From an uncultured bacterium (lineage in GTDB: Bacteria; Desulfobacterota; BSN033; UBA1163), in the NCBI GenBank assembly GCA_938002255.1, contig CALLAL010000009.1, forward strand, positions 124,001 to 188,000: a stretch of 64,000 nucleotides of DNA. Reading direction: 5' to 3'. Positions within the stretch are counted from its first letter, which is position 1. Each line of letters opens with the position of its first letter. The notes beneath the pieces were generated by a model. The model was not told the origin of the DNA. It saw only the letters and a program-made list of their open reading frames with translations, and did not search any database. Both the position numbers and the translations under genes were made by a program. This document shows positions 1-64,000 of this stretch, one piece after another.

Positions 1-630
1 CCTCTGTTGCAATGATTCTCTCGCCAGATGACGGACCTTCTCGGGGGCATCTCCCAATAATCTTTTTCCTCCAATGAGGGTGATTTCTCCTTTTCCGCCA
101 CTCTTGTCGAGCAGTCCTAAAAGGTTGGCTGAAATTTCGATCCCTGCTGGTCCTCCTCCAATGATCGTCAACCAGATCTTTTGCCTGTTTTGAATTGCCT
201 TCAACACAGCTTGCCGGGCTTTCAATAAATTAACCACGGGTTTAACTGGAAAGAGATTAGCTTCTGGTGCTTTTGTCACCTTTGCCATTGGCACTTCACT
301 TCCTGTGTTGAAAGATACGACATCGTAAGAGACTGTTTGACCAGAATCCAAAAAGAGTTGATGCTCCCTGGGGTCAACTTTGATGACCTTTCCTTGAATG
401 AATGTAGCCCCTCGATCCTCAGCTAACTTCTTGACATTAAATCGGACCTCCCAGGGCTGGTAGATTCCAGAGAGCATCCCTGGCCCCATCCCGGAATAGT
501 AATGATACGAAGAGGGACTGATTAGGGTGACTCGATGACCGATTTTTAAAAAACGATCCAGGTTCTTGAGCGAGGTCAAATGGGCATGACCTCCCCCCAC
601 AAAGACAAGGCATTTGCCCACGCGACTCAT
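1..630 (-). CDS. FAD-dependent oxidoreductase, SelD-N-terminal type (partial, C-terminus off the left edge)
   Basis: I translated the reverse strand by hand. The first 210 residues start MSRVGKCLVFVGGGHAHLTS, a dinucleotide-binding GxGGxHAHL signature at residues 11-17, and contain a second nucleotide-binding motif IIGGGPAG near residue 153. This is the pyridine nucleotide-disulphide oxidoreductase family that often forms the N-terminal half of selenide, water dikinase (SelD) fusions; whether a SelD domain follows cannot be seen because the gene leaves the window. The ATG at 630 follows AAAGGAGGTG with only two bases between AGGAGG and ATG; a GTG three codons later is an alternative. The reading frame also stays open upstream to about 846, but the motif position favours the start near 630. 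The gene lies downstream of the probable selenoprotein at 842-1003 on the same strand, which agrees with a selenium-related role. Confidence 0.75.
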   Translation of the reverse strand, partial: MSRVGKCLVFVGGGHAHLTSLKNLDRFLKIGHRVTLISPSSYHYYSGMGPGMLSGIYQPWEVRFNVKKLAEDRGATFIQGKVIKVDPREHQLFLDSGQTVSYDVVSFNTGSEVPMAKVTKAPEANLFPVKPVVNLLKARQAVLKAIQNRQKIWLTIIGGGPAGIEISANLLGLLDKSGGKGEITLIGGKRLLGDAPEKVRHLARESLQQR

Positions 631-841
631 CACCTCCTTTGTGTTGCTGGCCGAAGCGTGAAGCGGGACAGTTGTTTTTTCTGTATGTCTCCGAAACGAG
701 GGGAGCTCCATCTTGAAAAGTCTTTGAAGCCTTTTCTTTGGAGATGGAGCAGAGAGTATATGACTGGAAAAGGTTATCTTGCCAATCGCCTTCTCAAAAT
801 CTACGGAGATGGAATGAGGTGTGTCCCAATCTTGATTGGCC

Positions 842-1003
842 TTAACCTAAGGCCCAGATCAACCCTACCAGCGCGCCCAGGGGAACACTGACATAGGGGT
901 TACAGGTGAGGGCTCAAGCACTGCCGATGTTGCGGGTCAAAATACTTACAAGAAAACCTGCCAGCCCGCCGATAACTAATCCTAAGAAGATTTTCAAAAT
1001 CAT
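842..1003 (-). CDS. Probable selenoprotein, small DUF6132-like membrane protein (TGA at codon 30 read as Sec)
   Basis: An ATG at 1003, five bases after GAGAGG, opens a frame of 29 codons (MILKIFLGLVIGGLAGFLVS then ILTRNIGSA), meets TGA at 914-916, and continues in the same frame with ALTCNPYVSVPLGALVGLI to a TAA at 842-844. Both halves fit the small DUF6132-type membrane protein: an N-terminal glycine-rich helix, a central motif usually of the form C-P-(I/L)-T-x-N-P-Y, and a C-terminal GALxG helix. The TGA falls exactly at the conserved cysteine of that motif, as expected for a Sec-for-Cys exchange. No frameshift is needed. I could not fold a convincing SECIS hairpin by eye in the 40 bases after the TGA. 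The next gene downstream is a SelD-type oxidoreductase. Alternatives are a simple nonsense mutation or a sequencing error. The function of the family is unknown to me. Confidence 0.6.
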
Positions 1004-1069
1004 AAAAACCTCTCAAATAAGATTAGCACTCGGGTGGATATAAATCAAGGAGGGGTGAAATGATTTTTT

Positions 1070-2350
1070 TCATCTCCCCTGCTCATTTCCCAATCGTTCC
1101 TTTGAGGGGATGGCGTAGAAGATCACACTGGAAATGATGCAGAGAAAACAGATGAGAAAGGATAGATGGTAAGCTTCGGCGGGATAAGATGACCCCGATT
1201 TCGGAAAAGCTTCTATAACCTTTCCAAGAAAAGGCATGAACATACCAGCTCCAGCCATGGTGAAGAAATTGACATAGGTCATCACCGTTCCTGAAATCGA
1301 AGGAGGAAAGGTATCTTTGGCATGAGCGTAAATAGACATGACAAAGCCATGAAAGAAACCGATGAAGAAAAAGACAAGAGCAAAGCTCAGGGGATGTTCC
1401 ATGTTCCAGAGGCCAATCAAAGGGATAAGGCTTACGCCATAGAGACTCAATCCTGTCAAAGACACACGCTTGCGGAATTGAAAGAAATGATCGGAGAGAC
1501 GTCCTCCGAGGGGACTTCCCAAAATCACTCCAATGGCTAAAAGGATCAGGAGATTTCCTGCCTGAACCGGTGTAAATCCCTTGATGTAGATGAGATAAGG
1601 TCCTAACCATAATCCCTGAAGGCTGACAAACACACCGTACCTGAAGAAAGCCACCGCCCCAAATTGCCAGAAGACAAGAGATCCCACGATAAGCCGAATC
1701 GATTGGAGGATACCGATCTCTGGTTTATGTTGAGGGGATGAACCTTTTTCGTCAATTGTTTTTTCTCCTCTTAAGGCCCAGAAGACCAGAACGCTAAGGA
1801 AGATGGTGATGATCGCCGTGAAGAAAAAAGTCTTTCTCCATCCGATCGTTGAGGTAAGAAAAGCAAGAGGCGAAGCCGCCACGATGTTCCCGAAAGTTCC
1901 TACTGCAGAAATGAAGCCTACCAGGGTGGCAAACTGTTCTGGTGGAAATCTCAGAGTGAAGGTTTTAAATGCGCCCATTAACATGGGAGACATTCCCGCA
2001 CCGATCAGAATTCGTCCGAAGAGAACTGAGTGAAAAGAGTTTCCAAAGGCAAATAAAAAGGCTCCCAGGGCTCCGATCAGACAGGAAACGGACATGATCA
2101 TTCGTGGACCAATTCGATCCAGCATCGGTCCCATCGGGATTTGAAGCAGGGTGAAAGCATAGAAGAAGGATCCTCCGAGAAGTCCGAGCATCTCCGCACT
2201 GAGCCCAAGGTCCTGAATGAGATTGGGGGCTATAACCGCATTCGAAACACGGTAAAACTGAGAAAGGACAAAAAGCGCAGAAAGGATGGCAAAAATCAAG
2301 AAGAGCTGATAGGATCTGTTATGTTTTCTCATGAAGGGATTTCCATTCAT
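1070..2350 (-). CDS. MFS transporter
   Basis: This about 426-residue protein has roughly twelve hydrophobic segments and the major facilitator signature between helices 2 and 3 (GPMLDRIGPRMIM, about residues 75-88), with a matching GGRLSDHFFQFRKR loop at the start of the second half, near residue 285. It is a secondary transporter in the cytoplasmic membrane; the substrate cannot be told from sequence. Start choice is uncertain: a TTG at 2353, ATG at 2350 and ATG at 2332 are in frame and none has a strong ribosome-binding site. It is divergent from the semialdehyde dehydrogenase gene at 2443, with about 90 bases of AT-rich DNA between them, so shared regulation is possible. Confidence 0.88.
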   Translation of the reverse strand: MNGNPFMRKHNRSYQLFLIFAILSALFVLSQFYRVSNAVIAPNLIQDLGLSAEMLGLLGGSFFYAFTLLQIPMGPMLDRIGPRMIMSVSCLIGALGAFLFAFGNSFHSVLFGRILIGAGMSPMLMGAFKTFTLRFPPEQFATLVGFISAVGTFGNIVAASPLAFLTSTIGWRKTFFFTAIITIFLSVLVFWALRGEKTIDEKGSSPQHKPEIGILQSIRLIVGSLVFWQFGAVAFFRYGVFVSLQGLWLGPYLIYIKGFTPVQAGNLLILLAIGVILGSPLGGRLSDHFFQFRKRVSLTGLSLYGVSLIPLIGLWNMEHPLSFALVFFFIGFFHGFVMSIYAHAKDTFPPSISGTVMTYVNFFTMAGAGMFMPFLGKVIEAFPKSGSSYPAEAYHLSFLICFLCIISSVIFYAIPSKERLGNEQGR

Positions 2351-2442
2351 CAAGAAAAAAGAAACAATCTTTACAAGACGGTTTTCAGTATATTATTTAA
2401 TTTGAAAGTAAATCAAGATCATTTATTAAATGAGGAAGGAAG

Positions 2443-3891
2443 ATGAGACGAGTCAAGAATTACATCAATGGAGAGTGGGTCGAATCGGAGACGAAGGAAT
2501 ATGGAGAGGTCTGGTGTCCGGCTACGGGAGAAAAGATCGGGGAAGTTCCTTTTTCAACAGCCGAAGATATCGATCAGGCCGTGAAAGCAGCCAAAGAGGC
2601 TTATTGGGAGTGGCGATGCACTCCTCCCCTGACACGAGCTCGATACTTTTTCAAACTCAAGAACCTTTTTGAGACATCCTTTGAAGATATCTCTCGAATA
2701 TTGGTCACCGAAGAGGGAAAAACACTCGATGAGGCAAGGGGTGAGGTCCGCCGCATGATCGAGAATGTAGAGCATGCCACAGGCGTGACGACCCTGATGA
2801 CAGGCTATAATTTAGAGGATATTGCTCAGGGCATTGACTGCACAGCAGAACGACAGCCTATAGGTGTTTTTGGAGTCATTGCTCCCTTTAACTTTCCTGC
2901 GATGGTGCCTTGGTGGTTTTTACCCTATGCAGTCGTCTGTGGAAACACCTATATTGTGAAACCCTCTGAGCAGGTCCCCATGACCCAGACAAGGATTTTC
3001 GAAGTGATTGATGAATGCGGATTTCCGGAGGGTGTAATCAATATGGTCCATGGCGCAAGAGAGGCGGTCAATGGGATGCTTTACCATCCTGACATTAAGG
3101 GAATCTCTTTTGTGGGCCAGAGCTCAACGGCCCGGTATGTTTATAAGGCCTGCGGTGAGACCGGCAAGAGAGTCCAGTCCCTCGGCGGAGCAAAAAACTT
3201 TGTTCTGGTCATGCCCGATGCCGAGCTGGACAAACATATGCCCTCCTTGATCACCTCTTTTTACGGTTGTGCAGGAGAGCGGTGTCTTTCCGGTTCCGTG
3301 CTGGTAGCAGTCGGAGATGTTTATAAGGAATTAAAAGAAAAATTTGTAGCGGCTGCAAAGGCCCTCAGGGTCGGCAATGGTCTCGAAGAAGGGGTTCAGA
3401 TGGGTCCTGTGGTCTCAAAGAAGCACAAGGAGAAGGTTCTGGGGTATATCGAAAAGGGCATTCAGGAAGGAGCAAAGCTGATCCTCGATGGTCGTAATAT
3501 CAAGGTTGAAAGATATCCGAATGGATTTTACATCGGCCCGACCATTTTTGATGAGGTTCATCCGGAGATGACTATTACCAAAGAGGAGATCTTTGGACCG
3601 GTGGTCTCCATGATTCGGGTTAAGAATCTGGATGAAGGTTTAAAATTGATTGAAAACAGTGAATACGGAAATGCGGCATGCCTATACACGACAAATGGCA
3701 AGACTGCCAGGGAATTTAAATATCGAGCCGTCGCCAGCATGATGGGGATCAACCTCGGAATTGCTGCACCCATGTCCTTTTTCCCTTTCGGAGGTACGAA
3801 GGGATCCTTCTTTGGGGATATCAAGGGCCATGGAAGAGAAATCTTTCAGTTCTTCACCGATACGAAAGTGGTGATCCAGCGGTGGACGTGA
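2443..3891 (+). CDS. mmsA: CoA-acylating methylmalonate-semialdehyde dehydrogenase
   Basis: The 482-residue product is a full-length aldehyde dehydrogenase of the MmsA/IolA branch, which converts methylmalonate semialdehyde or malonate semialdehyde, NAD+ and CoA to propionyl-CoA or acetyl-CoA. The sequence shows the N-terminal RRVKNYINGEWVES, the cofactor segment IAPFNFPAMVPWWFLP (about residues 146-161), the catalytic cysteine in GCAGERC (Cys281) and the branch-typical C-terminus PMSFFPFGGTKGSFFGD. ATG at 2443 follows GAGGAAGGAAG. It stands alone ahead of a ferritin-like gene; no mmsB or valine pathway partner is adjacent, although acyl-CoA mutase genes begin 1.2 kb downstream and could take the same carbon further through propionyl/methylmalonyl-type CoA esters. 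The family is clear; the exact aldehyde is an inference. Confidence 0.93.
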   Translation: MRRVKNYINGEWVESETKEYGEVWCPATGEKIGEVPFSTAEDIDQAVKAAKEAYWEWRCTPPLTRARYFFKLKNLFETSFEDISRILVTEEGKTLDEARGEVRRMIENVEHATGVTTLMTGYNLEDIAQGIDCTAERQPIGVFGVIAPFNFPAMVPWWFLPYAVVCGNTYIVKPSEQVPMTQTRIFEVIDECGFPEGVINMVHGAREAVNGMLYHPDIKGISFVGQSSTARYVYKACGETGKRVQSLGGAKNFVLVMPDAELDKHMPSLITSFYGCAGERCLSGSVLVAVGDVYKELKEKFVAAAKALRVGNGLEEGVQMGPVVSKKHKEKVLGYIEKGIQEGAKLILDGRNIKVERYPNGFYIGPTIFDEVHPEMTITKEEIFGPVVSMIRVKNLDEGLKLIENSEYGNAACLYTTNGKTAREFKYRAVASMMGINLGIAAPMSFFPFGGTKGSFFGDIKGHGREIFQFFTDTKVVIQRWT

Positions 3892-3971
3892 AATAACACA
3901 GGGGCAGAGCACAAAGGGCATAGCGAAATATAATATCAAACGATAAGATACAACTTAAGGAGATCATAGGA

Positions 3972-4412
3972 ATGGCTCTTACGACCTTTGGTGCCATTAT
4001 GGGATTTGCTTTGGAACTCATTGGCGAAACAGAGGCAACTTATAAAATTATGATTCAGAGAGCGAGACATCCTTTGCTGCAGGAACTCCTTTCTTCCTTG
4101 CTCGATGAGGCGAGGAAAAATTGTTCCCGGATGGAACAAATCCGGCGTGAGCATGTGACCGAGATGATCCTGGAACCTGTCACCGGACTTAACCGGGAGG
4201 ATTATCAAATCAGTCTAAATATAAACGATTTGGCAGAGGATGTGGACTTTTTAAAAGCGATCCTGATCCTTGAAGAAAGAGAAAGAAAATTCTTCCAAGA
4301 GGCATCTGCTAAAATGCCACTGCCTGAAACTGCAAGAATTTTCCGAAAAATCACTCAGAAGAAAGAAACGAATTTGGACCATCTTCGCTCCATCCAGTTT
4401 GCCCCTTTCTGA
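3972..4412 (+). CDS. Ferritin-like/rubrerythrin-like helical protein
   Basis: The 146-residue protein is almost entirely helical and has the spacing of a four-helix ferritin-like bundle: ALELIGETEATYKIM near residue 14, LLDEARKNCSRMEQIRREH near residues 43-61, and LILEERERKFFQEAS near residue 97. Glutamates and a histidine sit where diiron ligands would be, but the second half lacks a clear ExxH pair, so metal binding is uncertain. Start ATG at 3972 follows AAGGAG by nine bases. A hairpin (4417-4424 with 4431-4438, eight perfect pairs) follows the stop codon but has no T-tract. I do not recognise a characterised relative. Confidence 0.6.
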   Translation: MALTTFGAIMGFALELIGETEATYKIMIQRARHPLLQELLSSLLDEARKNCSRMEQIRREHVTEMILEPVTGLNREDYQISLNINDLAEDVDFLKAILILEERERKFFQEASAKMPLPETARIFRKITQKKETNLDHLRSIQFAPF

Positions 4413-4416
4413 CCGA

Positions 4417-4438
4417 TCTTCTCTTCGGCGAGAGAAGA
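4417..4438 (+). other. Hairpin after the ferritin-like gene
   Basis: TCTTCTCT at 4417-4424 pairs perfectly with AGAGAAGA at 4431-4438 around a TCGGCG loop, starting five bases after a stop codon. No run of T follows, so it is more likely an RNA 3' end or stability structure than a textbook terminator. Confidence 0.4.
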
Positions 4439-4509
4439 CGGAGTGATTAATCCTAAAACATGATGGGATGATCGATGTTCAATCATTTTATCTCAAAAGA
4501 GGTTTGAAA

Positions 4510-5049
4510 ATGATCATACATTTCAAAGAAAAACATCCAAAGATTGATCCAACGGCGTTTATTGCGGAGAGTGCAGTGGTCATTGGAGACGTGGAAATCG
4601 GACCTGGAAGCAACATCTGGTTTCACAGCGTCATCCGAGGAGATCAAAATTTCATCCGGATCGGGTCCAACTGTAGTATTCAGGATGCCTCTATCCTCCA
4701 TGTGGAGAATGACCTTCCCTTAATCATTGAGGATGAAGTATCTTTTGGCCACAGGGTGGTGGCTCATGCTTGTAAAATTAGAAAACGATCGCTCATCGGG
4801 ATCGGGGCCATCGTATTAAATGGCGCAGAGATTGGAGAGGGATCCATTATCGGCGCTGGAGCAGTGGTCACACCTAATACGATCATCCCTCCAAAGACTC
4901 TGGCTCTGGGAAATCCAGCCAAGCCGGTCCGTTCCATCCATGAAAAGGATTTTGATCTGATTCAACGGACGATCAGCAACTATCAGATGTTGATGAAAAT
5001 TTATGAATCTTTTAAAAATAACATCAGAGATAGGGAAGAACCTGGTTAA
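4510..5049 (+). CDS. Gamma-carbonic anhydrase family protein
   Basis: This is a left-handed beta-helix protein with hexapeptide repeats throughout, the fold of gamma-class carbonic anhydrases that interconvert CO2 and bicarbonate in a trimer with zinc or iron. Starting from ATG 4510 (seven bases after AGAGG) it has 179 residues, the normal family length. The three metal-binding histidines are visible: His64 in ILHVE, His81 in FGHRVV and His86 in VAHAC. A start 14 codons upstream is possible but lacks a ribosome-binding site. It lies just ahead of the acyl-CoA mutase genes, where bicarbonate supply for a biotin carboxylase of the propionate pathway would make sense; that link is inference. Confidence 0.88.
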
Positions 5050-5091
5050 AGAGAAAGACTGATGTTCTAAGAATAGAAGAGGTGGTTTGAT

Positions 5092-6849
5092 ATGGAAGAA
5101 AAGAGAACGACAAAGGAGATCCTTCAGAAGAGATTGTCCAACGAAAAGCGTACTCCCCTGTATCGTCCGGATGTCCTTGAAAGATTACGTGAGGAGTTTG
5201 AAAAGTGGAAAAATCGAATCGTTTCGAAGGAAGATCGAGAAAACTGGCATACCATTCCCCGGACCATTTTAGGGTCTGATCTCCCCAGAGAAATGCTCTA
5301 TACACCACTCAGTCATCCTGATTTTGATTATATGCAGGACCTGGGTTACTCCGGTCAGGAACCCTTTACAAGAGGAATCCATCCTAATATGTATCGTGGC
5401 AAAGAATTTACGATGCGCCAGCTTACGGGTTTTGGGGGGCCCGAGGAGACGAACCAGAGAATCAAATTTATGTTAGACCACGGCGCAACAGGTTTGAACG
5501 TCCTTTTTGATCTACCAACGATTCAGATGTATGACTCTGATGATCCCCTGTCCAAAGGGCAGGTCGGGATGTCAGGGGTGGCGGTTGATTCGATAGAAGA
5601 TATGGAGATTCTCTTTAAGGATATTCCTCTCGATAAAGTAACCATTTCACTGGTTACACATTATCCCTCAAATACGGCCATCTTATTTCCTATGTTCTTG
5701 GCACTGGCTGAGCGAAGAGGTATCCCCTGGGACAAACTGCGCGGAAGTGTGCAGAATGACATCACACTGGAGGAAGTGGTTCGGAGCGGCCCTGAGTATA
5801 TTCCCCCAAAAAACTGTTTCAGGATTCAGTGTGACAACATCGAGTTTATCAGGCAGAGAGTGCCTCTGTGGAACTTTGTGACCTATAATGGATATAACCT
5901 CAGGGAGTTTGGAACCTCAGGGGTAACAGAGATGGCCGTGGCGTTGGCCAATGCCATTGCCACTATCGAAGAGATGCTCCGAAGGGGGCATGAGGTGGAT
6001 TGGGTTGCTGAGCGAATCGCATTTTTCTGGTCTCCTGCAAGTGATTTCTTTGAAGAGGTTGCAAGAATTAGAGGGGTGAGGAGACTGTGGTATAAGATTA
6101 TGAAATACCGGTTTCATGCCAGAAGTCCCAGGTCCATGTGGATGAGGTGTCATGTACAGACCTCGGGTGTCTCATTGATGAGAGAGGAGCCTTTGAATAA
6201 CATCGTCAGGGCTGCTTACCATGCTCTGGCAGCGGTCCTTGGAGGGGTTCAGTCTCTCCATGTGGATTCTTATGATGAGGCCTATTCTGTTCCGACTGAA
6301 GAGGCAGCTTTACTCTCGCTTCGAACCCAGCAGATCATACAGGCAGAGACAGGGATTACAGAAGTAGTGGATCCCCTTGGAGGTTCTTTCTATGTCGAGG
6401 CCCTGACCAATGAGATTGAAGCGAGAATTCTTGATGAGGTGGATGAGATTGAGAAGAGGGGTGGATATATCAATGCGATTGAAGCGGGCTGGTTACATCA
6501 AAAAATTTCTGAATTTTTTTATAAAGAAAGGGAGATGATTGAGAAAGGGGTGATAAAGCTGGTTGGCTATAATCTTTATAAGACACCTCTGGAGCTTCCT
6601 TCCATTCATGTCTTTCAGTATCCAGAAGGGGTGGAGGAGAGGCAAAAAGCGAGATTGGCGAGATTAAGAGAAAAGAGAGATCATGAGAAGGTTGATGCTG
6701 CGTTGAGGGCACTTGAAGAGGCCTGCAAGAGAGGAACGAATATCCTCCCTTATAGTGTTGAATGTGCCCGGGTCGGTTGTTCGGAAGGGGAAATCTTTAA
6801 AGTTTTTAAGAAGGCCTTTGGACTATGGAAACCACCGGTTTTTTGGTAA
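5092..6849 (+). CDS. Coenzyme-B12 acyl-CoA mutase, large (substrate-binding) subunit, non-canonical active site
   Basis: The 585-residue protein is the TIM-barrel subunit of the methylmalonyl-CoA mutase superfamily; the B12-binding domain is encoded separately by the next gene. Conserved features include TMRQLTGFG (107-115), YDSDDP (147-152), SVQNDI (219-224), Arg231, TSGVSL and VVDPLGGSFYVE. Three positions differ from the classical enzyme: the substrate-stacking Tyr of RQYAGF is Leu111, the small residue before FDL is Leu138, and the His of the GYH motif is Asn269 (GYNLREFG). Known relatives carry Tyr (methylmalonyl-CoA), Phe (isobutyryl-CoA) or Ile (2-hydroxyisobutyryl-CoA) at the first position, so Leu points to a different, possibly bulkier acyl-CoA. 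The following CoA ligase may make the substrate. It is an adenosylcobalamin carbon-skeleton mutase; the substrate is unknown. Confidence 0.9.
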   Translation: MEEKRTTKEILQKRLSNEKRTPLYRPDVLERLREEFEKWKNRIVSKEDRENWHTIPRTILGSDLPREMLYTPLSHPDFDYMQDLGYSGQEPFTRGIHPNMYRGKEFTMRQLTGFGGPEETNQRIKFMLDHGATGLNVLFDLPTIQMYDSDDPLSKGQVGMSGVAVDSIEDMEILFKDIPLDKVTISLVTHYPSNTAILFPMFLALAERRGIPWDKLRGSVQNDITLEEVVRSGPEYIPPKNCFRIQCDNIEFIRQRVPLWNFVTYNGYNLREFGTSGVTEMAVALANAIATIEEMLRRGHEVDWVAERIAFFWSPASDFFEEVARIRGVRRLWYKIMKYRFHARSPRSMWMRCHVQTSGVSLMREEPLNNIVRAAYHALAAVLGGVQSLHVDSYDEAYSVPTEEAALLSLRTQQIIQAETGITEVVDPLGGSFYVEALTNEIEARILDEVDEIEKRGGYINAIEAGWLHQKISEFFYKEREMIEKGVIKLVGYNLYKTPLELPSIHVFQYPEGVEERQKARLARLREKRDHEKVDAALRALEEACKRGTNILPYSVECARVGCSEGEIFKVFKKAFGLWKPPVFW

Positions 6850-6890
6850 AGGGGTCGTGAAATATAAGGAAAAGGAGGTTTAAATTCTGA

Positions 6891-7304
6891 ATGGGGTTCA
6901 AGATAAAGGTACTGTTATCAAAACTTGGTTTGGATGTCCACAACAGGGGACTGATGACTGTGGCCAAAGAATTGAGGGATGCAGGCATGGAGGTCATAGT
7001 CCTGGGTAATTCCCTTCCACGGGAGATTATTCACACAGCTATTCAAGAAGGCGTAGATGTTGTAGGGGTCAGTTCCTTAGGCGGTGCCCATCTTACACTC
7101 GGCGGTGAGCTGATCGAACAGGCCAAAAAGGAAGGACTTATAGAAAATACGGTATTTATTATTGGAGGGGTTTTTCCGCCTGATGATGCGAAACAACTTG
7201 AGGAGATCGGTTTTGATAGAGCCTTCATGACCGGAGCGACTAAAGAAGAGATCGTTTCATCAATAGAAAGAAGGGTATCCGAAAAAAGGGAAAGATCCGA
7301 TTAA
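6891..7304 (+). CDS. Coenzyme-B12 acyl-CoA mutase, small (cobalamin-binding) subunit
   Basis: The 137-residue protein is a complete B12-binding domain with the base-off/His-on motif DxHxxG at Asp15, His17 and Gly20 (GLDVHNRG), the SSLGGAH loop near residues 61-67 and the GG turn in FIIGGVFPP. Its length matches small subunits such as those of isobutyryl-CoA and 2-hydroxyisobutyryl-CoA mutases. It follows the large subunit by 41 bases, with AGGAGG twelve bases before ATG; a stop codon directly precedes the ATG, so this start is fixed. The pair should form the heteromeric mutase. Confidence 0.93.
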   Translation: MGFKIKVLLSKLGLDVHNRGLMTVAKELRDAGMEVIVLGNSLPREIIHTAIQEGVDVVGVSSLGGAHLTLGGELIEQAKKEGLIENTVFIIGGVFPPDDAKQLEEIGFDRAFMTGATKEEIVSSIERRVSEKRERSD

Positions 7305-7343
7305 GCCGATTAAGCAATCTATCAAAAGAGAAGGAGATTGTTT

Positions 7344-8750
7344 ATGATGAAACAGTGGCCCCCCGATTATGATCACTCCTATTTTCCTCCCATGAGTTCA
7401 AAATTCTGGTTTGAGGATTTAGAAACGATGGATCCAGAGGAGAGGGAGGAGAGAATTATTCTGCCCAAGCTTCAGGCACAATTGACGTATGCCTATGAGA
7501 GGTCTCCCCTCTATAAAAAGAAGTGGGATCTTGCCCGGGTAAAACCTGAGGATATTCGAACCCTTTCTGATTTTGAACAAATCCCTTTCCTCACCAAGGA
7601 GGAGATCCGTCAGGATCAGAAAGAAAATCCTCCATTTGGTAGCAATCTATGCGTTTCGCTGAAAGATCTGGCAAGGGTTCAGGGAACCTCGGGAACAACA
7701 GGCAAACCAACAGCTTTTGGTATCAGCAAGGGAGATATGGAACGGATTGCAGAGGCTCATGCAAGAACAATGTGGGGATTTGGAGTACGCCCTGAAGATA
7801 TGGTCTTCATTGGTTCCTTTTTCAGTCTTTACTGGGGGAGCTGGGGGGCCTTATTAGGAACGGAGCGTCTGGGAGCAGTGGCTTTCCCCTTTGGTGCTGG
7901 AGTTGCAGGACAGACTGACCGGGCTATTGAATGGATGAAAGAGGTGAAACCAACCGTTTTTTATGGAACGCCATCCTACAGTCTCTATATCGCCGAGAAG
8001 GCTAAAGAGAGGGGAGTGGATCCTGCCAGAGATTTTAATTTCCGCATTCTCTTCTTCTCGGGGGAACCTGGGGCAGGCGTGCCTTCGACAAAGAAACGAA
8101 TAGAAGAGACATACGGCGGGATCTGTATCGATGCTGGCTCAACCGCTGAGATGACACCGTGGATGTCCAACTGTGAGTGTGAATATCGCCGAGGGATGCA
8201 TCTCTGGCAGGATATTGTCTATGCAGAACTGGTGGACCCCGTTACTAAAAAGAGGGTTCCCTATGGGAAAGAGGGAGTGACGGTCTATACTCATTTGGAG
8301 CGAACCTCCCAGCCCATGATCCGTTTTTGGGCAGGTGACATTTCCATGTGGGTCAATGATCCCTGTCCCTGTGGCCGAACTTATCCTCGATTGCCCAGGG
8401 GAATCTACGGCCGGGCAGATGATATGTTTATTGTAAGAGGAGAGAATGTTTATCCCAGTGCCATCGAAGATGCGATCAGGGGGATCAAGGGGTTTGGCGA
8501 TGAATATCGGATTATTATTACGAGAGAAAAGACGATGGATGAACTGATCGTTCAAACCGAGCGGGCTAAAGACATCCATTCAGAAGAAGTTCCTCAGTTA
8601 AAAAAGAAACTTGAGGCGGAATTGAAGGCTCGCGGGCTTCGGGCCGTGATTCAAATCCTGGAACCGGATAGTCTTGAGAGAACCGAGTTCAAGGCCAAAA
8701 GGATCATCGATAAAAGAAGTTTATACGATGACTTGATTAGGAAGACATAG
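7344..8750 (+). CDS. AMP-forming acyl/aryl-CoA ligase, phenylacetate-CoA ligase (PaaK)-like
   Basis: The protein has about 468 residues and belongs to the ANL superfamily PaaK branch, which activates a carboxylic acid with ATP and CoA through an acyl-adenylate. Visible motifs are the phosphate-binding loop GTSGTTGKPT (about residue 113), the adenylate motif IDAGSTAEMTPW (about 254), the hinge region GIYGRADDMFIVRGENVYPS (about 352) and a C-terminal lid with EFKAKRI. The start is ATG 7344, seven bases after AAGGAG; a TTG two codons earlier is less likely. It closes the operon-like run with both mutase subunits. The same trio of ligase, large subunit and small subunit is known for 2-hydroxyisobutyryl-CoA mutase systems, so this ligase may form the CoA ester that the mutase rearranges. 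The acid itself cannot be named. Confidence 0.9.
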   Translation: MMKQWPPDYDHSYFPPMSSKFWFEDLETMDPEEREERIILPKLQAQLTYAYERSPLYKKKWDLARVKPEDIRTLSDFEQIPFLTKEEIRQDQKENPPFGSNLCVSLKDLARVQGTSGTTGKPTAFGISKGDMERIAEAHARTMWGFGVRPEDMVFIGSFFSLYWGSWGALLGTERLGAVAFPFGAGVAGQTDRAIEWMKEVKPTVFYGTPSYSLYIAEKAKERGVDPARDFNFRILFFSGEPGAGVPSTKKRIEETYGGICIDAGSTAEMTPWMSNCECEYRRGMHLWQDIVYAELVDPVTKKRVPYGKEGVTVYTHLERTSQPMIRFWAGDISMWVNDPCPCGRTYPRLPRGIYGRADDMFIVRGENVYPSAIEDAIRGIKGFGDEYRIIITREKTMDELIVQTERAKDIHSEEVPQLKKKLEAELKARGLRAVIQILEPDSLERTEFKAKRIIDKRSLYDDLIRKT

Positions 8751-8790
8751 CCATCGAAATCGCTAAATCCTTCAATGTTTCAAATTTTTC

Positions 8791-8949
8791 TTAAACCTTC
8801 TCAAACATATCTTTGGGGGCACCGCAGGCAGGGCAGACCCAGTTTTCAGGGACTTTTGAGAAAGGGGTATGGGGGGGTACGCCTCCATCCTCATCGCCTT
8901 TTTCTGGATCATAAATATAACCGCAAACTGTGCATTTGTATTTTTCCAT
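8791..8949 (-). CDS. Rubredoxin
   Basis: A 52-residue rubredoxin that is easily missed because it is so short. It reads [19 protein letters not shown] and ends [14 protein letters not shown], with the four iron-binding cysteines at Cys6, Cys9, Cys39 and Cys42. A run of seven C (coding strand) codes Pro-Pro-His and keeps the frame intact. ATG at 8949 follows AGGAGG by five bases. Rubredoxins are small cytoplasmic one-electron carriers that reduce rubrerythrins or superoxide reductase; a rubrerythrin-like gene lies directly upstream at 9045-9491 on the same strand. Confidence 0.95.
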
Positions 8950-9044
8950 TTCAGCCTCCTCTCTGAGAAATGCAAAGGGGATGAAGCATCGTGCAACGTA
9001 TTACGATCCTTTAACCCTATGCTCTTTGCTCTATGCGCTCTGCT

Positions 9045-9491
9045 TTATTTTAGGATTTCGTCGTCGTAGATTTTTTCGATTTTCAGTTTATGTTTTGCCT
9101 CTTCATTGGCAAGGAAGGTAAAAAGTTTCTTTAAATCCTCGTCCGTATTCGATTCCTTCATATCTGTGTAGAGTTTAAGGGATTTCTCTTCCCTTTTCAT
9201 GGCAATCCGTAAAATATCGGCATAAGAGAGATCAGGCCTTAAATCCACCTCCACCAAATAATCGCTGATATGGAGATCAGGAACCTTTTCAATCCGTTTT
9301 TGTGCGATCTTTTCCATATTTAGGTTTTCCAACAATTTTCGATGCCCTTCTTCCTCTTTGGCTAACGAAGAAAAGAGTTCTTTCCCCCCAGAATATTTTA
9401 TATTCTGAGTGGCCTCTGTATAGAAATGGTAAGCCTCGATTTCCCTCTCAATAGCGAATTGGATGATTTCCTTAAATGTCTTCTCGTCCAT
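9045..9491 (-). CDS. Rubrerythrin-like ferritin-superfamily protein
   Basis: The 148-residue protein has a ferritin-like diiron bundle: AIEREIEAYHFYTEA (about residues 13-27), LAKEEEGHRKLLE (about 43-55), MKREEKSLKLYTDM (about 98-111) and LANEEAKHKLKIEKIY (about 127-142), that is, two E-x(n)-EExxH half-sites. It has no rubredoxin domain, but a separate rubredoxin follows 95 bases downstream. Such proteins reduce hydrogen peroxide in anaerobes or handle iron. ATG at 9491 follows AAGGAG by five bases. Confidence 0.85.
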   Translation of the reverse strand: MDEKTFKEIIQFAIEREIEAYHFYTEATQNIKYSGGKELFSSLAKEEEGHRKLLENLNMEKIAQKRIEKVPDLHISDYLVEVDLRPDLSYADILRIAMKREEKSLKLYTDMKESNTDEDLKKLFTFLANEEAKHKLKIEKIYDDEILK

Positions 9492-9568
9492 AGTCTCTCC
9501 TTTTCATACTTTAAATTGGCCTCATTTTAAGGAAAATAATCTGTGGGGTCAAGAGAAAAGATAAAAAA

Positions 9569-9635
9569 GTTCGGAATCATTTGATTCGATTTTTGGATTT
9601 TTTTATCCCCGAACCCCAAACTCAAAACTCCGAAC
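9569..9635. repeat. Intergenic GTTCGGA inverted repeat, copy 1
   Basis: GTTCGGA at 9569-9575 is repeated in inverted form as TCCGAAC at 9629-9635, and the right arm is preceded by AACTCAAAACTCCGA (9619-9633). The same 15-mer occurs at 13459-13473. It lies between the P-type ATPase and the rubrerythrin-like gene. Confidence 0.5.
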
Positions 9636-11734
9636 TATGTTCTTCTCAGCAGCCTCATCGAATTCAGAATGACTAACAATGAGCTGACCTGATGCAATGC
9701 AGCTCCAAGAATCATACTCACCCATCCCTGGGAAGAAAAAAAGACCATCAATGTGTTAAAGACAAGAGCAAAGACGATATTCTCCTTAATGACCCGAAGG
9801 GTTTTGCGAGAAAGGCGAATCGCAGTCGGGATCTTTTCAAGTTCATCTTTCATCAAAGCCACATCAGCGGTTTCAATTGCAACATCTGTTCCTTCTCCTC
9901 CCATCGCAATGCCCACATCGGCTGCCGCCAAGGCAGGAGCATCATTGATCCCGTCCCCGATCATGGCCACGCCCCTCCCTTTTTTCTTCCACTCTTTGAC
10001 TTTCTTCACCTTTTCTTCGGGAAGAAGGTTTGCCTCGTATCTCAATCCCAATGCCTTCCCGATCCATTCTGCCACTCGGGGGCTGTCTCCGGTCAGCATC
10101 CAGATCTCAGAAATGCCTTCCTTACGAATCTGGTCGATCGCTCTCTTTGCCTCTTTCCTCACCGTGTCGGCAATGGCAAGGCAACCGAGGAGTCGGTGAT
10201 TCAAGGCCAATAGAAGTGTGGTGGCTCCTTGGGATTCTTGCTCTTTTAAAAATTCAAGAGCGGAGTCTGGAAGGTCCACCCCCTCCTCCCGTAACCATTG
10301 GGGGCTGCCCAAAAGAATGGTCTTTCCGTTCCATTGAACCTTCACCCCTTTCCCCTTCAGACTTTCAAAGGATTCAGGGTGGGGGATGTTGAGCCCCATC
10401 TCTTGGGCTCTTTCCGCGATTGCCTTTGCAAGAGGATGCTCCGAACGTTTTTCTGCCAAGGCCGCCAAGGTGAGAACTTCTTTTTCATCCACCCCATCGA
10501 GACCCACGAGGTGAACGACCCTCGGTTTCCCATAGGTAAGCGTGCCGGTTTTATCGATCAGAAGAGTCTTCAACTTTCCCAGCTGTTCGAGATAGGTTCC
10601 TCCTTTAATCAGGATTCCCTGTCTGGCCGCATTTCCAATCGCTGCGACCACGGCTGTGGGCGTTCCAAGGACGAGGGCACAGGGGCAGGCCACGATGAGA
10701 ATGGTGATGGCACGGAGGGGATCTTGCGTCAAGAGAAAGGTCCCGAACGCTATGGCGAGGATGGCGGGGATGAAGTATCGTGCGAATCGGTCCATGGTTC
10801 TCTGGGTAGAAGACTTTTCTGCCTGGGCTTCAAGGATCAACCGTCTGATTTGGGCAAGCTTCGTATCTTCTGCTACCTGAGTGGATTCGATCTCACAGGA
10901 GCCGGACTCGTTAATGGTTCCGCAGTAAACCCGATCGCCAACGCCTTTCTCAATCGGAATTGACTCCCCGGTTAAGGCAGACTGGTTGATTGAACCACAC
11001 CCGGAGATAATCTTTCCATCCACAGGAATTCTCTCTCCGGGTTTGACAATTACGATCTCCCTGGTCTTGACCTCTTCAATGGGAACCCGAACTTCTTCTC
11101 CATTTCTTTTTACCCAGGCCGTCTTTGGAGTCATCCGAATGAGGGAGGAGATGGCCTTCCTCGTCCTCCCAACCGTGAGATGTTCCAGGAATTCTCCGAG
11201 AAGCATGATAAAAAGAACGGTAGCGGCCTCCTGATAAGCTCCCACCGCCGTTGCCGATATGGCAGCAAGGGTAACAAGGGTATCCACATTGAGATCAGGA
11301 ATCAGAAGGGCCTTGATGGCACTCTTCAGGATGGGAAAGCCACCGAGAATCAAAGAAGTGATACTGAAAGCGGTTGGAAGATTGGGGGGACCCAGATGCA
11401 GCCATCCTGAAACATAGGATAGACCTAGGGTAATACCGGAGGAGGCCATGAAGAAAAAAGGCCTCATCTCGGTCCAGAAAGCACGGGTCCTCTCCGCAAA
11501 GGATTCCTTGACGACATAGCCAGGTTTGGTGATGGCCTTCTTGATCTTCTCCTCTTCTACACGAAGAGGGTCGTAATAGACAGTGGCTGAGGAAAGAACA
11601 TAACTTACTTCTGCAGACAGGACACCAGGCAGATGTTCGACGGAACGCTCGATATTGAGGGCACAATCCGCACAATGGATGCCCTCGATCTCGATGGTAA
11701 TTTTCGATTTACCTTCAAATTTCTTTTCTTCCAT
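9635..11734 (-). CDS. P1B-type heavy-metal-transporting ATPase
   Basis: The 699-residue membrane pump has, in order, one N-terminal heavy-metal-associated domain with GIHCADC (Cys21, Cys24), eight predicted membrane helices, the actuator TGES motif, the intramembrane CPC (Cys350-Cys352), the phosphorylated DKTGT (Asp394), the SEHPLAKAI His-Pro motif and GDGINDAPAL. It would move a soft or transition metal ion out of the cytoplasm with ATP. The last helix reads GAALHQVSSLLVILNS; this is neither the Zn/Cd type (Asp in this helix) nor the standard Cu type, so the metal is left open. There is no obvious ribosome-binding site before ATG 11734. It sits in a run of iron/redox protection genes. Confidence 0.93.
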   Translation of the reverse strand: MEEKKFEGKSKITIEIEGIHCADCALNIERSVEHLPGVLSAEVSYVLSSATVYYDPLRVEEEKIKKAITKPGYVVKESFAERTRAFWTEMRPFFFMASSGITLGLSYVSGWLHLGPPNLPTAFSITSLILGGFPILKSAIKALLIPDLNVDTLVTLAAISATAVGAYQEAATVLFIMLLGEFLEHLTVGRTRKAISSLIRMTPKTAWVKRNGEEVRVPIEEVKTREIVIVKPGERIPVDGKIISGCGSINQSALTGESIPIEKGVGDRVYCGTINESGSCEIESTQVAEDTKLAQIRRLILEAQAEKSSTQRTMDRFARYFIPAILAIAFGTFLLTQDPLRAITILIVACPCALVLGTPTAVVAAIGNAARQGILIKGGTYLEQLGKLKTLLIDKTGTLTYGKPRVVHLVGLDGVDEKEVLTLAALAEKRSEHPLAKAIAERAQEMGLNIPHPESFESLKGKGVKVQWNGKTILLGSPQWLREEGVDLPDSALEFLKEQESQGATTLLLALNHRLLGCLAIADTVRKEAKRAIDQIRKEGISEIWMLTGDSPRVAEWIGKALGLRYEANLLPEEKVKKVKEWKKKGRGVAMIGDGINDAPALAAADVGIAMGGEGTDVAIETADVALMKDELEKIPTAIRLSRKTLRVIKENIVFALVFNTLMVFFSSQGWVSMILGAALHQVSSLLVILNSMRLLRRT

Positions 11735-11800
11735 GTTTCATAAAATAAACCAGGGCATAGAATGAAACGCTATGCCTTCTACTCTCTCCGCTCTGCTCTT

Positions 11801-12562
11801 TCAGTCGCCCCAGCTCCAATACCCTGTATTATGGAGGCTATAATATTGGTCATTCAGTACCTTTTCATGCAGCTGCTCTTCGTTGGCTAATCGTTTGTAC
11901 ATATCTTTTCCACAAGGATCTTTGGTCAATTCCGAAAGGGAACGATAATATTGCTGGGCCTTCTTCTCCTCTCGAATCGCTATTTTAAGCGCGTCGAGAT
12001 CGGTTAATTGTTCTTGGCCTTTGGGTAGGGTTGTCTTAAGGGGGATCTTTTTCTGTTTTAATTCTGTTCCTTCGTAAAGAATCCACTCCCCTTTCTCTTC
12101 CAGGGATTTCAGAAGGGTTTTCAATTTCGCGTAATGGTTCTTCTCAAACTCGGAGAGCTGCTGAAACAGATCTTTTCCTCTTGGATTCTTCGTCATCTTG
12201 GCCGCCTTGGTGTAAGCCTGGTAAGCCTCCATTTCGGCAGCCATGGCCACTTTGACGGCTTTGATGTCCTCTCGATCCGACCAGAGAATCTCTTTGCCAC
12301 AGGCATGACAATGGAGTCCCTTTTCTCTCTTGATCACGTCCTCCACGCTTTCAAAACCCTCAAGGGTTATGTCGGCTTCTGCCCCACAACTCTGACAGGC
12401 ATAGGTTTCGTCAGGGCGTGGCATGATCTCCACCTCTTTGCCACATATCTTGCAAACCCCTTGTTTTGTCCTACGGATGACATCCTCCACTTTGTCGAAT
12501 CCTTCGAGAGTAATGTCCGCTTCAGCTCCACAATGTTGACACGTATAAGTTTCTTTGGTCAT
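11801..12562 (-). CDS. Duplicated zinc-ribbon plus ferritin-like fusion protein
   Basis: The first 95 residues are two tandem copies of one module: C-x2-C, then GAEADITLEGF, VEDVI, and a second C-x2-C ending CGKE (cysteines about 8/11 and 37/40, then 56/59 and 87/90). The repeat is close to 80 percent identical around its core, a clear internal duplication. Residues 96-253 are a rubrerythrin-like helical domain with MAAEMEAYQAYTKAA, EFEKNHYAKLK, EEKKAQQYYRSL and NEEQLHEKVLNDQYY. The likely role is peroxide or iron handling with structural or redox metal sites at the N-terminus; this is inference. It is transcribed between the PfpI-like gene and the metal ATPase. Confidence 0.82.
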   Translation of the reverse strand: MTKETYTCQHCGAEADITLEGFDKVEDVIRRTKQGVCKICGKEVEIMPRPDETYACQSCGAEADITLEGFESVEDVIKREKGLHCHACGKEILWSDREDIKAVKVAMAAEMEAYQAYTKAAKMTKNPRGKDLFQQLSEFEKNHYAKLKTLLKSLEEKGEWILYEGTELKQKKIPLKTTLPKGQEQLTDLDALKIAIREEKKAQQYYRSLSELTKDPCGKDMYKRLANEEQLHEKVLNDQYYSLHNTGYWSWGD

Positions 12563-12586
12563 CTTCTCCCCCTCCTCATTTAAAAA

Positions 12587-13108
12587 TTATTTAGATAGTT
12601 CCTCGATTATCGCACGGCAAAAAGCAGGAAGATCGTCCGGTTTTCTTGAGGTAATGAGATGTCCGTCTCTCACCACTTCCGCGTCCACATAGGTGGCTCC
12701 AGCATTAACGAGGTCGTCCTTAATTGCAAAAAAACCCGTCACCTTCTTTCCACGTAAGATATCCGCTGAAACAAGCATCCATCCTGCATGGCAGATAGCT
12801 GCCACCCTCTTCCCTTTCTGGTACATCTCTTTGACAATCCGAACCATTTCCGGATATCGCCTCATCAGATCAGGCGCATAGCCTCCTGGGATGACAACAC
12901 CATCAAACTTAGACGGATCAACCTCTCTGGCTTCCCGATCGACTTCAACCGGATAACCATATTTGCTTGTATAGGAACGAGCACTTCCAGAGCCTACCAC
13001 GGTCACCTCTGCCCCTTCTTCCTTCAATCGATAATAGGGAACCCAAAATTCAAGGTCCTGATAAAGGTTCTCCACGAGAATGATCACTTTCTTGCCTTTG
13101 AGTCGCAT
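12587..13108 (-). CDS. DJ-1/PfpI family protein
   Basis: The 173-residue protein has the whole PfpI fold: KVIILVENLYQDLEF at the start (Glu13 at the position that holds the catalytic cysteine's partner), VVIPGGYAPDLMR (71-83), the nucleophile elbow AAICHAGWML with Cys106-His107, and HLITSRKPDDLPAFC near the C-terminus. Members act as cysteine peptidases, deglycases or stress chaperones; the activity here cannot be chosen from sequence. ATG at 13108 follows AAGGAG by six bases. It lies next to rubredoxin-like and ferritin-like genes, fitting a stress role. Confidence 0.9.
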   Translation of the reverse strand: MRLKGKKVIILVENLYQDLEFWVPYYRLKEEGAEVTVVGSGSARSYTSKYGYPVEVDREAREVDPSKFDGVVIPGGYAPDLMRRYPEMVRIVKEMYQKGKRVAAICHAGWMLVSADILRGKKVTGFFAIKDDLVNAGATYVDAEVVRDGHLITSRKPDDLPAFCRAIIEELSK

Positions 13109-13183
13109 AGGCCTCTCCTTATGTTTTCAACATCCCTCGCACCATGAGGGATTGCATCGAGTGGATTTCATGCTTTCCGTCGA

Positions 13184-13369
13184 TTATTCGTTGAGGGACT
13201 TATCTTTTTTTCCCACCAGTCTGGGATCGATATTGCCTGGTCCTCCGCAATCCGGGATATAACACGTTACATCACTAAAGGTGCAAACTTGTTGGCAAGA
13301 AGGACAGTGTTCCGGTACGGTGTCTGCCCCAAAGGTATACCCACAATTTGAACATTTCCATTGTGTCAT
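13184..13369 (-). CDS. Small rubredoxin-like protein with cysteine-rich tail
   Basis: The 61-residue protein begins MTQWKCSNCGYTFGADTVPE and has the short rubredoxin-like knuckles CSNC and CPSC typical of the rubrerythrin C-terminal domain, followed by an unusual tail with three further cysteines (VCTFSDVTCYIPDCGGPGNI). The first four cysteines should hold one iron or zinc; the role of the tail is unknown to me. ATG at 13369 is seven bases after GGAGG-like GGGAGG. It is transcribed just ahead of the PfpI-like gene. Confidence 0.8.
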   Translation of the reverse strand: MTQWKCSNCGYTFGADTVPEHCPSCQQVCTFSDVTCYIPDCGGPGNIDPRLVGKKDKSLNE

Positions 13370-13394
13370 GGATTCACCTCCCCCCTTTTCGTAA

Positions 13395-13476
13395 GGCGTT
13401 CGGAGTTCAGCGTTCGGAGAAATTTAAAAGAGATATGAAGGTTCGACTCCGAACGATGAACTCAAAACTCCGAGCC
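13395..13476. repeat. Intergenic GTTCGGAG inverted repeat, copy 2
   Basis: The left arm holds GTTCGGAGTTCAGCGTTCGGAG and the right arm CTCCGAACGATGAACTC followed by AAAACTCCGA; the arms are largely complementary and could fold to a long imperfect hairpin between korC and the rubredoxin-like gene. The right arm shares AACTCAAAACTCCGA with copy 1 at 9619-9633. Confidence 0.55.
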
Positions 13477-13480
13477 GTAT

Positions 13481-13963
13481 TTAATCTTCATAAAGATTGA
13501 GATCGTATCCCACCTGAATCGCCTTCAGGTTCTCTTTCACATAGGACTTCGGGAGCAGTTTTTCAAGCTCCATATGGTTGATGTCGATGTCAATCAAACG
13601 AAAAAGACGGCCTAAAGCAATCATATTGCCGAAGATGGCCTGGCCAAATTTTTCAATCCCCAGCATTCCAAAAGGGATCTCTTCGTCCGTACAGAGACCC
13701 GTATCACAGATCGTCTTTTGTGCGATGAGCTGATCCCCTTTTGGATGAAGCCGGATGAGGATATCCGCTTCATCGATCATTGGGTTTTCAATCGGCTTCT
13801 GATCATAGGTGAGGTAGGCCGTAATTCTCTGATTCCGAATCGAAGAGTCGTAATCGAAGAGAAGGGTAACCTCATATCCTAATTCCTTGAGCGCCATGGC
13901 GAGAACATGGGATACTACTCTGACTGATTGTCCTCCTATGCCTGTCAAGACGATTCGTTTCAT
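13481..13963 (-). CDS. korC: 2-oxoacid:ferredoxin oxidoreductase, gamma subunit
   Basis: The 160-residue protein has the gamma-domain signature of pyruvate/2-oxoacid:ferredoxin oxidoreductases, RIVLTGIGGQSVRVVSHVLA at the N-terminus, followed by an acidic-aromatic segment and EADILIRLHP. It forms part of the enzyme that decarboxylates a 2-oxoacid to the acyl-CoA while reducing ferredoxin. It starts 21 bases after the beta subunit stop and is the last gene of the DABC run. The sequence is somewhat short and divergent in its second half. Confidence 0.85.
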   Translation of the reverse strand: MKRIVLTGIGGQSVRVVSHVLAMALKELGYEVTLLFDYDSSIRNQRITAYLTYDQKPIENPMIDEADILIRLHPKGDQLIAQKTICDTGLCTDEEIPFGMLGIEKFGQAIFGNMIALGRLFRLIDIDINHMELEKLLPKSYVKENLKAIQVGYDLNLYED

Positions 13964-13984
13964 CTTTGGTTATGGCCTCACTTT

Positions 13985-15025
13985 TTACTCTTTCAGCCTT
14001 CCTACAATAGGGAATTTGAAGATCAATTCTTCCCCATGGGGTGCGATGCCTATCTCTTGGGTCAGGTCTTTTCCTCCAAGATGGCATCGCATTCTCTTTT
14101 CTCCTTGAAAGAGAGGGCTTGTAGAGAGATCGTAGACCTTCCCTTGATAACCAATATAGATAGGTTTTCCATCTTGTCCATCAAACGATGCAAGTTCCTC
14201 CAACGAAAAAGGTTTCAGGTCTTTCAATGAAACCTCCGGTTTCTCTGAAACCTCAACCTTGACTTTCGGGAGGGTGTCTGCCTCTTTCATCGCAATTCCC
14301 AGCTCATCGTCCTTCAGATGATCCCGCACCCCTTCGACGATATGGAATCGTTGATCAAACCATTTGAACATCTGGTGGGCTGTTTTAAATCCCAGCCTCC
14401 TTCCATTCAGTTCGATACAATCGCTAATGATGTCCACAAAACTGAACCCCTTATAACGTAGAGCTTCGTGAATACAGGTTTTAAAATGGTTCAGATGATA
14501 GACCGTGGTCTTTGCATAGAAGTAAGGAGCCTGGGTCGTCAGGATGCGATTCAAGCGGAGCGGCTGATAATGTTCCCCTCTGGGCGAAGTAATGGTCTTT
14601 GTCCCCTTGGGTGTGGTGGGTCCAGCTTGGCCGCCGGTAAGACCGTAAATCTCATTATCGTTGCAAAAAACGGTTATATCCGGATTTCGCCTTGCTGTGT
14701 GGAGGAGGTGATTTCCGCCTATGCTTGCCAGATCTCCATCTCCGGATAGAACCACCACATTCAAGTCCGGCCTCACCGTTTTGATGGCTTCAGCTGCTGT
14801 CAGAGGCCGACCATGGGGCGTGTGTACGGCATCAACATTCATATAGCCACCCATACGGCCGGAGCAGCCAATGCCGGAAACAATGACTGTGTTTCGATAA
14901 TCCCATCCCATTTCTCTCAGTCCCATGGCTACATTTTTTAAGACTGCGCCAATGCCACAGCCTGGGCACCAGGTATGGGGGAACCGTCTCATCTTTAATA
15001 GATCTTTATAAGAACGGTCGATCAT
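13985..15025 (-). CDS. korB: 2-oxoacid:ferredoxin oxidoreductase beta subunit fused to a cytochrome-b5-like domain
   Basis: Residues 1-265 are the thiamine-diphosphate-binding beta subunit: CPGCG at 20-24, GIGCSGRMGGYMN, and the TPP/Mg motif GDGDLASIGGNH with the following CNDN. Residues 271-346 are an extra domain, FSLEELASFDGQDGKP to APHGEELIFKFPIVG, which matches small cytochrome-b5/MAPR-like heme or steroid-binding proteins (His315 and His330 fall in its conserved part). This fusion is not part of the usual subunit. I placed the start at ATG 15025 because it overlaps the alpha subunit stop as ATGA and gives the normal N-terminus; a longer reading from 15124 would run into the alpha gene. 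Substrate could be 2-oxoglutarate or a branched-chain 2-oxoacid. Confidence 0.9.
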   Translation of the reverse strand: MIDRSYKDLLKMRRFPHTWCPGCGIGAVLKNVAMGLREMGWDYRNTVIVSGIGCSGRMGGYMNVDAVHTPHGRPLTAAEAIKTVRPDLNVVVLSGDGDLASIGGNHLLHTARRNPDITVFCNDNEIYGLTGGQAGPTTPKGTKTITSPRGEHYQPLRLNRILTTQAPYFYAKTTVYHLNHFKTCIHEALRYKGFSFVDIISDCIELNGRRLGFKTAHQMFKWFDQRFHIVEGVRDHLKDDELGIAMKEADTLPKVKVEVSEKPEVSLKDLKPFSLEELASFDGQDGKPIYIGYQGKVYDLSTSPLFQGEKRMRCHLGGKDLTQEIGIAPHGEELIFKFPIVGRLKE

Positions 15026-16062
15026 CTTCCTTTTAATCGCTCCTCTATCTGGCTTTGAATCCACTGAAGCTTGAATCCTCCCCCTAAGCAAGGTACTCTT
15101 AAAACCTGCCTGTGAATGGCGCATTCGGTCCAGCCTGCATACTGGCCATCATTTCCCTCGATGACGATGATGTGACGGTATGATTCCGTCATCTCTTTTA
15201 ACTCCCTCTCGAGAACAGGATAGATGCGAATGGGTCTGAAGATAGAAAACCGTTCCCTGAGAGGGGATATGATTCTCGAGGTGATCCCGAAGGCGATAAG
15301 CAGGGTTTCAGCCTTCTTGCATGGGAGGTATTCGTAGAGAGGATACTTTTCAGCGACCCGAAGATGCCGTTCTCTCAATTCCGCTAGCCATTCCCGGTAG
15401 ATGACAGGGTCGTTTGTTTTCACATTTCCCAGTTTGTCATGGGCTGTACCCGTAAAGAGCCTCTGGCCACTGCCAAGAGGTTCTTGGGTCCGGGGAACGA
15501 CTGTCACTTCAATGGCATCGAGATCGACCAACTCATAGAGATGAGAAAGAAAGGCATCAGCCAGAAGGAGCACAGGCGAAAGCGATTCTTCCCCGGCGTT
15601 AAACGCGGTCACAGTCAGGCGAAAAGACTCCTCCACGCTGTTGGGATAGAAGGCAATGGGGTAGTAGTCGCCCGCGCTTCCTCCTTTAATCTGAAGAAGG
15701 TCGGACTGGGCAGGCTGGGTGGGCATTCCTGTGGATGGCCCTACCCTCATCGAATTGACAAAGACGCATGGGGCCTCAACCACATGGCCCCATCCGAGGG
15801 CTTCCTGCATCAGCGTAATGCCAGGGCCGGAGGTGGCGGTGAAGGCTTTGACACCAGCCAGGGAGGCTGAGATCGTGGCGATGGCAGCTGCAATTTCATC
15901 TTCTGCCTGAAGGAATCGAAATTCCGGGTTCTCCTCGGCATAAAGGGAGGCCTGCTGTAAAATCTCTGAGGTCGGACTAATGGGATAGCCAGCAAAATAT
16001 CTGGCGCCCGCTTTGATCGCCCCTTTAAAGATTGCCTCATTACCTGAGAGAAGCTGCTTCAT
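15022..16062 (-). CDS. korA: 2-oxoacid:ferredoxin oxidoreductase, alpha subunit
   Basis: The 346-residue protein has the pyrimidine-binding fold of the alpha subunit: LLSGNEAIFKGAIKAGARYF, GYPISPTSEI (25-34), FLQAEDEIAAA and TATSGPGITLM (about 77-87), then a C-terminal transketolase-like domain with VIEGNDGQYAGW. It pairs with the ferredoxin subunit upstream and with the beta subunit, whose ATG overlaps its TGA. The DABC order and separate alpha lacking a fused gamma domain match 2-oxoglutarate- or 2-oxoisovalerate-type enzymes rather than the one-chain pyruvate enzyme. Confidence 0.92.
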   Translation of the reverse strand: MKQLLSGNEAIFKGAIKAGARYFAGYPISPTSEILQQASLYAEENPEFRFLQAEDEIAAAIATISASLAGVKAFTATSGPGITLMQEALGWGHVVEAPCVFVNSMRVGPSTGMPTQPAQSDLLQIKGGSAGDYYPIAFYPNSVEESFRLTVTAFNAGEESLSPVLLLADAFLSHLYELVDLDAIEVTVVPRTQEPLGSGQRLFTGTAHDKLGNVKTNDPVIYREWLAELRERHLRVAEKYPLYEYLPCKKAETLLIAFGITSRIISPLRERFSIFRPIRIYPVLERELKEMTESYRHIIVIEGNDGQYAGWTECAIHRQVLRVPCLGGGFKLQWIQSQIEERLKGR

Positions 16063-16102
16063 CTTTCTATCTTTTTCAGATCTACGAGCTCCCGGCTTCG
16101 AA

Positions 16103-16309
16103 CTACGAACTTAATCTGTTCCCCTCATCCATCACTTCGATGGCAATGTCAGGGCAGTAGCGTTCGCACTGGTAACAGCGGATGCAGCCCGGCTTTTCAA
16201 CAATCTCATCTCTCTCAAGGGAGAGAACTCCGACCGGACAAACTTCCACGCAGAGGACGCATCGCTTGCAGAAGATTTCATTCCAGAGGACATTCAATCT
16301 TGGTTTCAT
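16103..16309 (-). CDS. korD: 2-oxoacid:ferredoxin oxidoreductase, 2x[4Fe-4S] delta subunit
   Basis: The 68-residue ferredoxin has two complete 4Fe-4S motifs, CKRCVLCVEVCP (about residues 14-25) and CIRCYQCERYCP (about 42-53). Such a delta subunit passes electrons from the TPP site to ferredoxin. Its ATG overlaps the TGA of the flavin reductase gene before it (ATGA at 16306-16309), so translation is probably coupled, and korA follows 40 bases later. Confidence 0.93.
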   Translation of the reverse strand: MKPRLNVLWNEIFCKRCVLCVEVCPVGVLSLERDEIVEKPGCIRCYQCERYCPDIAIEVMDEGNRLSS

Positions 16310-16893
16310 CTCTCTTGTTCTTTTACCAATCTTCTTCCCGACTCGTAGGCCTGTCGAAGCGTTTCGGGATGCTGTAAGATTTCTCCCTTTCCGTCCACCC
16401 CACGAACCACAAGCTCTCCAACATAGTCCGCATTCACCGTGTCGAAAAAGTATTTTGCTGTAAGAATGGCTCCTTCAAAAACTTTCGGACCCTTGGTGGC
16501 GCCCACAGAAACAAAAAAACCTTTTCTTCTTTTTCCTTCTTTTCCAAGAGAGGGATCTTTTAAAAGATATTTCTTCGCCCAGAGGGCCTGGGATCGGTCA
16601 ATCAACGCCTTTGCCCATGCGGTCACTCCGTAGAAAAAGATAGGGGAAGCGAGAACGATGATATCCGATTCTAAAAGTTTCGGATAGATACTTTCCATGT
16701 CATCGAGGATGACACATTGACCTGTCTGATCACATCCATGGCACTCTTTGCAGGGGGTGAGAGTATAATCCGACAGGTAGATACGCTCGACTGCAGCCCC
16801 TTCTCCTTCTGCTCCCTTTAGAACCTCCTCAAGGAGAAGTTCTGTATTGCCACCTCTTCTTGGACTGCCGAAAATTCCCAGGACCTTTATCAT
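16306..16893 (-). CDS. NADPH-dependent FMN reductase-like flavoprotein
   Basis: The 195-residue protein has a flavodoxin-like fold with the phosphate loop GSPRRGGNTELL (9-20), a cysteine-rich insert PCKECHGCDQTGQCV (about 47-61) and SPIFFYGVTAWAK (about 83-95). This is the family of iron-sulphur flavoprotein-like or FMN-dependent reductases; the CxxCxxC spacing could hold a cluster, but that is not certain. It is coupled to korD by an overlapping stop and start and may feed or accept electrons in that system. Confidence 0.87.
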   Translation of the reverse strand: MIKVLGIFGSPRRGGNTELLLEEVLKGAEGEGAAVERIYLSDYTLTPCKECHGCDQTGQCVILDDMESIYPKLLESDIIVLASPIFFYGVTAWAKALIDRSQALWAKKYLLKDPSLGKEGKRRKGFFVSVGATKGPKVFEGAILTAKYFFDTVNADYVGELVVRGVDGKGEILQHPETLRQAYESGRRLVKEQER

Positions 16894-16901
16894 TCTTTCT
16901 T

Positions 16902-18134
16902 TTAATGTCCTCCTTCCTTTTCTTTTCCAGAACTCACAGAGAGGATAGAGGAAGGCATGGGCCAGGGGATCGCCTCAAGGTCTCTTAAACCATCGAGCGT
17001 TGGAGGGTCGATTCCCTTATGCTGAATTAACACCTTAAAAATCTCCCCCATTCCTTTTTCAGGCTCGATGAGGTGTAGAAAGGACAGTCTTAATTTTAAA
17101 CCTTCGAACTCCGACAAATCATTTGATAAAGCTTCCAACTCCTGAAGCACCCCCAGAGCCAAGAGGAACCGATACTGTGAAACTAAGCCTGTCACGTGAA
17201 GTCCTATCTCCTCTCCCTTGTTCATCAAAGCGCTAAAGTTCACATGGGCGGTGATGTCTTGCTCTCCCAATCGTTCGTAAGGGTTGTCTGAGATTTGATG
17301 GCGATAGTAACAGAGGAGGGTCCCCCGTCGATGATAAGGATGGTAAAGATCTTCAGCGAGATATCCATAGTCAATGGTGAACACAAATCCCTTCCTTAAA
17401 CGTTTTGCTACTTTCTCTAACCAATCCAATGCGTTCAGATTCACCTCAGCCCTCTGGCCCTCCTCAAGCTTGATGGACAACCATTCAAAATAGGAGAGAA
17501 GCTTTGGATTTGAGGGCTCCCCAAAGATCTCTTCAAATTGGTCTTGATGAGCCGTAACATAAATCTCTTTTAATTGACCCTGGTCCATCATGACCTGATG
17601 AACCGGAAAAGCATCGATCAACTCGTTGGAAAGGAAGCAACCCGTAATGGGTTCCATTGTCTGGTCATCCGTTTCAGGATTCATCCAATAGAGTTTACCT
17701 TCTTCTTCATAAGGACGAAGTTTCCTTCTCTGTTCTTGAAGGAAATGGGGATTCGTTTCTAAAAGGGTGTAGCGAAGCTTTTTATAGAAATGGGGAGTCT
17801 TCTTTTTTGCCCACTCCAAGATATCTTGGCAGAGAAATCCTCTGCCGCTACCTATCTCGATGATGTCAAACGGTCCCCCTGAAAGAATCTCTGCCATCTG
17901 AGAGAGTTGTTTCGCCACCATGCCTCCAAAGAGGGGATGGACGCATGGGCCTGTAAAGTAGTCCCCCTCCTTCCCAATTTTGACGCCCCCGGATCGGTAA
18001 TAACCATACTGAGGGTGATAAAGGCACCATTCCATAAATTGAACGAAAGGGATTGGTCCTTTCTCTCTGATGTGGGAAAGAATAAACTGTCTTAACTTCC
18101 CTTTCCGGGATCCCGCTGTCTCTTCCAGATGCAT
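16902..18134 (-). CDS. SAM-dependent methyltransferase, MidA/NDUFAF7 family
   Basis: The protein has about 410 residues from ATG 18134 and carries the family N-terminus IPFVQFMEWCLYHPQYGYY, the segment KIGKEGDYFTGPCVHPLFG and the SAM-binding glycine loop IIEIGSGRGFLCQDIL. NDUFAF7, the mitochondrial member, methylates an arginine of a complex I subunit; bacterial targets are mostly unknown. A longer reading from 18251 would extend into the DUF4177-like gene, so I use the internal ATG, which still overlaps that gene by 43 bases. Confidence 0.88.
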   Translation of the reverse strand: MHLEETAGSRKGKLRQFILSHIREKGPIPFVQFMEWCLYHPQYGYYRSGGVKIGKEGDYFTGPCVHPLFGGMVAKQLSQMAEILSGGPFDIIEIGSGRGFLCQDILEWAKKKTPHFYKKLRYTLLETNPHFLQEQRRKLRPYEEEGKLYWMNPETDDQTMEPITGCFLSNELIDAFPVHQVMMDQGQLKEIYVTAHQDQFEEIFGEPSNPKLLSYFEWLSIKLEEGQRAEVNLNALDWLEKVAKRLRKGFVFTIDYGYLAEDLYHPYHRRGTLLCYYRHQISDNPYERLGEQDITAHVNFSALMNKGEEIGLHVTGLVSQYRFLLALGVLQELEALSNDLSEFEGLKLRLSFLHLIEPEKGMGEIFKVLIQHKGIDPPTLDGLRDLEAIPWPMPSSILSVSSGKEKEGGH

Positions 18135-18346
18135 AAGAGTTCTCGATGGTGATATCCCGATTGGATCAGTTCCCAACCTTCCTGACCTCTTTCGTTGAAG
18201 AGTTTTTCCAGCCATTCGATGCCAACACGGGAGGTATCGTGGACAAAACACTGCCCGGTTTGGTCACATTTGATGATCGATTCCCCTACACCTTGTGAAG
18301 ACTCTGACAATTCATGAATGGTGATCTGATATTCCCAATGGGCCAT
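18092..18346 (-). CDS. Small conserved protein, DUF4177-like
   Basis: The 84-residue protein begins MAHWEYQITIHEL and has the pattern W-E-Y ... EWLEKLFNERGQEGWELIQSGYHH ... CIWKR (last part about residues 44-76), which resembles DUF4177-type proteins where a WEY strand is followed by LNxxGxEGWELV and a final KR strand. Function is unknown. It overlaps the MidA gene in another frame by 43 bases and is probably cotranscribed. Confidence 0.6.
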   Translation of the reverse strand: MAHWEYQITIHELSESSQGVGESIIKCDQTGQCFVHDTSRVGIEWLEKLFNERGQEGWELIQSGYHHRELLCIWKRQRDPGKGS

Positions 18347-18569
18347 ATCGTTTCTTCTCCCTTGTCAATCTTATAGATTTCCCTCCGTTAAATCATAACA
18401 CTTTTTTATAAAACTTTCTTGATTCTTTCCTTCGAAGAATTGAAAACTTTAAAGGTATGCTATCGTCATCATCGGCGAGGTCTACTGGAAGATCGATCCT
18501 CTCATGGAACAAGTAGCCCTTTTTCTAAATTCACCCAATGTTTCGATGGATTGGGTAATCCCTTTCCCT

Positions 18570-18782
18570 TTAAGGTTCATAGGTCAAGACCCGGATCAAT
18601 CCAATGGTGGCTCCTGTGTTATCCGTCGTGGTTGAATCGCTAACGGAGATCACGTTCTTGACCTTATTTTTTTCAAGAAACCGATTGACCTCTTCGTCCA
18701 ATGCTTTTATTTCTTTAATGGTCTTAAAAATTCTTAATTCTGTTGTAAAGGTTTTCACTCGGATCTGTTTTTTTTCTTTCAT
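18570..18782 (-). CDS. Small hypothetical protein
   Basis: The 70-residue product (MKEKKQIRVKTFTTELRIF at the start) has a charged N-terminal half, a helix around IKALDEEVNRFLEKN and an ending rich in beta-forming residues, VKNVISVSDSTTTDNTGA then IGLIRVLTYEP. I do not recognise the family. ATG 18782 lies eight bases after AAGGAG. An alternative start at 18821 overlaps the stop of the preceding gene as ATGA but has no spaced ribosome-binding site. Confidence 0.55.
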   Translation of the reverse strand: MKEKKQIRVKTFTTELRIFKTIKEIKALDEEVNRFLEKNKVKNVISVSDSTTTDNTGATIGLIRVLTYEP

Positions 18783-18817
18783 CACAGTATCTCCTTCCGG
18801 CTTCTTTTTTGTTGTAC

Positions 18818-19726
18818 TCATTCCTTTAAGGTCAGAACGTATTTATTGACCAGATGATGAGGGAAATAGGATTCTTTTGCTTTTCTTAACCCCTCCTCTC
18901 CCAAATCCTGTTCTCGATTGACAAATTGATAGCCTGTCCAGTGATGTTCCAGAAAAGCCTGATTGAGCGTCGGGTAAAGGCCATCGAAATTTGGATTGGC
19001 TTTTTCGATATGGATGACGATGGTGTCTCGGTTGAGAGGTTCCCCCAAAGTAAAGGCTTCAACTCTCCCTTCAATCAGAATGGCTCCTCCCTTTACTCCC
19101 AAAACATCAAAATGGGTGAAGGCTTCTTTGATCGCAATAAATTCATTGGTGAGACTTGGATCCAAGTCACACTGCTTTAGATCACACCAGGCTGCCTGAA
19201 GGTCAAGACATTCTGCAATCAATTCCGGGACAAGAGGGCGGTATTCATAGGGGTAGGTTTCTTTGAATTTTTTAATATGATTTCTCTTCCGATGATATTT
19301 CCTGCCCCTAAGCTGGACAAGGTCCTCGATCAGATAGATATAATCGGATTGATCTCTATCCAACATGACCTCAAAACCTTCTGACTCCCAATCAAAACGG
19401 GATAAGATCTCTTCGGGCATTCGGGCCAATCGGGAAGAAATGCCTTTCTGTCTCATGGACTGAAGTAATATCCGACAACAGGTTATCATCTCTCCTTCGC
19501 CAATGGGAGGAAAAAAAAAGGGATGATCGCCCTTTTCAGCGAACAGGCAGATGAACTGTTGTAAGCGGGAAATTTTAATCTGATAGGCATGACGCCATAT
19601 GAAAAGATTCGTGAAGGTAAATTCTGAGTTGGTTGGAGGGAATTGTTGGAACGCTGAGTCAAGAAGAGGTTTATCTTCGAGGGAGAGTGGTCTAAAAAGG
19701 GGAAAATCCGGTAGATGAGCCATCAT
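18818..19726 (-). CDS. DUF2156 / phosphatidylglycerol lysyltransferase C-terminal-like GNAT protein
   Basis: The 302-residue protein matches the stand-alone DUF2156 form of the aminoacyl-tRNA-dependent lysyltransferase fold: FRPLSLEDKPLLDSAF at the start, the basic GRKYHRKRNHIKKF (about residues 138-151) and the closing NREQDLGEEGLRKAKESY (about 272-289). Membrane-bound relatives put lysine on phosphatidylglycerol; this one has no membrane helices, so it is soluble and its acceptor is unknown. ATGATG at 19726 has no strong ribosome-binding site. Confidence 0.85.
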   Translation of the reverse strand: MMAHLPDFPLFRPLSLEDKPLLDSAFQQFPPTNSEFTFTNLFIWRHAYQIKISRLQQFICLFAEKGDHPFFFPPIGEGEMITCCRILLQSMRQKGISSRLARMPEEILSRFDWESEGFEVMLDRDQSDYIYLIEDLVQLRGRKYHRKRNHIKKFKETYPYEYRPLVPELIAECLDLQAAWCDLKQCDLDPSLTNEFIAIKEAFTHFDVLGVKGGAILIEGRVEAFTLGEPLNRDTIVIHIEKANPNFDGLYPTLNQAFLEHHWTGYQFVNREQDLGEEGLRKAKESYFPHHLVNKYVLTLKE

Positions 19727-19783
19727 TTCATTTTACCGTCAGCAGGCATCGCGATAGGGTTCCTTCCATGATTACCGTATTCA

Positions 19784-20140
19784 TCATCGAACCAAGTGGC
19801 TGACCATTGTACAGATTTCAGCCGGGTTAAAAGGCTGATAAATAAATCCATAAACTCCCAGTTCAATCGCTTCTTTCAAAAAAGAATCCCCTCGCTCGGA
19901 AACAACCAAGAGGATTCGAGAAGGTTTTTCTTTATTTAAATCGATAAGAAGATTTCTTTGGCGGACACCGGGTGTGTCAATATTTAATATGAAGACGTTG
20001 AATTTCTCTTTTTGTAAGAGAGGTTTCAACTGATAACCGTTGTCTAATATCGCAATTTCATAACCTTCTCTTTCAAGGCATTCCCTTAAAAAACCCCTGC
20101 TCGCAAGATTATGGTCAACAATACAAATTTTTCCTCTCAC
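19784..20140 (-). CDS. Stand-alone receiver domain lacking phosphorylation residues
   Basis: The 118-residue protein has the CheY-like fold (KICIVDHNLASRGFL, then FNVFILNIDTPGV, then LGVYGFIYQPF) but three key residues are changed: the second acidic residue of the DD pair is His10, the phosphoacceptor position is Asn53 (in register with Pro57) and the conserved Lys before PF is Gln. It should therefore not be phosphorylated in the usual way and is best called a pseudo-receiver. The start is GTG at 20140, six bases after GGAGG. No output domain follows, and no kinase is near; an NtrC-type regulator lies 0.5 kb upstream. Confidence 0.85.
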   Translation of the reverse strand: MRGKICIVDHNLASRGFLRECLEREGYEIAILDNGYQLKPLLQKEKFNVFILNIDTPGVRQRNLLIDLNKEKPSRILLVVSERGDSFLKEAIELGVYGFIYQPFNPAEICTMVSHLVR

Positions 20141-20194
20141 CGCAATCCTCCCCCTATAGAGAGATTTTGAAAACTTATCCTCTAAAGAAGGGAG

Positions 20195-20341
20195 TTAGCG
20201 TTTCCTCTGCTCAAGACGATTTTCAATGATGACATTATCAACAATCTCACCACAAAAAATGCATCTCCAGCCGAAAAAATCTTCGGAGATTCCGAAGAAT
20301 TTTTCATAGACCATAAAACCGCCACATCTATAGCACTTCAT
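20195..20341 (-). CDS. Small zinc-ribbon protein
   Basis: From ATG 20341 (six bases after GGAGG; ATG 20344 is adjacent) the product has 48 residues and starts MKCYRCGGFMVYEKFFG, followed by GWRCIFCGEIVDNV. Two CxxC knuckles, at Cys3/Cys6 and about Cys27/Cys30, should hold one zinc. Similar small proteins are common in deltaproteobacterial genomes but have no known function. A long AT-rich stretch lies upstream. Confidence 0.75.
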   Translation of the reverse strand: MKCYRCGGFMVYEKFFGISEDFFGWRCIFCGEIVDNVIIENRLEQRKR

Positions 20342-20344
20342 CAT

Positions 20345-20668
20345 AGTCCTCCTGACATTTAAATACAGCAAATTTTGTACCATAAATTAATTTGATATTC
20401 AGAAGTTAGGAGGAAAAGGTTTTTTAAGAGTATAAGAAATATTGATTATGGGGTAATAGGTTGAAATATATTAAGAATTCAAAGAAAAATTGATGGTCAG
20501 TCTTCAAGGATCTTCATTGATGGAATTTATTTCACCATAAAGAAAGAGGTTCAATAGATTGTATTATTATGGACATTTGAATGATAAAATTTTTGTTATT
20601 TATGAGAAATATACAATATTTTTGAATAGTTAAATATATGTCTATTTTTAAACTATGCTGTATTAAAA
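20345..20668. other. AT-rich intergenic region
   Basis: About 320 bases of clearly AT-richer DNA than the neighbours separate the NtrC-type regulator from the small zinc-ribbon gene. I see no ORF of note, no RNA gene and no clear sigma-54 (GG-N10-GC) site. It probably holds the promoter of the zinc-ribbon/receiver genes. Confidence 0.5.
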
Positions 20669-22078
20669 TTACTCTTTATAAAGCCCATAGCGTTTCATTT
20701 TACCATAGAGGGTTGAGCGATTAATCTTCAATTTTTTTGCTACCTTATGCTTATTCCAGTTCAACTCTTTTAAAGTTTTTAAGATTAGGTCTTTTTCATG
20801 ATCCTGGAGAGTTACAAGAGTCTCTTCTTTTAATGGTTTCTGAAGAAGATATTGTGGAAGGTCTTTCTGTGTGATTTCATCCTTTTTGGCAATGATGACA
20901 GCATGTTCGATCACATTTTCGAGTTCTCGGACATTGCCTGGCCAGTGGTGAGAGAGTAAAATTTCCATAACCTCTGGGGAGATACCACTTATTTTTTTTC
21001 CTTTCTCCTGGTTGAATTTTTCCAAAAAATGTGATGCGAGTAAAGAGATGTCGTCTCGCCTTTCACGGAGGGGAGGTACAAAAATGGGAATGACATTGAG
21101 ACGATAATAGAGATCTTCCCGAAAGGTTCCTTTTTTGATCTCTTCCATCAGATTTTTATTGGTTGCAGCAATGATTCTTACATCGACTTCAAGTGTTTCT
21201 TCCCCTCCAACCCTCTCAAACCGGTGATCCTGAAGGACCCTGAGGAGCAGGAGCTGAGTGGGAGGTGAGACCTCACCGATCTCGTCCAGAAAGATTGTTC
21301 CACCATGGGCAAGCTCAAATCGGCCGATCTTCCTGCGAATGGCTCCCGTGAAGGCTCCTTTTTCATGGCCAAATAATTCGCTCTCAAGGAGATTCTGAGA
21401 ATAGGCTGAACAATTGGCTACAATAAAGGGTTTATTCTTTCTTGGACTGTTGAAATGGATGGCCCGGGCAATCAGTTCTTTGCCTGTTCCACTTTCTCCC
21501 TGAATCAGGACGGTGGAGTCGGTGTGGGAGATGTCCGAGATCAGTTCGTAGATTTCCTGCATCTTGGCGCTTTTGCCGATGATATTCCCAAAACTGTATC
21601 GCTTCTCAAGAGCCTGTGTCAGTAGAATGTTCTTATTTCTTTCCCTCCTCAACTCATCATGAAGATCCTTAATCCGAAGCATCACCTTGACCTTAGCCAG
21701 CAACTCCTCATTGATAAAGGGTTTCGTCAGGTAATCATCCGCTCCTAAATTGAGTCCATTTAGTTTATCCTGAAGGCTTGACCGAACGGTGAGGATAATG
21801 ACGGGGATAAACCGTAGCAGCTCATCCTCTTTAATCTTCTGACAGATTTCCCTTCCATCCTCATTGCCCAGCATCACATCGAGTAGGATGAGATCAACAG
21901 GTACCTCCTCCTCTGCTGGAGCCCGTCGCCTTTCCATGTCGAGAAATTTCAAAGCCTCGGTTCCAGAATAAGCGGAAAAAACCTGATAGCCCTCCAGCTC
22001 GAGAAGGGTGGTAATCATTTCCACGGTATCCGGCTCATCATCCACAAGGAGAATTCGCTTGGGCCTTCTCTCTTCCAC
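20669..22078 (-). CDS. Sigma-54-dependent response regulator, NtrC family
   Basis: The 469-residue protein has a receiver domain (LLVDDEPD at 10-17, phosphoacceptor in [13 protein letters not shown] near residue 67, KPF near 119), a central AAA+ domain with Walker A GESGTGKE, the sigma-54-contacting GAFTGA loop, Walker [12 protein letters not shown] and the R-finger region, and a Fis-type helix-turn-helix ([20 protein letters not shown]) at the end. It should activate RpoN-dependent promoters when phosphorylated. All receiver residues are present, unlike the pseudo-receiver gene downstream. Start is GTG 22078, six bases after GGGAG. No cognate histidine kinase is in the window. Confidence 0.95.
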
Positions 22079-22185
22079 CTGTAACTCCCTTTCCGGTAGC
22101 TAATATGACCGACCAGCCCAGAGTTGTCAATTGGATTTTGTGAGGCGCATTTTAATTCTTTTGATCTTTCAACAGCGACCTTAGA

Positions 22186-22665
22186 TTATGAGGTTTCACA
22201 GGGAGGAATCTTCTCTTGGAGTCGTTTCTTCTTTTGGGGTGTCAATTCTTCTCTGAGGGTCCAATCTTTTTGTGCAAAGGCATCCTGACTTTTGATGAGA
22301 AGCCATTCCTTTCCACTCCCTCTTCCTTTCATCAGAACCAGGGAGAAACTTCCCTTCAATTTCTTTCCATCAAGGCTAAAACGGAGTTTGCCCTGTTTCA
22401 AACCTGCCTCCGGGTCACCTTCTGCTTTAAATTCTCCTGAATCCCAAATGAGAACCGGACCGGCCCCATAATAACCCTTCGGAATGATCCCTTCAAATTC
22501 TCCATATTCAAGCAGATGATCCTCCACCCTAACGGCGAGCCGCTTGTCAGAAGGGTTCATGGAGGGCCCCTTGGGAATAGCCCAGGATTTAAGAACTCCC
22601 CCAATCTCCAACCGAAAATCGTAATGGAGTCGGGTCGCGTGATGTTCATGGACAATGAATTTCAT
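22186..22665 (-). CDS. Stand-alone LigD-type 3'-phosphoesterase domain protein
   Basis: The 159-residue protein is the phosphoesterase (PE) domain of bacterial DNA ligase D on its own. It shows the N-terminal EHHATRLHYDFRLEIGGVLK (7-26), KGPSMNPSDKRLAVRVEDH, EFEGIIPKGYYGAGPVLIWD and a final KEWLLIKSQD. In LigD this domain trims 3' ends during non-homologous end joining. No Ku, ligase or polymerase domain gene is adjacent. Its ATG overlaps the stop of the tandem flavodoxin gene as ATGA. Confidence 0.92.
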   Translation of the reverse strand: MKFIVHEHHATRLHYDFRLEIGGVLKSWAIPKGPSMNPSDKRLAVRVEDHLLEYGEFEGIIPKGYYGAGPVLIWDSGEFKAEGDPEAGLKQGKLRFSLDGKKLKGSFSLVLMKGRGSGKEWLLIKSQDAFAQKDWTLREELTPQKKKRLQEKIPPCETS

Positions 22666-24047
22666 TCATGCTTCTCCAAAATCTTCTGCAAAGGTTTGAT
22701 CATCTCTTCCTTCATTCTCTTGCCATAGATTTCTTTTCTCATGGAGGGTATCTTTGTGAGGAGAATTAAGACGGAGTTGATGATCCTGGATTTATATTTC
22801 CGGTGAGGGAAATCGTAAAGGCGGTGTTTTTTATAGAATTGGTGGTCCGCCTGGAAAGGAAACCGAAGCCTTCCCCAGATGTCGTCCCTGAAAATTTTCA
22901 TTCCCGCAACGCTAAGAAAGGTCTTGGGTTTGACGTAGTTCATTCCAGCAAATCGGATAGCTCGCTCAGCAAGATATTGAAGCTGTCCATCTAATGCCCT
23001 GGAATCTTCTACTTCATCTGTGACGATATCCACAAGATTAGCCTGCTGCCATTCGGTGTAAGCTTCCAGGATCTGTCGGAGGTTGGGAATTTGCCTTAAC
23101 GGACCAGAGAGGATCCATCCCACCTGTTTACCCGCCAGTGAGGGCGTGTGGGTGTTAAAGAAACTCCGGTCGAAGAACATTTTCCATCGAGAGGATAAAT
23201 ATCTATCCTGAATGGTCCCAGCAAACATAAGAATATCAGCTGTTTTTACGTGATCGTTATAAAATTGAACAAATCCATCCTGATCGCCATAGGCACACTG
23301 GTAATGATAACCACATTGGATACAACCTAAGCAACCTCCTTTGATTTCGACCTGGTGAAGATTGATGACCTTCACTTCATCTGAAAAGGATTCCTGAAAT
23401 CGTTCGATCATCCTGTCTAAGTTGGTGTGAGACTCTTTAAGATCCGTTAGGATCAACACCTTTTTCTCTGGATTGCCCACCTTTGATCCAGATGAGACCG
23501 GACGGTAATCAAGGGCCTGATGGAGGATGGGAGGGAAGGTTTTTGCTGTAGGAACACCCTGTTGAATTCCATCAAAGAAATCAGAGGCAAAGAGGGTCCA
23601 TTTTTCTCTTCCTTTACGACTCAGCAGGTCATACATTTCAGCCGAAAAAGATCCCAGGTATTTCATGTCTAGATCATCACAGATTGCATGCATATAATTG
23701 TGAGCGGTGTGGTCAAAGAAATGGATCGATGTGGATAAAACGACCGTATATTTATTTTTGAAAACATCTTTCACATTCCTTTCCCAGATCAGCTCAATGA
23801 ATCTTTTATATTGCGATGGGACAAGAAGATAATAGAGGGGAAAGGCCCAGAGCACACCATCAGAAGCCCTTACCTCCTCTGTGATTTCTCGGAAGACTTT
23901 CTCCTCTTTCTCGATCTGGTTGATCTGAGCACCAATATTAAAAACCTTGAACTCATGATGGGGAAACTTTTTTTGGATAAAATAGACATACTGCATGGTC
24001 ACGCTGTGAGGCCCTTTTGGACTTCCGTTTAAGACTGCAATATTCAT
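22662..24047 (-). CDS. Tandem flavodoxin-fold NAD(P)H oxidoreductase-like protein
   Basis: The 461-residue protein has two flavodoxin-like halves. The first begins MNIAVLNGSPKGPHSVT (FMN phosphate loop GSPKG) and has WAFPLYYLLVPSQYKRF; the second starts near residue 195 (KKVLILTDLKESHTNLD), has the cysteine motif GGCLGCIQCGYHYQC (about 238-252) and MFAGTIQDRYLSSRWKMFFD. The C-terminal 100 residues are basic and helical. Both halves look like NADPH-dependent FMN reductases; the second carries possible metal-binding cysteines. The reaction is unknown. Confidence 0.8.
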   Translation of the reverse strand: MNIAVLNGSPKGPHSVTMQYVYFIQKKFPHHEFKVFNIGAQINQIEKEEKVFREITEEVRASDGVLWAFPLYYLLVPSQYKRFIELIWERNVKDVFKNKYTVVLSTSIHFFDHTAHNYMHAICDDLDMKYLGSFSAEMYDLLSRKGREKWTLFASDFFDGIQQGVPTAKTFPPILHQALDYRPVSSGSKVGNPEKKVLILTDLKESHTNLDRMIERFQESFSDEVKVINLHQVEIKGGCLGCIQCGYHYQCAYGDQDGFVQFYNDHVKTADILMFAGTIQDRYLSSRWKMFFDRSFFNTHTPSLAGKQVGWILSGPLRQIPNLRQILEAYTEWQQANLVDIVTDEVEDSRALDGQLQYLAERAIRFAGMNYVKPKTFLSVAGMKIFRDDIWGRLRFPFQADHQFYKKHRLYDFPHRKYKSRIINSVLILLTKIPSMRKEIYGKRMKEEMIKPLQKILEKHE

Positions 24048-24071
24048 CTCTCTTATCCCCTTACAATCAGT

Positions 24072-24944
24072 TTAACTCATTTCAGAATGAAATGCCTTGG
24101 GTGTTTTTAACGCCACTAAGATACCCACAAAAATCAGGATTCCTCCAATGATCTTTAAATCAGTTAACGTTTCCTTAAGAATGAAGAAAGCCAGAATCGT
24201 TGATCCAACAGGCTCACCTAAAATGGTAACGGCAACCATCGAAGCAGGAAGGTATTTCAACGCCCAGTTGAAGGTCGTATGACCCACCAACTGGGGGATG
24301 ATGGCCAGGAGGAAAAGAAAGAGATAGGTTGAAGAGGAGTATCCGAAAAAGGGTTTTTGAGAAGCAAGGGAGATCAGGATCAATACGATGGCCCCTGCGG
24401 AATAGACAGGAAAGATATAGGAGAGTAAGTCCTGCCCCTTTCTCATTTTTTTTCCCACTAAAAGGTATCCTGAGGCCATCATGGCCCCCAGGAGAGCCAA
24501 CCCATCCCCCATCAGGGCCTCTATCGATAAGGTCATATCTCCAAAGCTGATCAGCCCACTGCCTAAACCGGAGAGGATGATCCCCCCAATCAGATTGGTT
24601 CGTAGAGGTTCCTTAAGAAAAAGCCTGGCCCCTATTCCCACGAAAAGGGGATTGGTTGAGACCAACACCACAGAGCTTGCCACAGAGGTGAATTTCAAGG
24701 AGGCGATCCAGAAGGCGAAGTGAAGAGCGAGAAAGATGCCGGAGAGCATCAGCCATCGCCACTCAGAACCCCTCCAGTTCTGCCAGACTTTTCTATAGCC
24801 GGCAAAAGGAGAAAGAATCAAAGAGGCAAGTGTCAAACGGTAAGCCGCAATGACCAGTGCGGGTGCCTCACAGAGCTTGATGAAGATAGAAGCAGTTGAA
24901 ATCGCAAGGATCCCAATGAGCAAGAAAATATAAAACCGGACCAT
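24072..24944 (-). CDS. EamA/DMT-family transporter
   Basis: The 290-residue protein has about ten hydrophobic helices arranged as two EamA repeats (about 5-135 and 145-282), including the typical AAYRLTLASLIL segment in helix 2 and GEPVGSTILAFFILKETLT in the second repeat. Members export or import small metabolites such as amino acids; the substrate is open. It is divergent from the Leu-dehydrogenase-like gene at 25296. Confidence 0.9.
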   Translation of the reverse strand: MVRFYIFLLIGILAISTASIFIKLCEAPALVIAAYRLTLASLILSPFAGYRKVWQNWRGSEWRWLMLSGIFLALHFAFWIASLKFTSVASSVVLVSTNPLFVGIGARLFLKEPLRTNLIGGIILSGLGSGLISFGDMTLSIEALMGDGLALLGAMMASGYLLVGKKMRKGQDLLSYIFPVYSAGAIVLILISLASQKPFFGYSSSTYLFLFLLAIIPQLVGHTTFNWALKYLPASMVAVTILGEPVGSTILAFFILKETLTDLKIIGGILIFVGILVALKTPKAFHSEMS

Positions 24945-25295
24945 GAGGATTAACTTACCTCAAACGTTAGAAAGCTTCAAGGGAATCGATTGACAGGGAA
25001 TTCAAAAATGGGTAGGGTAGAGATGACAGGGGCAAGAGGTTCATGCTTCATTCCATCTGCCCTTCCCTTTTAAAGGGTGTATGATTAATGGGATCAAAGA
25101 AGAGAGAGTCCAGGTTTCAAAAAGTTAGAATGCAGGGCTTTTAGATGATGGGAAAGGGTTGTGACCCAGTCTCTAATGAAGCAGAGAGATTACCCCTATT
25201 GACGGAAAAGGGGGAGGTGAATGTTATTGGTTATTGAAAACTGTTGATTGGATATGATTGGGTCAGTGAAACCTAATTCAAAGGGGGGTATAAAA
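24945..25295. other. Divergent intergenic region
   Basis: About 350 bases separate the EamA gene from the dehydrogenase gene. I see no ORF or RNA gene, only the weak promoter candidate at 25199-25227 and short imperfect inverted repeats such as TCTCT/AGAGA near 25170. Confidence 0.5.
25199..25227 (+). promoter_or_regulatory. Candidate sigma-70 promoter of the dehydrogenase gene
   Basis: TTGACG at 25199-25204 and TGTTAT at 25222-25227 are 17 bases apart and about 70 bases upstream of ATG 25296. The -10 match is only moderate. Confidence 0.35.
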
Positions 25296-26372
25296 ATGGA
25301 CATCTTTGAATTGATGAAACAGGGAGGCCATGAACAGATCATCTTTAATTATGATAAAGAGACTGGAATGAGGGCGATCATCGCTATCCATGATACCACT
25401 CTTGGAAATGCCTTTGGTGGAACAAGGATGGTCAATTATGCTTCAATGGAGGAGGCTCTGAAGGATGCAATGAAGCTTTCAAAGGCGATGACCTACAAGT
25501 GTGCAGCGGCAGATGAGGATAAGGGAGGTGGAAAAGGCGTCATCTGGGGTGATCCCGAAAAAGACAAAACAGAAGCCTACCTCCGAGCCTATGGAAGATT
25601 TATTGAGATTTTGAAAGGACGCTTTATTACAGGAGCGGCGGACCTCAATCTCAACGAGGCAGACAGCTCAGTCATGGGTAGAGAGAGCCGCCACATTGTA
25701 GCAAGGCCGAGAGAAGAAGGAAGCTCTGGAAATACAGGAGCCATTACAGCCTATGGAGTTTTTTGGGGGCTGAAAGCCTGTGCCCAATTTCTCTGGGGCA
25801 AACCTGATTTAAAAGGCAAACGAATTGCGGTCCAGGGACTTGGGGCAGTTGGGGATCCTCTATTAAAGCATCTGAAAGATGAAGGGCTTGAGATCATAGC
25901 CACAGACATCCGTGAAACGACCCTTATGAGGCTTCAGGCCATCTATGGATTTAAAGCAGTCAAGCCTGAGGGGATCTATGAGGTCGATTGCGATATCTTT
26001 TCTCCGAGCGCCATCGGCGGCATCCTGAATGATCAGACCATTCCAAAATTAAAATGTAAGATCGTTGCAGGCTGTGCCAATAATCAGTTAGAGGATGAGA
26101 CGAGGCATAGTCGGATGCTCCACGAACGAGGGATTCTCTATGCGCCCGATTATGTGATCAATGCTGGAGGGGTGATCCAGGCCATTGACGAGGCACAAGG
26201 CTTCAATCTGGAACGGGTGAGATTGAAAACCGAACGAATCTATCATCGTCTGCTTCACATCTTTGAGATGGCGAAGAAAGAAAAGATCTTGCCCTTGGAA
26301 GCGGCTAATCGGTATGCGGAGATGCGGATCCATAAGATCCACAAGATGAAGCGCCTTTATGTACCAGGGTAG
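25296..26372 (+). CDS. Leu/Phe/Val dehydrogenase family protein
   Basis: The 358-residue protein belongs to the branched-chain amino acid dehydrogenase family, which deaminates leucine, valine or phenylalanine to the 2-oxoacid with NAD+. Visible parts are DTTLGNAFGGTRM (substrate domain), the lysine motif DKGGGKGVIWGDP, the Asp in TGAADLNLNEAD, GNTGAITAYGVFWG and the NAD-binding GLGAVGDPLLKHL. The usual AEDVG around the catalytic Asp is AADLN here, and the segment after it is longer and more basic (MGRESRHIVARPREE), so substrate range could differ. ATG 25296 lies seven bases after GGGGGG; an upstream TTG is less likely. Oxoacids made here could feed the korDABC enzyme. Confidence 0.88.
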   Translation: MDIFELMKQGGHEQIIFNYDKETGMRAIIAIHDTTLGNAFGGTRMVNYASMEEALKDAMKLSKAMTYKCAAADEDKGGGKGVIWGDPEKDKTEAYLRAYGRFIEILKGRFITGAADLNLNEADSSVMGRESRHIVARPREEGSSGNTGAITAYGVFWGLKACAQFLWGKPDLKGKRIAVQGLGAVGDPLLKHLKDEGLEIIATDIRETTLMRLQAIYGFKAVKPEGIYEVDCDIFSPSAIGGILNDQTIPKLKCKIVAGCANNQLEDETRHSRMLHERGILYAPDYVINAGGVIQAIDEAQGFNLERVRLKTERIYHRLLHIFEMAKKEKILPLEAANRYAEMRIHKIHKMKRLYVPG

Positions 26373-26430
26373 CAGAGAGTCGATTGATAAGTCCATAGGA
26401 TAGCGTATCGGATTTAGAAAAGGAGGTTTG

Positions 26431-26628
26431 GTGCAGAGAGGAGTTTGCTTTCAAATGACGGATCGGTATCGAGAGAAATTTTCAGATCTGGCTTTTGGGA
26501 TCGGGACGATCCAGAACTGCTTCTATTTTAAGAAGAGTGGAGCTTTCAAACTTTGCGCTCTTGCGATCTTAGAAAAGTTCGGCTATGGAAAAGATAAAAC
26601 CCATTCCCCTCACATCCTTGAATCCTGA
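26431..26628 (+). CDS. Short hypothetical ORF with a strong ribosome-binding site
   Basis: A GTG at 26431 lies a few bases after AAAAGGAGG and opens 65 codons ending at 26628. The product (start MQRGVCFQMTDRY, later FGIGTIQNCFYFKK) resembles nothing I know. Codon use is not clearly different from neighbours. It is accepted only because of the ribosome-binding site and its position ahead of the tautomerase gene. Confidence 0.35.
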   Translation: MQRGVCFQMTDRYREKFSDLAFGIGTIQNCFYFKKSGAFKLCALAILEKFGYGKDKTHSPHILES

Positions 26629-26648
26629 TGAAAGAAAGGAGGAAACCC

Positions 26649-26840
26649 ATGCCTATCGTTCAGATTAGCATGATCCAGGGGAGAACGCCGGAAATGAAGG
26701 AAAAACTGATTCAGAGAGTGACGGACGCAATTGCAGAGGCGCTTCAGATCACAGCCGATAAGGTCCATATTGTCCTCTATGATGTCCCGAAAGAGAATAT
26801 TGGACACGGAGGCATTCCGCTGACGAAGATCAACCCATAG
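26649..26840 (+). CDS. 4-oxalocrotonate tautomerase family protein
   Basis: The 63-residue protein starts MPIVQISMIQGRTPEMKEKL, giving the N-terminal proline that acts as the catalytic base once Met is removed, and continues with a single beta-alpha-beta unit and VHIVLYDVPKENIGHGG, the family pattern. Such enzymes move double bonds in enol acids or have related promiscuous activities. ATG 26649 follows AAAGGAGG by six bases; a start seven codons earlier would hide the proline and is rejected. Confidence 0.93.
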   Translation: MPIVQISMIQGRTPEMKEKLIQRVTDAIAEALQITADKVHIVLYDVPKENIGHGGIPLTKINP

Positions 26841-26846
26841 ACAGAG

Positions 26847-27152
26847 ATGTTGACACTGAGGAAGAGGATTTCAGAGGTTCTGGAGAGGGAAGCCCTCGAT
26901 TTGAAGGAGATTGCGAAACTGTTCGGGATGCGAGAGAGGGAGGTGCTTGACCATCTTAAGCATCTTGAGAAATCATCACATTCTCAGCACTTGATTGCTG
27001 AGCCGGCATATTGTATGGCCTGTGGTTTCTCTTTCAAGAAACGGACCCGACTGAATACTCCGGGACGATGTCCTATTTGCAAAAGTGAACAGATCTCCCC
27101 ACCCCGGTTCAAGATCGATCTTCCTGGTAAGAAAATAAAAGCATCTCCATAG
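26847..27152 (+). CDS. Predicted transcriptional regulator: HTH plus zinc ribbon
   Basis: The 101-residue protein has an N-terminal winged-helix-like segment (LKEIAKLFGMREREVLDHLK, about 18-37) followed by a zinc ribbon with CMACGFSFKKR (about 57-67) and CPICKSEQI (about 76-84). This matches a family of small HTH/Zn-ribbon predicted regulators. It follows the tautomerase gene by only six bases. Confidence 0.8.
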   Translation: MLTLRKRISEVLEREALDLKEIAKLFGMREREVLDHLKHLEKSSHSQHLIAEPAYCMACGFSFKKRTRLNTPGRCPICKSEQISPPRFKIDLPGKKIKASP

Positions 27153-27188
27153 CGGAATCATCGGTTCTTTTCTATACAATAGAGGCCA

Positions 27189-27668
27189 ATGCTTGAGATC
27201 CTTGCCATTCTGATTGGTTCTCTTTTGATGCTTCTGGGATTGATCGGGAGTGTGCTGCCTATCCTTCCAGGTCCGCCGCTAAGCTTCATCGGACTCTTCC
27301 TGCTCGCCTTGGTAAAAAATTTTTCACCTCCCTTGACTCCGGCAAGGGTCCTTCTTCTGGGCATTGTGACAATCCTTATGGTCGCCATGGATTATGTTCT
27401 TCCATTACTGGGTGCGAAAAGATATGGATCCTCGAAATGGGGAGTCTGGGGATCTGTATTAGGAATGTTGATCGGGATGTTTTTATCCCCCCTGGCCGTG
27501 CTTTTAGGATCTTTCTTCGGAGCAGTGGTTGCCGAATGGTTGGCCGGGAAAACCAAAGGGGAATCTTTTCGGGCAGGTTGGGGAGTGATGGTGGGCACCC
27601 TCTTTGCCACAATCGTGAGATTAGGCTTTTGCGGTCTCATGATCTACTATTTTATCATGGCTTTATAA
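27189..27668 (+). CDS. DUF456 membrane protein
   Basis: The 159-residue protein has four or five hydrophobic helices and the DUF456 pattern: GLIGSVLPILPGPPLSFIGL (17-36), VAMDYVLPLLGAKRYGSSK and GSFFGAVVAEWLAGK. It sits in the cytoplasmic membrane; function unknown. Its last 14 bases overlap the end of the convergent MetE-like gene. Confidence 0.88.
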   Translation: MLEILAILIGSLLMLLGLIGSVLPILPGPPLSFIGLFLLALVKNFSPPLTPARVLLLGIVTILMVAMDYVLPLLGAKRYGSSKWGVWGSVLGMLIGMFLSPLAVLLGSFFGAVVAEWLAGKTKGESFRAGWGVMVGTLFATIVRLGFCGLMIYYFIMAL

Positions 27669-28713
27669 TAAGGGAGGAAGACATGCCTCTCAACCTCTTA
27701 GAGACCTCGGCGGTAAGATCGCAGACCCGTTCAGCCAGTTCGATAGAAAGCGAACCCATCCCACAACTTGGAGTCAGGATCGCCCTTGTCAGGAGGATGG
27801 GATCGATTCCCTCTTTTGTAAGGGTCTCCACTCCTTTTTCAAACCGCTTCAACAGGCTCTGAGCATCCTCTTTGAGAATCTCTTCACTGGTAGGTACAAT
27901 GCCCCAGGCAAGAATTCCTCCTTTTTTTAGAAAAGCCTCCAATTCTTTAGGAAAAAGGGAGAGGTTTTCCAGATATCCGTAGGCATCAAAACTGAGGATG
28001 TCGAGTTTTGTTGATAAAAGGAGGCTCCAATCTGTATTTCCACAACAGTGGATCCCCTTCAATCCTTTGACTGCTTTAAAGCATTCATTAAGGGAGAAAA
28101 TGACCTCCTCCTGATTGAGCCCAGAAAAAGCAGAACCAATAGCGGAAAGTACAGGTTCATCAAAGAAAAGAATCGTTGGGATTTCAGGGAGGAAATCGTG
28201 AATGGTCTTTTCCAGCCATTGGGCTTTGAATGAAAGATGATGGATGAGTATTTCCCTCAAAGTTGAGTCGAAAAAGATGGGTTTTCTTTCTTGATCGGTT
28301 AAGGAGAGTCCAAATGTAATGGGACCTGTAACCTGTACTTTCACATATTTGATTCTCTTTTTTATATCCTCCTGAGCGAGATCTTTAAGGATGAGTAATC
28401 CTCTGGCATAGTCTTCGGATATCCGAAAGGGTGATAAATCCTTTGTCTCGATCAACTGAAAGAATCTTTCCACCTCATCCTCAAACCCTGAGGACGTATC
28501 TACCCAGAGCCTCTTCTCTGTTGCATCCACTTTCAAGGCAGGGAAACCCTCTGAATATTGGGCAATCATCCCCTCAAAAAAAGAGCGCTTGGGAAACTGG
28601 GGTAAAAAGGGGATGTCTGGAAACTCCCTCTGAATGAGATGAAAAACCTCCTTTTCATCGTAATGGGGGAAAGAACCAATGCTGGTGGCAAGGAAAGGGT
28701 CTTTGAATTCCAT
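27655..28713 (-). CDS. MetE-like/UROD-superfamily methyltransferase-like protein
   Basis: The 352-residue protein begins [15 protein letters not shown], a start typical of the cobalamin-independent methionine synthase/uroporphyrinogen decarboxylase TIM-barrel superfamily. It shows [26 protein letters not shown] and the zinc-site candidates [10 protein letters not shown] (His and Cys) and LTPSCGMG (Cys). It is about half the length of full MetE and corresponds to the catalytic core, as in short archaeal and anaerobe MetE-like proteins that use methylcobalamin or corrinoid proteins. Substrate unproven. Confidence 0.82.
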
Positions 28714-28805
28714 ACCTTTTCATAAAATTTTTTTTAAAAAAAATCAACAAAATTAATAAGATAGATAGAAAGGCAAACCGCCCCCTTGTTATCAAGAGGG
28801 TGGGG

Positions 28806-28834
28806 TTGACAAATAACGATTCGATGATTATACA
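28806..28834 (+). promoter_or_regulatory. Sigma-70 promoter of groES-groEL, with upstream hairpin
   Basis: TTGACA at 28806-28811 and TATACA at 28829-28834 are exactly 17 bases apart, 37 bases before the groES ATG. An eight-pair imperfect inverted repeat, CCCCCTTG-TTAT-CAAGAGGG (28781-28800 region), lies immediately upstream. No CIRCE operator (TTAGCACTC-N9-GAGTGCTAA) is present, so HrcA control is not suggested. Confidence 0.75.
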
Positions 28835-28871
28835 TAACGCCGAAAATTTATTAGAAGGGAGGTCTATTTCT

Positions 28872-29162
28872 ATGCAAATCAGGCCGCTTCATGATCGCCT
28901 CATTGTGAAACGATTAGAAGAGGAGGAGAAAACCAAGGGAGGGATCATCATACCGGATACCGCCAAGGAGAAACCGATCGAAGGTCAGGTGATTGCTGTT
29001 GGTGAAGGAAGAGTGAATAAGGATGGCACAAAGATTCCAATGGACGTCAAGAAAGGGGATCGAATTCTTTTTGCAAAATATGCAGGTACAGAGGTAAAAA
29101 TTGATGGTGAAGAATATCTGATGATGAGAGAAGATGAAGTCCTTGCAATCATTGAGAAATGA
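28872..29162 (+). CDS. groES: Co-chaperonin GroES
   Basis: The 96-residue protein is a full Gro[21 protein letters not shown], the mobile loop [16 protein letters not shown] (about 22-37) and a final [15 protein letters not shown]. It forms the heptameric lid of the GroEL cage. I use ATG 28872, nine bases after GGGAGG, since an upstream start at 28800 would add 24 residues not found in GroES and lie upstream of the promoter. Confidence 0.97.
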
Positions 29163-29192
29163 TGGAACGGTCTATCATGCCGTTTCTGTTGA

Positions 29193-30824
<1,632 letters not shown>

Positions 30825-30854
30825 AAAATCTGTTGAGCGATCCATCGAGGAAGG

Positions 30855-30880
30855 GCGGGTTTCAAACCCGCTCTTCTTTT
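30855..30880 (+). terminator. Intrinsic terminator after groEL
   Basis: GCGGGTTT and AAACCCGC (30855-30871) pair perfectly around a single C and are followed by TCTTCTTTT. It lies 31 bases after the groEL stop. Confidence 0.85.
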
Positions 30881-30887
30881 ATCTTTA

Positions 30888-32636
30888 ATGGATTCGCTGA
30901 AGGGTATCCCCATGACCCATCCCTCTTCATTCACGCTCCCTGAGGACAGGAAAGAAGCTCAGAAGATCTTTCAGTCTCTCTCCCCCCAACAACAATTAGA
31001 ATATGTCCTTCATAGGCGCGGAAAAGAACGGGTGCAGATGATTTTTCTATCCGACCATCCAGAATTCTTGGTGCAATCCCTTCCCGAACAGGAGGTTTTC
31101 TTAACGGTCAAAGAGGTTGGAGAGAAGGATTGTCTTGAGCTTATTGCTCTTACCACTCCTGAACAGTTCCAGTATCTTCTTGATCTTGAGTTTTGGAAAA
31201 GAGACCAGATTGACCCAGAAAAGGTCCTCCATTGGATTGAGATTCTTCTGGAGTCGGGTGAAAAAAAGGTGGTTCAATTTATCCGGTCCACAGATCCAGA
31301 ATTCATTGCCCTCCTTCTCAAAAAGTTTCTACGGGTGACCACGATGGACGGAGAACTGATCGAAATGGTGGATCGCCTGCCTCTTTTCACCCTGGACCAA
31401 TTCTATTTTATTGAATTCAAGGGGGTCAGAACAAGAGACGTGTTCGAGCCTTTCTTAAGAGCTTTTTATCGAATCGATCATGAAGGCTACCTTAGACTTA
31501 TGGATGCCCTCATCTGTGAACTGGAGTCTGAACTGGAAGAGACAGGATACCGTTTGAGAAATGGCCGACTCCATGACTATGGGTTCCCCGATTTTGAGGA
31601 AGCCCTTGAGATTTATCAATTCGTTCGGCCGGAAGTCCTGTTAAGAGAAGTGAGTACTCCAAAATCAAAATTGGCAGAACCCTTAAATAAAGCCAGTTCA
31701 TTCTTCTATCTTGCCTTTCAGGAGGAAGGGCCTTTCTTCTCCAAAGTGCTCTCGCAAATCGATGCTCCTGATGAAATCGATCGGTTGAAACAGGAAGTCA
31801 CGTCACTCTGCAATAAAGCCATCATTGCCGAAGCAATAGACCTTTCCAACCTCTCCGGCATGGAGCGTGCGGTGAAGAAGGCCTATCACTATCTGAACCT
31901 TGGCCTTCAGTATTTGAGCCATGATGAGGAGGCGAGAGCCATCGAGATCATGAGATCCCTTCCCATTCAAAAGATTTTCCAGTGCGGGGTTAGTTTAACG
32001 CTTCTTCTCAGGAAAAGGGCAGAGGCGATTTTAACGGGCCCATGGTTTGGAGGCGGTCGAGAGAATCTCGTTCTTCTCGACCCTCCCCATATAGAAATCA
32101 TGGATGGGGTTTTAAGGAAGAGGCCCACCTTCTATCGGAATGGGACCCATGACGATTTCAAGGACCTTCTGGACCTCAGGGCGATGGACGCTTTCCTGGA
32201 GCTGATGGAAAGTGTTCTTTCTTTTTTTGAGAAGACGTTGCAGGTCACTCTCCGTTCTATCAAAGAGATGGATTGGAGTGATGGCTATCCTGAAAGATGG
32301 CAGGAGATAACCTTCTCGACCATCCTGCTTACCGCGTTGGCAAACAAAATCCTTAAGGAGCGTTTCACATTTGAACCCATTGAAAAGAGCCGGCTGAAAG
32401 ATCTACTTTCATACCTCTTTGAGAGAGAGACGGAAGGGAAACGACCCATTAAAACAGAAGTCCGAAACGAGTTAAGACAGTATCTGCAGTCGATTGAAGC
32501 AGACTCAGAACGGCAGAAGCACCTTATTGACTTTCTCAATTTCTGCCTCAATCTCTTTGAAGACGAATTTGGAAAGATTCCTGCAGAAGAAGAGATCAAT
32601 CCCCGGTTTGTCAAAGGCCTCCTCATCCGTTGCTAA
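30888..32636 (+). CDS. DUF6178 family protein
   Basis: The 582-residue, mostly helical and acidic protein begins with a block (QKIFQSLSPQQQLEYVLHRR, then LPEQEVFLTVKEVGEKDCLEL and TPEQFQYLLDLEFWKRDQID) that I recognise as the N-terminus of DUF6178, found mainly in Desulfobacterota-type genomes. No catalytic motif is evident. The start could be ATG 30888 or ATG 30912; neither has a good ribosome-binding site. It follows the groEL terminator directly, so it needs its own promoter, which I cannot place, or depends on readthrough. Confidence 0.82.
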   Translation: MDSLKGIPMTHPSSFTLPEDRKEAQKIFQSLSPQQQLEYVLHRRGKERVQMIFLSDHPEFLVQSLPEQEVFLTVKEVGEKDCLELIALTTPEQFQYLLDLEFWKRDQIDPEKVLHWIEILLESGEKKVVQFIRSTDPEFIALLLKKFLRVTTMDGELIEMVDRLPLFTLDQFYFIEFKGVRTRDVFEPFLRAFYRIDHEGYLRLMDALICELESELEETGYRLRNGRLHDYGFPDFEEALEIYQFVRPEVLLREVSTPKSKLAEPLNKASSFFYLAFQEEGPFFSKVLSQIDAPDEIDRLKQEVTSLCNKAIIAEAIDLSNLSGMERAVKKAYHYLNLGLQYLSHDEEARAIEIMRSLPIQKIFQCGVSLTLLLRKRAEAILTGPWFGGGRENLVLLDPPHIEIMDGVLRKRPTFYRNGTHDDFKDLLDLRAMDAFLELMESVLSFFEKTLQVTLRSIKEMDWSDGYPERWQEITFSTILLTALANKILKERFTFEPIEKSRLKDLLSYLFERETEGKRPIKTEVRNELRQYLQSIEADSERQKHLIDFLNFCLNLFEDEFGKIPAEEEINPRFVKGLLIRC

Positions 32637-32679
32637 AGGAGTTCTTTCTTTGCAAAAACCCTGAGGGACAGAGAGGCAC

Positions 32680-34170
32680 TCACACTTCGATGATGTTGAA
32701 CTGTTCTTGGTGAAAACCAGGTTTGGCTTTGATCACAATTTTCTTTTTTAACTTCCTCTCCAATTCTTCCACGCGGCTTCGTTCTTCCTCATAGAAAAGG
32801 TCAGTCACATCCGGATGGGCTTCCACCACGATGCTATGGCCTCCAAATTCAGAAGCGGTCCTTTCGATTTCACGGAAGATATCATAACAAACCGTGACTT
32901 TCGATTTAACAAACCCTGTGCCCTCACAATAAGGACAAGACTCCCCCAGGACCCTTGAGATATTTTCACGGGTCCGTTTCCGGGTCATCTCGACCAGACC
33001 GAGTTCCGAGATCTTAAAGATGTTGATTTTCTGACGGTCCTTCTTAAGCGCCTCTTCAAGGGCTTGATAGACCTTCTCCTTATCCCCCTCCCTCTCCATA
33101 TCGATGAAATCGATGATGATGATCCCTCCAATATTTCGGACTCTTAACTGATAGGCGATCTCCTTGGCCGCTTCGAGGTTCGTCTTCAGAATGGTGTCGG
33201 CCAGGTTCCTTTTTCCCACATATCGACCTGTATTGACGTCGATCGCCACCATGGCCTCACAGACGTCAATGACAATATACCCTCCGGATTTAAGCCAGAC
33301 CTTTCTTCCGAGAATCTTGTCGATCTCCATCTCGATGCGGTAGGCATCGAAAATGGGTTCTTTCTCTTGATAGAGGACAATCTCATATTTTTGTTTGGGC
33401 ATGTAGGTGTTGATGAAGGAGATAATATTGTCATATTCCTCTTTTGAATCGATGATGATCCGATGGATCTGCGGAGAGAGGAGGTCCCGGATGATTCGGA
33501 GAATTAAGGTAAGATCACTATGAATGAGGGAGGGAGCAGAAGCCGTCTCTTTCTTTCTCTGAATATTTCCCCAGAGTTGGAGGAGAAATTCCATATCGTT
33601 TTTAATCTCCTCAGAGTCTGCTCCCTCGCTGGCGGTTCGAACGATAATGCCTCCAGAGGGAGGTTTGAGAGACTGCGCAATCTCTCGTAATCGTTTTCGT
33701 TCCTTTTCCTCCCGAATCTTACGCGATACCCCTACATGATCGACCGTGGGCATAAAAACGAGATAGCGACCTGGAAGGGTAATATGGGAGGTGATTCGGG
33801 TCCCTTTGGTGCCTAAGGGTTCTTTTGAGACCTGAACCAGAATTTCCTGTCCTTCCGAGAGAAGGTCCTGAATCTGTGAGGGGGGACTGAGATCATTGGC
33901 CATCTCCATCCCTAAGAATCCCATCTCCTCATATTCTTCCATCCCCCCATAGACATCAGCGACGTAAAGGAAAGCGGCCTTCTCTAATCCGATGTCCACA
34001 AAGGCTGCTTGCATGCCAGGCAAGACCTTGACTACTTTTCCTTTATAGATATTTCCGATGATTCCTCGATCCCGTGTCCGTTCGATATGTAGTTCTGCAA
34101 GAACCCGATCTTCGAGAAGGGCAACCCTTGTCTCTTGAGGCGTCACATTGATGACAAGTTCATTCGCCAT
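32680..34170 (-). CDS. rng: Ribonuclease G/E family endoribonuclease
   Basis: The 496-residue protein has the RNase G layout: MANELVINVTPQETRVAL, an S1 domain with GNIYKGKVVKVLPGMQAAFVDIG (split about 38-60), the DNase-I-like catalytic motif AIDVNTGRYVG and IIIIDFIDME, and the zinc-link CPYCEGTG (about 414-421). It lacks the long disordered RNase E tail, so RNase G is the better name. It cleaves single-stranded RNA in rRNA maturation and mRNA turnover. It follows the radical SAM gene on the same strand, an arrangement common in Deltaproteobacteria and other lineages. Confidence 0.95.
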   Translation of the reverse strand: MANELVINVTPQETRVALLEDRVLAELHIERTRDRGIIGNIYKGKVVKVLPGMQAAFVDIGLEKAAFLYVADVYGGMEEYEEMGFLGMEMANDLSPPSQIQDLLSEGQEILVQVSKEPLGTKGTRITSHITLPGRYLVFMPTVDHVGVSRKIREEKERKRLREIAQSLKPPSGGIIVRTASEGADSEEIKNDMEFLLQLWGNIQRKKETASAPSLIHSDLTLILRIIRDLLSPQIHRIIIDSKEEYDNIISFINTYMPKQKYEIVLYQEKEPIFDAYRIEMEIDKILGRKVWLKSGGYIVIDVCEAMVAIDVNTGRYVGKRNLADTILKTNLEAAKEIAYQLRVRNIGGIIIIDFIDMEREGDKEKVYQALEEALKKDRQKINIFKISELGLVEMTRKRTRENISRVLGESCPYCEGTGFVKSKVTVCYDIFREIERTASEFGGHSIVVEAHPDVTDLFYEEERSRVEELERKLKKKIVIKAKPGFHQEQFNIIEV

Positions 34171-34304
34171 AACTTCTCTCCAAACGTCATAGAATTGAAA
34201 TACTGGAATCGTAGAACAATAGGAGGATGGGTGTTACAGAGGGGAACAAAATCCTTCAGGTTCATCGCCTTACGAAACTTAATTTCTATTTTTCTCTTCA
34301 TTCA

Positions 34305-36776
34305 TTATTCCAGCTTGAGAATTCTGCATCGGGAAAGGGATTCTTTTCCAAGCCCCAAGAGAGCTTCCAGTGCCTCAAGGGGCTTTGCCGTCTTTCCACC
34401 GACACTCCGAAGGACCAATTCCAAGGTGAGTCCAGACTCTGGGTCCGATGGTTCCCTCTCTTCTGTCAGTGCTACTTTCTCAATCAATGGAAGAAGATCC
34501 ATCCTCCTGGTCCTCTCCTTACGCTCCTGAACAATAAATAGTTCTTTTTGATCGAGAGCGACTTTCAATCTTGCCTGAGCCTCTTCGCTCGAAAGGAGGT
34601 GATCCAGAGAGATTCGATAGACGGATTGCAATGGGGCTGAAACCGATGAAAGGGGGAAAAGGATTTCCCTGGCTTCCAAGATTTTAATTCCCTCTGGAAG
34701 GGTCCGATTCAGTCGCTCGATTAACTCCGAGGACGAAATCCTTCCCTCCAACTCGATCTCCACCCTTTCCCGAAGACTTTCCACTCCCACAGGCAGGGCT
34801 TTTTCGAAGATGATCCTTGGCATGGGATGAAATCCTTCGGAATGGTAAAGCATGAGCCCAGCTCTTTTAGCTGATCGGTAAAAGAGATGCATCAGTTCCA
34901 GGTGACTGATAAAACGGACCTCCCCTTTCTTAGAAAAAGTTAACCAAAATTTTGTTCGAAGTCCTTTTTTTCGAATCTCTTTCCATCCCCCTCTTTGATT
35001 GAAATGGGTCGGGAGGGGAGAGGCTTCACGGATTGTTACGACTTGACCATCGCAAAGGCGACAGCGATGACAATCCTTTGACGTACAGGGAGGCGTCGTC
35101 TCTCCCCTTAATCCCTTCTGATACTCGTTCCACAGGAAATCCGTTTCAATCCCTGTTTCAATAAACGACCAGGGAAGAACATCTGATTTTTCTTTTTTGC
35201 CTGTATAAGAGGTCATGTCGAGATCTACCTCTTCAAAAGCCTTCTTCCATAGGTCGAAACGAAACTGGTCGCTCCAGCCGTCGAAACGGCATCCCAAACG
35301 ATGGGCTTCGACTAACACTTTTGAAAGACGGCGATCTCCCAGAGAGAAGACGCCCTCAAGGAGACTCAGATGAGGATCCTGCCATTTCAGGCGAAGCTTT
35401 TTGGTCTTTAGATTCTCTTTTAAAAACTTAAGTCTCTCTTTCATCTCTTCTAGGGAGATCTGGGATGCCCATTGGAAGGGTGTATGGGGTTTAGGGACAA
35501 AGGTTGAGACGCTCACACTGATCTGGGGATGGAGTTTCTGTCGTTCTCCCACAGAGGCAATTCTTCTTGAGAGCTCGAGAATTCCCTTAAGATCCTCTTC
35601 TGATTCTGTGGGCAAACCGGTCATAAAGTAAAGTTTGAGATTTTTCCAACCCATCCTAAAAAGTTCGGTGACTCCTTGAAAGAGGATAGATTCATCCAGC
35701 TCTTTATTGATCACCTTGCGAAGCCTTTCCGTGGATGCTTCTGGTGCAATGGTGAACCCGGTCTTCCGAACCCGTTTCACCTCTGCTGCAAGATGACCGA
35801 CAATGCTCTCAATTCTTAAGGACGGGAATGAGACGGCCACATGCTTCGACTCCAATCGATCCATCAGAATAGAGAGAAGGGGGTCGATAGAGGAATAGTC
35901 CCCTGCGCTGAGGGAGAGGAGAGAGATTTCTTCGTAACCGGTCTGGTTTAATCCGGAATCCAGAATCCTCTGGATCACCTCTGGCTCTCTCTCCCGATAA
36001 GGGCGGTAGATAAATCCTGCCTCACAAAAGCGGCACCCTCGTTTACATCCCCGGGCAATTTCCACATTGAACCGGTCGTGAACCACTTTCATAAATGGAA
36101 CAATCGGGCAGGTAGGAAAAGGAACGCGGTTCAGATCTGAGACGATCCTTTTTTTGATCTTCCGACCCTGAGACCCTTGCGGAACATAGACCCCATCCAC
36201 CTCTGAGAGGGAAGTTAAGAGGTTATCTTTTTTGCCCTGAGATGTTTTCCATTGCTGGACAAGATCGCAGATCTCAAGGACGGCTTCTTCCCCATCCCCG
36301 ATCAGGATGGCATCTAAAAAATCAGCGACGGGTTCCGGATTAAATGCAGTTGGACCTCCAGCAATGATGAGGGGGAATCGTTCGTCCCGATCCTTTGAAA
36401 AGAGGGGAATGCGGGAGAGGTCGAGCATATTGAGGAGATTGGTGAAGGAGAGCTCATATTGGAGGGAAAAGCCGAGAATATCAAACTGGTTGAGGGGAGT
36501 GGACGATTCGAGAGAGGTGAGGAGAACGTTTTTCTCCCTCAAGACCTTTTCCATATCAACCCAGGGGGCGAAGGCTCGCTCGCAGGCAATCTCCGGTCTT
36601 TCATTGAGAATTTGATAGAGAATTTGAATCCCGAGGTGGGACATCCCCATTTCATAAACATCAGGGAAGGCGAGACAGACTCTGAGGTTGACCCTGGAAG
36701 GATCTTTGATGATAGCGTTGACCTCCCGGCCCAGATACCTGACCGGTTTGGAGACGAGTGACAGAAACTCTTTCAC
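34305..36776 (-). CDS. B12-binding-like radical SAM protein with C-terminal DUF2344
   Basis: The 823-residue protein combines an N-terminal region of the radical SAM family with a B12-binding-like lead-in (VCLAFPDVYEMGMSHLGIQI), the cluster motif ARGCKRGCRFCEAG (CxxxCxxC, about residues 244-257), a TIM-barrel core, and a C-terminal DUF2344 domain (FSKKGEVRFISHLELMHLF, then EGFHPMPRI). This TIGR03960/TIGR03936 architecture usually sits next to RNase G, as here. Its substrate is unknown. The start is a GTG at 36776 about ten bases after GAGG. Confidence 0.93.
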   Translation of the reverse strand: MKEFLSLVSKPVRYLGREVNAIIKDPSRVNLRVCLAFPDVYEMGMSHLGIQILYQILNERPEIACERAFAPWVDMEKVLREKNVLLTSLESSTPLNQFDILGFSLQYELSFTNLLNMLDLSRIPLFSKDRDERFPLIIAGGPTAFNPEPVADFLDAILIGDGEEAVLEICDLVQQWKTSQGKKDNLLTSLSEVDGVYVPQGSQGRKIKKRIVSDLNRVPFPTCPIVPFMKVVHDRFNVEIARGCKRGCRFCEAGFIYRPYREREPEVIQRILDSGLNQTGYEEISLLSLSAGDYSSIDPLLSILMDRLESKHVAVSFPSLRIESIVGHLAAEVKRVRKTGFTIAPEASTERLRKVINKELDESILFQGVTELFRMGWKNLKLYFMTGLPTESEEDLKGILELSRRIASVGERQKLHPQISVSVSTFVPKPHTPFQWASQISLEEMKERLKFLKENLKTKKLRLKWQDPHLSLLEGVFSLGDRRLSKVLVEAHRLGCRFDGWSDQFRFDLWKKAFEEVDLDMTSYTGKKEKSDVLPWSFIETGIETDFLWNEYQKGLRGETTPPCTSKDCHRCRLCDGQVVTIREASPLPTHFNQRGGWKEIRKKGLRTKFWLTFSKKGEVRFISHLELMHLFYRSAKRAGLMLYHSEGFHPMPRIIFEKALPVGVESLRERVEIELEGRISSSELIERLNRTLPEGIKILEAREILFPLSSVSAPLQSVYRISLDHLLSSEEAQARLKVALDQKELFIVQERKERTRRMDLLPLIEKVALTEEREPSDPESGLTLELVLRSVGGKTAKPLEALEALLGLGKESLSRCRILKLE

Positions 36777-36901
36777 TGAAAACCATCCTCATTTGATGTT
36801 GTGATAAGAAGGGAGCCTTCTCTTCTCTTCCATGAATGTAGTTAAAAATACATTAAATTTAAATCCCTGTCAATTTTCCAAACAGGATTAAAAAGGTAGA
36901 T

Positions 36902-36930
36902 TTGCTTTCCAGTCTTATTTGTGGTATGAA
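36902..36930 (+). promoter_or_regulatory. Candidate promoter of the cobalamin riboswitch leader
   Basis: TTGCTT at 36902-36907 and TATGAA at 36925-36930 are 17 bases apart and end 17 bases before the riboswitch P1 stem. The -35 match is moderate. Confidence 0.5.
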
Positions 36931-36947
36931 AAATATAAGTCAGATCT

Positions 36948-37109
36948 GTATTCAGGTGGCTTTAGGCCTGCAAAAGGGAACCCCGTGAAAATCGGGGACG
37001 GCCACGCCGCTGTAATCGGGGACGAAACCTGCCAGAAACCACTGGTCGTAACGACTGGGAAGGGGCCGGGAGTAGGTTGATCCGTAAGCCAGAAAACCTT
37101 CCTGAATGC
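36948..37109 (+). promoter_or_regulatory. Cobalamin riboswitch
   Basis: The 162-base element is bounded by a P1 stem, GTATTCAGG at 36948-36956 with CCTGAATGC at 37101-37109. Inside are the hallmarks of the adenosylcobalamin class: AAAAGGGAACCCCGTGAAA, GACGGCCACGCCGCTGTAA (B12 box-like core), GCCAGAAACCACTGG and GTAAGCCAGAAAACC near the end. It precedes an intrinsic terminator and a tonB-btuFCD operon, so B12 binding should lower uptake gene expression by premature termination. Confidence 0.95.
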
Positions 37110-37161
37110 ACTTCACATTAAGGTCTTCGGTGGAGGGCTGTGAAGGGTGAGATGGAAAAAA

Positions 37162-37193
37162 CCCGCTCTTTCTTCCGAAGAGCGGGCTTTTTT
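37162..37193 (+). terminator. Riboswitch expression-platform terminator
   Basis: CCCGCTCTT (37162-37170) and AAGAGCGGG (37178-37186) form nine perfect pairs with a seven-base loop, followed by C and six T. It sits between the cobalamin riboswitch and tonB. Confidence 0.92.
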
Positions 37194-37200
37194 ATTTAAG

Positions 37201-38094
37201 ATGAGATCCCAAATGATGAATAATGCTACCCGGAAGTTAAAACTCTTTATCTTCCTTTCCCTGGGGTTTCACCTCTTGGCCTTTTCTATCCTCTCTGCTC
37301 TCGTCCCCGATCTTCCTCTCCTTCAACTTCCACGGCTAATGGAAGTCTCCTTTCTTCCTCTTGGGAGGCAGGAAAAAGAGCTTCAGAGCAAGGAAGTCAA
37401 AGGGGTTCACGATACGGGGTTGCGTCTCATCAAAGAAGCCAAAGAAGCCTATGTGAGAGAGGGATTTGAACCCGATCGCATAGAAGAAAACCAGGTGAAA
37501 ATAGTTGAAAAGAAAGAGGAGGAGATACAAACTGAATCCGTACCTCTAACCCGAGGGTTAATGGAAGTTACCCAAGTTGAGAAGATGGACCTTCCCTCCT
37601 CTCCAAAGGAGAAAAAATCTGAGACCATCGTGTCTATCCCGAACGACCCAAAGTTGGTTTCCATCAAGGAACCCAAGTCTGTTTTGATAGAAATCGCAAA
37701 GAAGGAGAGTGAGGAAGAAGGGAAGGTTGTTCTGGCTTCTCTTGGCCCTTCCATCCCGCCACCCCTTCCCTCTGCACCCCATATGGTTCTCAAAGACCCC
37801 CCACCCTCTGAAAAGGGGATCCTGTTTGCTCAACCTCGATACGCTGAAAATCCGAAACCGCATTACCCTAAAGAGGCAAAGAGAAAGGGATATCAAGGAG
37901 AGGTATTACTGAGGGTCGAGGTTTTATCGAATGGCACAGTAGGAGAGATCGAGATCAAACGCTCCTCAGGATATGAGATCCTGGATCGTTCTGCCTTGGC
38001 CGCTGTGAAAGAATGGAAATTTATCCCTGCCAAAAGGGGAGAAACGACGATACCCGTGTGGGTCAGTATCCCTATCGCATTCCAACTTCGATGA
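37201..38094 (+). CDS. tonB: TonB-type energy transducer
   Basis: The protein has about 297 residues: one N-terminal membrane helix (LKLFIFLSLGFHLLAFSILS, about 14-33), a long charged linker rich in Glu and Lys, then a short proline stretch and a C-terminal TonB domain (PHYPKEAKRKGYQGEVLLRV, then SSGYEILDRSALAAVKEWKF). It would couple the inner-membrane proton gradient to a TonB-dependent outer-membrane receptor; as part of this B12 operon the partner should be a cobalamin receptor, though no btuB is in the window. The start must lie after the terminator at 37162-37193, so I use ATG 37201; ATG 37213 is an alternative. Confidence 0.9.
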   Translation: MRSQMMNNATRKLKLFIFLSLGFHLLAFSILSALVPDLPLLQLPRLMEVSFLPLGRQEKELQSKEVKGVHDTGLRLIKEAKEAYVREGFEPDRIEENQVKIVEKKEEEIQTESVPLTRGLMEVTQVEKMDLPSSPKEKKSETIVSIPNDPKLVSIKEPKSVLIEIAKKESEEEGKVVLASLGPSIPPPLPSAPHMVLKDPPPSEKGILFAQPRYAENPKPHYPKEAKRKGYQGEVLLRVEVLSNGTVGEIEIKRSSGYEILDRSALAAVKEWKFIPAKRGETTIPVWVSIPIAFQLR

Positions 38095-38159
38095 TGGATT
38101 CCGTGCAAAAGAGATCTTTTTATTCTCCCCTCATCCCTTTCCCATCATTAGAAATAAGA

Positions 38160-39065
38160 ATGAGAAAGATCCTTGTTAGTGTGGTTTGCCTTCTTTTCTT
38201 TTTAACCCCAACGATTTCCTATTCTGCACCGATGAAGTTCAAAGATGAAGTGGGAAGAGAGGTGTCCATTCCCTTTCCTCCCAAACGCATTGTCTCCTTA
38301 GCCCCGAATATCACTGAAATCCTTTTCAGCCTTGGCCTTGATGAGGAAGTGGTAGGCGTTTCGATCCATTGCAATTACCCGGACAAGGTGAAAAACAGGG
38401 TAAGAGTAGGGAGTTACATCAATATTGATTTTGAGCGGGTCATCTCTCTTAAACCCGACCTGATCCTGGCCACTGGTGCAGGAAATCCGAGGGAGGTGGT
38501 CGAAAAGCTGGAGACGTTGGGATTTCCAACGTATGTTATCTTTCCAAAGAAATTTGATGATGTCCTGAGAAGTATTCGCCATATCGGTCAGGTGGTGGGA
38601 AAGGAGAGGGAGGCTTTTCCCCTTGCTGAGTCAATGAACCTGCGGAGAGAGAAGATCGTGGAGCGAACGCGAAGCCTTCCCCGTCCAAAAGTCTTTCTCC
38701 AGATTGGGGAATCGCCTATTGTGACCGTAGGGAGGGGAAGTTTTGGAGACAACCTCATCCATCTGGCAGGGGGAGAAAATATCGCTGGGATGGATCGGGA
38801 GATGTATCCTCGTTTGGGAATCGAAGAGATTTTGAAGAGGTCCCCCGAGGTTCTTCTCGTCAGCTCGATGAATCCTCGAGGGGATTATGAAAGGGTCTTG
38901 CGTGAATGGAAACGCTGGAAAATGATCCCGGCTGTCAAAGAGGGGAGGATTCACCTGATCGATTCAGACCTGATTGATCGCCCTTCACCCAGAATTATTG
39001 AGGGACTCGAGACCATGGCTCGATGGATCCATCCGGAGAGGTTTAAAAAACCCATCCAACCTTAA
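38160..39065 (+). CDS. btuF: Cobalamin ABC transporter substrate-binding protein
   Basis: From ATG 38160 the 301-residue protein has a signal peptide (MRKILVSVVCLLFFLTPTIS) and a class III periplasmic binding fold: DEVGREVSIPFPPKRIVSLA, NITEILFSLGLDEEVVGVS, then a long helix linking two lobes (residues about 150-180). The B12 specificity comes from the riboswitch and the following permease and ATPase genes rather than from the protein alone; a heme or siderophore ligand is a weaker option. An upstream start would place 49 residues before the signal peptide and overlap tonB. Confidence 0.9.
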   Translation: MRKILVSVVCLLFFLTPTISYSAPMKFKDEVGREVSIPFPPKRIVSLAPNITEILFSLGLDEEVVGVSIHCNYPDKVKNRVRVGSYINIDFERVISLKPDLILATGAGNPREVVEKLETLGFPTYVIFPKKFDDVLRSIRHIGQVVGKEREAFPLAESMNLRREKIVERTRSLPRPKVFLQIGESPIVTVGRGSFGDNLIHLAGGENIAGMDREMYPRLGIEEILKRSPEVLLVSSMNPRGDYERVLREWKRWKMIPAVKEGRIHLIDSDLIDRPSPRIIEGLETMARWIHPERFKKPIQP

Positions 39066-39081
39066 CCCTCAGGGGAGTTTG

Positions 39082-40113
39082 ATGAACATTCTTACTTTAA
39101 AAAAAGTTCTCACCGTCTCTTTGGTTCTCACTTTCTTTGTCATCTTAGTCCTTCTGTTTTCATTGATGGTGGGGAGTGTAAGGGTGTCTCCTGGACGTAC
39201 CATCCAAGTCCTCTATCAATTCTTTCTGGGGCACGGGGAAACCGAAATGGAGATGGAGCGGACAATCATTCTCTCTCTTCGTTTACCCAGAGCCTTACTG
39301 GCTGGGATGGTGGGAGCAGGCCTTTCGGTTTCTGGAGCCATCTTTCAGGCCCTTCTGAGAAATCCGCTGGCCGATCCCTATATCCTTGGGGTTTCAAGCG
39401 GATCAGCCGTAGGAGCGATCCTGGCTATTCTCTTGGGATTTGGAAGCCTCTCCTTTGGCCTCCCCTTTGCCTCCTTTGTCGGAGCGCTCCTCACGATTGG
39501 GGTGGTTTTCTATTTTGGGAAACAGGAAGGACGAATGCATCCCAACATCCTGCTTCTGGCTGGAGTGATCACGGGTTCCTTTCTTTCTGCTATCATCATG
39601 TTCTTTCTTTCGATTTCCCAAAAAGAGGAACTTCATACCATCCTCTTCTGGTTAATGGGCGATTTCAGTTTTGCCAACCCCCAATCGGTCCTCATCATTC
39701 TGCCCTATCTGGCGGGGGGGTTTGGGGTCCTCTACCGTAGATCACGTCACCTCAACCTGATTCTTTCCGGAGAAGAAAACGCTCACCAATTGGGCGTGGA
39801 TGTAGAACGGCTTAAGATTCTTTCCTATCTCTGTGCGTCTTTGATAACGGCGGCTTCGGTATCGCTTTGCGGTTTGATTGGTTTTGTGGGATTGATCATT
39901 CCGCACTCCGCTCGCCTTCTTTTTGGCCCTGACCACCGACTCCTGCTCCCTGCTGCTTCTTTGATTGGTGCCTCTTTTTTGATTCTTTGTGATACCCTTG
40001 CCAGAACCCTTCTATCACCCGTGGAGCTGCCTGTGGGTGTCATTACCGCTGCCTTCGGAGGACCTTTTTTCATCTACCTCTTGAGAAAAAGAAAGGGGGT
40101 CAAGACGTTATGA
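39082..40113 (+). CDS. btuC: Cobalamin ABC transporter permease
   Basis: The 343-residue protein is a FecCD/BtuC-type permease with about ten membrane helices and the family motifs RLPRALLAGMVGAGLSVSG, RNPLADPYILGVSSGSAVGA and GFVGLIIPHSARLLFGPDHR (the coupling region, about 267-286). ATG 39082 is four bases after GGGGAG. Its last codons overlap btuD as ATGA. It moves the ligand across the inner membrane. Confidence 0.94.
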   Translation: MNILTLKKVLTVSLVLTFFVILVLLFSLMVGSVRVSPGRTIQVLYQFFLGHGETEMEMERTIILSLRLPRALLAGMVGAGLSVSGAIFQALLRNPLADPYILGVSSGSAVGAILAILLGFGSLSFGLPFASFVGALLTIGVVFYFGKQEGRMHPNILLLAGVITGSFLSAIIMFFLSISQKEELHTILFWLMGDFSFANPQSVLIILPYLAGGFGVLYRRSRHLNLILSGEENAHQLGVDVERLKILSYLCASLITAASVSLCGLIGFVGLIIPHSARLLFGPDHRLLLPAASLIGASFLILCDTLARTLLSPVELPVGVITAAFGGPFFIYLLRKRKGVKTL

Positions 40114-40904
40114 TCGACCTTCGCTCTCTCTCTTTCCGCTATCGTCAGGAGTGGGTTCTCAAAGAGATTTCTTTAAGGATTGAGAAAGGAGAATTCATTG
40201 GCGTCATTGGTCCCAATGGCTCTGGAAAGAGTACATTTCTAAAAATTCTCTGTCGACTTCTCTCTCCTCAGGAGGGGGACATTCTACTGGACACCGTTCC
40301 TTTAAAAGAAATGACTCAGAGAGAGATTGCAAAGAAAATTGCCATCGTCCCCCAAGAGGCCTATTCCCTTTTTCCCTTTCGTGTGATAGAAATTGTTCTT
40401 ATGGGAAGATCTCCCTATCTTGGCCATCTCCTGTTCGAGGGTTCAAAAGATCTGGAAATGGTCAAAAGAGCAATGGATTGGACAGGAATCCTTTCGATTG
40501 GCGAACGCTATATGGACGAACTCTCGGGTGGAGAGAGAAAAAGGGTCTTTATTGCAAGAGCTCTGGCACAGGAACCAGAGATCATTCTTCTGGACGAACC
40601 CACGGCAAACCTTGACATCCATCACCAGGTCGATTTTCTCCATCTCATCGTGAGCCTTAATCGAGACAGAGGATTGACCATTGTGATGGCCTCCCACGAT
40701 CTAAATATCGCCTCCGAATATTGTGATCGACTCATTCTTCTTCAGGAGGGCCGGATTTATAAGATGGGTTCTCCTCGAGACGTGATCACACGAGAAACGA
40801 TTGAAGCTGTTTATGGTTGCAGGGTGTGGGTCGATGAAAATCCCATCTCAGGGATGCCAAGGATCACCCTTTTAAAGAGAGGGAGGGAGGGAAGTGGGGC
40901 TTGA
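40110..40904 (+). CDS. btuD: Cobalamin ABC transporter ATP-binding protein
   Basis: The 264-residue ATPase has Walker A GPNGSGKST (34-42), the Q-loop in IVPQEAYSLFPF, the signature LSGGERKRV, Walker B IILLDEP and the His switch in MASHDLN. The family is the FepC/BtuD branch that powers FecCD-type permeases. Its start overlaps btuC and its end overlaps the threonine ammonia-lyase gene by 11 bases. Confidence 0.94.
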   Translation: MIDLRSLSFRYRQEWVLKEISLRIEKGEFIGVIGPNGSGKSTFLKILCRLLSPQEGDILLDTVPLKEMTQREIAKKIAIVPQEAYSLFPFRVIEIVLMGRSPYLGHLLFEGSKDLEMVKRAMDWTGILSIGERYMDELSGGERKRVFIARALAQEPEIILLDEPTANLDIHHQVDFLHLIVSLNRDRGLTIVMASHDLNIASEYCDRLILLQEGRIYKMGSPRDVITRETIEAVYGCRVWVDENPISGMPRITLLKRGREGSGA

Positions 40905-42099
40905 ACAAGAGATTGAACGGGCAGGCGAAAGAATCAAAAAGGTAATCCTTCGAACCCCGATCATCTACTCAGCCGCTCTCTCCAAACTGACCGGAAAAGA
41001 GATTTTTCTCAAGCTGGAGAACCTTCAAACGACAGGATCTTTCAAAATCAGAGGAGCCTATTATAAACTCAGTTCTTTGTATCATTCAAAGCGAGTCCAA
41101 GAGGTGGTGGCAGCTTCTGCTGGAAATCATGCCCAGGGAGTGGCTTATGCCTCCTCACTCCTTGGAATCCGCGCAACGATTGTGATGCCAGAAGGTGCAT
41201 CCCTTGCCAAACAGATAGCCACCCGAGCCTATGGCGGAGAGGTCGTTCTCTTTGGACAGAATACGGATGAAGCCCTGTGCTATGCGAAGGAGATGCAAAA
41301 ACAAGGGAAGTTCTTCATCCATCCCTTTGATGATGAGGAGGTCATTGCAGGCCAGGGCACGATCGGCCTCGAGATCCTTGAGGATGTTCCTGATTTAGAA
41401 GGAATTATCGTTCCCGTTGGCGGCGGAGGCTTGATCTCAGGGATTGCTACGATTGTGAAAAAGAAAAGACCCAACATCCAGATTATCGGGGTTCAATCCA
41501 GCCAGGTTCCAGCTGCCTTTCGTTCATTCATGAGAAAGAGAATGGTAAGCGTTACATCTAAACCGACGCTGGCCGATGGCATTGCGGTGGGAAGGATAGG
41601 AGAAATCCCCTTCTCTATTCTCCGGCAGAAAGTAGATGAGATGGCACTGGTGGGCGAGGAAGAGATTGTTTCTGCCCTTCTCTTATTAATCGAGAGGAAA
41701 AGGATCATCGCCGAAGGAGCAGGAGCTACCCCGCTGGCAGCACTTTTATCAAAGAGAACCCGAAGGATCCCCAAAAAAATTGTTCTGGTGATCAGTGGCG
41801 GCAACATTGATGTTCATCTCCTCGATCGAATCATTGAAAAAGGACTCACCCGAACCGGAAGGATGACTCGCTTTGAAGTTCTCCTGAGGGATGTGCCCGG
41901 ATCTCTCGCCCAATTAACGAGCATGGTTGCTCAGCTACAGGCGAACGTCCTCCACATTGTTCATGAGCGCACCGCACAGGATGTTCCGATTGGATGCTCC
42001 AAAGTGATCCTCATCCTTGAAACCCGCGGGCCGGACCATATTCTTCAGATTACAAAAAGACTGAAAAGAAGAGGGTATGTTCTTCAGAGGTTGGATTAA
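40894..42099 (+). CDS. Threonine ammonia-lyase with C-terminal ACT domain
   Basis: The 401-residue protein is a PLP enzyme that converts threonine to 2-oxobutanoate and ammonia. It has the PLP-lysine motif TGSFKIRGAYYKLS (about 46-59), SAGNHAQGVAYA, the phosphate-binding loop VPVGGGGLISGIA and, from about residue 325, one ACT domain (RFEVLLRDVPGSLAQLTSMV) of the regulatory type in short catabolic/biosynthetic threonine dehydratases. Start GTG 40894 follows GGGAGGGAGG and overlaps btuD, so it seems cotranscribed with the B12 uptake genes under the riboswitch. 2-oxobutanoate can lead to propionyl-CoA, and from there to B12-dependent steps; that metabolic reason for the linkage is inference. Confidence 0.93.
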   Translation: MGLEQEIERAGERIKKVILRTPIIYSAALSKLTGKEIFLKLENLQTTGSFKIRGAYYKLSSLYHSKRVQEVVAASAGNHAQGVAYASSLLGIRATIVMPEGASLAKQIATRAYGGEVVLFGQNTDEALCYAKEMQKQGKFFIHPFDDEEVIAGQGTIGLEILEDVPDLEGIIVPVGGGGLISGIATIVKKKRPNIQIIGVQSSQVPAAFRSFMRKRMVSVTSKPTLADGIAVGRIGEIPFSILRQKVDEMALVGEEEIVSALLLLIERKRIIAEGAGATPLAALLSKRTRRIPKKIVLVISGGNIDVHLLDRIIEKGLTRTGRMTRFEVLLRDVPGSLAQLTSMVAQLQANVLHIVHERTAQDVPIGCSKVILILETRGPDHILQITKRLKRRGYVLQRLD

Positions 42100-42171
42100 A
42101 GGGTTTACTCAAACAGAGGTTTACAAAAAGTTCGTTTGGTTGTAGGATGGTTTTAATGAGAGGAGCAAAAC

Positions 42172-43116
42172 ATGGCTGAAGCAGAGCACACCCTGGCGGT
42201 ATTTATCGATTTTGAGAACCTTGCCCTTGGGTTCAAAGGAAAAAAGGATAAACGCTTCGATATTCAGAAAGTCCTGGAGCGGTTGGTTGAAAAGGGAAAG
42301 ATCATCGTGAAGAAAGCCTATGCTGATTGGGCCGATTATTCAGAGTATAAGAAACCCCTTCATGAATCCGCGATCGAGCTCATTGAGATTCCGAAGCGTT
42401 CGTTGAGCGGAAAAAATTCGGCGGATATCCGCCTCTGCGTGGATGCTATTGACCTCTGTTATTCCAAAGAGCATATCGACACCTTTGTGATCGTTTCAGG
42501 CGATAGTGACTTCTCCCCTTTGGTTTCCAAGCTAAAGGAGAACGGCAAGAGAGTGATCGGTCTCGGAATGAAAGAATCGAGTTCGAACCTGTTGATCGAC
42601 AACTGTGATGAATTCATCTATTATGAAGATCTGGAACGCTCCATCGGGACTCCTCCGAAGATCGAAAAGGACCTTCCCGAAAAGAAGAAGGAAGCCTTTC
42701 AACTCCTGGTGGATTCTGTGTTGGCTCTGGTTCGTGAGAACAAGGAGGTCCTCTGGTCGTCTCTGGTGAAAGAGACGATGAAACGAAAAAAGCCTTCTTT
42801 CAACGAATCCTATCATGGTTATCGGACCTTCAGCGACCTTCTGGAAGATGCCGAAAAAGAGGGGATCATCCATCTGAGGACCGATAGCCGAAGTGGAACG
42901 TATGTCATCGTCGGTTTTGGGAAAGAAGAGAAAAAGGGAGAACCTGAGGAGTCGAAAGAGAAAAAAGCGGTCAAAGAACGAAAGATTCAGAGGCCTCGCT
43001 GGCGATCCAGGCAAAGAAAGTCAAAACCCCCCGCTCCCCTGACCGCACCAGATAACAATCATGTTCTTTCGGAGACGTCTCCTGCTCAGGGGATAGAGTT
43101 GATTACCCCATCATGA
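42172..43116 (+). CDS. NYN-domain protein with OST-HTH/LOTUS-like domain
   Basis: The 314-residue protein has a PIN-like NYN nuclease domain with the acidic residues in AVFIDFENLALGF (Asp13), KNSADIRLCVDAIDL and VSGDSDFSPLV, similar to LabA/DUF88 proteins. A second domain at about 175-245 (FQLLVDSVLALVRENKEVLW, then FSDLLEDAEKEGIIHL) resembles the OST-HTH/LOTUS fold. The last 60 residues are basic and low in complexity. It probably cuts or binds RNA. ATG follows GAGGAG by six bases. Confidence 0.88.
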   Translation: MAEAEHTLAVFIDFENLALGFKGKKDKRFDIQKVLERLVEKGKIIVKKAYADWADYSEYKKPLHESAIELIEIPKRSLSGKNSADIRLCVDAIDLCYSKEHIDTFVIVSGDSDFSPLVSKLKENGKRVIGLGMKESSSNLLIDNCDEFIYYEDLERSIGTPPKIEKDLPEKKKEAFQLLVDSVLALVRENKEVLWSSLVKETMKRKKPSFNESYHGYRTFSDLLEDAEKEGIIHLRTDSRSGTYVIVGFGKEEKKGEPEESKEKKAVKERKIQRPRWRSRQRKSKPPAPLTAPDNNHVLSETSPAQGIELITPS

Positions 43117-43144
43117 GCTGTCTGAGACTTAACCTTGGATTTTA

Positions 43145-45025
43145 ATGTATAAAAACGCGGTTTCGGTGTTGATGAATCGATCACTCCTGAGCATTTTTTT
43201 TCCCATCCTCATTTGCATCTCCTTCGGTTTCCATCCAGAACCCAGTTTCGCTTTTCGTCATCTCGGTGCGCCGGTTAAAGAAGGGATAATCTGGGGAAGT
43301 TATGTCGGACCTGGAAAGACTGAGGTATTGGACACCATCTACATCGTCCTTGGCCGATATAAAGAGTCGGTTTCTCTATTAGCCGTCCATCCCGATACGG
43401 GGCAGATTGGCCAATTCAATGGCCCCCTTCCTGAAGAGATGGGATCCTGGGGATTTACAACCGATCGGGAAGGTCGAATTTATCTTGGCACCTATTATCA
43501 TGCTCATCTTCTACGTTTCGATCCCAAAAGGGAGACGTGGGAAGACCTGGGTCAGCCAGGAGGAGAAAGTGAATCCTTCATCTGCGCTCTGACTACTGCG
43601 CCGGATGGAAAGATCTGGGGAGGAACTTTTCCCTCTGCCAAACTCTTTTCTTTCGACCCCAAGACGGGTGAGACGAAGAATTTTGGTCGCATGGATGAAA
43701 AAGAATTTTACTGTTATCCAACCGCCGGAAGCGATGGTTTGATCTATTGTGCGATCCGGTTTGCTAAAACAGATATTGTGGTCTTTGACCCGGTGAAGGA
43801 GACCAAAAGGTCTCTCCTTCCTGCTGAGGAGAGAGCGCCTGGATGGCTCAGTTTGACCAGAGGAGAAGATGGGCAAGTTTATACCAAACTCCCATCGGGT
43901 AAATGGTTCCGCATCGAGGGTGGAAAGCACCTCATTGAAGTCCCGGAATCGAACATTCCATTTCCTAAAAGAGGACTGCCGGACGGCCGGCAATTCCGAA
44001 TCATTGATCCCAATATTTTAACCATCCAGAACCCCTCCACAAAAGAGGAGAAAGAGATTCCTTTGAAGCATGAAGCCTCAGGAGCCTTTCTTTTTATGCT
44101 GAGTACGGGTCCGGATGGGCGGATTTATGGAAGCAGCATGCTTCCCTTGAGGCTCTTTGTTTATGATCCCGAAGACCGAATCTTAACCAATTTGGGAAAA
44201 GCGGCTCAAGCAAGCGGCCAGATCTATTCGATGGGATCTTATGAGGGAAAACTTTACCTCTGCTCATACCCGTCTGCAAGGATTTCGGTCTATGATCCGA
44301 AAAGGCCATTCAGGTTTGGTGAGGATGAAGAGGCTAATCCGAGAGATCTGGGACCCATGGGTGAGAATCAGGATCGGCCCAGGGCAATGGTTGCAGGTCC
44401 CCATGGGAAAATCTATATCGGGAGTTATCCAGATTATGGCCTTCATGGCGGTGCGATCAGCGTCTATGACCCAAAGAGGAGGGAGAAGCGGGTCTTTCGA
44501 CACGTCGTTCAGAATCAGAGCATTGCTTCTTTAGCCTATCTCGAACCTTTAGACCTCCTTGTTGGAGGCAGTTCGATCCGGGGGGGTGGTGGAACACGGG
44601 CTTTCGAAAAGGAGGCGAAGCTTATCCTGTGGGATCTCAAAGAGGAGAAGAAAGTCTTTGAGATCGTTCCTGTGCCTGAAGCGAAAACCATTCTCTCCCT
44701 TGCGGCGATTCCCAGTGGTTTGGTTTACGGAATAACTGACAATGAGAAAATCTTTGTCTTCGATCCTGATCAAAAAAAGGTCAAAACGGTCTTTGATCTC
44801 GGTTTAAAAAAGCCGGTGGATGTCTCTCTGCAGATGGGTCCAGAGGGGTTACTCTATGGGTTAACTCAGGAGATGATCTTTTTCATCCAGCCTGGAAAAG
44901 AGGAGGTCTTTCCCCTGGCGAAGCCTCCCGTTCCTATTACTTCGGGGATGGCCATTTCTGGGAGAAAGATCTATTTTGGTTCTGAGGCAGATCTTTACGA
45001 ATTTGAAATTCCATCCCATCCCTAA
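43145..45025 (+). CDS. Exported beta-propeller protein
   Basis: The 626-residue protein has a hydrophobic signal segment (SIFFPILICISFGF, about 14-27) and then repeated blades of the form (D/G)GxIYxGTYxxxxLxxFDPK, for example DREGRIYLGTYYHAHLLRFD, APDGKIWGGTFPSAKLFSFD and GPHGKIYIGSYPDYG. It looks like one or two seven-bladed propellers of the NHL/SMP-30/streptogramin-lyase type. No enzyme site is evident. Position between the NYN gene and the Pxp genes gives no clear link. ATG 43172 is another possible start. Confidence 0.75.
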   Translation: MYKNAVSVLMNRSLLSIFFPILICISFGFHPEPSFAFRHLGAPVKEGIIWGSYVGPGKTEVLDTIYIVLGRYKESVSLLAVHPDTGQIGQFNGPLPEEMGSWGFTTDREGRIYLGTYYHAHLLRFDPKRETWEDLGQPGGESESFICALTTAPDGKIWGGTFPSAKLFSFDPKTGETKNFGRMDEKEFYCYPTAGSDGLIYCAIRFAKTDIVVFDPVKETKRSLLPAEERAPGWLSLTRGEDGQVYTKLPSGKWFRIEGGKHLIEVPESNIPFPKRGLPDGRQFRIIDPNILTIQNPSTKEEKEIPLKHEASGAFLFMLSTGPDGRIYGSSMLPLRLFVYDPEDRILTNLGKAAQASGQIYSMGSYEGKLYLCSYPSARISVYDPKRPFRFGEDEEANPRDLGPMGENQDRPRAMVAGPHGKIYIGSYPDYGLHGGAISVYDPKRREKRVFRHVVQNQSIASLAYLEPLDLLVGGSSIRGGGGTRAFEKEAKLILWDLKEEKKVFEIVPVPEAKTILSLAAIPSGLVYGITDNEKIFVFDPDQKKVKTVFDLGLKKPVDVSLQMGPEGLLYGLTQEMIFFIQPGKEEVFPLAKPPVPITSGMAISGRKIYFGSEADLYEFEIPSHP

Positions 45026-45987
45026 TTTCCCTTCATAGCATTTGAAAAAACTTCATAACAGGCTTCAACGTTTTTGAGTAATTGGTGGGCCTCTTCAATG
45101 GAGATCGGTTGAAATCGGACGCGGTCCCCGGGTTTTAATTGGGCCACTTTCGTCAGATCGGTCGAGATGATGGTAGCGATCTTTGTATAGCCTCCGGTGA
45201 CCAGTTCATTTAGGATGATGATGGGCATCCCATTACCCGGCACCTGAATCGCCCCCGAGAGTAGGCCTTCAGAGATGATCGACTCCTCCACATCCGCTTT
45301 TCTCTCAATTCGTGGACCATTGAGTCGAACTCCTATGCGATCGGATTGAGTCGAGACCTCATAAGTTGAAGAGAAAAACGTTTGGAGTCCTTTTGGTGTG
45401 AAATGATCTTCTTGAGGTCCCAAAATGGTTCTGAGAAAGGTTTCCTTGCGAAACGTTGGAATCCATTCGTCTGGGAAACGGACCCCCAGTTGGTTCAGTG
45501 GTAACCATGAGGAATTCTTATAAAGGATATCACCTTTTTTTAAGGGTCTTCCCTCAAGCCCCCCAAATTTTCCAGAAAGATAAGTAGACCGACTTCCCAT
45601 CACTTCAGGGACGATAAATCCCCCGCCGATGGAAAGATAGGCGCGACACCCTGAGCAGACTTTCTTAAAAGCGATGATATCGCCTTCAATCAGAAGATGG
45701 CTTTTCCACATCTCCAGCGTTTCGCCATTGAGCATGGGAGTGAGATTGCCTCCTGTGATAGCGATAGTGCATTCATGAAGGGTTTTAAGTTTTAACCCCA
45801 CAAGTGTGGTTTCAAGACAGGCTTCGTTTCCCTGATTGTTAACCAACAGGTTGGCCACTCTGAAGGAGAAAGGGTCGAGGGCACCTGAAGGCGGGACCCC
45901 AATTTGACTGAAACCAAACCGACCCCCATCCTGAATGGTAGTCAGGATCCCGGGGTCCAGTACTTCAAAGGCAGCTAATTTTTCCAT
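45022..45987 (-). CDS. pxpC: 5-oxoprolinase subunit C / biotin-dependent carboxyltransferase-like (PxpC/KipA)
   Basis: The 321-residue protein shows the family features FEVLDPGILTTIQDGGRFGF, GVPPSGALDPFSFRVANLLV (about 31-50) and AYLSIGGGFIVPEVMGSRST. With PxpA and PxpB it hydrolyses 5-oxoproline to glutamate using ATP. The gene overlaps pxpB in the same direction, and its stop codon overlaps the stop of the convergent propeller gene. pxpA (LamB/YcsF) is not in the window. Confidence 0.92.
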   Translation of the reverse strand: MEKLAAFEVLDPGILTTIQDGGRFGFSQIGVPPSGALDPFSFRVANLLVNNQGNEACLETTLVGLKLKTLHECTIAITGGNLTPMLNGETLEMWKSHLLIEGDIIAFKKVCSGCRAYLSIGGGFIVPEVMGSRSTYLSGKFGGLEGRPLKKGDILYKNSSWLPLNQLGVRFPDEWIPTFRKETFLRTILGPQEDHFTPKGLQTFFSSTYEVSTQSDRIGVRLNGPRIERKADVEESIISEGLLSGAIQVPGNGMPIIILNELVTGGYTKIATIISTDLTKVAQLKPGDRVRFQPISIEEAHQLLKNVEACYEVFSNAMKGN

Positions 45988-46667
45988 TCCAGAAACTCTT
46001 TCTCGCTGATGGGATAGAACTGCACCTGATCTCCCATCCGGAGAAGCGCGGGTGGCTCTCTTTGTGGATCGAATAATTCAAGGGGTGTCCGACCGATGAT
46101 CTGCCATCCTCCCGGGCTTTCCATCGAGTAGATCCCTGTTTGTCTCTGAGCAATCGCCACCGACCCTTTTGGAACCGAAAGCCTTGGCGTTTTAAGCCTG
46201 GGCGTGTTTAAGCCTTCGGGCAGCTCTCCCATATAAGGATAACCTGGCATGAATCCGATCATATAGATCCAATAGGGTTTGCTGCAATGGAGGCGGATAA
46301 CCTCCTCAGAAGAAATTCCATGGTATTGAGCGACAAACTCTAAATCCGGCCCATAGACTCCCCCATAAACCACAGGAATTTTAGTCAATTTAGGTTCCGG
46401 AAGAGGGGTTTCTTGAAGACCTTCTTCAATTTTTTCCAAACATCTCTTTAATAGATCGATGGGAATCAAGAGGGGATTGTAAACAATCAGTAAAGATCGA
46501 TAGGTCGGAACCGTTTCAATGATACCCTGAATGGCCTCCGTTTGAATGGCAAGAGCCATTCGGCGAACCCGTTGATTGATTTCAAAACTGATCTCATCTC
46601 CAAACTCAAGAACAAGACCTCGGTCTCCTAACCATCGATAGATCGTTTTTTTGTATAGGCCCATCAT
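45975..46667 (-). CDS. pxpB: 5-oxoprolinase subunit B (PxpB/KipI)
   Basis: The 230-residue protein carries WLGDRGLVLEFGDEISFEIN, VVYGGVYGPDLEFVAQYHG, the GFMPGYPYMGELPEGL loop (about 150-165) and GSVAIAQRQTGIYSMESPGG, all typical of the KipI/PxpB family. It overlaps pxpC by 13 bases. Together they form the B-C pair of the 5-oxoprolinase or a related ATP-dependent amidohydrolase. Confidence 0.93.
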   Translation of the reverse strand: MMGLYKKTIYRWLGDRGLVLEFGDEISFEINQRVRRMALAIQTEAIQGIIETVPTYRSLLIVYNPLLIPIDLLKRCLEKIEEGLQETPLPEPKLTKIPVVYGGVYGPDLEFVAQYHGISSEEVIRLHCSKPYWIYMIGFMPGYPYMGELPEGLNTPRLKTPRLSVPKGSVAIAQRQTGIYSMESPGGWQIIGRTPLELFDPQREPPALLRMGDQVQFYPISEKEFLEWKN

Positions 46668-46865
46668 TTTAGAATATGGAAAAGCCTAACCGTGAGGTTC
46701 AGGTTGATCCTCATCGTTTTCTATTATATCGAATCTCAGGCCTGAAATTCAATGGATTCTTCTTTCCTATCTATCTTGTTTTTTCCCCCTTTTTTGTTTA
46801 GAAATAAAAAGTTATACTTGAACGCAACGAAACATCCCCCATTCAAGGGTTTAAGGTGGAAGGAC

Positions 46866-48329
46866 ATGGTTGAGAAAGACAATGAGCAGGAGATCAGTTT
46901 TGCAGAGCTGTTAGAATCCCATCCAGATTCTACCGGTAAAAGAATTCATGCAGGAGAAAGGGTTTCTGGAAGAGTTGCCCAAATTGGTAAAGAAACAGTC
47001 TTTATCGATCTGGGCGGCAAGAGCGAAGGTTTTGCTGATCTCGGAGAATTTTTGGATGGGTCAGGACATCTCAAGATCAAGGTAGGAGATTGGGTTGAGA
47101 TGCGGGTGGCTTCGACGAAAGAAGGCATCCGGCTGACCAGAGGGATGAAACTTCAGGGTGCGGACTCTCTCGACCTGCTACGGGAGGCAAAGGAGAACCT
47201 CCTTCCGATCGAAGGGAAAGTTTCCGGGGTCACAAAAGGCGGTTTTGAAATAGACCTCTCCGGGATTCGAGCCTTCTGCCCTTTAAGTCAAATCGATCTG
47301 ATCTTCACAGAGAAACCGGAGGAGCATCTTGGGAAAAGATATGCATTCCGCATCCTGGAGATTAAGGAAAAAGGGAAGAACATCATCGTTTCGCGGCGAG
47401 TCCTTCTCGAAGAGGAAGAGGAGAGAAGAGCCAGAGAGACCTTGGAACAATTAAAACCGGATGCCCTATGGGAAGGGAAGATATCTAAATTGACCAACTT
47501 TGGCGCCTTTGTCGATTTAGGGGGAATTGAAGGCATGGTCCACATTTCTGAAATCACTCATGGAAGAATCCATCATCCTTCTGAGGTTCTTAAAACAGGT
47601 CAACCTGTAAAGGTGAAGGTACTGAAGATTGAGACCGAAAAGGAGGGGAAACCCAAGATCTCCCTTTCCATCAAAGCCCTTGAACCAGACTCCTGGGAGA
47701 AAGGTCTTGGTTTTGAAGTGGGTGAGATCGTTCATGGAACAGTTTCCCGATTAACCGACTTTGGTCTTTTCGTAGAGGTTGCACCAGGTGTAGATGGTCT
47801 CGTCCACATCTCTGAAATCAGCTATGATCGTATCTCCCATCCCAATCAGTTGTTCCGCGAAGGAGATAGAGTAGAAGCGCTTGTACTGGGAATTGATCCT
47901 GATACAAAACGAATTTCCCTTTCCATCAAAGAGGCAACCGTTAAGAAAAAGCTTATGGAGGATGAAAGCCTGAAAAGAGTTTGCCTTGAGGTAGGACAGG
48001 TGTTGAAAGGGATTGTGGAAGAGGTTAAACCTTTTGGCCTCTTTGTTCGCCTGCCGCAATTCGAAGGTAAAGTCAAAGGGCTCCTCCCCCACGAAGAGTT
48101 GAGAGCTTCTGAAAAAGGAGATGTAAAGAAGAGATTCCCACGGGGGCAAGAAATCCAAGTGGAGATCTTCTCCATCGATGAAAAAGGAAGGATACGCCTC
48201 TCTCAGAGGTCAATGGAGGAGCGTGAGGATCAAGAAGATTATAGAAAATTTATGGAAAGAGAAAATCGGGGTTCTTCGCTTGGCACCCTCGGTGATGTCT
48301 ATCAGAATTTGAAACTGAATAAAGATTAA
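46866..48329 (+). CDS. S1 RNA-binding protein with five S1 domains (ribosomal protein S1-like)
   Basis: The 487-residue protein has five S1 repeats, starting near HAGERVSGRVAQIG, PIEGKVSGVTKGGFEI, LWEGKISKLTNFGAFVDLGG, VGEIVHGTVSRLTDFGLFVE and VGQVLKGIVEEVKPFGLFV. Repeats 3 and 4 have the canonical GxVHISEI strand. It resembles a shortened ribosomal protein S1 (six domains in E. coli) and may be a second, accessory S1. ATG 46866 follows GGAAGGAC; an upstream start would add 38 residues of unlike, hydrophobic sequence. Confidence 0.88.
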   Translation: MVEKDNEQEISFAELLESHPDSTGKRIHAGERVSGRVAQIGKETVFIDLGGKSEGFADLGEFLDGSGHLKIKVGDWVEMRVASTKEGIRLTRGMKLQGADSLDLLREAKENLLPIEGKVSGVTKGGFEIDLSGIRAFCPLSQIDLIFTEKPEEHLGKRYAFRILEIKEKGKNIIVSRRVLLEEEEERRARETLEQLKPDALWEGKISKLTNFGAFVDLGGIEGMVHISEITHGRIHHPSEVLKTGQPVKVKVLKIETEKEGKPKISLSIKALEPDSWEKGLGFEVGEIVHGTVSRLTDFGLFVEVAPGVDGLVHISEISYDRISHPNQLFREGDRVEALVLGIDPDTKRISLSIKEATVKKKLMEDESLKRVCLEVGQVLKGIVEEVKPFGLFVRLPQFEGKVKGLLPHEELRASEKGDVKKRFPRGQEIQVEIFSIDEKGRIRLSQRSMEEREDQEDYRKFMERENRGSSLGTLGDVYQNLKLNKD

Positions 48330-48814
48330 AAAGGATTGATCCTCCTTTCTTTTTAAAGGCCATCGTCCTTCATCTGTCACTAAAGAGGGCTCATCTTCTA
48401 TCTTGATGTATTCGTTGGATCACCATCGATCTTACTTATTACCAACCCTTTCTCCTTCAATGATCTACTATCCAGGCGATTGCCTGGATAGTAGATCATT
48501 CGTGATCTTCGAGGCACCGATTGGAGATGCCCAGAAAATAGGTGTAGGTTGTCATCCCTCAGTTATGGGGTGTTTTCGGTTTAAAAGGGTTAGAACGTTC
48601 CTCCTCCAAAACCTTGAATAGCGGTTATCAGAGGTTACCCTCATCGGGGCCCTCATGCCCTTTGAATCGGATTTTTTTGAATCAGATTGGGTCGTTTTGA
48701 CGAACAGCGGTGTCGCTTCAAGGGTTTTCCGAAGCAACCTCCCAACCCTTTTTTATTTCTTTAACTGAGGGATTACTGTAGGTTTGCCTATTTGCTTGAA
48801 AAAAAGGAGGGTTC
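48330..48814. other. Long intergenic region with perfect inverted repeat
   Basis: The 485 bases between the S1 gene and ftsE have no convincing ORF. Just after the stop, AAAGGA and TCCTTT with a following T-rich run may be a weak terminator (48330-48355). The main feature is the 19-bp inverted repeat at 48459-48500. The ftsE promoter should lie in the last 150 bases but I cannot place it. Confidence 0.55.
48459..48500. repeat. 19-bp perfect inverted repeat with GATT loop
   Basis: AATGATCTACTATCCAGGC at 48459-48477 is followed by GATT and then its exact reverse complement at 48482-48500. No T-tract follows on either strand, so it is not a standard terminator. It would form a very stable hairpin in RNA of either strand. 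Confidence 0.95.
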
Positions 48815-49531
48815 GTGTTAGTTTGGACTTTGATGATACAGATGTTTTCGGTCTCGAAGACCTATCCAAGCCACATTACGGCCCTTTCGGGTTTTTATCT
48901 TGAGATTGACCAAGGGGAGTTCGTCTTCATCACCGGCCCAAGCGGATCAGGGAAAAGTAGCCTCCTTCGGATCCTCTTCGGTGCTGAAAAACCGAGTTCT
49001 GGGGAGGTCATCGTCAATGGCATCCGTCTCACTCAACCCGGTTTTAAAAAGGTTTATCAATTGAGAAGGATGATAGGAATTATCTCTCCAGATTTTAGAC
49101 TTCTGAAAGATCGAAATGTAAAAGAGAATGTAGCTTTTGTGCTTGAGGTCATGGGGGTTTCGGCCAGGGAGATTGAGGAAAAGGTTTCAGAAATCCTCAG
49201 ACTATTGGATCTCCAAGAAAGAGCGAGGGATTCTATTCTTGCTCTTTCGGCTGGAGAACAACAGCGGGTCTCTATTGCACGGGCGTTGGTTAAAAATCCT
49301 TCTCTGATCCTGGCGGATGAACCTACGTCCGTTCTTGATGAAGAGATGACCGAGAAAGTGATGGAGATTTTTTCGGACTTTCATCAAAAAGGAACGACCA
49401 TCCTAATGGCAACACAGGACACCCGTCTCATTCAACGTCATCCCTACCGGACCATTCCCCTTATGCCTGGAAAAGAGGGGGGGCAGGAAAGCAAAGATGA
49501 GGTGAGACCCGAGGGATGTTCGCTTTTTTAA
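48815..49531 (+). CDS. ftsE: Cell-division ABC transporter ATPase FtsE
   Basis: The 238-residue ATPase has Walker A GPSGSGKSS (about 41-49), signature LSAGEQQRV (Ala where most have Gly), and Walker B LILADEPTS. It matches FtsE, the partner of FtsX at the divisome. Start GTG 48815 lies four bases after AGGAGG; ATG 48833 is another choice. It overlaps ftsX by 16 bases. Confidence 0.93.
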   Translation: MLVWTLMIQMFSVSKTYPSHITALSGFYLEIDQGEFVFITGPSGSGKSSLLRILFGAEKPSSGEVIVNGIRLTQPGFKKVYQLRRMIGIISPDFRLLKDRNVKENVAFVLEVMGVSAREIEEKVSEILRLLDLQERARDSILALSAGEQQRVSIARALVKNPSLILADEPTSVLDEEMTEKVMEIFSDFHQKGTTILMATQDTRLIQRHPYRTIPLMPGKEGGQESKDEVRPEGCSLF

Positions 49532-50418
49532 GATTTGCGTTCAGAAGAGCCTTTCGAAACATGAAGGGCAATCTCTTCCTCAATCTGACAACTGTTGCGA
49601 TTATTGGTATCTCGCTCCTTGTCTTTTCGTCATTCACTCTCTTGGCTTATAATCTCACCTCGCTCTTGAAAATCTGGGAGGGGAAATTTGAGGTGATTGC
49701 CTATTTGAAGGGAGACCTCTCGTTAGACCAGGTCGAGGGTCTTTTAAAAAAGATTCGGCAACTCGATGGGGTGGAGACCGTTAATTATCTCTCTCCCTTC
49801 GATGCGATGGCTTATATGGAAGAAAAGCTGGGGGGTCAGAAGGACCTTCTCCAAGGGATTCGACCTTCCATTTTTCCAGCCTCTATTGAGATCCGATTAA
49901 AGAAGGACTATTGGGGGCACACCAAGATTGAAGAAGTCGTTGCCGATATGAAAAACATTCCCCAGATTGAAGAGGTTCAGTATGGTCAGGAATGGATTGA
50001 TACGTTCTCCGTCCTGGTCCATTTGGTTCGATTGACTCAGTGGATTTTAGGTGGACTGCTTCTGGCGGCGATTATTTTTATTATCTCCCATACTCTCCAG
50101 TTGACCATTTCCTCCCGCAGAGAAGAGATTGAAGCCATGCAAATGGCTGGGGCCAGCCCTGCCTTTATCCAGGTTCCTCACTACATCGAGGGATTGGTCC
50201 AGGGGGTGTTAGGCGCTGCCATGGCCACGGGTCTTCTCTTTTTATTATACCAAATTATTCTTGTGGCGATCACCCCACTATTGAAAGGATGGCTTTCTGG
50301 AATTCCTATCCTCTTTTTGCCATGGGAGACGATTATCAAAATTCTCTTAGGAGGAATGATCCTCGGGCTTTTTGGCAGTTTTCTTGCCTCACTGAGGTTT
50401 TTAAGATATAGCAGGTGA
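49516..50418 (+). CDS. ftsX: Cell-division protein FtsX
   Basis: The 300-residue membrane protein has one helix near residue 25, a periplasmic domain (about 45-165) with FEVIAYLKGDLSLDQVEGL and PFDAMAYMEEKLGG, then three C-terminal helices with SRREEIEAMQMAGASPAFIQ between them. FtsEX passes a signal from the cytoplasm to peptidoglycan hydrolase activators; the next gene encodes such an activator. Confidence 0.93.
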   Translation: MFAFLRFAFRRAFRNMKGNLFLNLTTVAIIGISLLVFSSFTLLAYNLTSLLKIWEGKFEVIAYLKGDLSLDQVEGLLKKIRQLDGVETVNYLSPFDAMAYMEEKLGGQKDLLQGIRPSIFPASIEIRLKKDYWGHTKIEEVVADMKNIPQIEEVQYGQEWIDTFSVLVHLVRLTQWILGGLLLAAIIFIISHTLQLTISSRREEIEAMQMAGASPAFIQVPHYIEGLVQGVLGAAMATGLLFLLYQIILVAITPLLKGWLSGIPILFLPWETIIKILLGGMILGLFGSFLASLRFLRYSR

Positions 50419-50422
50419 ACGA

Positions 50423-51628
50423 ATGAGACCCGATCAAAAGAAGATGTTCATCTCAGGGGTTGTCTGGGGTTTGCTCCTCTTATCGGTTCTGCCTTCCTTT
50501 TCATCCAGTCGAAAAGAGCAGATCGATAAAGATCTCTCTCAGAAAAAGAAAGACCTTGGCACGATTAAGAAAGAGATCGCAGAGACTCGGGAGAAAGAGA
50601 AGAAGATTCGGGGGCAGGAAGTTTCTATCCTTGAAACCCTGTCTTCTCTTGAAACACAACTTCATCAGAAAACAAAGGAATTGAAGCAGATAGAGGGACA
50701 ACTGTTTCAGACCAAAGGGAGACTTCAACAGACCCGGACTCAGATCGCTATGCTGAACAGTCGTTTAGATCACACGAGAGAGGAACTCATTTCAAGGCTG
50801 GGGGCCCTCTACAAGATGGGAAGAACTCCTCCTGAAACCTTATTGCTCACGACCCAGTCTTTTCCCGACCTCTTAAAGATCGATAAGTATTTCAAAGTCA
50901 TTCTACAATCTGACGCCTATCTGATTCGCACCTACCAAGATCAGGTGGCTTTAAAAGAACGATATCAAGAAGAGCTGATACAGGATCAGCAACTTTTGGA
51001 AAAGGAGATTGCAAAGGTCGAGAGGAAGAAGGTTGAAATTCAGAACCTGCGGGATGAGAAACAAGCGTTACTCAGATCGATTCGCAACCAGAAGGTGGTT
51101 TACCAGAAAGTCATCCGAGAGCTGGAGGAGAGAGCTAAGAATCTTCAAGCCCTCGTTCAGAAACTGGAACGGGAGAAAAGCCTGCTTGCTTATGGGAAAG
51201 CCAAACCAGAACAATTTAAAGGCAGACTTATGCCTCCGGTTTATGGGAAAGTGATCAGTCTTTTTAAAGAAAGAGGGCAGAATGGCATTGAGATTCAGGC
51301 GGAGATGGGCACCGAAATTCGTGCCGTTTTACCCGGGAAAGTCCTCTATGCCGATTGGTTTAAAGGATTTGGTAATATTATCATCCTTGACCATGGGAAT
51401 CACGTCTTTACGGTCTCAGGGTACTGCTCTCAATTGCTGAAGAAGGCCGGGGAAGAGGTGGCCCAGGGAGAGGTCATTGGCTTGGTGGGAAGTGTGGGGG
51501 CCCTCAAAGGCCCTTCCCTTTATTTCGAGATACGCTATCAAGGAAAAGCACAGGATCCTATGGATTGGATCTCCCAGCCGGATAAAATGGCTTTCCTTGA
51601 AAAAAACGAGGAGTTGCATAAAAGATGA
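50423..51628 (+). CDS. EnvC-like murein hydrolase activator (coiled coil plus degenerate LytM)
   Basis: The 401-residue protein has a signal segment (FISGVVWGLLLLSVLPSFSS), about 230 residues of heptad-rich coiled coil, and a C-terminal M23/LytM domain (PVYGKVISLFKERG to EIRYQGKAQDPMDW). The metal ligands are lost: the expected HxxxD reads NGIEI and the HxH site reads GYCSQL. It is therefore probably an activator rather than a peptidase, like EnvC, which is recruited by FtsX. It starts four bases after ftsX. Confidence 0.9.
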   Translation: MRPDQKKMFISGVVWGLLLLSVLPSFSSSRKEQIDKDLSQKKKDLGTIKKEIAETREKEKKIRGQEVSILETLSSLETQLHQKTKELKQIEGQLFQTKGRLQQTRTQIAMLNSRLDHTREELISRLGALYKMGRTPPETLLLTTQSFPDLLKIDKYFKVILQSDAYLIRTYQDQVALKERYQEELIQDQQLLEKEIAKVERKKVEIQNLRDEKQALLRSIRNQKVVYQKVIRELEERAKNLQALVQKLEREKSLLAYGKAKPEQFKGRLMPPVYGKVISLFKERGQNGIEIQAEMGTEIRAVLPGKVLYADWFKGFGNIIILDHGNHVFTVSGYCSQLLKKAGEEVAQGEVIGLVGSVGALKGPSLYFEIRYQGKAQDPMDWISQPDKMAFLEKNEELHKR

Positions 51629-51648
51629 ATTAAAAAGGAGGAAGATAG

Positions 51649-52986
51649 ATGACACAGAGAAGAGGGATGAAAGGTTTAAAGATCACCTCCGTGATCCTTC
51701 TGGTCTTTATTCTGGGCGTCACCGTGGGGCTTGGGAGGTTCCATAAGGTTACGGCCCTTTCCAATCCCACTTATGAAGATCTGAGGGTGTTTGCCGATGT
51801 CCTGGGTATTCTCCAGCGGGAATATGTTGAAGAGACCAAATCGAAGGACCTGATCTATGGAGCAATCAAAGGAATGCTTGAAACGTTAGATCCGCATTCG
51901 GCTTTTTTACCGCCCAATATGTATAAGGAGATGCAGGAGGAGACAAAGGGCCGTTTTGAGGGCTTAGGGATAGAAATTACCATCCGGGAAGGTGTGCTCA
52001 CCGTGGTTTCTCCCATTGAGGATACGCCCGCTTACAAAGCAGGTATTCAGGCAGGAGATCAGATTTTAAGGATTGATGGAGAGGCTACCAAGAATATGAA
52101 CCTGATGGATGCCGTGAAGCGGATGAGAGGCCCGAAAGGAACAAAAGTAACCCTCACCATTATGAGGGAGGGATTTCCCAAGCCGCGGGAATTTACACTG
52201 ATTCGAGATGTCATTCCGATTCGAAGCGTGCGATATGAACTCTTGGAGAAGCAGTATGGTTATATCCGGCTCTCTCAGTTTCAGGAGAAAACCGATAGTG
52301 AATTTCAAAAAGCGATCAAGGCGCTGGAGGATGAAGCCAAAGGGAATTTAAAAGGAGTGATCCTCGATCTCAGGAATAATCCAGGAGGTCTTCTGGATCA
52401 GGCCGTGAAGATTTCAGACTATTTTCTTGATTCTGGCGTAATTGTCTCGATTGAGGGGAGAAGAGAAGAACACAAGATGAAGTTTAATGCTCACCCACAA
52501 GACAATAACCTCAAACATTATCCTTTGGTTGTCCTGGTTAATGGGGGAAGTGCCAGCGGAGCTGAAATTGTAGCAGGAGCGATTCAGGATCACGGTCGTG
52601 GAATTATCCTGGGAACTCAGACCTTTGGTAAAGGATCGGTGCAGACGATTTTTTCTCTGAAGGATGGATCTGGATTGAGACTCACGACCGCGCGCTATTA
52701 TACGCCCAGCGGTCGCTCCATCCAGGCAAAAGGGATTGTACCTGACATCATTGTCAAGCCAGCCCTCCCTGAAGAAGAGAAAGGGGTGCCACCGAAGATG
52801 CCTTCGGAGAAGGATTTAGAACGTCATCTTTCCGACATCAAAGAGAAGGAGAAGAAGAAGGAGGAGGAAAAACCAAAGGTTGACGTCAAGGAGAAGAAAC
52901 CCGCAGATACCCAACTTGAACGGGCTCTGGAACTTCTTAAAAGTTGGGAGATCTTTAAAAATATCGCAACTAAAAAACAGGGTTGA
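51649..52986 (+). CDS. ctpA: S41 carboxyl-terminal processing peptidase
   Basis: The 445-residue periplasmic protease has an N-terminal helix, LDPHSAFLPPNMYKEMQ, a PDZ domain (about 98-170, AGIQAGDQILRIDG), and the catalytic dyad Ser303 (GGSASGAEIVAGA) and Lys328 (FGKGSVQT), 25 residues apart as in the family. The last 80 residues are charged. ATG follows AGGAGG by seven bases. It ends the ftsEX-envC-ctpA operon and could process or degrade divisome hydrolases. Confidence 0.95.
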   Translation: MTQRRGMKGLKITSVILLVFILGVTVGLGRFHKVTALSNPTYEDLRVFADVLGILQREYVEETKSKDLIYGAIKGMLETLDPHSAFLPPNMYKEMQEETKGRFEGLGIEITIREGVLTVVSPIEDTPAYKAGIQAGDQILRIDGEATKNMNLMDAVKRMRGPKGTKVTLTIMREGFPKPREFTLIRDVIPIRSVRYELLEKQYGYIRLSQFQEKTDSEFQKAIKALEDEAKGNLKGVILDLRNNPGGLLDQAVKISDYFLDSGVIVSIEGRREEHKMKFNAHPQDNNLKHYPLVVLVNGGSASGAEIVAGAIQDHGRGIILGTQTFGKGSVQTIFSLKDGSGLRLTTARYYTPSGRSIQAKGIVPDIIVKPALPEEEKGVPPKMPSEKDLERHLSDIKEKEKKKEEEKPKVDVKEKKPADTQLERALELLKSWEIFKNIATKKQG

Positions 52987-53014
52987 TTAAGAAATGAGGT
53001 TTGACGGTAGGGGG

Positions 53015-53063
53015 AACGAAACCCAGATCTTCAATCAGAGGATGGGGTTATCGTTTTTCTTTT
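53015..53063 (+). terminator. Intrinsic terminator after ctpA
   Basis: AACGAAACCC (53015-53024) can pair with GGGTTATCGTT (53045-53055, one bulged A), followed by TTTTTCTTTT. It lies 29 bases after the ctpA stop. Confidence 0.7.
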
Positions 53064-53152
53064 AAAGAACCGTTGCCAGGAAACGAAAGGGGCTTCGTTA
53101 CTTCAGCCTTAACCAAGGTTTTAAAGTTTAACGAATGAGATGGAGGGTCTTT

Positions 53153-53932
53153 ATGCCTAAATTTAGTGCCAATCTCACCATGCTCTTTAATGACGTTGAA
53201 TTTTTAGACCGTTTTGAACGGGCTGCAAAGACAGGATTTAAAGGTGTTGAATATCTGTTCCCTTATGGGTGGCCCAAAGAGGAGTTGAAGGAACGGTTGA
53301 ATCAACACGGATTAGTCCAAGTGTTACATAATCTTCCTGCAGGCAACTGGCAGGCAGGAGAGCGAGGCATTGCCTGCCTGCCCGGCCGAGAAGGAGAATT
53401 TCGGGACGGCGTTGGAATAGCCATTGAGTATGCCAAAGCCCTGGGATGTTCTCGACTGAATTGCCTTGTGGGAAAGGTTCCTCAGGGAGTTCCTCCGGAA
53501 AAAATCCGACAGACCCTGATTGACAACCTCCGTTTTGCTGCCGTCGCTCTCGATAAGGAAGGGGTGCAACTCCTCATAGAACCTCTTAATGATCAGGACA
53601 TTCCAGGGTTCTTTCTGGTCCGAACAAAGGATGCACTGCAACTCATTCAGGAAGTGAACCACCCCAACCTCTACCTTCAGTATGACATCTATCATATGCA
53701 GATCATGGAAGGAAATCTCACGAAGACGATCTTAAGCAATCTCCCAAGAATCAAACATATCCAGCTAGCTGACCTACCAGGCCGCCATGAACCAGGAACG
53801 GGAGAGATCAACTTTAGCCATCTCTTTCGCGTGCTGGATGAAGCGAGATATGAAGGTTGGATCGGTTGTGAATACATTCCAATAGGAAAAACTGAAGAAG
53901 GACTGAAGTGGATTGAGCCTTATCTAAACTAA
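53153..53932 (+). CDS. Hydroxypyruvate isomerase-like TIM-barrel protein
   Basis: The 259-residue protein matches the Hyi/OtnI family: MPKFSANLTMLFNDVEFLDR, GFKGVEYLFPYGW, LLIEPLNDQDIPGFFL (about 143-158), LQYDIYHMQIMEGNL and IKHIQLADLPGRHEPGTGEI, with the metal and substrate Glu, Asp and His residues in the latter motifs. It interconverts hydroxypyruvate and tartronate semialdehyde, or a related aldose/ketose acid. ATG 53153 follows GGAGGG by five bases. Confidence 0.88.
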   Translation: MPKFSANLTMLFNDVEFLDRFERAAKTGFKGVEYLFPYGWPKEELKERLNQHGLVQVLHNLPAGNWQAGERGIACLPGREGEFRDGVGIAIEYAKALGCSRLNCLVGKVPQGVPPEKIRQTLIDNLRFAAVALDKEGVQLLIEPLNDQDIPGFFLVRTKDALQLIQEVNHPNLYLQYDIYHMQIMEGNLTKTILSNLPRIKHIQLADLPGRHEPGTGEINFSHLFRVLDEARYEGWIGCEYIPIGKTEEGLKWIEPYLN

Positions 53933-54031
53933 CCGGTAGAACGATTGAGTGGGCAAGCCTTGATACTTGCTTCTCTTAAGTCAGGCTGAAACTCAGCTCT
54001 GCATGAGCATCTTTTTTAGAAGGAGGATATT

Positions 54032-54916
54032 ATGGCAGCATTAGGATTCATTGGTCTGGGGATCATGGGAAAGCCGATGGCAAGCCATCTGGTCAAGGCA
54101 GGTCACACGGTTCATGTCTGTGACATTTCGGAAGAACCTGTCAAATACCTGTGCAGTCTGGGCGCAGGAAGATGTTCATGCGCCAGAGAGGTCGCACAGA
54201 AATCGGAAGTCATCTTCATCATCGTTCCGGACACACCGGATGTGGAGGCTGTACTCTTCGGTCCCGAAGGTGTGGCAGAGGGTTTAAAACCGGGACAGAT
54301 CGTTGTTGATATGAGTTCCATCTCACCCATTGCTACAAAGGAATTTGCAAAAAAGCTGGCTTTGATAGGCGTGGAAATGCTGGATGCACCGGTTTCAGGG
54401 GGTCAGGTTGGAGCCGAAAATGCCACTCTCTCGATCATGGTGGGAGGAAAGGAAGAGGTTTTTAATCGGGTCAAACCTTTCTTTGAGCTTATGGGTAAGA
54501 ATATCGTTCACGTCGGTGGCAATGGGGACGGTCAAACCTGCAAGGTAGCCAATCAGATTGTTGTGGCTCTGACGCTTGAGGCAGTGGCTGAGGCTCTTCT
54601 CTTTGCCTCGAAGGCAGGAGCAGACCCGATGAAGGTTCGCGCCGCACTTCTCGGAGGATTTGCTCAGAGTCGTATTCTTGAAATTCATGGAGAAAGGATG
54701 ATCAAACGAACTTTTAATCCAGGTTTCCGTGTTAAACTCCATCAAAAAGATTTGAACATTGCTCTTCAATCTGCCCGGAGCATGGGCTTGAGCCTGCCTG
54801 GCACGGCCATTGCCCAGGAGCTCTTCAATGCACTTGCTGCAGGTGGAGGAAGTGATCTTGACCATTCCTCGATTGTGACGGTTCTTGAAAAACTGGCCAA
54901 TCATAGCATTGCGTAG
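54032..54916 (+). CDS. garR: 2-hydroxy-3-oxopropionate (tartronate semialdehyde) reductase-like
   Basis: The 294-residue protein is a beta-hydroxyacid dehydrogenase: NAD(P) loop GFIGLGIMGKPMA (5-17), LDAPVSGGQVGAENATLSIM (117-136), the catalytic Lys171 in GQTCKVANQ and GFRVKLHQKDLNIAL with QELFNALAAGGG near the end, the last two closer to tartronate semialdehyde reductase than to hydroxyisobutyrate dehydrogenase. It would reduce tartronate semialdehyde to glycerate, the step after the Hyi-like enzyme. Glyoxylate carboligase is not in the window. ATG follows AAGGAGG by five bases. Confidence 0.88.
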   Translation: MAALGFIGLGIMGKPMASHLVKAGHTVHVCDISEEPVKYLCSLGAGRCSCAREVAQKSEVIFIIVPDTPDVEAVLFGPEGVAEGLKPGQIVVDMSSISPIATKEFAKKLALIGVEMLDAPVSGGQVGAENATLSIMVGGKEEVFNRVKPFFELMGKNIVHVGGNGDGQTCKVANQIVVALTLEAVAEALLFASKAGADPMKVRAALLGGFAQSRILEIHGERMIKRTFNPGFRVKLHQKDLNIALQSARSMGLSLPGTAIAQELFNALAAGGGSDLDHSSIVTVLEKLANHSIA

Positions 54917-55072
54917 GTTAAAGAACTCATCTAAAAATTCAATAGGCGGGACATTTCTCTCCCGGCCGTTCCATCTTAACGGAGAAAAGAAAAATACGGC
55001 TTCCTTTGAAATCTTTTCCTTGGGGTGGGACGTTTCTCTCGTTTCGTTCAGAGGATGAGGAGGTTGGGTATT

Positions 55073-56533
55073 ATGGATGTGGGTCGAAAACGAATGTTGA
55101 TCAATGGACAATGGGTTGAAAGTTTAAATGGAGAATTCATTCCAGTTGAGAATCCAAGCCGAAAAGGTTCGGTCGTTGGAGAAGTTCCTCGTGCCAAAGG
55201 GGTAGATGTTGACCGAGCCGTGATTTCGGCAAATAAGGCTTTTGAAGGATGGCGGAAAGTGAGTGCCCGAGAGAGAGGACGATTGATGAACAAGATCAGT
55301 GAGGCGATCGAAGCCAAAGTGGAAGAGATCGCTCGAACAACGGCTCTTGAAACAGGAAATGCCATCCGAACTCAATCAAGGCCAGAGGCCATACTTACGG
55401 CAGATATCTTTCGATACTTCGGCGGAGTGGCAAGCGAGATCAAAGGGGAGACCATACCGCTCGGAGAGAATCTTCTCAGTTATTCTCGGAGAGAACCCAT
55501 AGGAGTGGTCGGAGGCATCGTTCCCTGGAATTCACCGGTGGGGCTTGCTGCTCTCAAGATTGCCATGTCCATCACAGCGGGTAATACATTAGTCCTCAAG
55601 CCTTCCTCTGAGGCCCCTTTGGCTGTATTAAGGCTGGTTGAGATTTGTGCGGAATTTCTTCCGCCCGGGGTGATCAATGTCATCACCGGAACTGGATCGG
55701 AGTGTGGCCTTCCACTGGCAAAACATCCTCTGGTGAGAAAGCTTTCTTTTACTGGATCCCATGAGATTGGGAGGACGATTATGGAGGCCGCCGCTGAAAG
55801 AATCGTTCCAGTCACTCTCGAATTGGGAGGGAAAAGCCCACAAATTGTTTTTCCAGATGCCGATGAACCACAGACCGTGGACGGGGTCTTTTTGGCAATG
55901 CGATTTACTCGGCAGGGTCAATCCTGCACTGCAGGGTCCCGTCTCTTCCTTCATGAATCGATCTACGATTCTTTCCTGGAAAAACTCATAAAAAAACTGA
56001 AAAGTCTCAAGATTGGCGATCCCCTCGATGAATCAACGGATATGGGCGCTCTGATCAACCGAACTCAATTTGAGAAGGTCTGTTCCTATGTGGAGGATGG
56101 GATGCGGCAGAAAGGGGCGCGTCTTCTCACAGGCGGCCTGCCCCCCAAAGAAGGACCACTCAGCCAGGGTTACTTCATGGAGCCAACGGTCTTTGGCAAT
56201 ATCCAGAATGAGTGGCGTATTGCACGGGAGGAGATTTTCGGACCGGTGCTGGTTGCCATTCCGTGGAAGCAGGAGGAAGAGGCTATCCGAATGGCCAATG
56301 ATAGCCATTACGGGCTGGCTGCGTTCATCTGGACCCACAACATAGGAAAAGCTCTCCGCACAGCCCATCAGATTGAATCGGGTTGGGTTCAGATCAACCA
56401 GGGCGTAGGGATCGTTCCAGGGCAATCCTACGGAGGATTCAAACAGAGCGGCTTCGGTCGTGAATATTCCCTGGAAGGAATGCTCGAAAGCTTCACCCAG
56501 CGCAAAAGCATCACGATCAACCTTCAATTCTGA
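55073..56533 (+). CDS. NAD(P)-dependent aldehyde dehydrogenase
   Basis: The 486-residue enzyme has the standard parts: GVVGGIVPWNSPVGLAALK (about 146-164), the catalytic Glu in TLELGGKSP (about 251), Cys285 in GQSCTAGSR and EEIFGPVLV. It belongs to the broad non-acylating ALDH group; the aldehyde is open. Position after hydroxypyruvate isomerase-like and tartronate semialdehyde reductase-like genes suggests a C2-C4 hydroxy-aldehyde, but a separate ribosome-binding site and 150-base gap leave room for another role. Start ATG 55073 is nine bases after GAGGAGG. Confidence 0.9.
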   Translation: MDVGRKRMLINGQWVESLNGEFIPVENPSRKGSVVGEVPRAKGVDVDRAVISANKAFEGWRKVSARERGRLMNKISEAIEAKVEEIARTTALETGNAIRTQSRPEAILTADIFRYFGGVASEIKGETIPLGENLLSYSRREPIGVVGGIVPWNSPVGLAALKIAMSITAGNTLVLKPSSEAPLAVLRLVEICAEFLPPGVINVITGTGSECGLPLAKHPLVRKLSFTGSHEIGRTIMEAAAERIVPVTLELGGKSPQIVFPDADEPQTVDGVFLAMRFTRQGQSCTAGSRLFLHESIYDSFLEKLIKKLKSLKIGDPLDESTDMGALINRTQFEKVCSYVEDGMRQKGARLLTGGLPPKEGPLSQGYFMEPTVFGNIQNEWRIAREEIFGPVLVAIPWKQEEEAIRMANDSHYGLAAFIWTHNIGKALRTAHQIESGWVQINQGVGIVPGQSYGGFKQSGFGREYSLEGMLESFTQRKSITINLQF

Positions 56534-56558
56534 AGCATCAGATATTAAATGTTTACCG

Positions 56559-56762
56559 ATTAACTTTTTGAAGAAAGATCGTCCTGGTCTTCTAACCACC
56601 ATTTCAATCAAAGCGGATTATCTCCTTACAGGAGATCAGCTCCACTTTGGAAAGTCTTTTGGAAAGACGGTCAGTGGCGTGACACTCTTCCCACCCCGAG
56701 ATTATTTCACCAGTCCATTAGGCAAGAGGTCAGAAAACGAAATAGGTAATTCAACTCCTTGA
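56559..56762 (+). pseudogene. C-terminal remnant of a PIN-domain protein
   Basis: One frame downstream of the aldehyde dehydrogenase codes KKDRPGLLTTISIKADYLLT, then GDQLHFGKSFGKTVSGV and LFPPRDYF, the C-terminal third of a PIN-domain (toxin-like) nuclease, with the typical ADYLLTGDxxHFG motif. The N-terminal two thirds, with the first acidic residues, are missing, since the space upstream is occupied by the dehydrogenase. The remaining 240 bases up to 57006 contain nothing else I can name except an 8-bp inverted repeat TGACTCAA-ACA-TTGAGTCA at 56881-56899. Confidence 0.65.
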
Positions 56763-57006
56763 ACCTATTTTTATTTGCTCGTGGGTTGCATAATCTCAAT
56801 CATCAAGTCTGATCCCATTCCTCCCTCCGGTTCTTCTGCTGTAAATCCGACACTGCTCTTTGCCGATCAGATAGGAGGGTTGACTCAAACATTGAGTCAG
56901 AGGGTTTGAAGGTTTTAGTTTAACATTTAATCTCAATATGAGGTGCTATTCAATACCGAATTATTGTTGCCTGACTCCGTGGTTTTTGATCGGTTTATTC
57001 TGGGAG

Positions 57007-58194
57007 TTAGATGTTGATGAGGGTTTGGTCAGTGAGGGTGAGGCGTTCTACCCCTGTGTCGGTAATAAGATAGTCGTCCTCCAGTCCGACGATCCCTCTG
57101 TCAGGGAAAACGAACATCGGTTCAAGGGCGATGACCATTCCTGGCTCAAGCTTCTGGTTAAAGCGTGGGGAGAGAATGGGGTATTCGTCGATCTCCAGCC
57201 CCAATCCATGACCTATAAACCTCACCTTTCCCTCTCCTTAGCCATTGAAGTATTTTCCATAGGCAGTCTTTTGAACCTTCTCGATGATGAGGCGATAAAG
57301 ATCAGACCAAGCGATGCCAGACTTGACCTCTTTGACGAAGAGCGTATGGATTTCAAGAGAGAGATCGTGTGCCCTTATCAGATCATCAGGCAGATGGCCG
57401 ATGACGAGGGTCCGGAACTGATCCGCAATATAGCCGTTGACTCCAACGCCATAGTCGATTCCGATGGGTTCGTTGGGTCTAATTTTCCGAACGCTTGCTC
57501 CCTGTGCCATGGCCGGCGTATTTCCTTTTCCACCATGGGGGCTATCAAGGAAGGAGACAGTCGCTCCGCTCTCTCCAGCAAGGACGAGGGCAATGGTCAT
57601 CTCCTAGTTCCATCCACGCATCCTCATTACACCCATATGGCCTTCCCTGCGGGCGATCCATGCGAGATAGCCATCCACTTCGAGCTCGGTCATTCCTTCA
57701 CGGATGATCTCTCTGATTTCCATGTATCCTTTATGGAGGATTGCGGCGGCTCTCCGAATATGCTCGACTTCATAATGCGTCTTAACCATCCGAAGCTTTA
57801 AAATGGCATCGGATATGTCGATCCACTTAAATTCCGGGTATGTCTGCTGATATCTGAAATAGAGGTTGACAGGGAGGACGTCCATTTCGAGGCCAATCTT
57901 TTTATGATTCAGCCATCCAAAGTCTTTCAGGACTTTTTTGATCTTGTTTCTGCCGACCACCGGAATGATGTTTTTTAAGGGAGATTCCTGCCGGGCCCTC
58001 TCAAGGCCCTTTTGGACCATAAGCACAGGTTCTCCCTGTCGCGGGATGAAGAGGACGGAGGACTGAATCGTTCCCGAGAAGTAAAAGAGATCCACATTCT
58101 GCAGGATAAAGGATCCATCCAAACCCCTCTCCGAAAGAGCCTACTGGAACTTTCTAATCCGAGATTCAATTTCTCCTGCCGGAACGGTTTTCAT
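57007..58194 (-). pseudogene. M24 (Xaa-Pro) metallopeptidase gene with three in-frame stop codons
   Basis: On the minus strand one uninterrupted frame of 396 codons runs from ATG 58194 to 57007 but contains TAG at codon 18 (58141-58143), TAG at codon 197 (57604-57606) and TAA at codon 319 (57238-57240). Across all three the protein homology continues without a shift: IRKFQ*ALSERGLDG, MRGWN*EMTIALV and YFNG*GEGKVRFIG. The metal ligands of M24 peptidases are otherwise intact: GIDYGVGVNGYIADQFRT (two Asp), GHGLGLEIDEY (His), and IALEPMFVF with GLEDDYLIT (two Glu). The ATG lies in the last codons of the upstream MFS gene. The most likely reading is a recent pseudogene. Confidence 0.85.
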
Positions 58195-59407
58195 AGTTTA
58201 CCATGACCTGGATGTTTTCATCAGGCTTTTTCCCCTGTTTATCCTCTCCCATCAGGACAATTGTTAAAAAAGCAGCGATGAGGGCCAGGATGGCGCCGAA
58301 GGTAAAAGCCCACTGGACACCGATCGCTTTCCAGATAAGCCCCATGAGAAGGCTTGCTGGAAGAGCGGCGATGCCGATGAAGAAGTGATAGGTGCCATAA
58401 GCCGTCCCCCTCATGGACTCCTCCACCAGATCCGAAATCCACGCCTTTTCTGTCCCTTCGGAGAGGCCATAGAAGAGTCCATAGACAATGAAGAGAAACC
58501 AGATCTGATAAGCCCTGGAGGCAAAGGCAAATCCGAGATAGACCAGACCGTAGATCGTCCAGGCGAGGATCATCACTCTTCTTCTTCCAATTCGATCCGA
58601 TAAGGCACCGCCCGGGATTGAACACACAGATTTCGAAAGATGGAAGACAAACCATAGAATCGGTATGGTGACCACATTTAAACCAAGGTCCTGCGCGCGG
58701 AGAAGAAGGAAGGCATCACTCGAGTTGCCGAGCGTAAAGAGGGTGATGATGAGAAGAAAGAATTTGAATTTTTTGTCCCATACCCTCCAGTTGAGTTTTG
58801 GAGGTGGGGAGATTGAACCCTGATCTTCCTGAATATCCGTGACCCCTCGCCAGAGAATCCATAAGCAGAAGAGGGAGGGAATGAAGGCAAGCAGAAAGAT
58901 AATTCTAAGATCCTTGGTGAATAATGTCATTACAAGAGAGGCGAGGAGGGGTCCGGTCATGGCTCCGGCATGATCCATAGCCCTCTGGAAACCAAAGGCT
59001 TTCCCTCTCTCTTCCTTGCCGCAGGATTGAGAAAGAAGCGCATCTCTAGGCGCCGCCCTTACCCCTTTGCCGATTCGATCGAAGAATCGGAGAAAGAGGA
59101 CCTGGTAAGCTGAAGTTGCAAGCCCTATGAAGGGTCGAGTCATAGAGGCGAGGGCGTATCCAAAGAAGATGAGTCCTTTCCTCTTTCGGAAACGGTCTGA
59201 GACCCAGCCGGAAAAAAGCTTGAGAAAACTGGAGACACTCTCCGCAATGCCCTCAATCAGACCGATGAAGACGACACCAGCGCCGAGCACGGTGTTTAAA
59301 AAGAGAGGGAGCAGGGGATAGATCATCTCGCTGGCGATGTCATTGAAGAGACTGACCCAGCCAAGGCTTCTTACGTTTTTTGAGAGACCTAGGAAAGGTT
59401 TTGCCAT
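58166..59407 (-). CDS. MFS transporter
   Basis: The 413-residue protein has about twelve helices, an N-terminal SLGWVSLFNDIASEMIYPLL, the motif GWVSDRFRKRKGLIFFGYAL (about 67-86), FFDRIGKGVRAAPRDALLSQ and, in the second half, GGALSDRIGRRRVMILAW. This subgroup of MFS proteins is common in bacteria; its substrate is unknown. It ends inside the start of the broken M24 peptidase gene, so the two were probably one operon; if the peptidase is dead, this may have been a peptide or amino-acid-derivative transporter. Confidence 0.9.
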   Translation of the reverse strand: MAKPFLGLSKNVRSLGWVSLFNDIASEMIYPLLPLFLNTVLGAGVVFIGLIEGIAESVSSFLKLFSGWVSDRFRKRKGLIFFGYALASMTRPFIGLATSAYQVLFLRFFDRIGKGVRAAPRDALLSQSCGKEERGKAFGFQRAMDHAGAMTGPLLASLVMTLFTKDLRIIFLLAFIPSLFCLWILWRGVTDIQEDQGSISPPPKLNWRVWDKKFKFFLLIITLFTLGNSSDAFLLLRAQDLGLNVVTIPILWFVFHLSKSVCSIPGGALSDRIGRRRVMILAWTIYGLVYLGFAFASRAYQIWFLFIVYGLFYGLSEGTEKAWISDLVEESMRGTAYGTYHFFIGIAALPASLLMGLIWKAIGVQWAFTFGAILALIAAFLTIVLMGEDKQGKKPDENIQVMVNYENRSGRRN

Positions 59408-59416
59408 TTTTCCATC

Positions 59417-60442
59417 TTATCCTAAGAAGATTTTCAAAATTTCATCCCGGGACACAGGGTTTAGCATTTTTTTCTTCTTTCCTTCAACTGCCAGTGCCCT
59501 TGCTCGACCTTGCCTTACCCTGCCGATCACTCGGAGAGGAATCGAAGCCCTTTTAAATGCTCTTTCAAGAGAAGGAAGGTCTTTTGGGGAGAGGGTCAGA
59601 AGCAATGATCCTGATGCAATCGTTCTTAGAGGATCGAGACCAAATTCGGCGCAAAGGATCTTTGACTCTTTGTAAACGAAGACATCCTTGAGATCGACTT
59701 CAAATTCTTTTTCCGAGGCGATTGCCATCTCAACAATCCCATTAATCACGCCTCCTTCTGTGGGGTCGTGCATGGAATGGATTTTTGCAGAGCGGGTGGC
59801 AATCTGAGCCACCTGAAGCACATCGATTCCTGGGTGGAAAATAAAATGTTTTGCCCTTTTAAGGAACAAGGAAGAGAATCCCTTTCCTAAAAGCTCTTTT
59901 TCTTTTTCTCTCGCAATGATCGAAGTTCCTTCTATACAGACTCCTTTTGCCATCAGAAGGAGATCACCCGGTTTTGCACCGCCTGTCTGAACGAGTTTTC
60001 CCTTCTTTACCGCCCCGATCATGTGGCCCGAGAGAATGATTCTGTCCAACCCGGGAGTGATCTCTGTGTGGCCTCCAACGAAGGAGAGGTTAAAATGGCG
60101 GCAGGCATTATAAATCTGGCGAAAGATTTTAAGAATGGTCTTCTCCTCTGAACCTCTTTCCGGGAAGAGAAGCGTAGCCAGGAAATATTTTGGAGTGGCT
60201 CCCCGGGTGGCAATGTCATTGAGATTAACCACGACACCGTAATACCCGATCTCTTCTGTTGTAAAAGTGATCGGATCCGAGGTGACCACCCAAAAATTCT
60301 TCGATTCTTTTCCGGGATCGATCACGGCAGCATCTTCTCCGATTTCTGGACCGAGAAGGACCGTGGGATCGATAATGGAATATTTTTTTAAAACCTTCTC
60401 GAGCAGATGGAGAGGAAGCTTCCCGGATTGCATCATAACCAT
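59417..60442 (-). CDS. AIR-synthase/HypE-like ATP-dependent protein
   Basis: The 341-residue protein has the PurM/HypE fold: GPEIGEDAAVIDPG (about 31-44), DPITFTTEEIGYYGVVVNLN with NDIATRGATPKYF, GHTEITPGLDRIILSGHMIG and HDPTEGGVINGIVEMAI. It lacks the C-terminal cysteine tail of true HypE, so hydrogenase maturation is not implied; it resembles the AIR-synthase-related proteins of unknown substrate found in anaerobes. The related SelD fold is another member of this superfamily. It starts just after the bidirectional terminator region. Confidence 0.82.
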   Translation of the reverse strand: MVMMQSGKLPLHLLEKVLKKYSIIDPTVLLGPEIGEDAAVIDPGKESKNFWVVTSDPITFTTEEIGYYGVVVNLNDIATRGATPKYFLATLLFPERGSEEKTILKIFRQIYNACRHFNLSFVGGHTEITPGLDRIILSGHMIGAVKKGKLVQTGGAKPGDLLLMAKGVCIEGTSIIAREKEKELLGKGFSSLFLKRAKHFIFHPGIDVLQVAQIATRSAKIHSMHDPTEGGVINGIVEMAIASEKEFEVDLKDVFVYKESKILCAEFGLDPLRTIASGSLLLTLSPKDLPSLERAFKRASIPLRVIGRVRQGRARALAVEGKKKKMLNPVSRDEILKIFLG

Positions 60443-60540
60443 TCGTGTTATTTGTTCTTATTCATAGGATTCATTTTTATGGAACATTAAAACAAATTTG
60501 AGTCGAGCCTGCAAGGGATGATTTTGTCTTAAGCCCCAAA

Positions 60541-60575
60541 AAAAAAGCCCTGGGCCATTTCCCCAGGGCTTTTTG
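60541..60575 (-). terminator. Intrinsic terminator of the phenylphosphate-synthase-like operon
   Basis: GCCCTGGG (60547-60554) and CCCAGGGC (60562-60569) form eight perfect pairs around an eight-base loop. Read on the minus strand it ends in a run of T's; A and T runs on both sides make it work in both directions. Confidence 0.9.
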
Positions 60576-60595
60576 ATCTATTCATGGTGGTCTAT

Positions 60596-61660
60596 CTACA
60601 TGTTAATTTTGACCTTTGACATCGCTTTTTCCATGAGTAGTTCGTAGGCACTCTTTTTCCCAAGAATGGGTTCTTTTTTCTTCTGACTCCAGACCGTTTC
60701 CGGCCGGCTTTGTACTAAGAAGATATTAAAAGGAAAGGGTTTGTGTCGATCAATCGACCATTCTGTATCCTGAGGGCAACCGTAATAGTCTTCGATCTTT
60801 TTCGCATATCTTGCCAGTTCTAAAGCCTCATCATCCTCGATACATTGGATCTCCCGTCTGTCTGGAGAGACATCTCTATGGACCACTTCCTTTTTCCGAC
60901 TGTCGAAAACACATTCCGTCTCTTTGATGGAAATCTCCTTTTCAAGGATCATCGTCACCTTATCGACTACAAACTTATCAGGATTGCAGAGTCCAGCCAC
61001 TACGGTCTCTCCCAACCCCCAATTGCCTTCGATCACTACTTTGGATGGGTCGCCATTGATGGGATTGATCGTGAACATTACGCCAGCTGCCCGGGCATCA
61101 ACAATTTTTTGAACCCCTACACTGATGTGAACTTTCTCATGGGGAAAACCCATCTTCATCCGATAAGCGATCGCCCTGGGGGTGAAGAGGCTTGCCATAC
61201 ATTCTTTGATTTTTAAAAGGACTTCATCAATTCCCTGAATCCAGAGAAAAGTATCTTGCTGACCGGCAAAGCTAGCTCCAGGGAGATCTTCTGCGGTGGC
61301 ACTGGAACGTACTGCCACGGGGAGGTCCTGCATATCAAAGACGCTGGACAGGGCTTGATAGTTTGAGCTAATTTCCTCTTCCAACTTTTTAGAAAATGGA
61401 GTCTCCATCATCATTTCCTTGATTTTCCTGCTGGCTTCCTCAAGGGCAGCGATGTCCTGAGGATCGATCTTTTTCAGAATTTCTTCCACGTGTTCTTTTA
61501 AAGTGCCCGAGAAAAAGTCGAGGTAAGCATCTGTCGTGACGGAAAAACCCGGAGGCACAGGAATACCCGCCCGGATGAGTTCCCCCAGGCTGGCGTTTTT
61601 ACCTCCGACTAATGCAAGGGCTTCTTTACCTGCTCGATCAAACCAAAGTGTGTATGGCAT
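60596..61660 (-). CDS. PEP-synthase-like ATP-binding subunit, phenylphosphate synthase PpsB-like
   Basis: The 354-residue protein is only the N-terminal ATP-grasp part of PEP synthase: LVGGKNASLGELIRAGIPVP (about 18-37), AVRSSATAEDLPGASFAGQQ (about 117-136), ARAAGVMFTINPINGDPSK and GNWGLGETVVAGLCNPDKF. It has no swivelling histidine or PEP-binding domain; those functions must come from a partner, here the gene upstream at 61775-63622. This split is that of phenylphosphate synthase proteins 2 and 1. I use ATG 61660, six bases after AGGAG, rather than an ATG seven codons earlier. Confidence 0.88.
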   Translation of the reverse strand: MPYTLWFDRAGKEALALVGGKNASLGELIRAGIPVPPGFSVTTDAYLDFFSGTLKEHVEEILKKIDPQDIAALEEASRKIKEMMMETPFSKKLEEEISSNYQALSSVFDMQDLPVAVRSSATAEDLPGASFAGQQDTFLWIQGIDEVLLKIKECMASLFTPRAIAYRMKMGFPHEKVHISVGVQKIVDARAAGVMFTINPINGDPSKVVIEGNWGLGETVVAGLCNPDKFVVDKVTMILEKEISIKETECVFDSRKKEVVHRDVSPDRREIQCIEDDEALELARYAKKIEDYYGCPQDTEWSIDRHKPFPFNIFLVQSRPETVWSQKKKEPILGKKSAYELLMEKAMSKVKINM

Positions 61661-61701
61661 AGCAAACTCCTGTTCATCCATGTTGCTACGATGGGGCTGG
61701 A

Positions 61702-61752
61702 TGTTGGAGGTTACTTCCTAATCCTTTAAGCAAATTTTTTGAACCTCCAACA
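61702..61752. repeat. Inverted repeat between the two PEP-synthase-like genes
   Basis: TGTTGGAGGTT at 61702-61712 is the exact reverse complement of AACCTCCAACA at 61742-61752, with 29 bases between. In the transcript it would form a hairpin between the two coding regions; it could affect mRNA processing or relative expression. Confidence 0.7.
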
Positions 61753-61774
61753 CCAACCTCAAACGTCCTGCCTG

Positions 61775-63622
61775 TTAAGCTCTTTTCAATATTTTTACAA
61801 TTCCTGTATTTCCATCGACATGGACCGTATCACCGGTTTTGAGCACGGACGTTGCGATTCCCGTACCGGTGACGGATGGCACGCCGTACTCTCTGCAGAC
61901 AATGGCGGCATGGCTGGTGAGGCCACCGATATCTGTAATGGAGGCCTTCATCTTTGTAAAGACTGGGGCCCAAGCAGGATTGGTGGTCGGGCAGACAAGA
62001 ATCTCACCCTGCTGGACCTCCGTGATCTCCTCAAGACGCTTAACCACACGGACTTTTCCTTCAGCCACACCTGCAGAAGAGGCAAACCCCTTCAGTTCAG
62101 TAACTTCCGTTGGAACGACTGCCACGCCTTTGAGCCATTCCTTCACTTTTTCAGTTGTAATTCCCCAGAGCATAATGGTGAAGGGTTCTGCCACTTCCTC
62201 TGGCGGGGTCCCAAGGGCAGGGACCGGGGTCCATTTTTTGGCTGCCTCTAAGATCTTCTTCCTCTTTTCAGCCTTAGCCTGCCAGTATTGCCCTCCAGAA
62301 GGTACTCCTTCGCCCAAGGCCCATGTGGTGGCTAAATCTTCCATAAGATAAGGAACTTCAAAACGATTAAAAAGATAAATGTCATCGGGTTCTTTTAGAA
62401 TCCCATATTTAACAAGGACATTACCAAACTGCCTCACCTTTTCGAACCAGATGGTATGGAGCCAGTGTTCCACCCAGAAGAGATGGTCCTCTGCATATTT
62501 ATAGATGGTTCGGACGGCTTTATAGGTATCATCAAAGGATTTTTTGTCTTCATCGGTCTTAATCAGTTTACGATACTGCTCTGCTAGCTCGGCCCTCTCT
62601 TTATCAATATTAGGAAGATCTCTCTCGATCTTTTCCCCTTTTTCGATCCTTTCAATGTAACTTTTCAAATACCCAAATGGGATTTCAGGTTTGCTAATCC
62701 AGCTTCCCTCATAGTGATACCAGCCACTTCCACAGGAGACGTAGAACCAGGGATCCTTTGATTTTTCATATTCGACCAGCCAGTCTCTTCCTTCAGCAGA
62801 CTGTCTCAACTTTTCGATTTTTTCGGAAACCGAGAGATCGCTTTTGAGCAACTTGGAAAGTTCGGGAATGGCGGCGGCGATCTTTGCCAACCTTCCTAAC
62901 TCTTCTTCTGGACGAAACATCTGAACATAAGCCCCTGCAACCAGTTTGCCAATAGTACTTTCCCCAATCCCAGGAAAGAGCTTGCGGCAGGTATCCGCAA
63001 AGAGCAGATAGGCAAGATAGGCAAGGTTGAGGTATTGGAAATGAAACTGCCAACCTTTAATCATCAGATTGACCAGCCGATCCCAGCCTTCGATCAGCTC
63101 ATAGGAGGTATAAAAGCCCCTCGGTTCTGGGAAAACTTTGTCATCTTCTTCGAACTTGGGGAATTCTGTGGGAACTAAAATATTTGCCATCTCCTCTCCA
63201 AGGGCGCGAAACTTTTTAAGCCACAAGCCCCAGAGGGCATCATAATGGTCAAAGACATAAAAGACCCGCTTCTGAAATAAAGCGGCCTTCTCTCCAATGA
63301 TTTCTGGAGGGGGTGGAGCAACGGGTGTAATATACATGTAGCAGCCAACCATTCTCTGGGCAATGCCTTGAGCAGGCGGGATACAAAAGACCCGTGTAGT
63401 ATACTGGGACAATGCGATCTGCCAAGCTTCCTGAAAGATGAGGTCAAGCGGATACATGACTTCCGGTGCATGGATTTTGTCATGGAACCAGAAATGCTTC
63501 TCTTCCCACTCTTTCCTCTCTTTGCTGAAGATATAATAGGGTGGGTACATCTCCTCCCATCCTTCGAGTTCTTTTGGAAACTCCACCTCTAACGGCATAG
63601 GAAAACCTTTTTTCTCAACCAT
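61775..63622 (-). CDS. PEP-synthase-like phosphohistidine subunit, phenylphosphate synthase PpsA-like
   Basis: The 615-residue protein has about 480 residues without motifs I can name, rich in Trp and Tyr (for example YVSCGSGWYHYEGSWI), then a C-terminal swivelling domain of the PEP-utilising enzyme family: GEILVCPTTNPAWAPVFTKM and IGGLTSHAAIVCREYGVPSV, with the phosphorylated His at 571. It lacks the PEP/pyruvate TIM barrel. Size and layout match protein 1 of phenylphosphate synthase, which with the ATP-binding protein 2 phosphorylates phenol using ATP; the family also includes pairs for other hydroxylated substrates, so phenol itself is not proven. No phenylphosphate carboxylase gene is within the window. 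ATG 63622 follows AAGGAGG by seven bases. Confidence 0.85.
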   Translation of the reverse strand: MVEKKGFPMPLEVEFPKELEGWEEMYPPYYIFSKERKEWEEKHFWFHDKIHAPEVMYPLDLIFQEAWQIALSQYTTRVFCIPPAQGIAQRMVGCYMYITPVAPPPPEIIGEKAALFQKRVFYVFDHYDALWGLWLKKFRALGEEMANILVPTEFPKFEEDDKVFPEPRGFYTSYELIEGWDRLVNLMIKGWQFHFQYLNLAYLAYLLFADTCRKLFPGIGESTIGKLVAGAYVQMFRPEEELGRLAKIAAAIPELSKLLKSDLSVSEKIEKLRQSAEGRDWLVEYEKSKDPWFYVSCGSGWYHYEGSWISKPEIPFGYLKSYIERIEKGEKIERDLPNIDKERAELAEQYRKLIKTDEDKKSFDDTYKAVRTIYKYAEDHLFWVEHWLHTIWFEKVRQFGNVLVKYGILKEPDDIYLFNRFEVPYLMEDLATTWALGEGVPSGGQYWQAKAEKRKKILEAAKKWTPVPALGTPPEEVAEPFTIMLWGITTEKVKEWLKGVAVVPTEVTELKGFASSAGVAEGKVRVVKRLEEITEVQQGEILVCPTTNPAWAPVFTKMKASITDIGGLTSHAAIVCREYGVPSVTGTGIATSVLKTGDTVHVDGNTGIVKILKRA

Positions 63623-63931
63623 GCTTGCTCCTCCTTTTAGATTGAATAAATGGAATAAGTGCTTTTTTTAATTAAATCTTTCGAACTCTGACTTCACCTC
63701 CTTTTTTTAAAGATGGTTTCCCCCTCAAGGTTATGGCACTTCATTTAGCCCTTGTTTATGTTTCCAAAAGAATCCGTTTGGTTGGATGAGTCGAAGGAAG
63801 GAATCGAACCCACACCTCTATCAACAGTATGATTTATTATCTTTTTTCATTGGCCAATTGTCAATATTTTTTTTGTTATAGAGGAATTACTTAGGGTTAT
63901 GGCCTGGGGGCAAGAAATCAGGGTTTTAAGA
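63623..63931. other. Leader and promoter region of the phenylphosphate-synthase-like operon
   Basis: About 310 bases without a gene. It holds the promoter at 63836-63864 and a leader of roughly 205 bases before ATG 63622. On the minus strand, GTGTGGGTTCGATTCCTTCC (about 63800-63822) resembles a tRNA T-arm, but no cloverleaf can be built around it. Confidence 0.5.
63836..63864 (-). promoter_or_regulatory. Sigma-70 promoter with palindromic spacer
   Basis: On the minus strand TTGACA (63859-63864) and GATAAT (63836-63841) are exactly 17 bases apart. The spacer contains the perfect palindrome ATTGGCCAAT (63849-63858), a plausible repressor site placed to block RNA polymerase. Confidence 0.75.
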
Positions 63932-64000
63932 TCAGTTCAATGGGAGGGGCGTTTTTGTTGATCTTTGTCCCGACAGAAGAAGAGCAGTAAGCGCAAAGAT
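63932..64000 (-). CDS. Possible C-terminal end of a membrane protein entering from the right edge
   Basis: The minus strand has an open frame from the window edge to a TGA at 63932-63934. Its 22 codons read IFALTALLLSGQRS then TKTPLPLN, which looks like the last helix and tail of a membrane transporter. Too short to be sure. Confidence 0.3.
   Translation of the reverse strand: MFALTALLLSGQRSTKTPLPLN

Follow-up and report, generated by a model that had tools for sequence, protein, structure and literature searches.

A catalogue published in 2026 lists 119 prokaryotic selenoprotein families (PMC13188914, Table 1). Most of these carry selenocysteine (Sec) in a UxxC or CxxU arrangement, and many have thioredoxin-like folds. 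The LULAXC motif selenoprotein TsoA (NF045695) has its Sec and Cys four residues apart. Bacterial SECIS elements obey a distance rule, quoted in the same paper, by which the apical loop lies 16-37 nt from the UGA. A further point of reference is PF19628 (DUF6132), a Pfam family of unknown function; we found no report of Sec-containing DUF6132 members in the papers searched, the one paper in which the string DUF6132 occurs being unrelated, and RefSeq product names may already flag part of the DUF6132-type relatives as possible selenoproteins.

Here we describe a small gene in a window of 64,000 nucleotides, the whole stretch of DNA that was analysed, from an uncultured bacterium of the Desulfobacterota. 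Its family shares the traits of the 119 catalogued families, namely a Sec where relatives have Cys, a SECIS right after the UGA, a partner Cys nearby and a Sec-decoding host. In contrast to the UxxC/CxxU pattern and the thioredoxin-like folds of so many of them, it comprises predicted two-helix membrane peptides with UxxxC or CxxxxU, the former spacing being also that of TsoA. The family is not among the 119 of Table 1 in PMC13188914, and NCBIfam 20.0 (NCBIfam is named as the source library of TsoA) holds no model that matches the window protein. The comparison points to a new selenoprotein family that follows known rules but has an unusual membrane architecture.

The gene and its in-frame UGA

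The features of the locus are collected in Table 1. The original prediction had placed a 53-codon frame at 842-1003 and left out the strand; the coordinates held and the strand is minus, a plus-strand frame over the same positions being ruled out by stops. Read from 1003 to 842, the frame translates as MILKIFLGLVIGGLAGFLVSILTRNIGSAUALTCNPYVSVPLGALVGLIWALG and closes with a TAA at 844-842. The claims that a TGA is the only stop before this TAA and that a ribosome-binding site precedes the ATG were both borne out on the minus strand, at codon 30 and as GAGAGG, respectively. As had been expected of gene callers, which were thought to miss or truncate the gene, a plain ORF listing with table 11 does not contain the frame. 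Of the 42 long frames in the window, 18 end in TGA, and since it is a usual stop in this genome, the TGA at codon 30 would represent local recoding and not a changed code. The promoter-like block further upstream was not flagged by a sigma-70 scan.

Table 1. Positions of the features described in the text, numbered from the first nucleotide of the window
Feature	Position	Strand	Remarks
Pyridine nucleotide-disulphide oxidoreductase, TIGR03169-like	1..711	minus	downstream gene; runs past window start
Hairpin GGCCUUA-GGU-UAAGGCC (GGCCTTAGGTTAAGGCC)	838..854	minus	conserved, spans stop codon
Candidate selenoprotein gene	842..1003	minus (read 1003 to 842)	53 codons, Sec at codon 30, then TAA
Putative bacterial SECIS	860..902	minus	UGY-AAY-CCN stem with GGR-UUR, inner stem, apical loop ~32 nt past UGA
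In-frame UGA, probably read as selenocysteine (U30)	914..916	minus	sole internal stop, codon 30
Ribosome-binding site GAGAGG	1009..1014	minus	purine-rich, 5 nt upstream of ATG
Promoter-like block CCTTGATTT-N13-TGCTAATCT	1020..1050	minus	by eye; similar in other same-family copies
Major-facilitator transporter	1070..2353	minus	upstream gene

A search of 59 related genomes with the window protein recovered full-length homologues in 17, the window's own genome among them, at 41-98% identity; each of the 17 carries a single TGA at the identical codon, far more than chance would give. Their alignment shows invariant Sec30, Cys34, Pro36 and Tyr37 together with several glycines. A profile search of 395 phylum genomes added more members in which the TGA is again present, and a search of the same genomes with Pfam DUF6132 yielded another set, with one TGA in each of the 12 matches above the curated cut-off. 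A wider profile, built from the window branch and the DUF6132-type matches together, detects the family in 41 of the 395 genomes; a lone in-frame TGA is the only stop in 42 of its 43 matches, the remaining one being a weak match with both TGA and TAG. No Cys occupies the Sec position among the translated matches of this profile, and no full-length match has TAA or TAG in place of the TGA. Dozens of genomes thus share an identical TGA, which excludes the wrong base at 914-916 that the original prediction had allowed for. Sec30, Pro36, Gly43 and Gly47 are invariant among 28 diverse members. In 15 same-family genes, pN/pS is 0.29 before the TGA and 0.28 after it (pS 0.69 and 0.49), so that the region downstream is selected as protein, and the coding similarity claimed for both sides of the TGA is matched by equal constraint.

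A number of profile matches without TGA (L020, L054, L055, L067, L069, L072 and L076) look like chance fragments and were set aside, and a plasmid search gave no match. A partial match in another genome, also without TGA, was rejected as a degenerate fragment; this lookalike of the 3' half (L021, G006:C52:99-173) lacks the first half of the gene, and the same genome has an intact copy.

How does the gene relate to DUF6132? The window protein itself does not match PF19628 (gathering cut-off 23.2 bits), and an f21 homologue of its branch reaches 16.2 bits, whereas several distant UGA-containing relatives in the phylum exceed the cut-off. The window branch and the DUF6132-type branch nonetheless align without gaps (hhalign probability 97.8%), at the same length and with the same two-helix layout, the Sec falling on the conserved Cys of PF19628. 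Scored against the Pfam profile, a DUF6132-type member with Cys at the Sec position reaches 48.5 bits, as against 41.9-44.1 bits with Ser, Ala, Gly, Thr, Pro, Val, Asp or Trp, an advantage of 4.4-6.6 bits over the eight other residues. In the f21 homologue, replacing Cys with Ser at the Sec position costs 4.4 bits whereas C34 to Ser gains 3.8, and on these scores it is the Sec, not C34, that matches the conserved DUF6132 Cys. Judged from the PF19628 profile, Sec30 would accordingly sit at the conserved Cys of that family. The window branch (UxxxC, TCNPY) differs from PF19628 in lacking the upstream Cys of the CxxxxC pattern; across 28 members the partner Cys lies at +4 of the Sec in the window branch or at -5/-6 in the DUF6132-type branch, never at both. 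The window protein is a separate UxxxC branch that scores below the DUF6132 cut-off. Of the earlier description, a TGA at the conserved Cys of a DUF6132-like protein, the aligned Cys is upheld by the profile and the swaps, but the window protein itself falls under the threshold for DUF6132.

An AlphaFold2 model with Sec30 modelled as Cys (mean pLDDT 86, pTM 0.62) has helices at residues 2-26 and 36-52, and the modelled loop 27-35 between both membrane helices holds Sec30 and Cys34. A fold search of the PDB with this model gave no significant match.

RNA structure downstream of the UGA

RNAalifold was applied to 26 sequences, each taken from the UGA onwards. The predicted stem begins 11 nt past the UGA and pairs the third base of Cys34 through Pro36 (UGY AAY CCN) with a Gly-Leu stretch (GGR UUR) ~30 nt further on; over its seven pairs, 91% of cells are paired. 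Covariation amounts to 0.307 versus 0.163 in shuffles, and 0 of 500 shuffles scored as high, a comparison in which the sequences are related and the shuffles are therefore not strict probabilities. The signal is lost when the partner is shifted by 1-3 columns. The three most variable pairs are third-codon positions with synonymous changes, from C-G to U-A at Cys34/Leu and Asn35/Gly and from C-G to G-C at Pro36, so the pairing is not something that the protein demands. An inner stem lies within, and the apical loop, ~32 nt from the UGA, fits the 16-37 nt rule. Compared with synonymous-codon controls, 25 of the 26 genes are more stably folded (mean z -2.05); the window gene's own SECIS is weak by this measure (z -0.89, p 0.16). 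Its predicted apical loop, CCUG, is missing the usual G among the first two bases, and most same-genus copies have CGCU, with a G within the first two positions. The DUF6132-type relatives instead have a CCCUGGUCAGGG-like hairpin 19 nt past the UGA, whose loop, GGUC, begins with G. A simple search for hairpins with a G-starting loop had worked for some genes but not for the window gene, and the alignment-based stem took its place.

Most window-branch genes have another hairpin, GGCCUUA-GGN-UAAGGCC, which lies across the stop codon, 66 nt past the UGA. Codons 51-52 show zero synonymous change in 15 genes, and at locus L047, which has no stop codon there, a hairpin is still found at the same place. 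This structure was rejected as a SECIS or a terminator: its covariation does not go beyond that of shuffles, it has no T tract and its exact match occurs in one copy in this genome.

Selenium machinery and gene neighbourhood

The genes for selenocysteine synthesis and insertion, which the original prediction had named as a check on its reading, are all present in the genome. It has selA (633 bits), two copies of selB over the cut-off, a tRNA-Sec with UCA anticodon (selC) and two selD genes, both with an in-frame TGA (L027, G000:C25:89603-90529; L028, G000:C36:22356-23276). In the searches for SelB and tRNA-Sec only matches above the cut-off were counted, because loose thresholds give matches in all genomes, controls included. 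The second selB (G000:C36:23373-25389; L032:13325-15389, minus strand) has as its neighbour an RNA that resembles tRNA-Sec and bears a GCA (Cys) anticodon, and adjoins a Sec-containing selD, yedF and a double-cubane reductase with an activase, a locus that fits the known selC*/SelB* system (PMC7609411).

The gene following the selenoprotein frame had been described as an oxidoreductase of the SelD-fusion type. It is an oxidoreductase, but the fusion is not there: the protein is stand-alone and scores 282.1 bits against TIGR03169 (oxidoreductase fused to SelD), below the cut-off of 310. Its C-terminal TGA was considered as a second Sec and taken as a normal stop, because the known domain ends before it. 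Among the loci compared, such a TIGR03169-like oxidoreductase adjoins the selenoprotein gene in this genome only. The major-facilitator transporter, by comparison, adjoins it in 8 of the 8 same-genus copies examined, and in five of eight same-genus loci a gene downstream (at 28-29 nt in four) encodes an Fe/Mn superoxide dismutase whose twin-arginine signal, identified by eye, is of the SRRQFL type. Further afield, thioredoxin is encoded upstream in six f21 genomes, at a distance of 12-23 nt in five of them; in the other, the partial match overlaps the thioredoxin gene. Other neighbours are a rubrerythrin downstream in L017, a thioredoxin-reductase-like Pyr_redox_2 flavoprotein in L047 and a molybdopterin oxidoreductase in L019, with FMN reductase-type flavoproteins near several family loci. 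Across lineages these neighbours suggest a common theme of thiol redox and oxygen defence. Because the neighbours vary between lineages, a redox role would draw on this theme and not on one conserved operon. Elsewhere in the window, a plus-strand frame at 3972-4412, downstream of an aldehyde dehydrogenase, resembles rubrerythrin/ferritin-like proteins (family assigned by eye only).

A probable membrane selenoprotein and its possible role

Based on these observations, we propose that the product of the gene is an integral membrane selenoprotein of 53 residues; the probability of about 0.9 that we attach to this, on the strength of sequence analysis, applies to its being a selenoprotein. The small membrane selenoprotein of the original prediction gains support from the two predicted membrane helices, the conserved TGA, the SECIS and the Sec machinery. 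Insertion of Sec at the UGA is well supported by the conservation of both sequence and RNA structure. SelB would bring Sec-tRNA(Sec) to codon 30, the UGA, guided by the SECIS hairpin in the codons that follow. Two glycine-rich helices, as modelled, would span the membrane, and the short loop that joins them at its surface would carry Sec30 and Cys34.

Could the UGA be an ordinary stop, so that the product is a 29-residue peptide and the remainder is chance sequence or a pseudogene? UGA does serve as an ordinary terminator in this genome, and a start and a ribosome-binding site are in place for the upstream part by itself. However, selection constrains the codons past the TGA as strongly as those that precede it, four residues including the Sec itself and three beyond it are invariant across the 28 diverse members, and TAA or TAG never replaces the TGA in a full-length match, which together make this explanation extremely improbable. 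A different departure from the proposed reading would have the UGA decoded as cysteine by selC*, a tRNA-Cys that resembles tRNA-Sec, together with a dedicated SelB*; related bacteria are known to have such a system. The second selB beside a tRNA-Sec-like RNA would lend itself to such a scheme; a selC* tRNA-Cys with a UCA anticodon has been described (PMC7609411), and PMC8762117 lists among its references a study on how a pair of this kind recodes the Sec UGA codon to cysteine. In this genome, however, selC* has a GCA anticodon, matched to UGC/UGU and not to UGA, and a canonical tRNA-Sec(UCA), selA and selD are present. We regard cysteine decoding as very unlikely.

What might the selenoprotein do? 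Our tentative preference, held at somewhat less than even confidence, is that its most likely activity is that of a membrane-bound selenol/thiol redox centre, a suggestion prompted by the neighbour theme of thiol redox and oxygen defence. Such a centre would cycle between a selenol plus thiol and a Sec-Cys selenenyl-sulphide, with thioredoxin or a flavin oxidoreductase as electron donor and an oxidised substrate at the membrane as acceptor, and might serve in oxidative-stress or disulphide control in anaerobes. The protein might instead be a selenoprotein that transports a metal or a sulphur or selenium species across or along the membrane in the manner of MerT-type proteins, with no part in a redox relay. 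The small two-helix architecture with Sec and Cys at the membrane is compatible with a carrier, Sec forms exist among MerT-type proteins, and a major-facilitator transporter lies upstream throughout the genus. Yet most of the neighbours in the various lineages are genes for redox reactions and oxidative stress, and neither Pfam nor the fold search matches the protein to transport proteins, so that a carrier seems unlikely to us. Returning to the redox centre, we also entertain a more elaborate and decidedly speculative version, on which we would not wager much: a widespread, apparently Sec-only membrane redox family in which the partner Cys has moved between two places about a fixed Sec, and in which the cis signal has two parts, the classical SECIS and the stop-codon hairpin, the latter aiding Sec insertion or the final termination.

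The gene adds a candidate selenoprotein family that standard annotation misses or truncates, and its compact membrane architecture is unlike the thioredoxin-like folds common in known selenoproteins. As the family was never found with Cys in the genomes sampled, Sec may be chemically required. The finding would assign a function based on Sec to a Pfam domain whose role is unknown, and may connect that domain with thioredoxin and with the defence of anaerobes against oxygen.

Follow-up and report, generated by a model that had tools for sequence, protein, structure and literature searches.

The two-gene operon ppsAB is best read as encoding the alpha and beta subunits of a phenylphosphate synthase whose partner, an unlinked phenylphosphate carboxylase (ppc) operon, is found on a separate contig (C36) of this genome, the two being switched jointly, probably via a LysR box. 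We assign this reading a probability of roughly 80%. The operon lies near one end of the window, the whole stretch of 64,000 nucleotides from an uncultured bacterium that was analyzed. The genes, their domains, the catalytic histidine, the carboxylase cluster and a shared and specific promoter architecture were established by computation. Judged from these sequences, phenol is the predicted substrate, and PpsAB very probably primes it with phosphate for anaerobic degradation. The features of the locus are as follows.

60542-60574, minus strand: intrinsic terminator 3' of ppsB (13-bp perfect stem, T run)
60596-61660, minus strand: ppsB-like gene, ATP-grasp subunit, 354 aa (PF01326; start set by relatives)
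61688-61766: inverted repeat between ppsA and ppsB, 25 nt, 76% (relatives have hairpins here that differ in sequence)
61775-63622, minus strand: ppsA-like gene, substrate-binding and His571 swivel subunit, 615 aa (ORF, PF00391, His571 motif, RPH-like whole-length fold)
63836-63864, minus strand: ppsA promoter TTGACA-17-GATAAT (11/12 matches)
63849-63858: spacer palindrome ATTGGCCAAT, not conserved and probably incidental
63886-63900, minus strand: conserved box ATAAC-CCTAA-GTAAT 5' of the promoter, a candidate LysR box common to ppcB (alignments, pattern scan)

The initial annotation had described a self-contained operon for a split, PEP-synthase-like enzyme resembling phenylphosphate synthase, lacking a carboxylase and perhaps acting on a different substrate. 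The enzyme assignment stands, whereas the other three points do not. The swivel-histidine and ATP-grasp subunits are encoded as separate minus-strand ORFs in one operon. PF00391 covers residues 537-607 of PpsA and the ATP-binding domain PF01326 matches PpsB (E 2.8e-115); these were the sole domains matched, and neither protein contains the PEP-binding C-terminal barrel in the domain search. The proposed swivel residue His571 is exact, the motif TDIGGLTSH finishing at residue 571. The mechanical ppsB ORF spans 60596-61681 (361 aa), but 61660 is the likely start because relatives begin at MPYTLWF. In NCBIfam, PpsA falls into a subfamily without a name (NF006153, 878 bits against a cut-off of 578). 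PpsB matches structure 9goj (E 4.8e-78), which its name and length suggest to be HpeI, and is close to PEP-synthase ATP domains. An AlphaFold model of PpsA, computed with an alignment of 40 sequences (mean pLDDT 80.3), matches rifampin phosphotransferase (RPH, 5fbu) over its whole length, with a TM-score of 0.60 at 17% identity, and no other structure was comparable as a match for the whole model. Within the window, one flank of ppsAB has genes for AIR-synthase-like, MFS and creatinase-type proteins, and the other flank a gene for a TlpA-like thioredoxin. Unlike at loci L129 and L132, no P450 (Cre) or biotin carboxylase (Hpe) gene adjoins it.

The transcription signals noted initially are largely borne out. 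The core and spacing of the ppsA promoter are kept in an alignment of five same-genus relatives. The 10-bp palindrome in its spacer is present in the window and missing from these five relatives, and was rejected as an operator on this ground. The annotated interval, which ran to 63864, ended just before the conserved box. The internal inverted repeat was also found; a hairpin occupies this place in most of ten compared loci, and since the sequences differ, it is probably a REP-like element. The arms of the terminator stem (60542-60554/60562-60574) are followed by T's on the minus strand; this terminator was absent from the output of the consensus scan for signals.

The leader of ppsA was inspected for structured RNA. 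A block at 63790-63830 carries T-arm-like letters on the minus strand and was rejected as a tRNA remnant, as ARAGORN reports no tRNA there. No convincing second copy of the block exists elsewhere in the genome, Rfam gave no match at gathering score, and alignment of relatives identifies it as a conserved part of the leader. In the RNAalifold prediction from five of the six leaders, the Shine-Dalgarno sequence pairs with a conserved pyrimidine block. An RNA switch masking the Shine-Dalgarno sequence was nevertheless discarded: pairing probabilities place this sequence in that helix in only three of the six leaders, and not in that of the window itself.

The carboxylase thought to be missing is encoded in the same genome (3.27 Mb, 98.46% complete). 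A UbiD search returned four places, three of which neighbor each other on contig C36 (L096), while the fourth passes the menaquinone-pathway model TIGR03701. The C36 cluster is ordered ppcB, flavin reductase, two HAD proteins, ppcA, gamma, another UbiD and UbiX; a LysR gene is divergent from ppcB. PpcB and PpcA exceed the cut-offs of the curated NCBIfam equivalogs TIGR02724 (692 versus 469 bits) and TIGR02723 (728 versus 565 bits), respectively. The gamma protein (98 aa) passes PF09662 (58.4 versus 25) and scores 60 with TIGR02725, below the cut-off of 136. The two HAD proteins are nearest the carboxylase delta subunit, with 113 and 134 bits for TIGR02726, below the cut-off of 282. The search for subunits elsewhere, suggested by the initial annotation, therefore recovered alpha, beta and gamma, and from its gene content the cluster appears complete. 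Given that ppsA starts 9.6 kb from the end of its contig and ppcB 1.8 kb from the end of C36, the two operons lie at least about 11 kb apart. In the family member L011 (PpsA 85% identical), an orthologous ppc cluster (PpcB 92.8%, PpcA 85.2%) and its LysR gene are located directly beside ppsAB. With a carboxylase elsewhere in the genome, a matching promoter and this adjoining arrangement in L011, ppsAB is not self-contained, and the ground for proposing a different substrate falls away.

The ppsA and ppcB genes are preceded by near-identical sigma-70 promoters of common architecture: an ATAAC-N5-GTWAT box, about 20 nt carrying an ATAA/A-rich element, TTGACA, a spacer of 17 nt (18 nt in two sites) and AAAGATAAT. 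The box is a T-N11-A dyad, the usual form of LysR boxes. In aligned ppsA and ppcB sites, the box, its distance and the -10 element are kept while spacers and box centers vary. This composite pattern was sought without mismatches in 19 genomes, with the reversed pattern as control. It matched 15 times in 10 of the 19 genomes, a presence that is partly circular because the pattern was drawn from part of them, and the control gave 0 matches. By gene coordinates, six matches are at ppsA, nine at ppcB and none elsewhere, an absence to which the circularity does not apply. One of the nine lies at a more distant ppcB-like gene (G019). The window's own genome contains the pattern exactly twice, at ppsA and ppcB, whereas order-1 random sequence with the composition of the window (19.2 Mb, one strand) did not contain it. 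Among ten genus members, assessed only where the gene start was assembled, the pattern precedes 6/6 ppsA genes of the window's lineage and 8/8 ppcB genes. The sites without it are cut by a contig end (ppcB of G011 and G012, ppsA of G014), belong to another lineage (ppsA of G010) or concern a ppsA that was not found (G012, G013).

The ppcB box sits between ppcB and the divergent LysR gene, making the LysR protein the natural candidate regulator. By this reasoning, ppsAB is probably one half of a split, LysR-controlled phenol regulon; we infer that the same LysR protein binds both boxes and that the operons are co-expressed. The box appears restricted to the window's family: among 28 loci of other families whose ppsA has a directly divergent LysR gene, just one shows even a relaxed dyad. 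No LysR control of phenylphosphate carboxylase genes was found in the literature, as judged by passages, titles and abstract starts.

Related loci were collected with one genome per species. In the best 80 of 110, UbiD and UbiX, read from profile matches, occur in 41/80 and 33/80, respectively; UbiD is present in 35 of the 52 loci from this set with at least 4 kb 3' of ppsA. In a PpsA tree, proposed initially and built by a quick method from 102 rows of local match segments, the 13 rows of the window's clade group firmly (support 100), whereas the deep joins rest on long branches and were not used. Inside the family (17 genomes, own included), PpsA and a PpcA orthologue are both present in 10 (the PpsA of G014 being a fragment at a contig edge), PpcA only in two (G012, G013), PpsA only in three (G019, G023, G025) and neither in two, numbers too small to prove linkage. 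The three genomes with PpsA only carry a different UbiD, which in G023 and G025 shares its contig with PpsA. G024, to which L011 belongs, is the sole genome with PpsA and the PpcA orthologue on one contig. In G010, the standard carboxylase and its ppcB promoter are retained, and the kinase comes from another lineage: its PpsA is 63% identical and groups with Chloroflexota rows.

The swivel motif is found in 100 of the 102 PpsA rows, with Thr (91 rows, including Thr569 of the window) or Met (9 rows) two residues before the histidine. Met is found in KH32C, in three more plasmid proteins (L129, L131, L132) and in five relatives that do not belong to the window's lineage. In PEP synthase, a Thr at the same place is the regulatory phosphorylation site. 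The corresponding regulatory kinase family, PF03618, has 0 matches in the window's genome, and Thr569 was rejected as its target on this ground. HpeH and the other homologues examined are reported to have Met (PMC12167813). The Thr/Met difference separates two groups of phenolic kinases that lend themselves to biochemical comparison.

In the proposed mechanism, PpsB would bind ATP and its beta-phosphoryl group would pass to His571 of PpsA, yielding AMP and phosphate, after which the swivel domain would deliver the phosphate to the phenol hydroxyl. The C36 carboxylase (ppcB, two delta-like HAD proteins, ppcA, ppcG, UbiD, UbiX) would then convert phenylphosphate to 4-hydroxybenzoate, which would enter the benzoyl-CoA pathway. 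Both unlinked operons would be turned on jointly, probably by the LysR protein encoded divergently from ppcB, acting at the shared box about 20 nt 5' of the two promoters. For the lower pathway, contig C16 encodes BamA (TIGR03200, 549 bits versus a cut-off of 464) and a 6-hydroxycyclohexenecarbonyl-CoA dehydrogenase (TIGR03201, 493 versus 339). A third C16 protein, of the aldehyde-ferredoxin-oxidoreductase family, may be BamB-like. The 4-hydroxybenzoyl-CoA reductase candidates score below cut-off (alpha 768/995, gamma 191/258, beta 277/405). As the initial annotation had stated, the third, activating protein is missing at this locus: no gamma (CBS) gene is linked to ppsAB, and the KH32C CBS protein finds weak homologues elsewhere in the genome (31% on C16, 25% on C38). 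This is not evidence against the function, since HpeHI is described as functioning with two components (PMC12167813) and the aniline enzyme PasAB of Desulfatiglans anilini as assayed with two subunits (PMC7500099).

Phenylphosphate synthase and carboxylase are known from Thauera aromatica, Aromatoleum EbN1 and D. anilini; the named reference sequence used here is the Azoarcus sp. KH32C plasmid, with the run ppsA-ppsB-CBS-ppcB-ppcD-ppcA-ppcG-UbiD-UbiX. The window's genome is similar in its two-subunit His-swivel dikinase and in the order ppcB-ppcD-ppcA-ppcG-UbiD-UbiX. However, it has separated operons and no linked CBS gene, whereas KH32C combines kinase, CBS and carboxylase in one run. In D. 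anilini, some pps and ppc genes are described as likewise apart (PMC6114531). The pps-ppc cluster of the denitrifier Aromatoleum EbN1 is reported to be under sigma-54/PheR (PMC10715001), in contrast to the LysR-type box and sigma-70 promoter found here. According to the passages cited, HpeHI and CreHI share with PpsAB the domain division, the catalytic His and the RPH-like fold of the large subunit, HpeH having the same whole-length arrangement as the PpsA model (PMC12167813). They have biotin-carboxylase or P450 neighbors (compare L129 and L132), while PpsAB lacks these and its substrate is presumably phenol.

Several observations were counted against the proposed explanation as a whole: PpsA is only 40.5% identical to KH32C PpsA and has Thr where the KH32C-type motif has Met; no CBS gene is linked; and neither the delta-like HAD proteins nor any of the three 4-hydroxybenzoyl-CoA reductase candidates reach their cut-offs. 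The genomes with a ppcA but no PpsA orthologue, those with the converse, and the different, box-less ppsA promoter of L011 were counted likewise. The same chemistry on another phenolic (p-cresol, catechol, a hydroxyphenyl ketone) or on aniline, with this or another UbiD-type carboxylase, would fit the low identity to KH32C PpsA. It would also fit the reported activities of relatives: CreHI on 4-cresol, HpeHI on 4-hydroxyacetophenone and promiscuous (PMC12167813), and PasAB on aniline or phenol (PMC7500099). We consider it quite unlikely, because the genomic partner scores above cut-off with the alpha and beta models of phenylphosphate carboxylase, adjoins ppsAB in L011 and shares its promoter in the window's genome. 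Moreover, D. anilini Pas-alpha is reportedly only 26.7% identical to Pps-alpha of the same organism (PMC7500099), which makes the aniline enzyme a different branch. A detoxifying or antibiotic-modifying kinase like RPH, or a PEP synthase, is highly improbable. RPH is the sole match to the whole PpsA model and PpsB resembles PEP-synthase ATP domains, yet RPH is described as a single fused chain with another substrate (PMC12167813), whereas PpsAB consists of two chains without the PEP-binding barrel. The 17% identity to RPH, the carboxylase partner, the shared promoter and a separate 861-aa PEP-synthase-like frame on C13 argue further against it.

As for regulation, the shared promoter could be one that the genus uses widely for strong expression, or a factor other than LysR could bind the box; the two operons would then form no regulon. 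LysR binding is a prediction from sequence, L011 has a different ppsA promoter although LysR and ppc adjoin ppsA, and the relaxed dyad is rare in other families despite their divergent LysR genes. A general promoter would, however, match elsewhere, and 0/15 matches lie away from ppsA and ppcB; the rigid box, distance and -10 amid varying sequence and the position of the ppcB box beside the LysR gene also speak against this alternative, which seems unlikely.

A phenylphosphate synthase with a jointly switched carboxylase thus remains the best explanation: a known enzyme kind in an unusual arrangement, the kinase and carboxylase operons being apart and carrying matching promoters. A seemingly orphan enzyme becomes a placed pathway step, and the case warns that absent neighbor genes are a poor ground for proposing a new substrate. 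The shared promoter offers a pattern with which unlinked members of anaerobic phenol regulons can be sought in uncultured relatives, and points to one named candidate regulator of the LysR type. We lean toward a broader model in which phenol or phenylphosphate is sensed by the LysR protein encoded next to ppcB, which governs both operons through one rigid composite promoter. If true, anaerobic phenol catabolism in this genus would be wired through sigma-70/LysR, unlike the sigma-54/PheR system, with a kinase module that can be exchanged.

The leader of ppsA, which encodes the 615-aa swivel subunit of the phenylphosphate-synthase-like pair, was aligned with its same-genus counterparts.

63625-63831, minus strand: ppsA leader (~210 nt), with conserved blocks in the alignment of same-genus leaders

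These blocks are common to six same-genus species and include a pyrimidine block and, far 5' of the start, an extra AAAAGGAGGTGA. An RNA-switch test on the window's leader was negative.

Two types of gene were found 3' of ppsAB, and a creatinase-type gene lies farther 3' in the window.

59417-60442, minus strand: AIR-synthase/HypE-like protein gene, following ppsAB in the window
L005:8184-9296 (related locus): ~370-aa protein gene directly 3' of ppsB, with counterparts in L006, L008, L010, L011 and L013
57238-57600 and 57604-58122, minus strand: creatinase/Xaa-Pro-peptidase-type gene, apparently split into two ORFs, from ORF calls and domain search

The AIR-synthase/HypE-like protein scores under all listed NCBIfam cut-offs, and its family also occurs 3' of ppsAB in L005, L006, L007, L009 and L013. 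The ~370-aa protein, encoded immediately 3' of ppsB in all six of these members of the window's family but absent from the window, has no match in Pfam or NCBIfam. The creatinase-type gene seems to be divided between two frames in a frameshift-like manner, with the Creatinase_N domain in one ORF and the remainder apparently in its neighbor.

Distant PpsA homologues (~570 aa, 26-28% identity) are encoded in five genomes (G012 C144, G021 C245, G022 C145, G023 C167 and G024 C147) and perhaps belong to the aniline-type Pas-alpha branch. G012 has no 615-aa PpsA and carries its ~570-aa homologue and the phenylphosphate carboxylase (ppc) cluster on one contig. A much closer homologue was found in a genome from a different family.

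G091 C6:71331-73175 (locus L154): PpsA homologue, 85% identical

This copy, with a UbiD gene nearby on its contig, suggests transfer between families.
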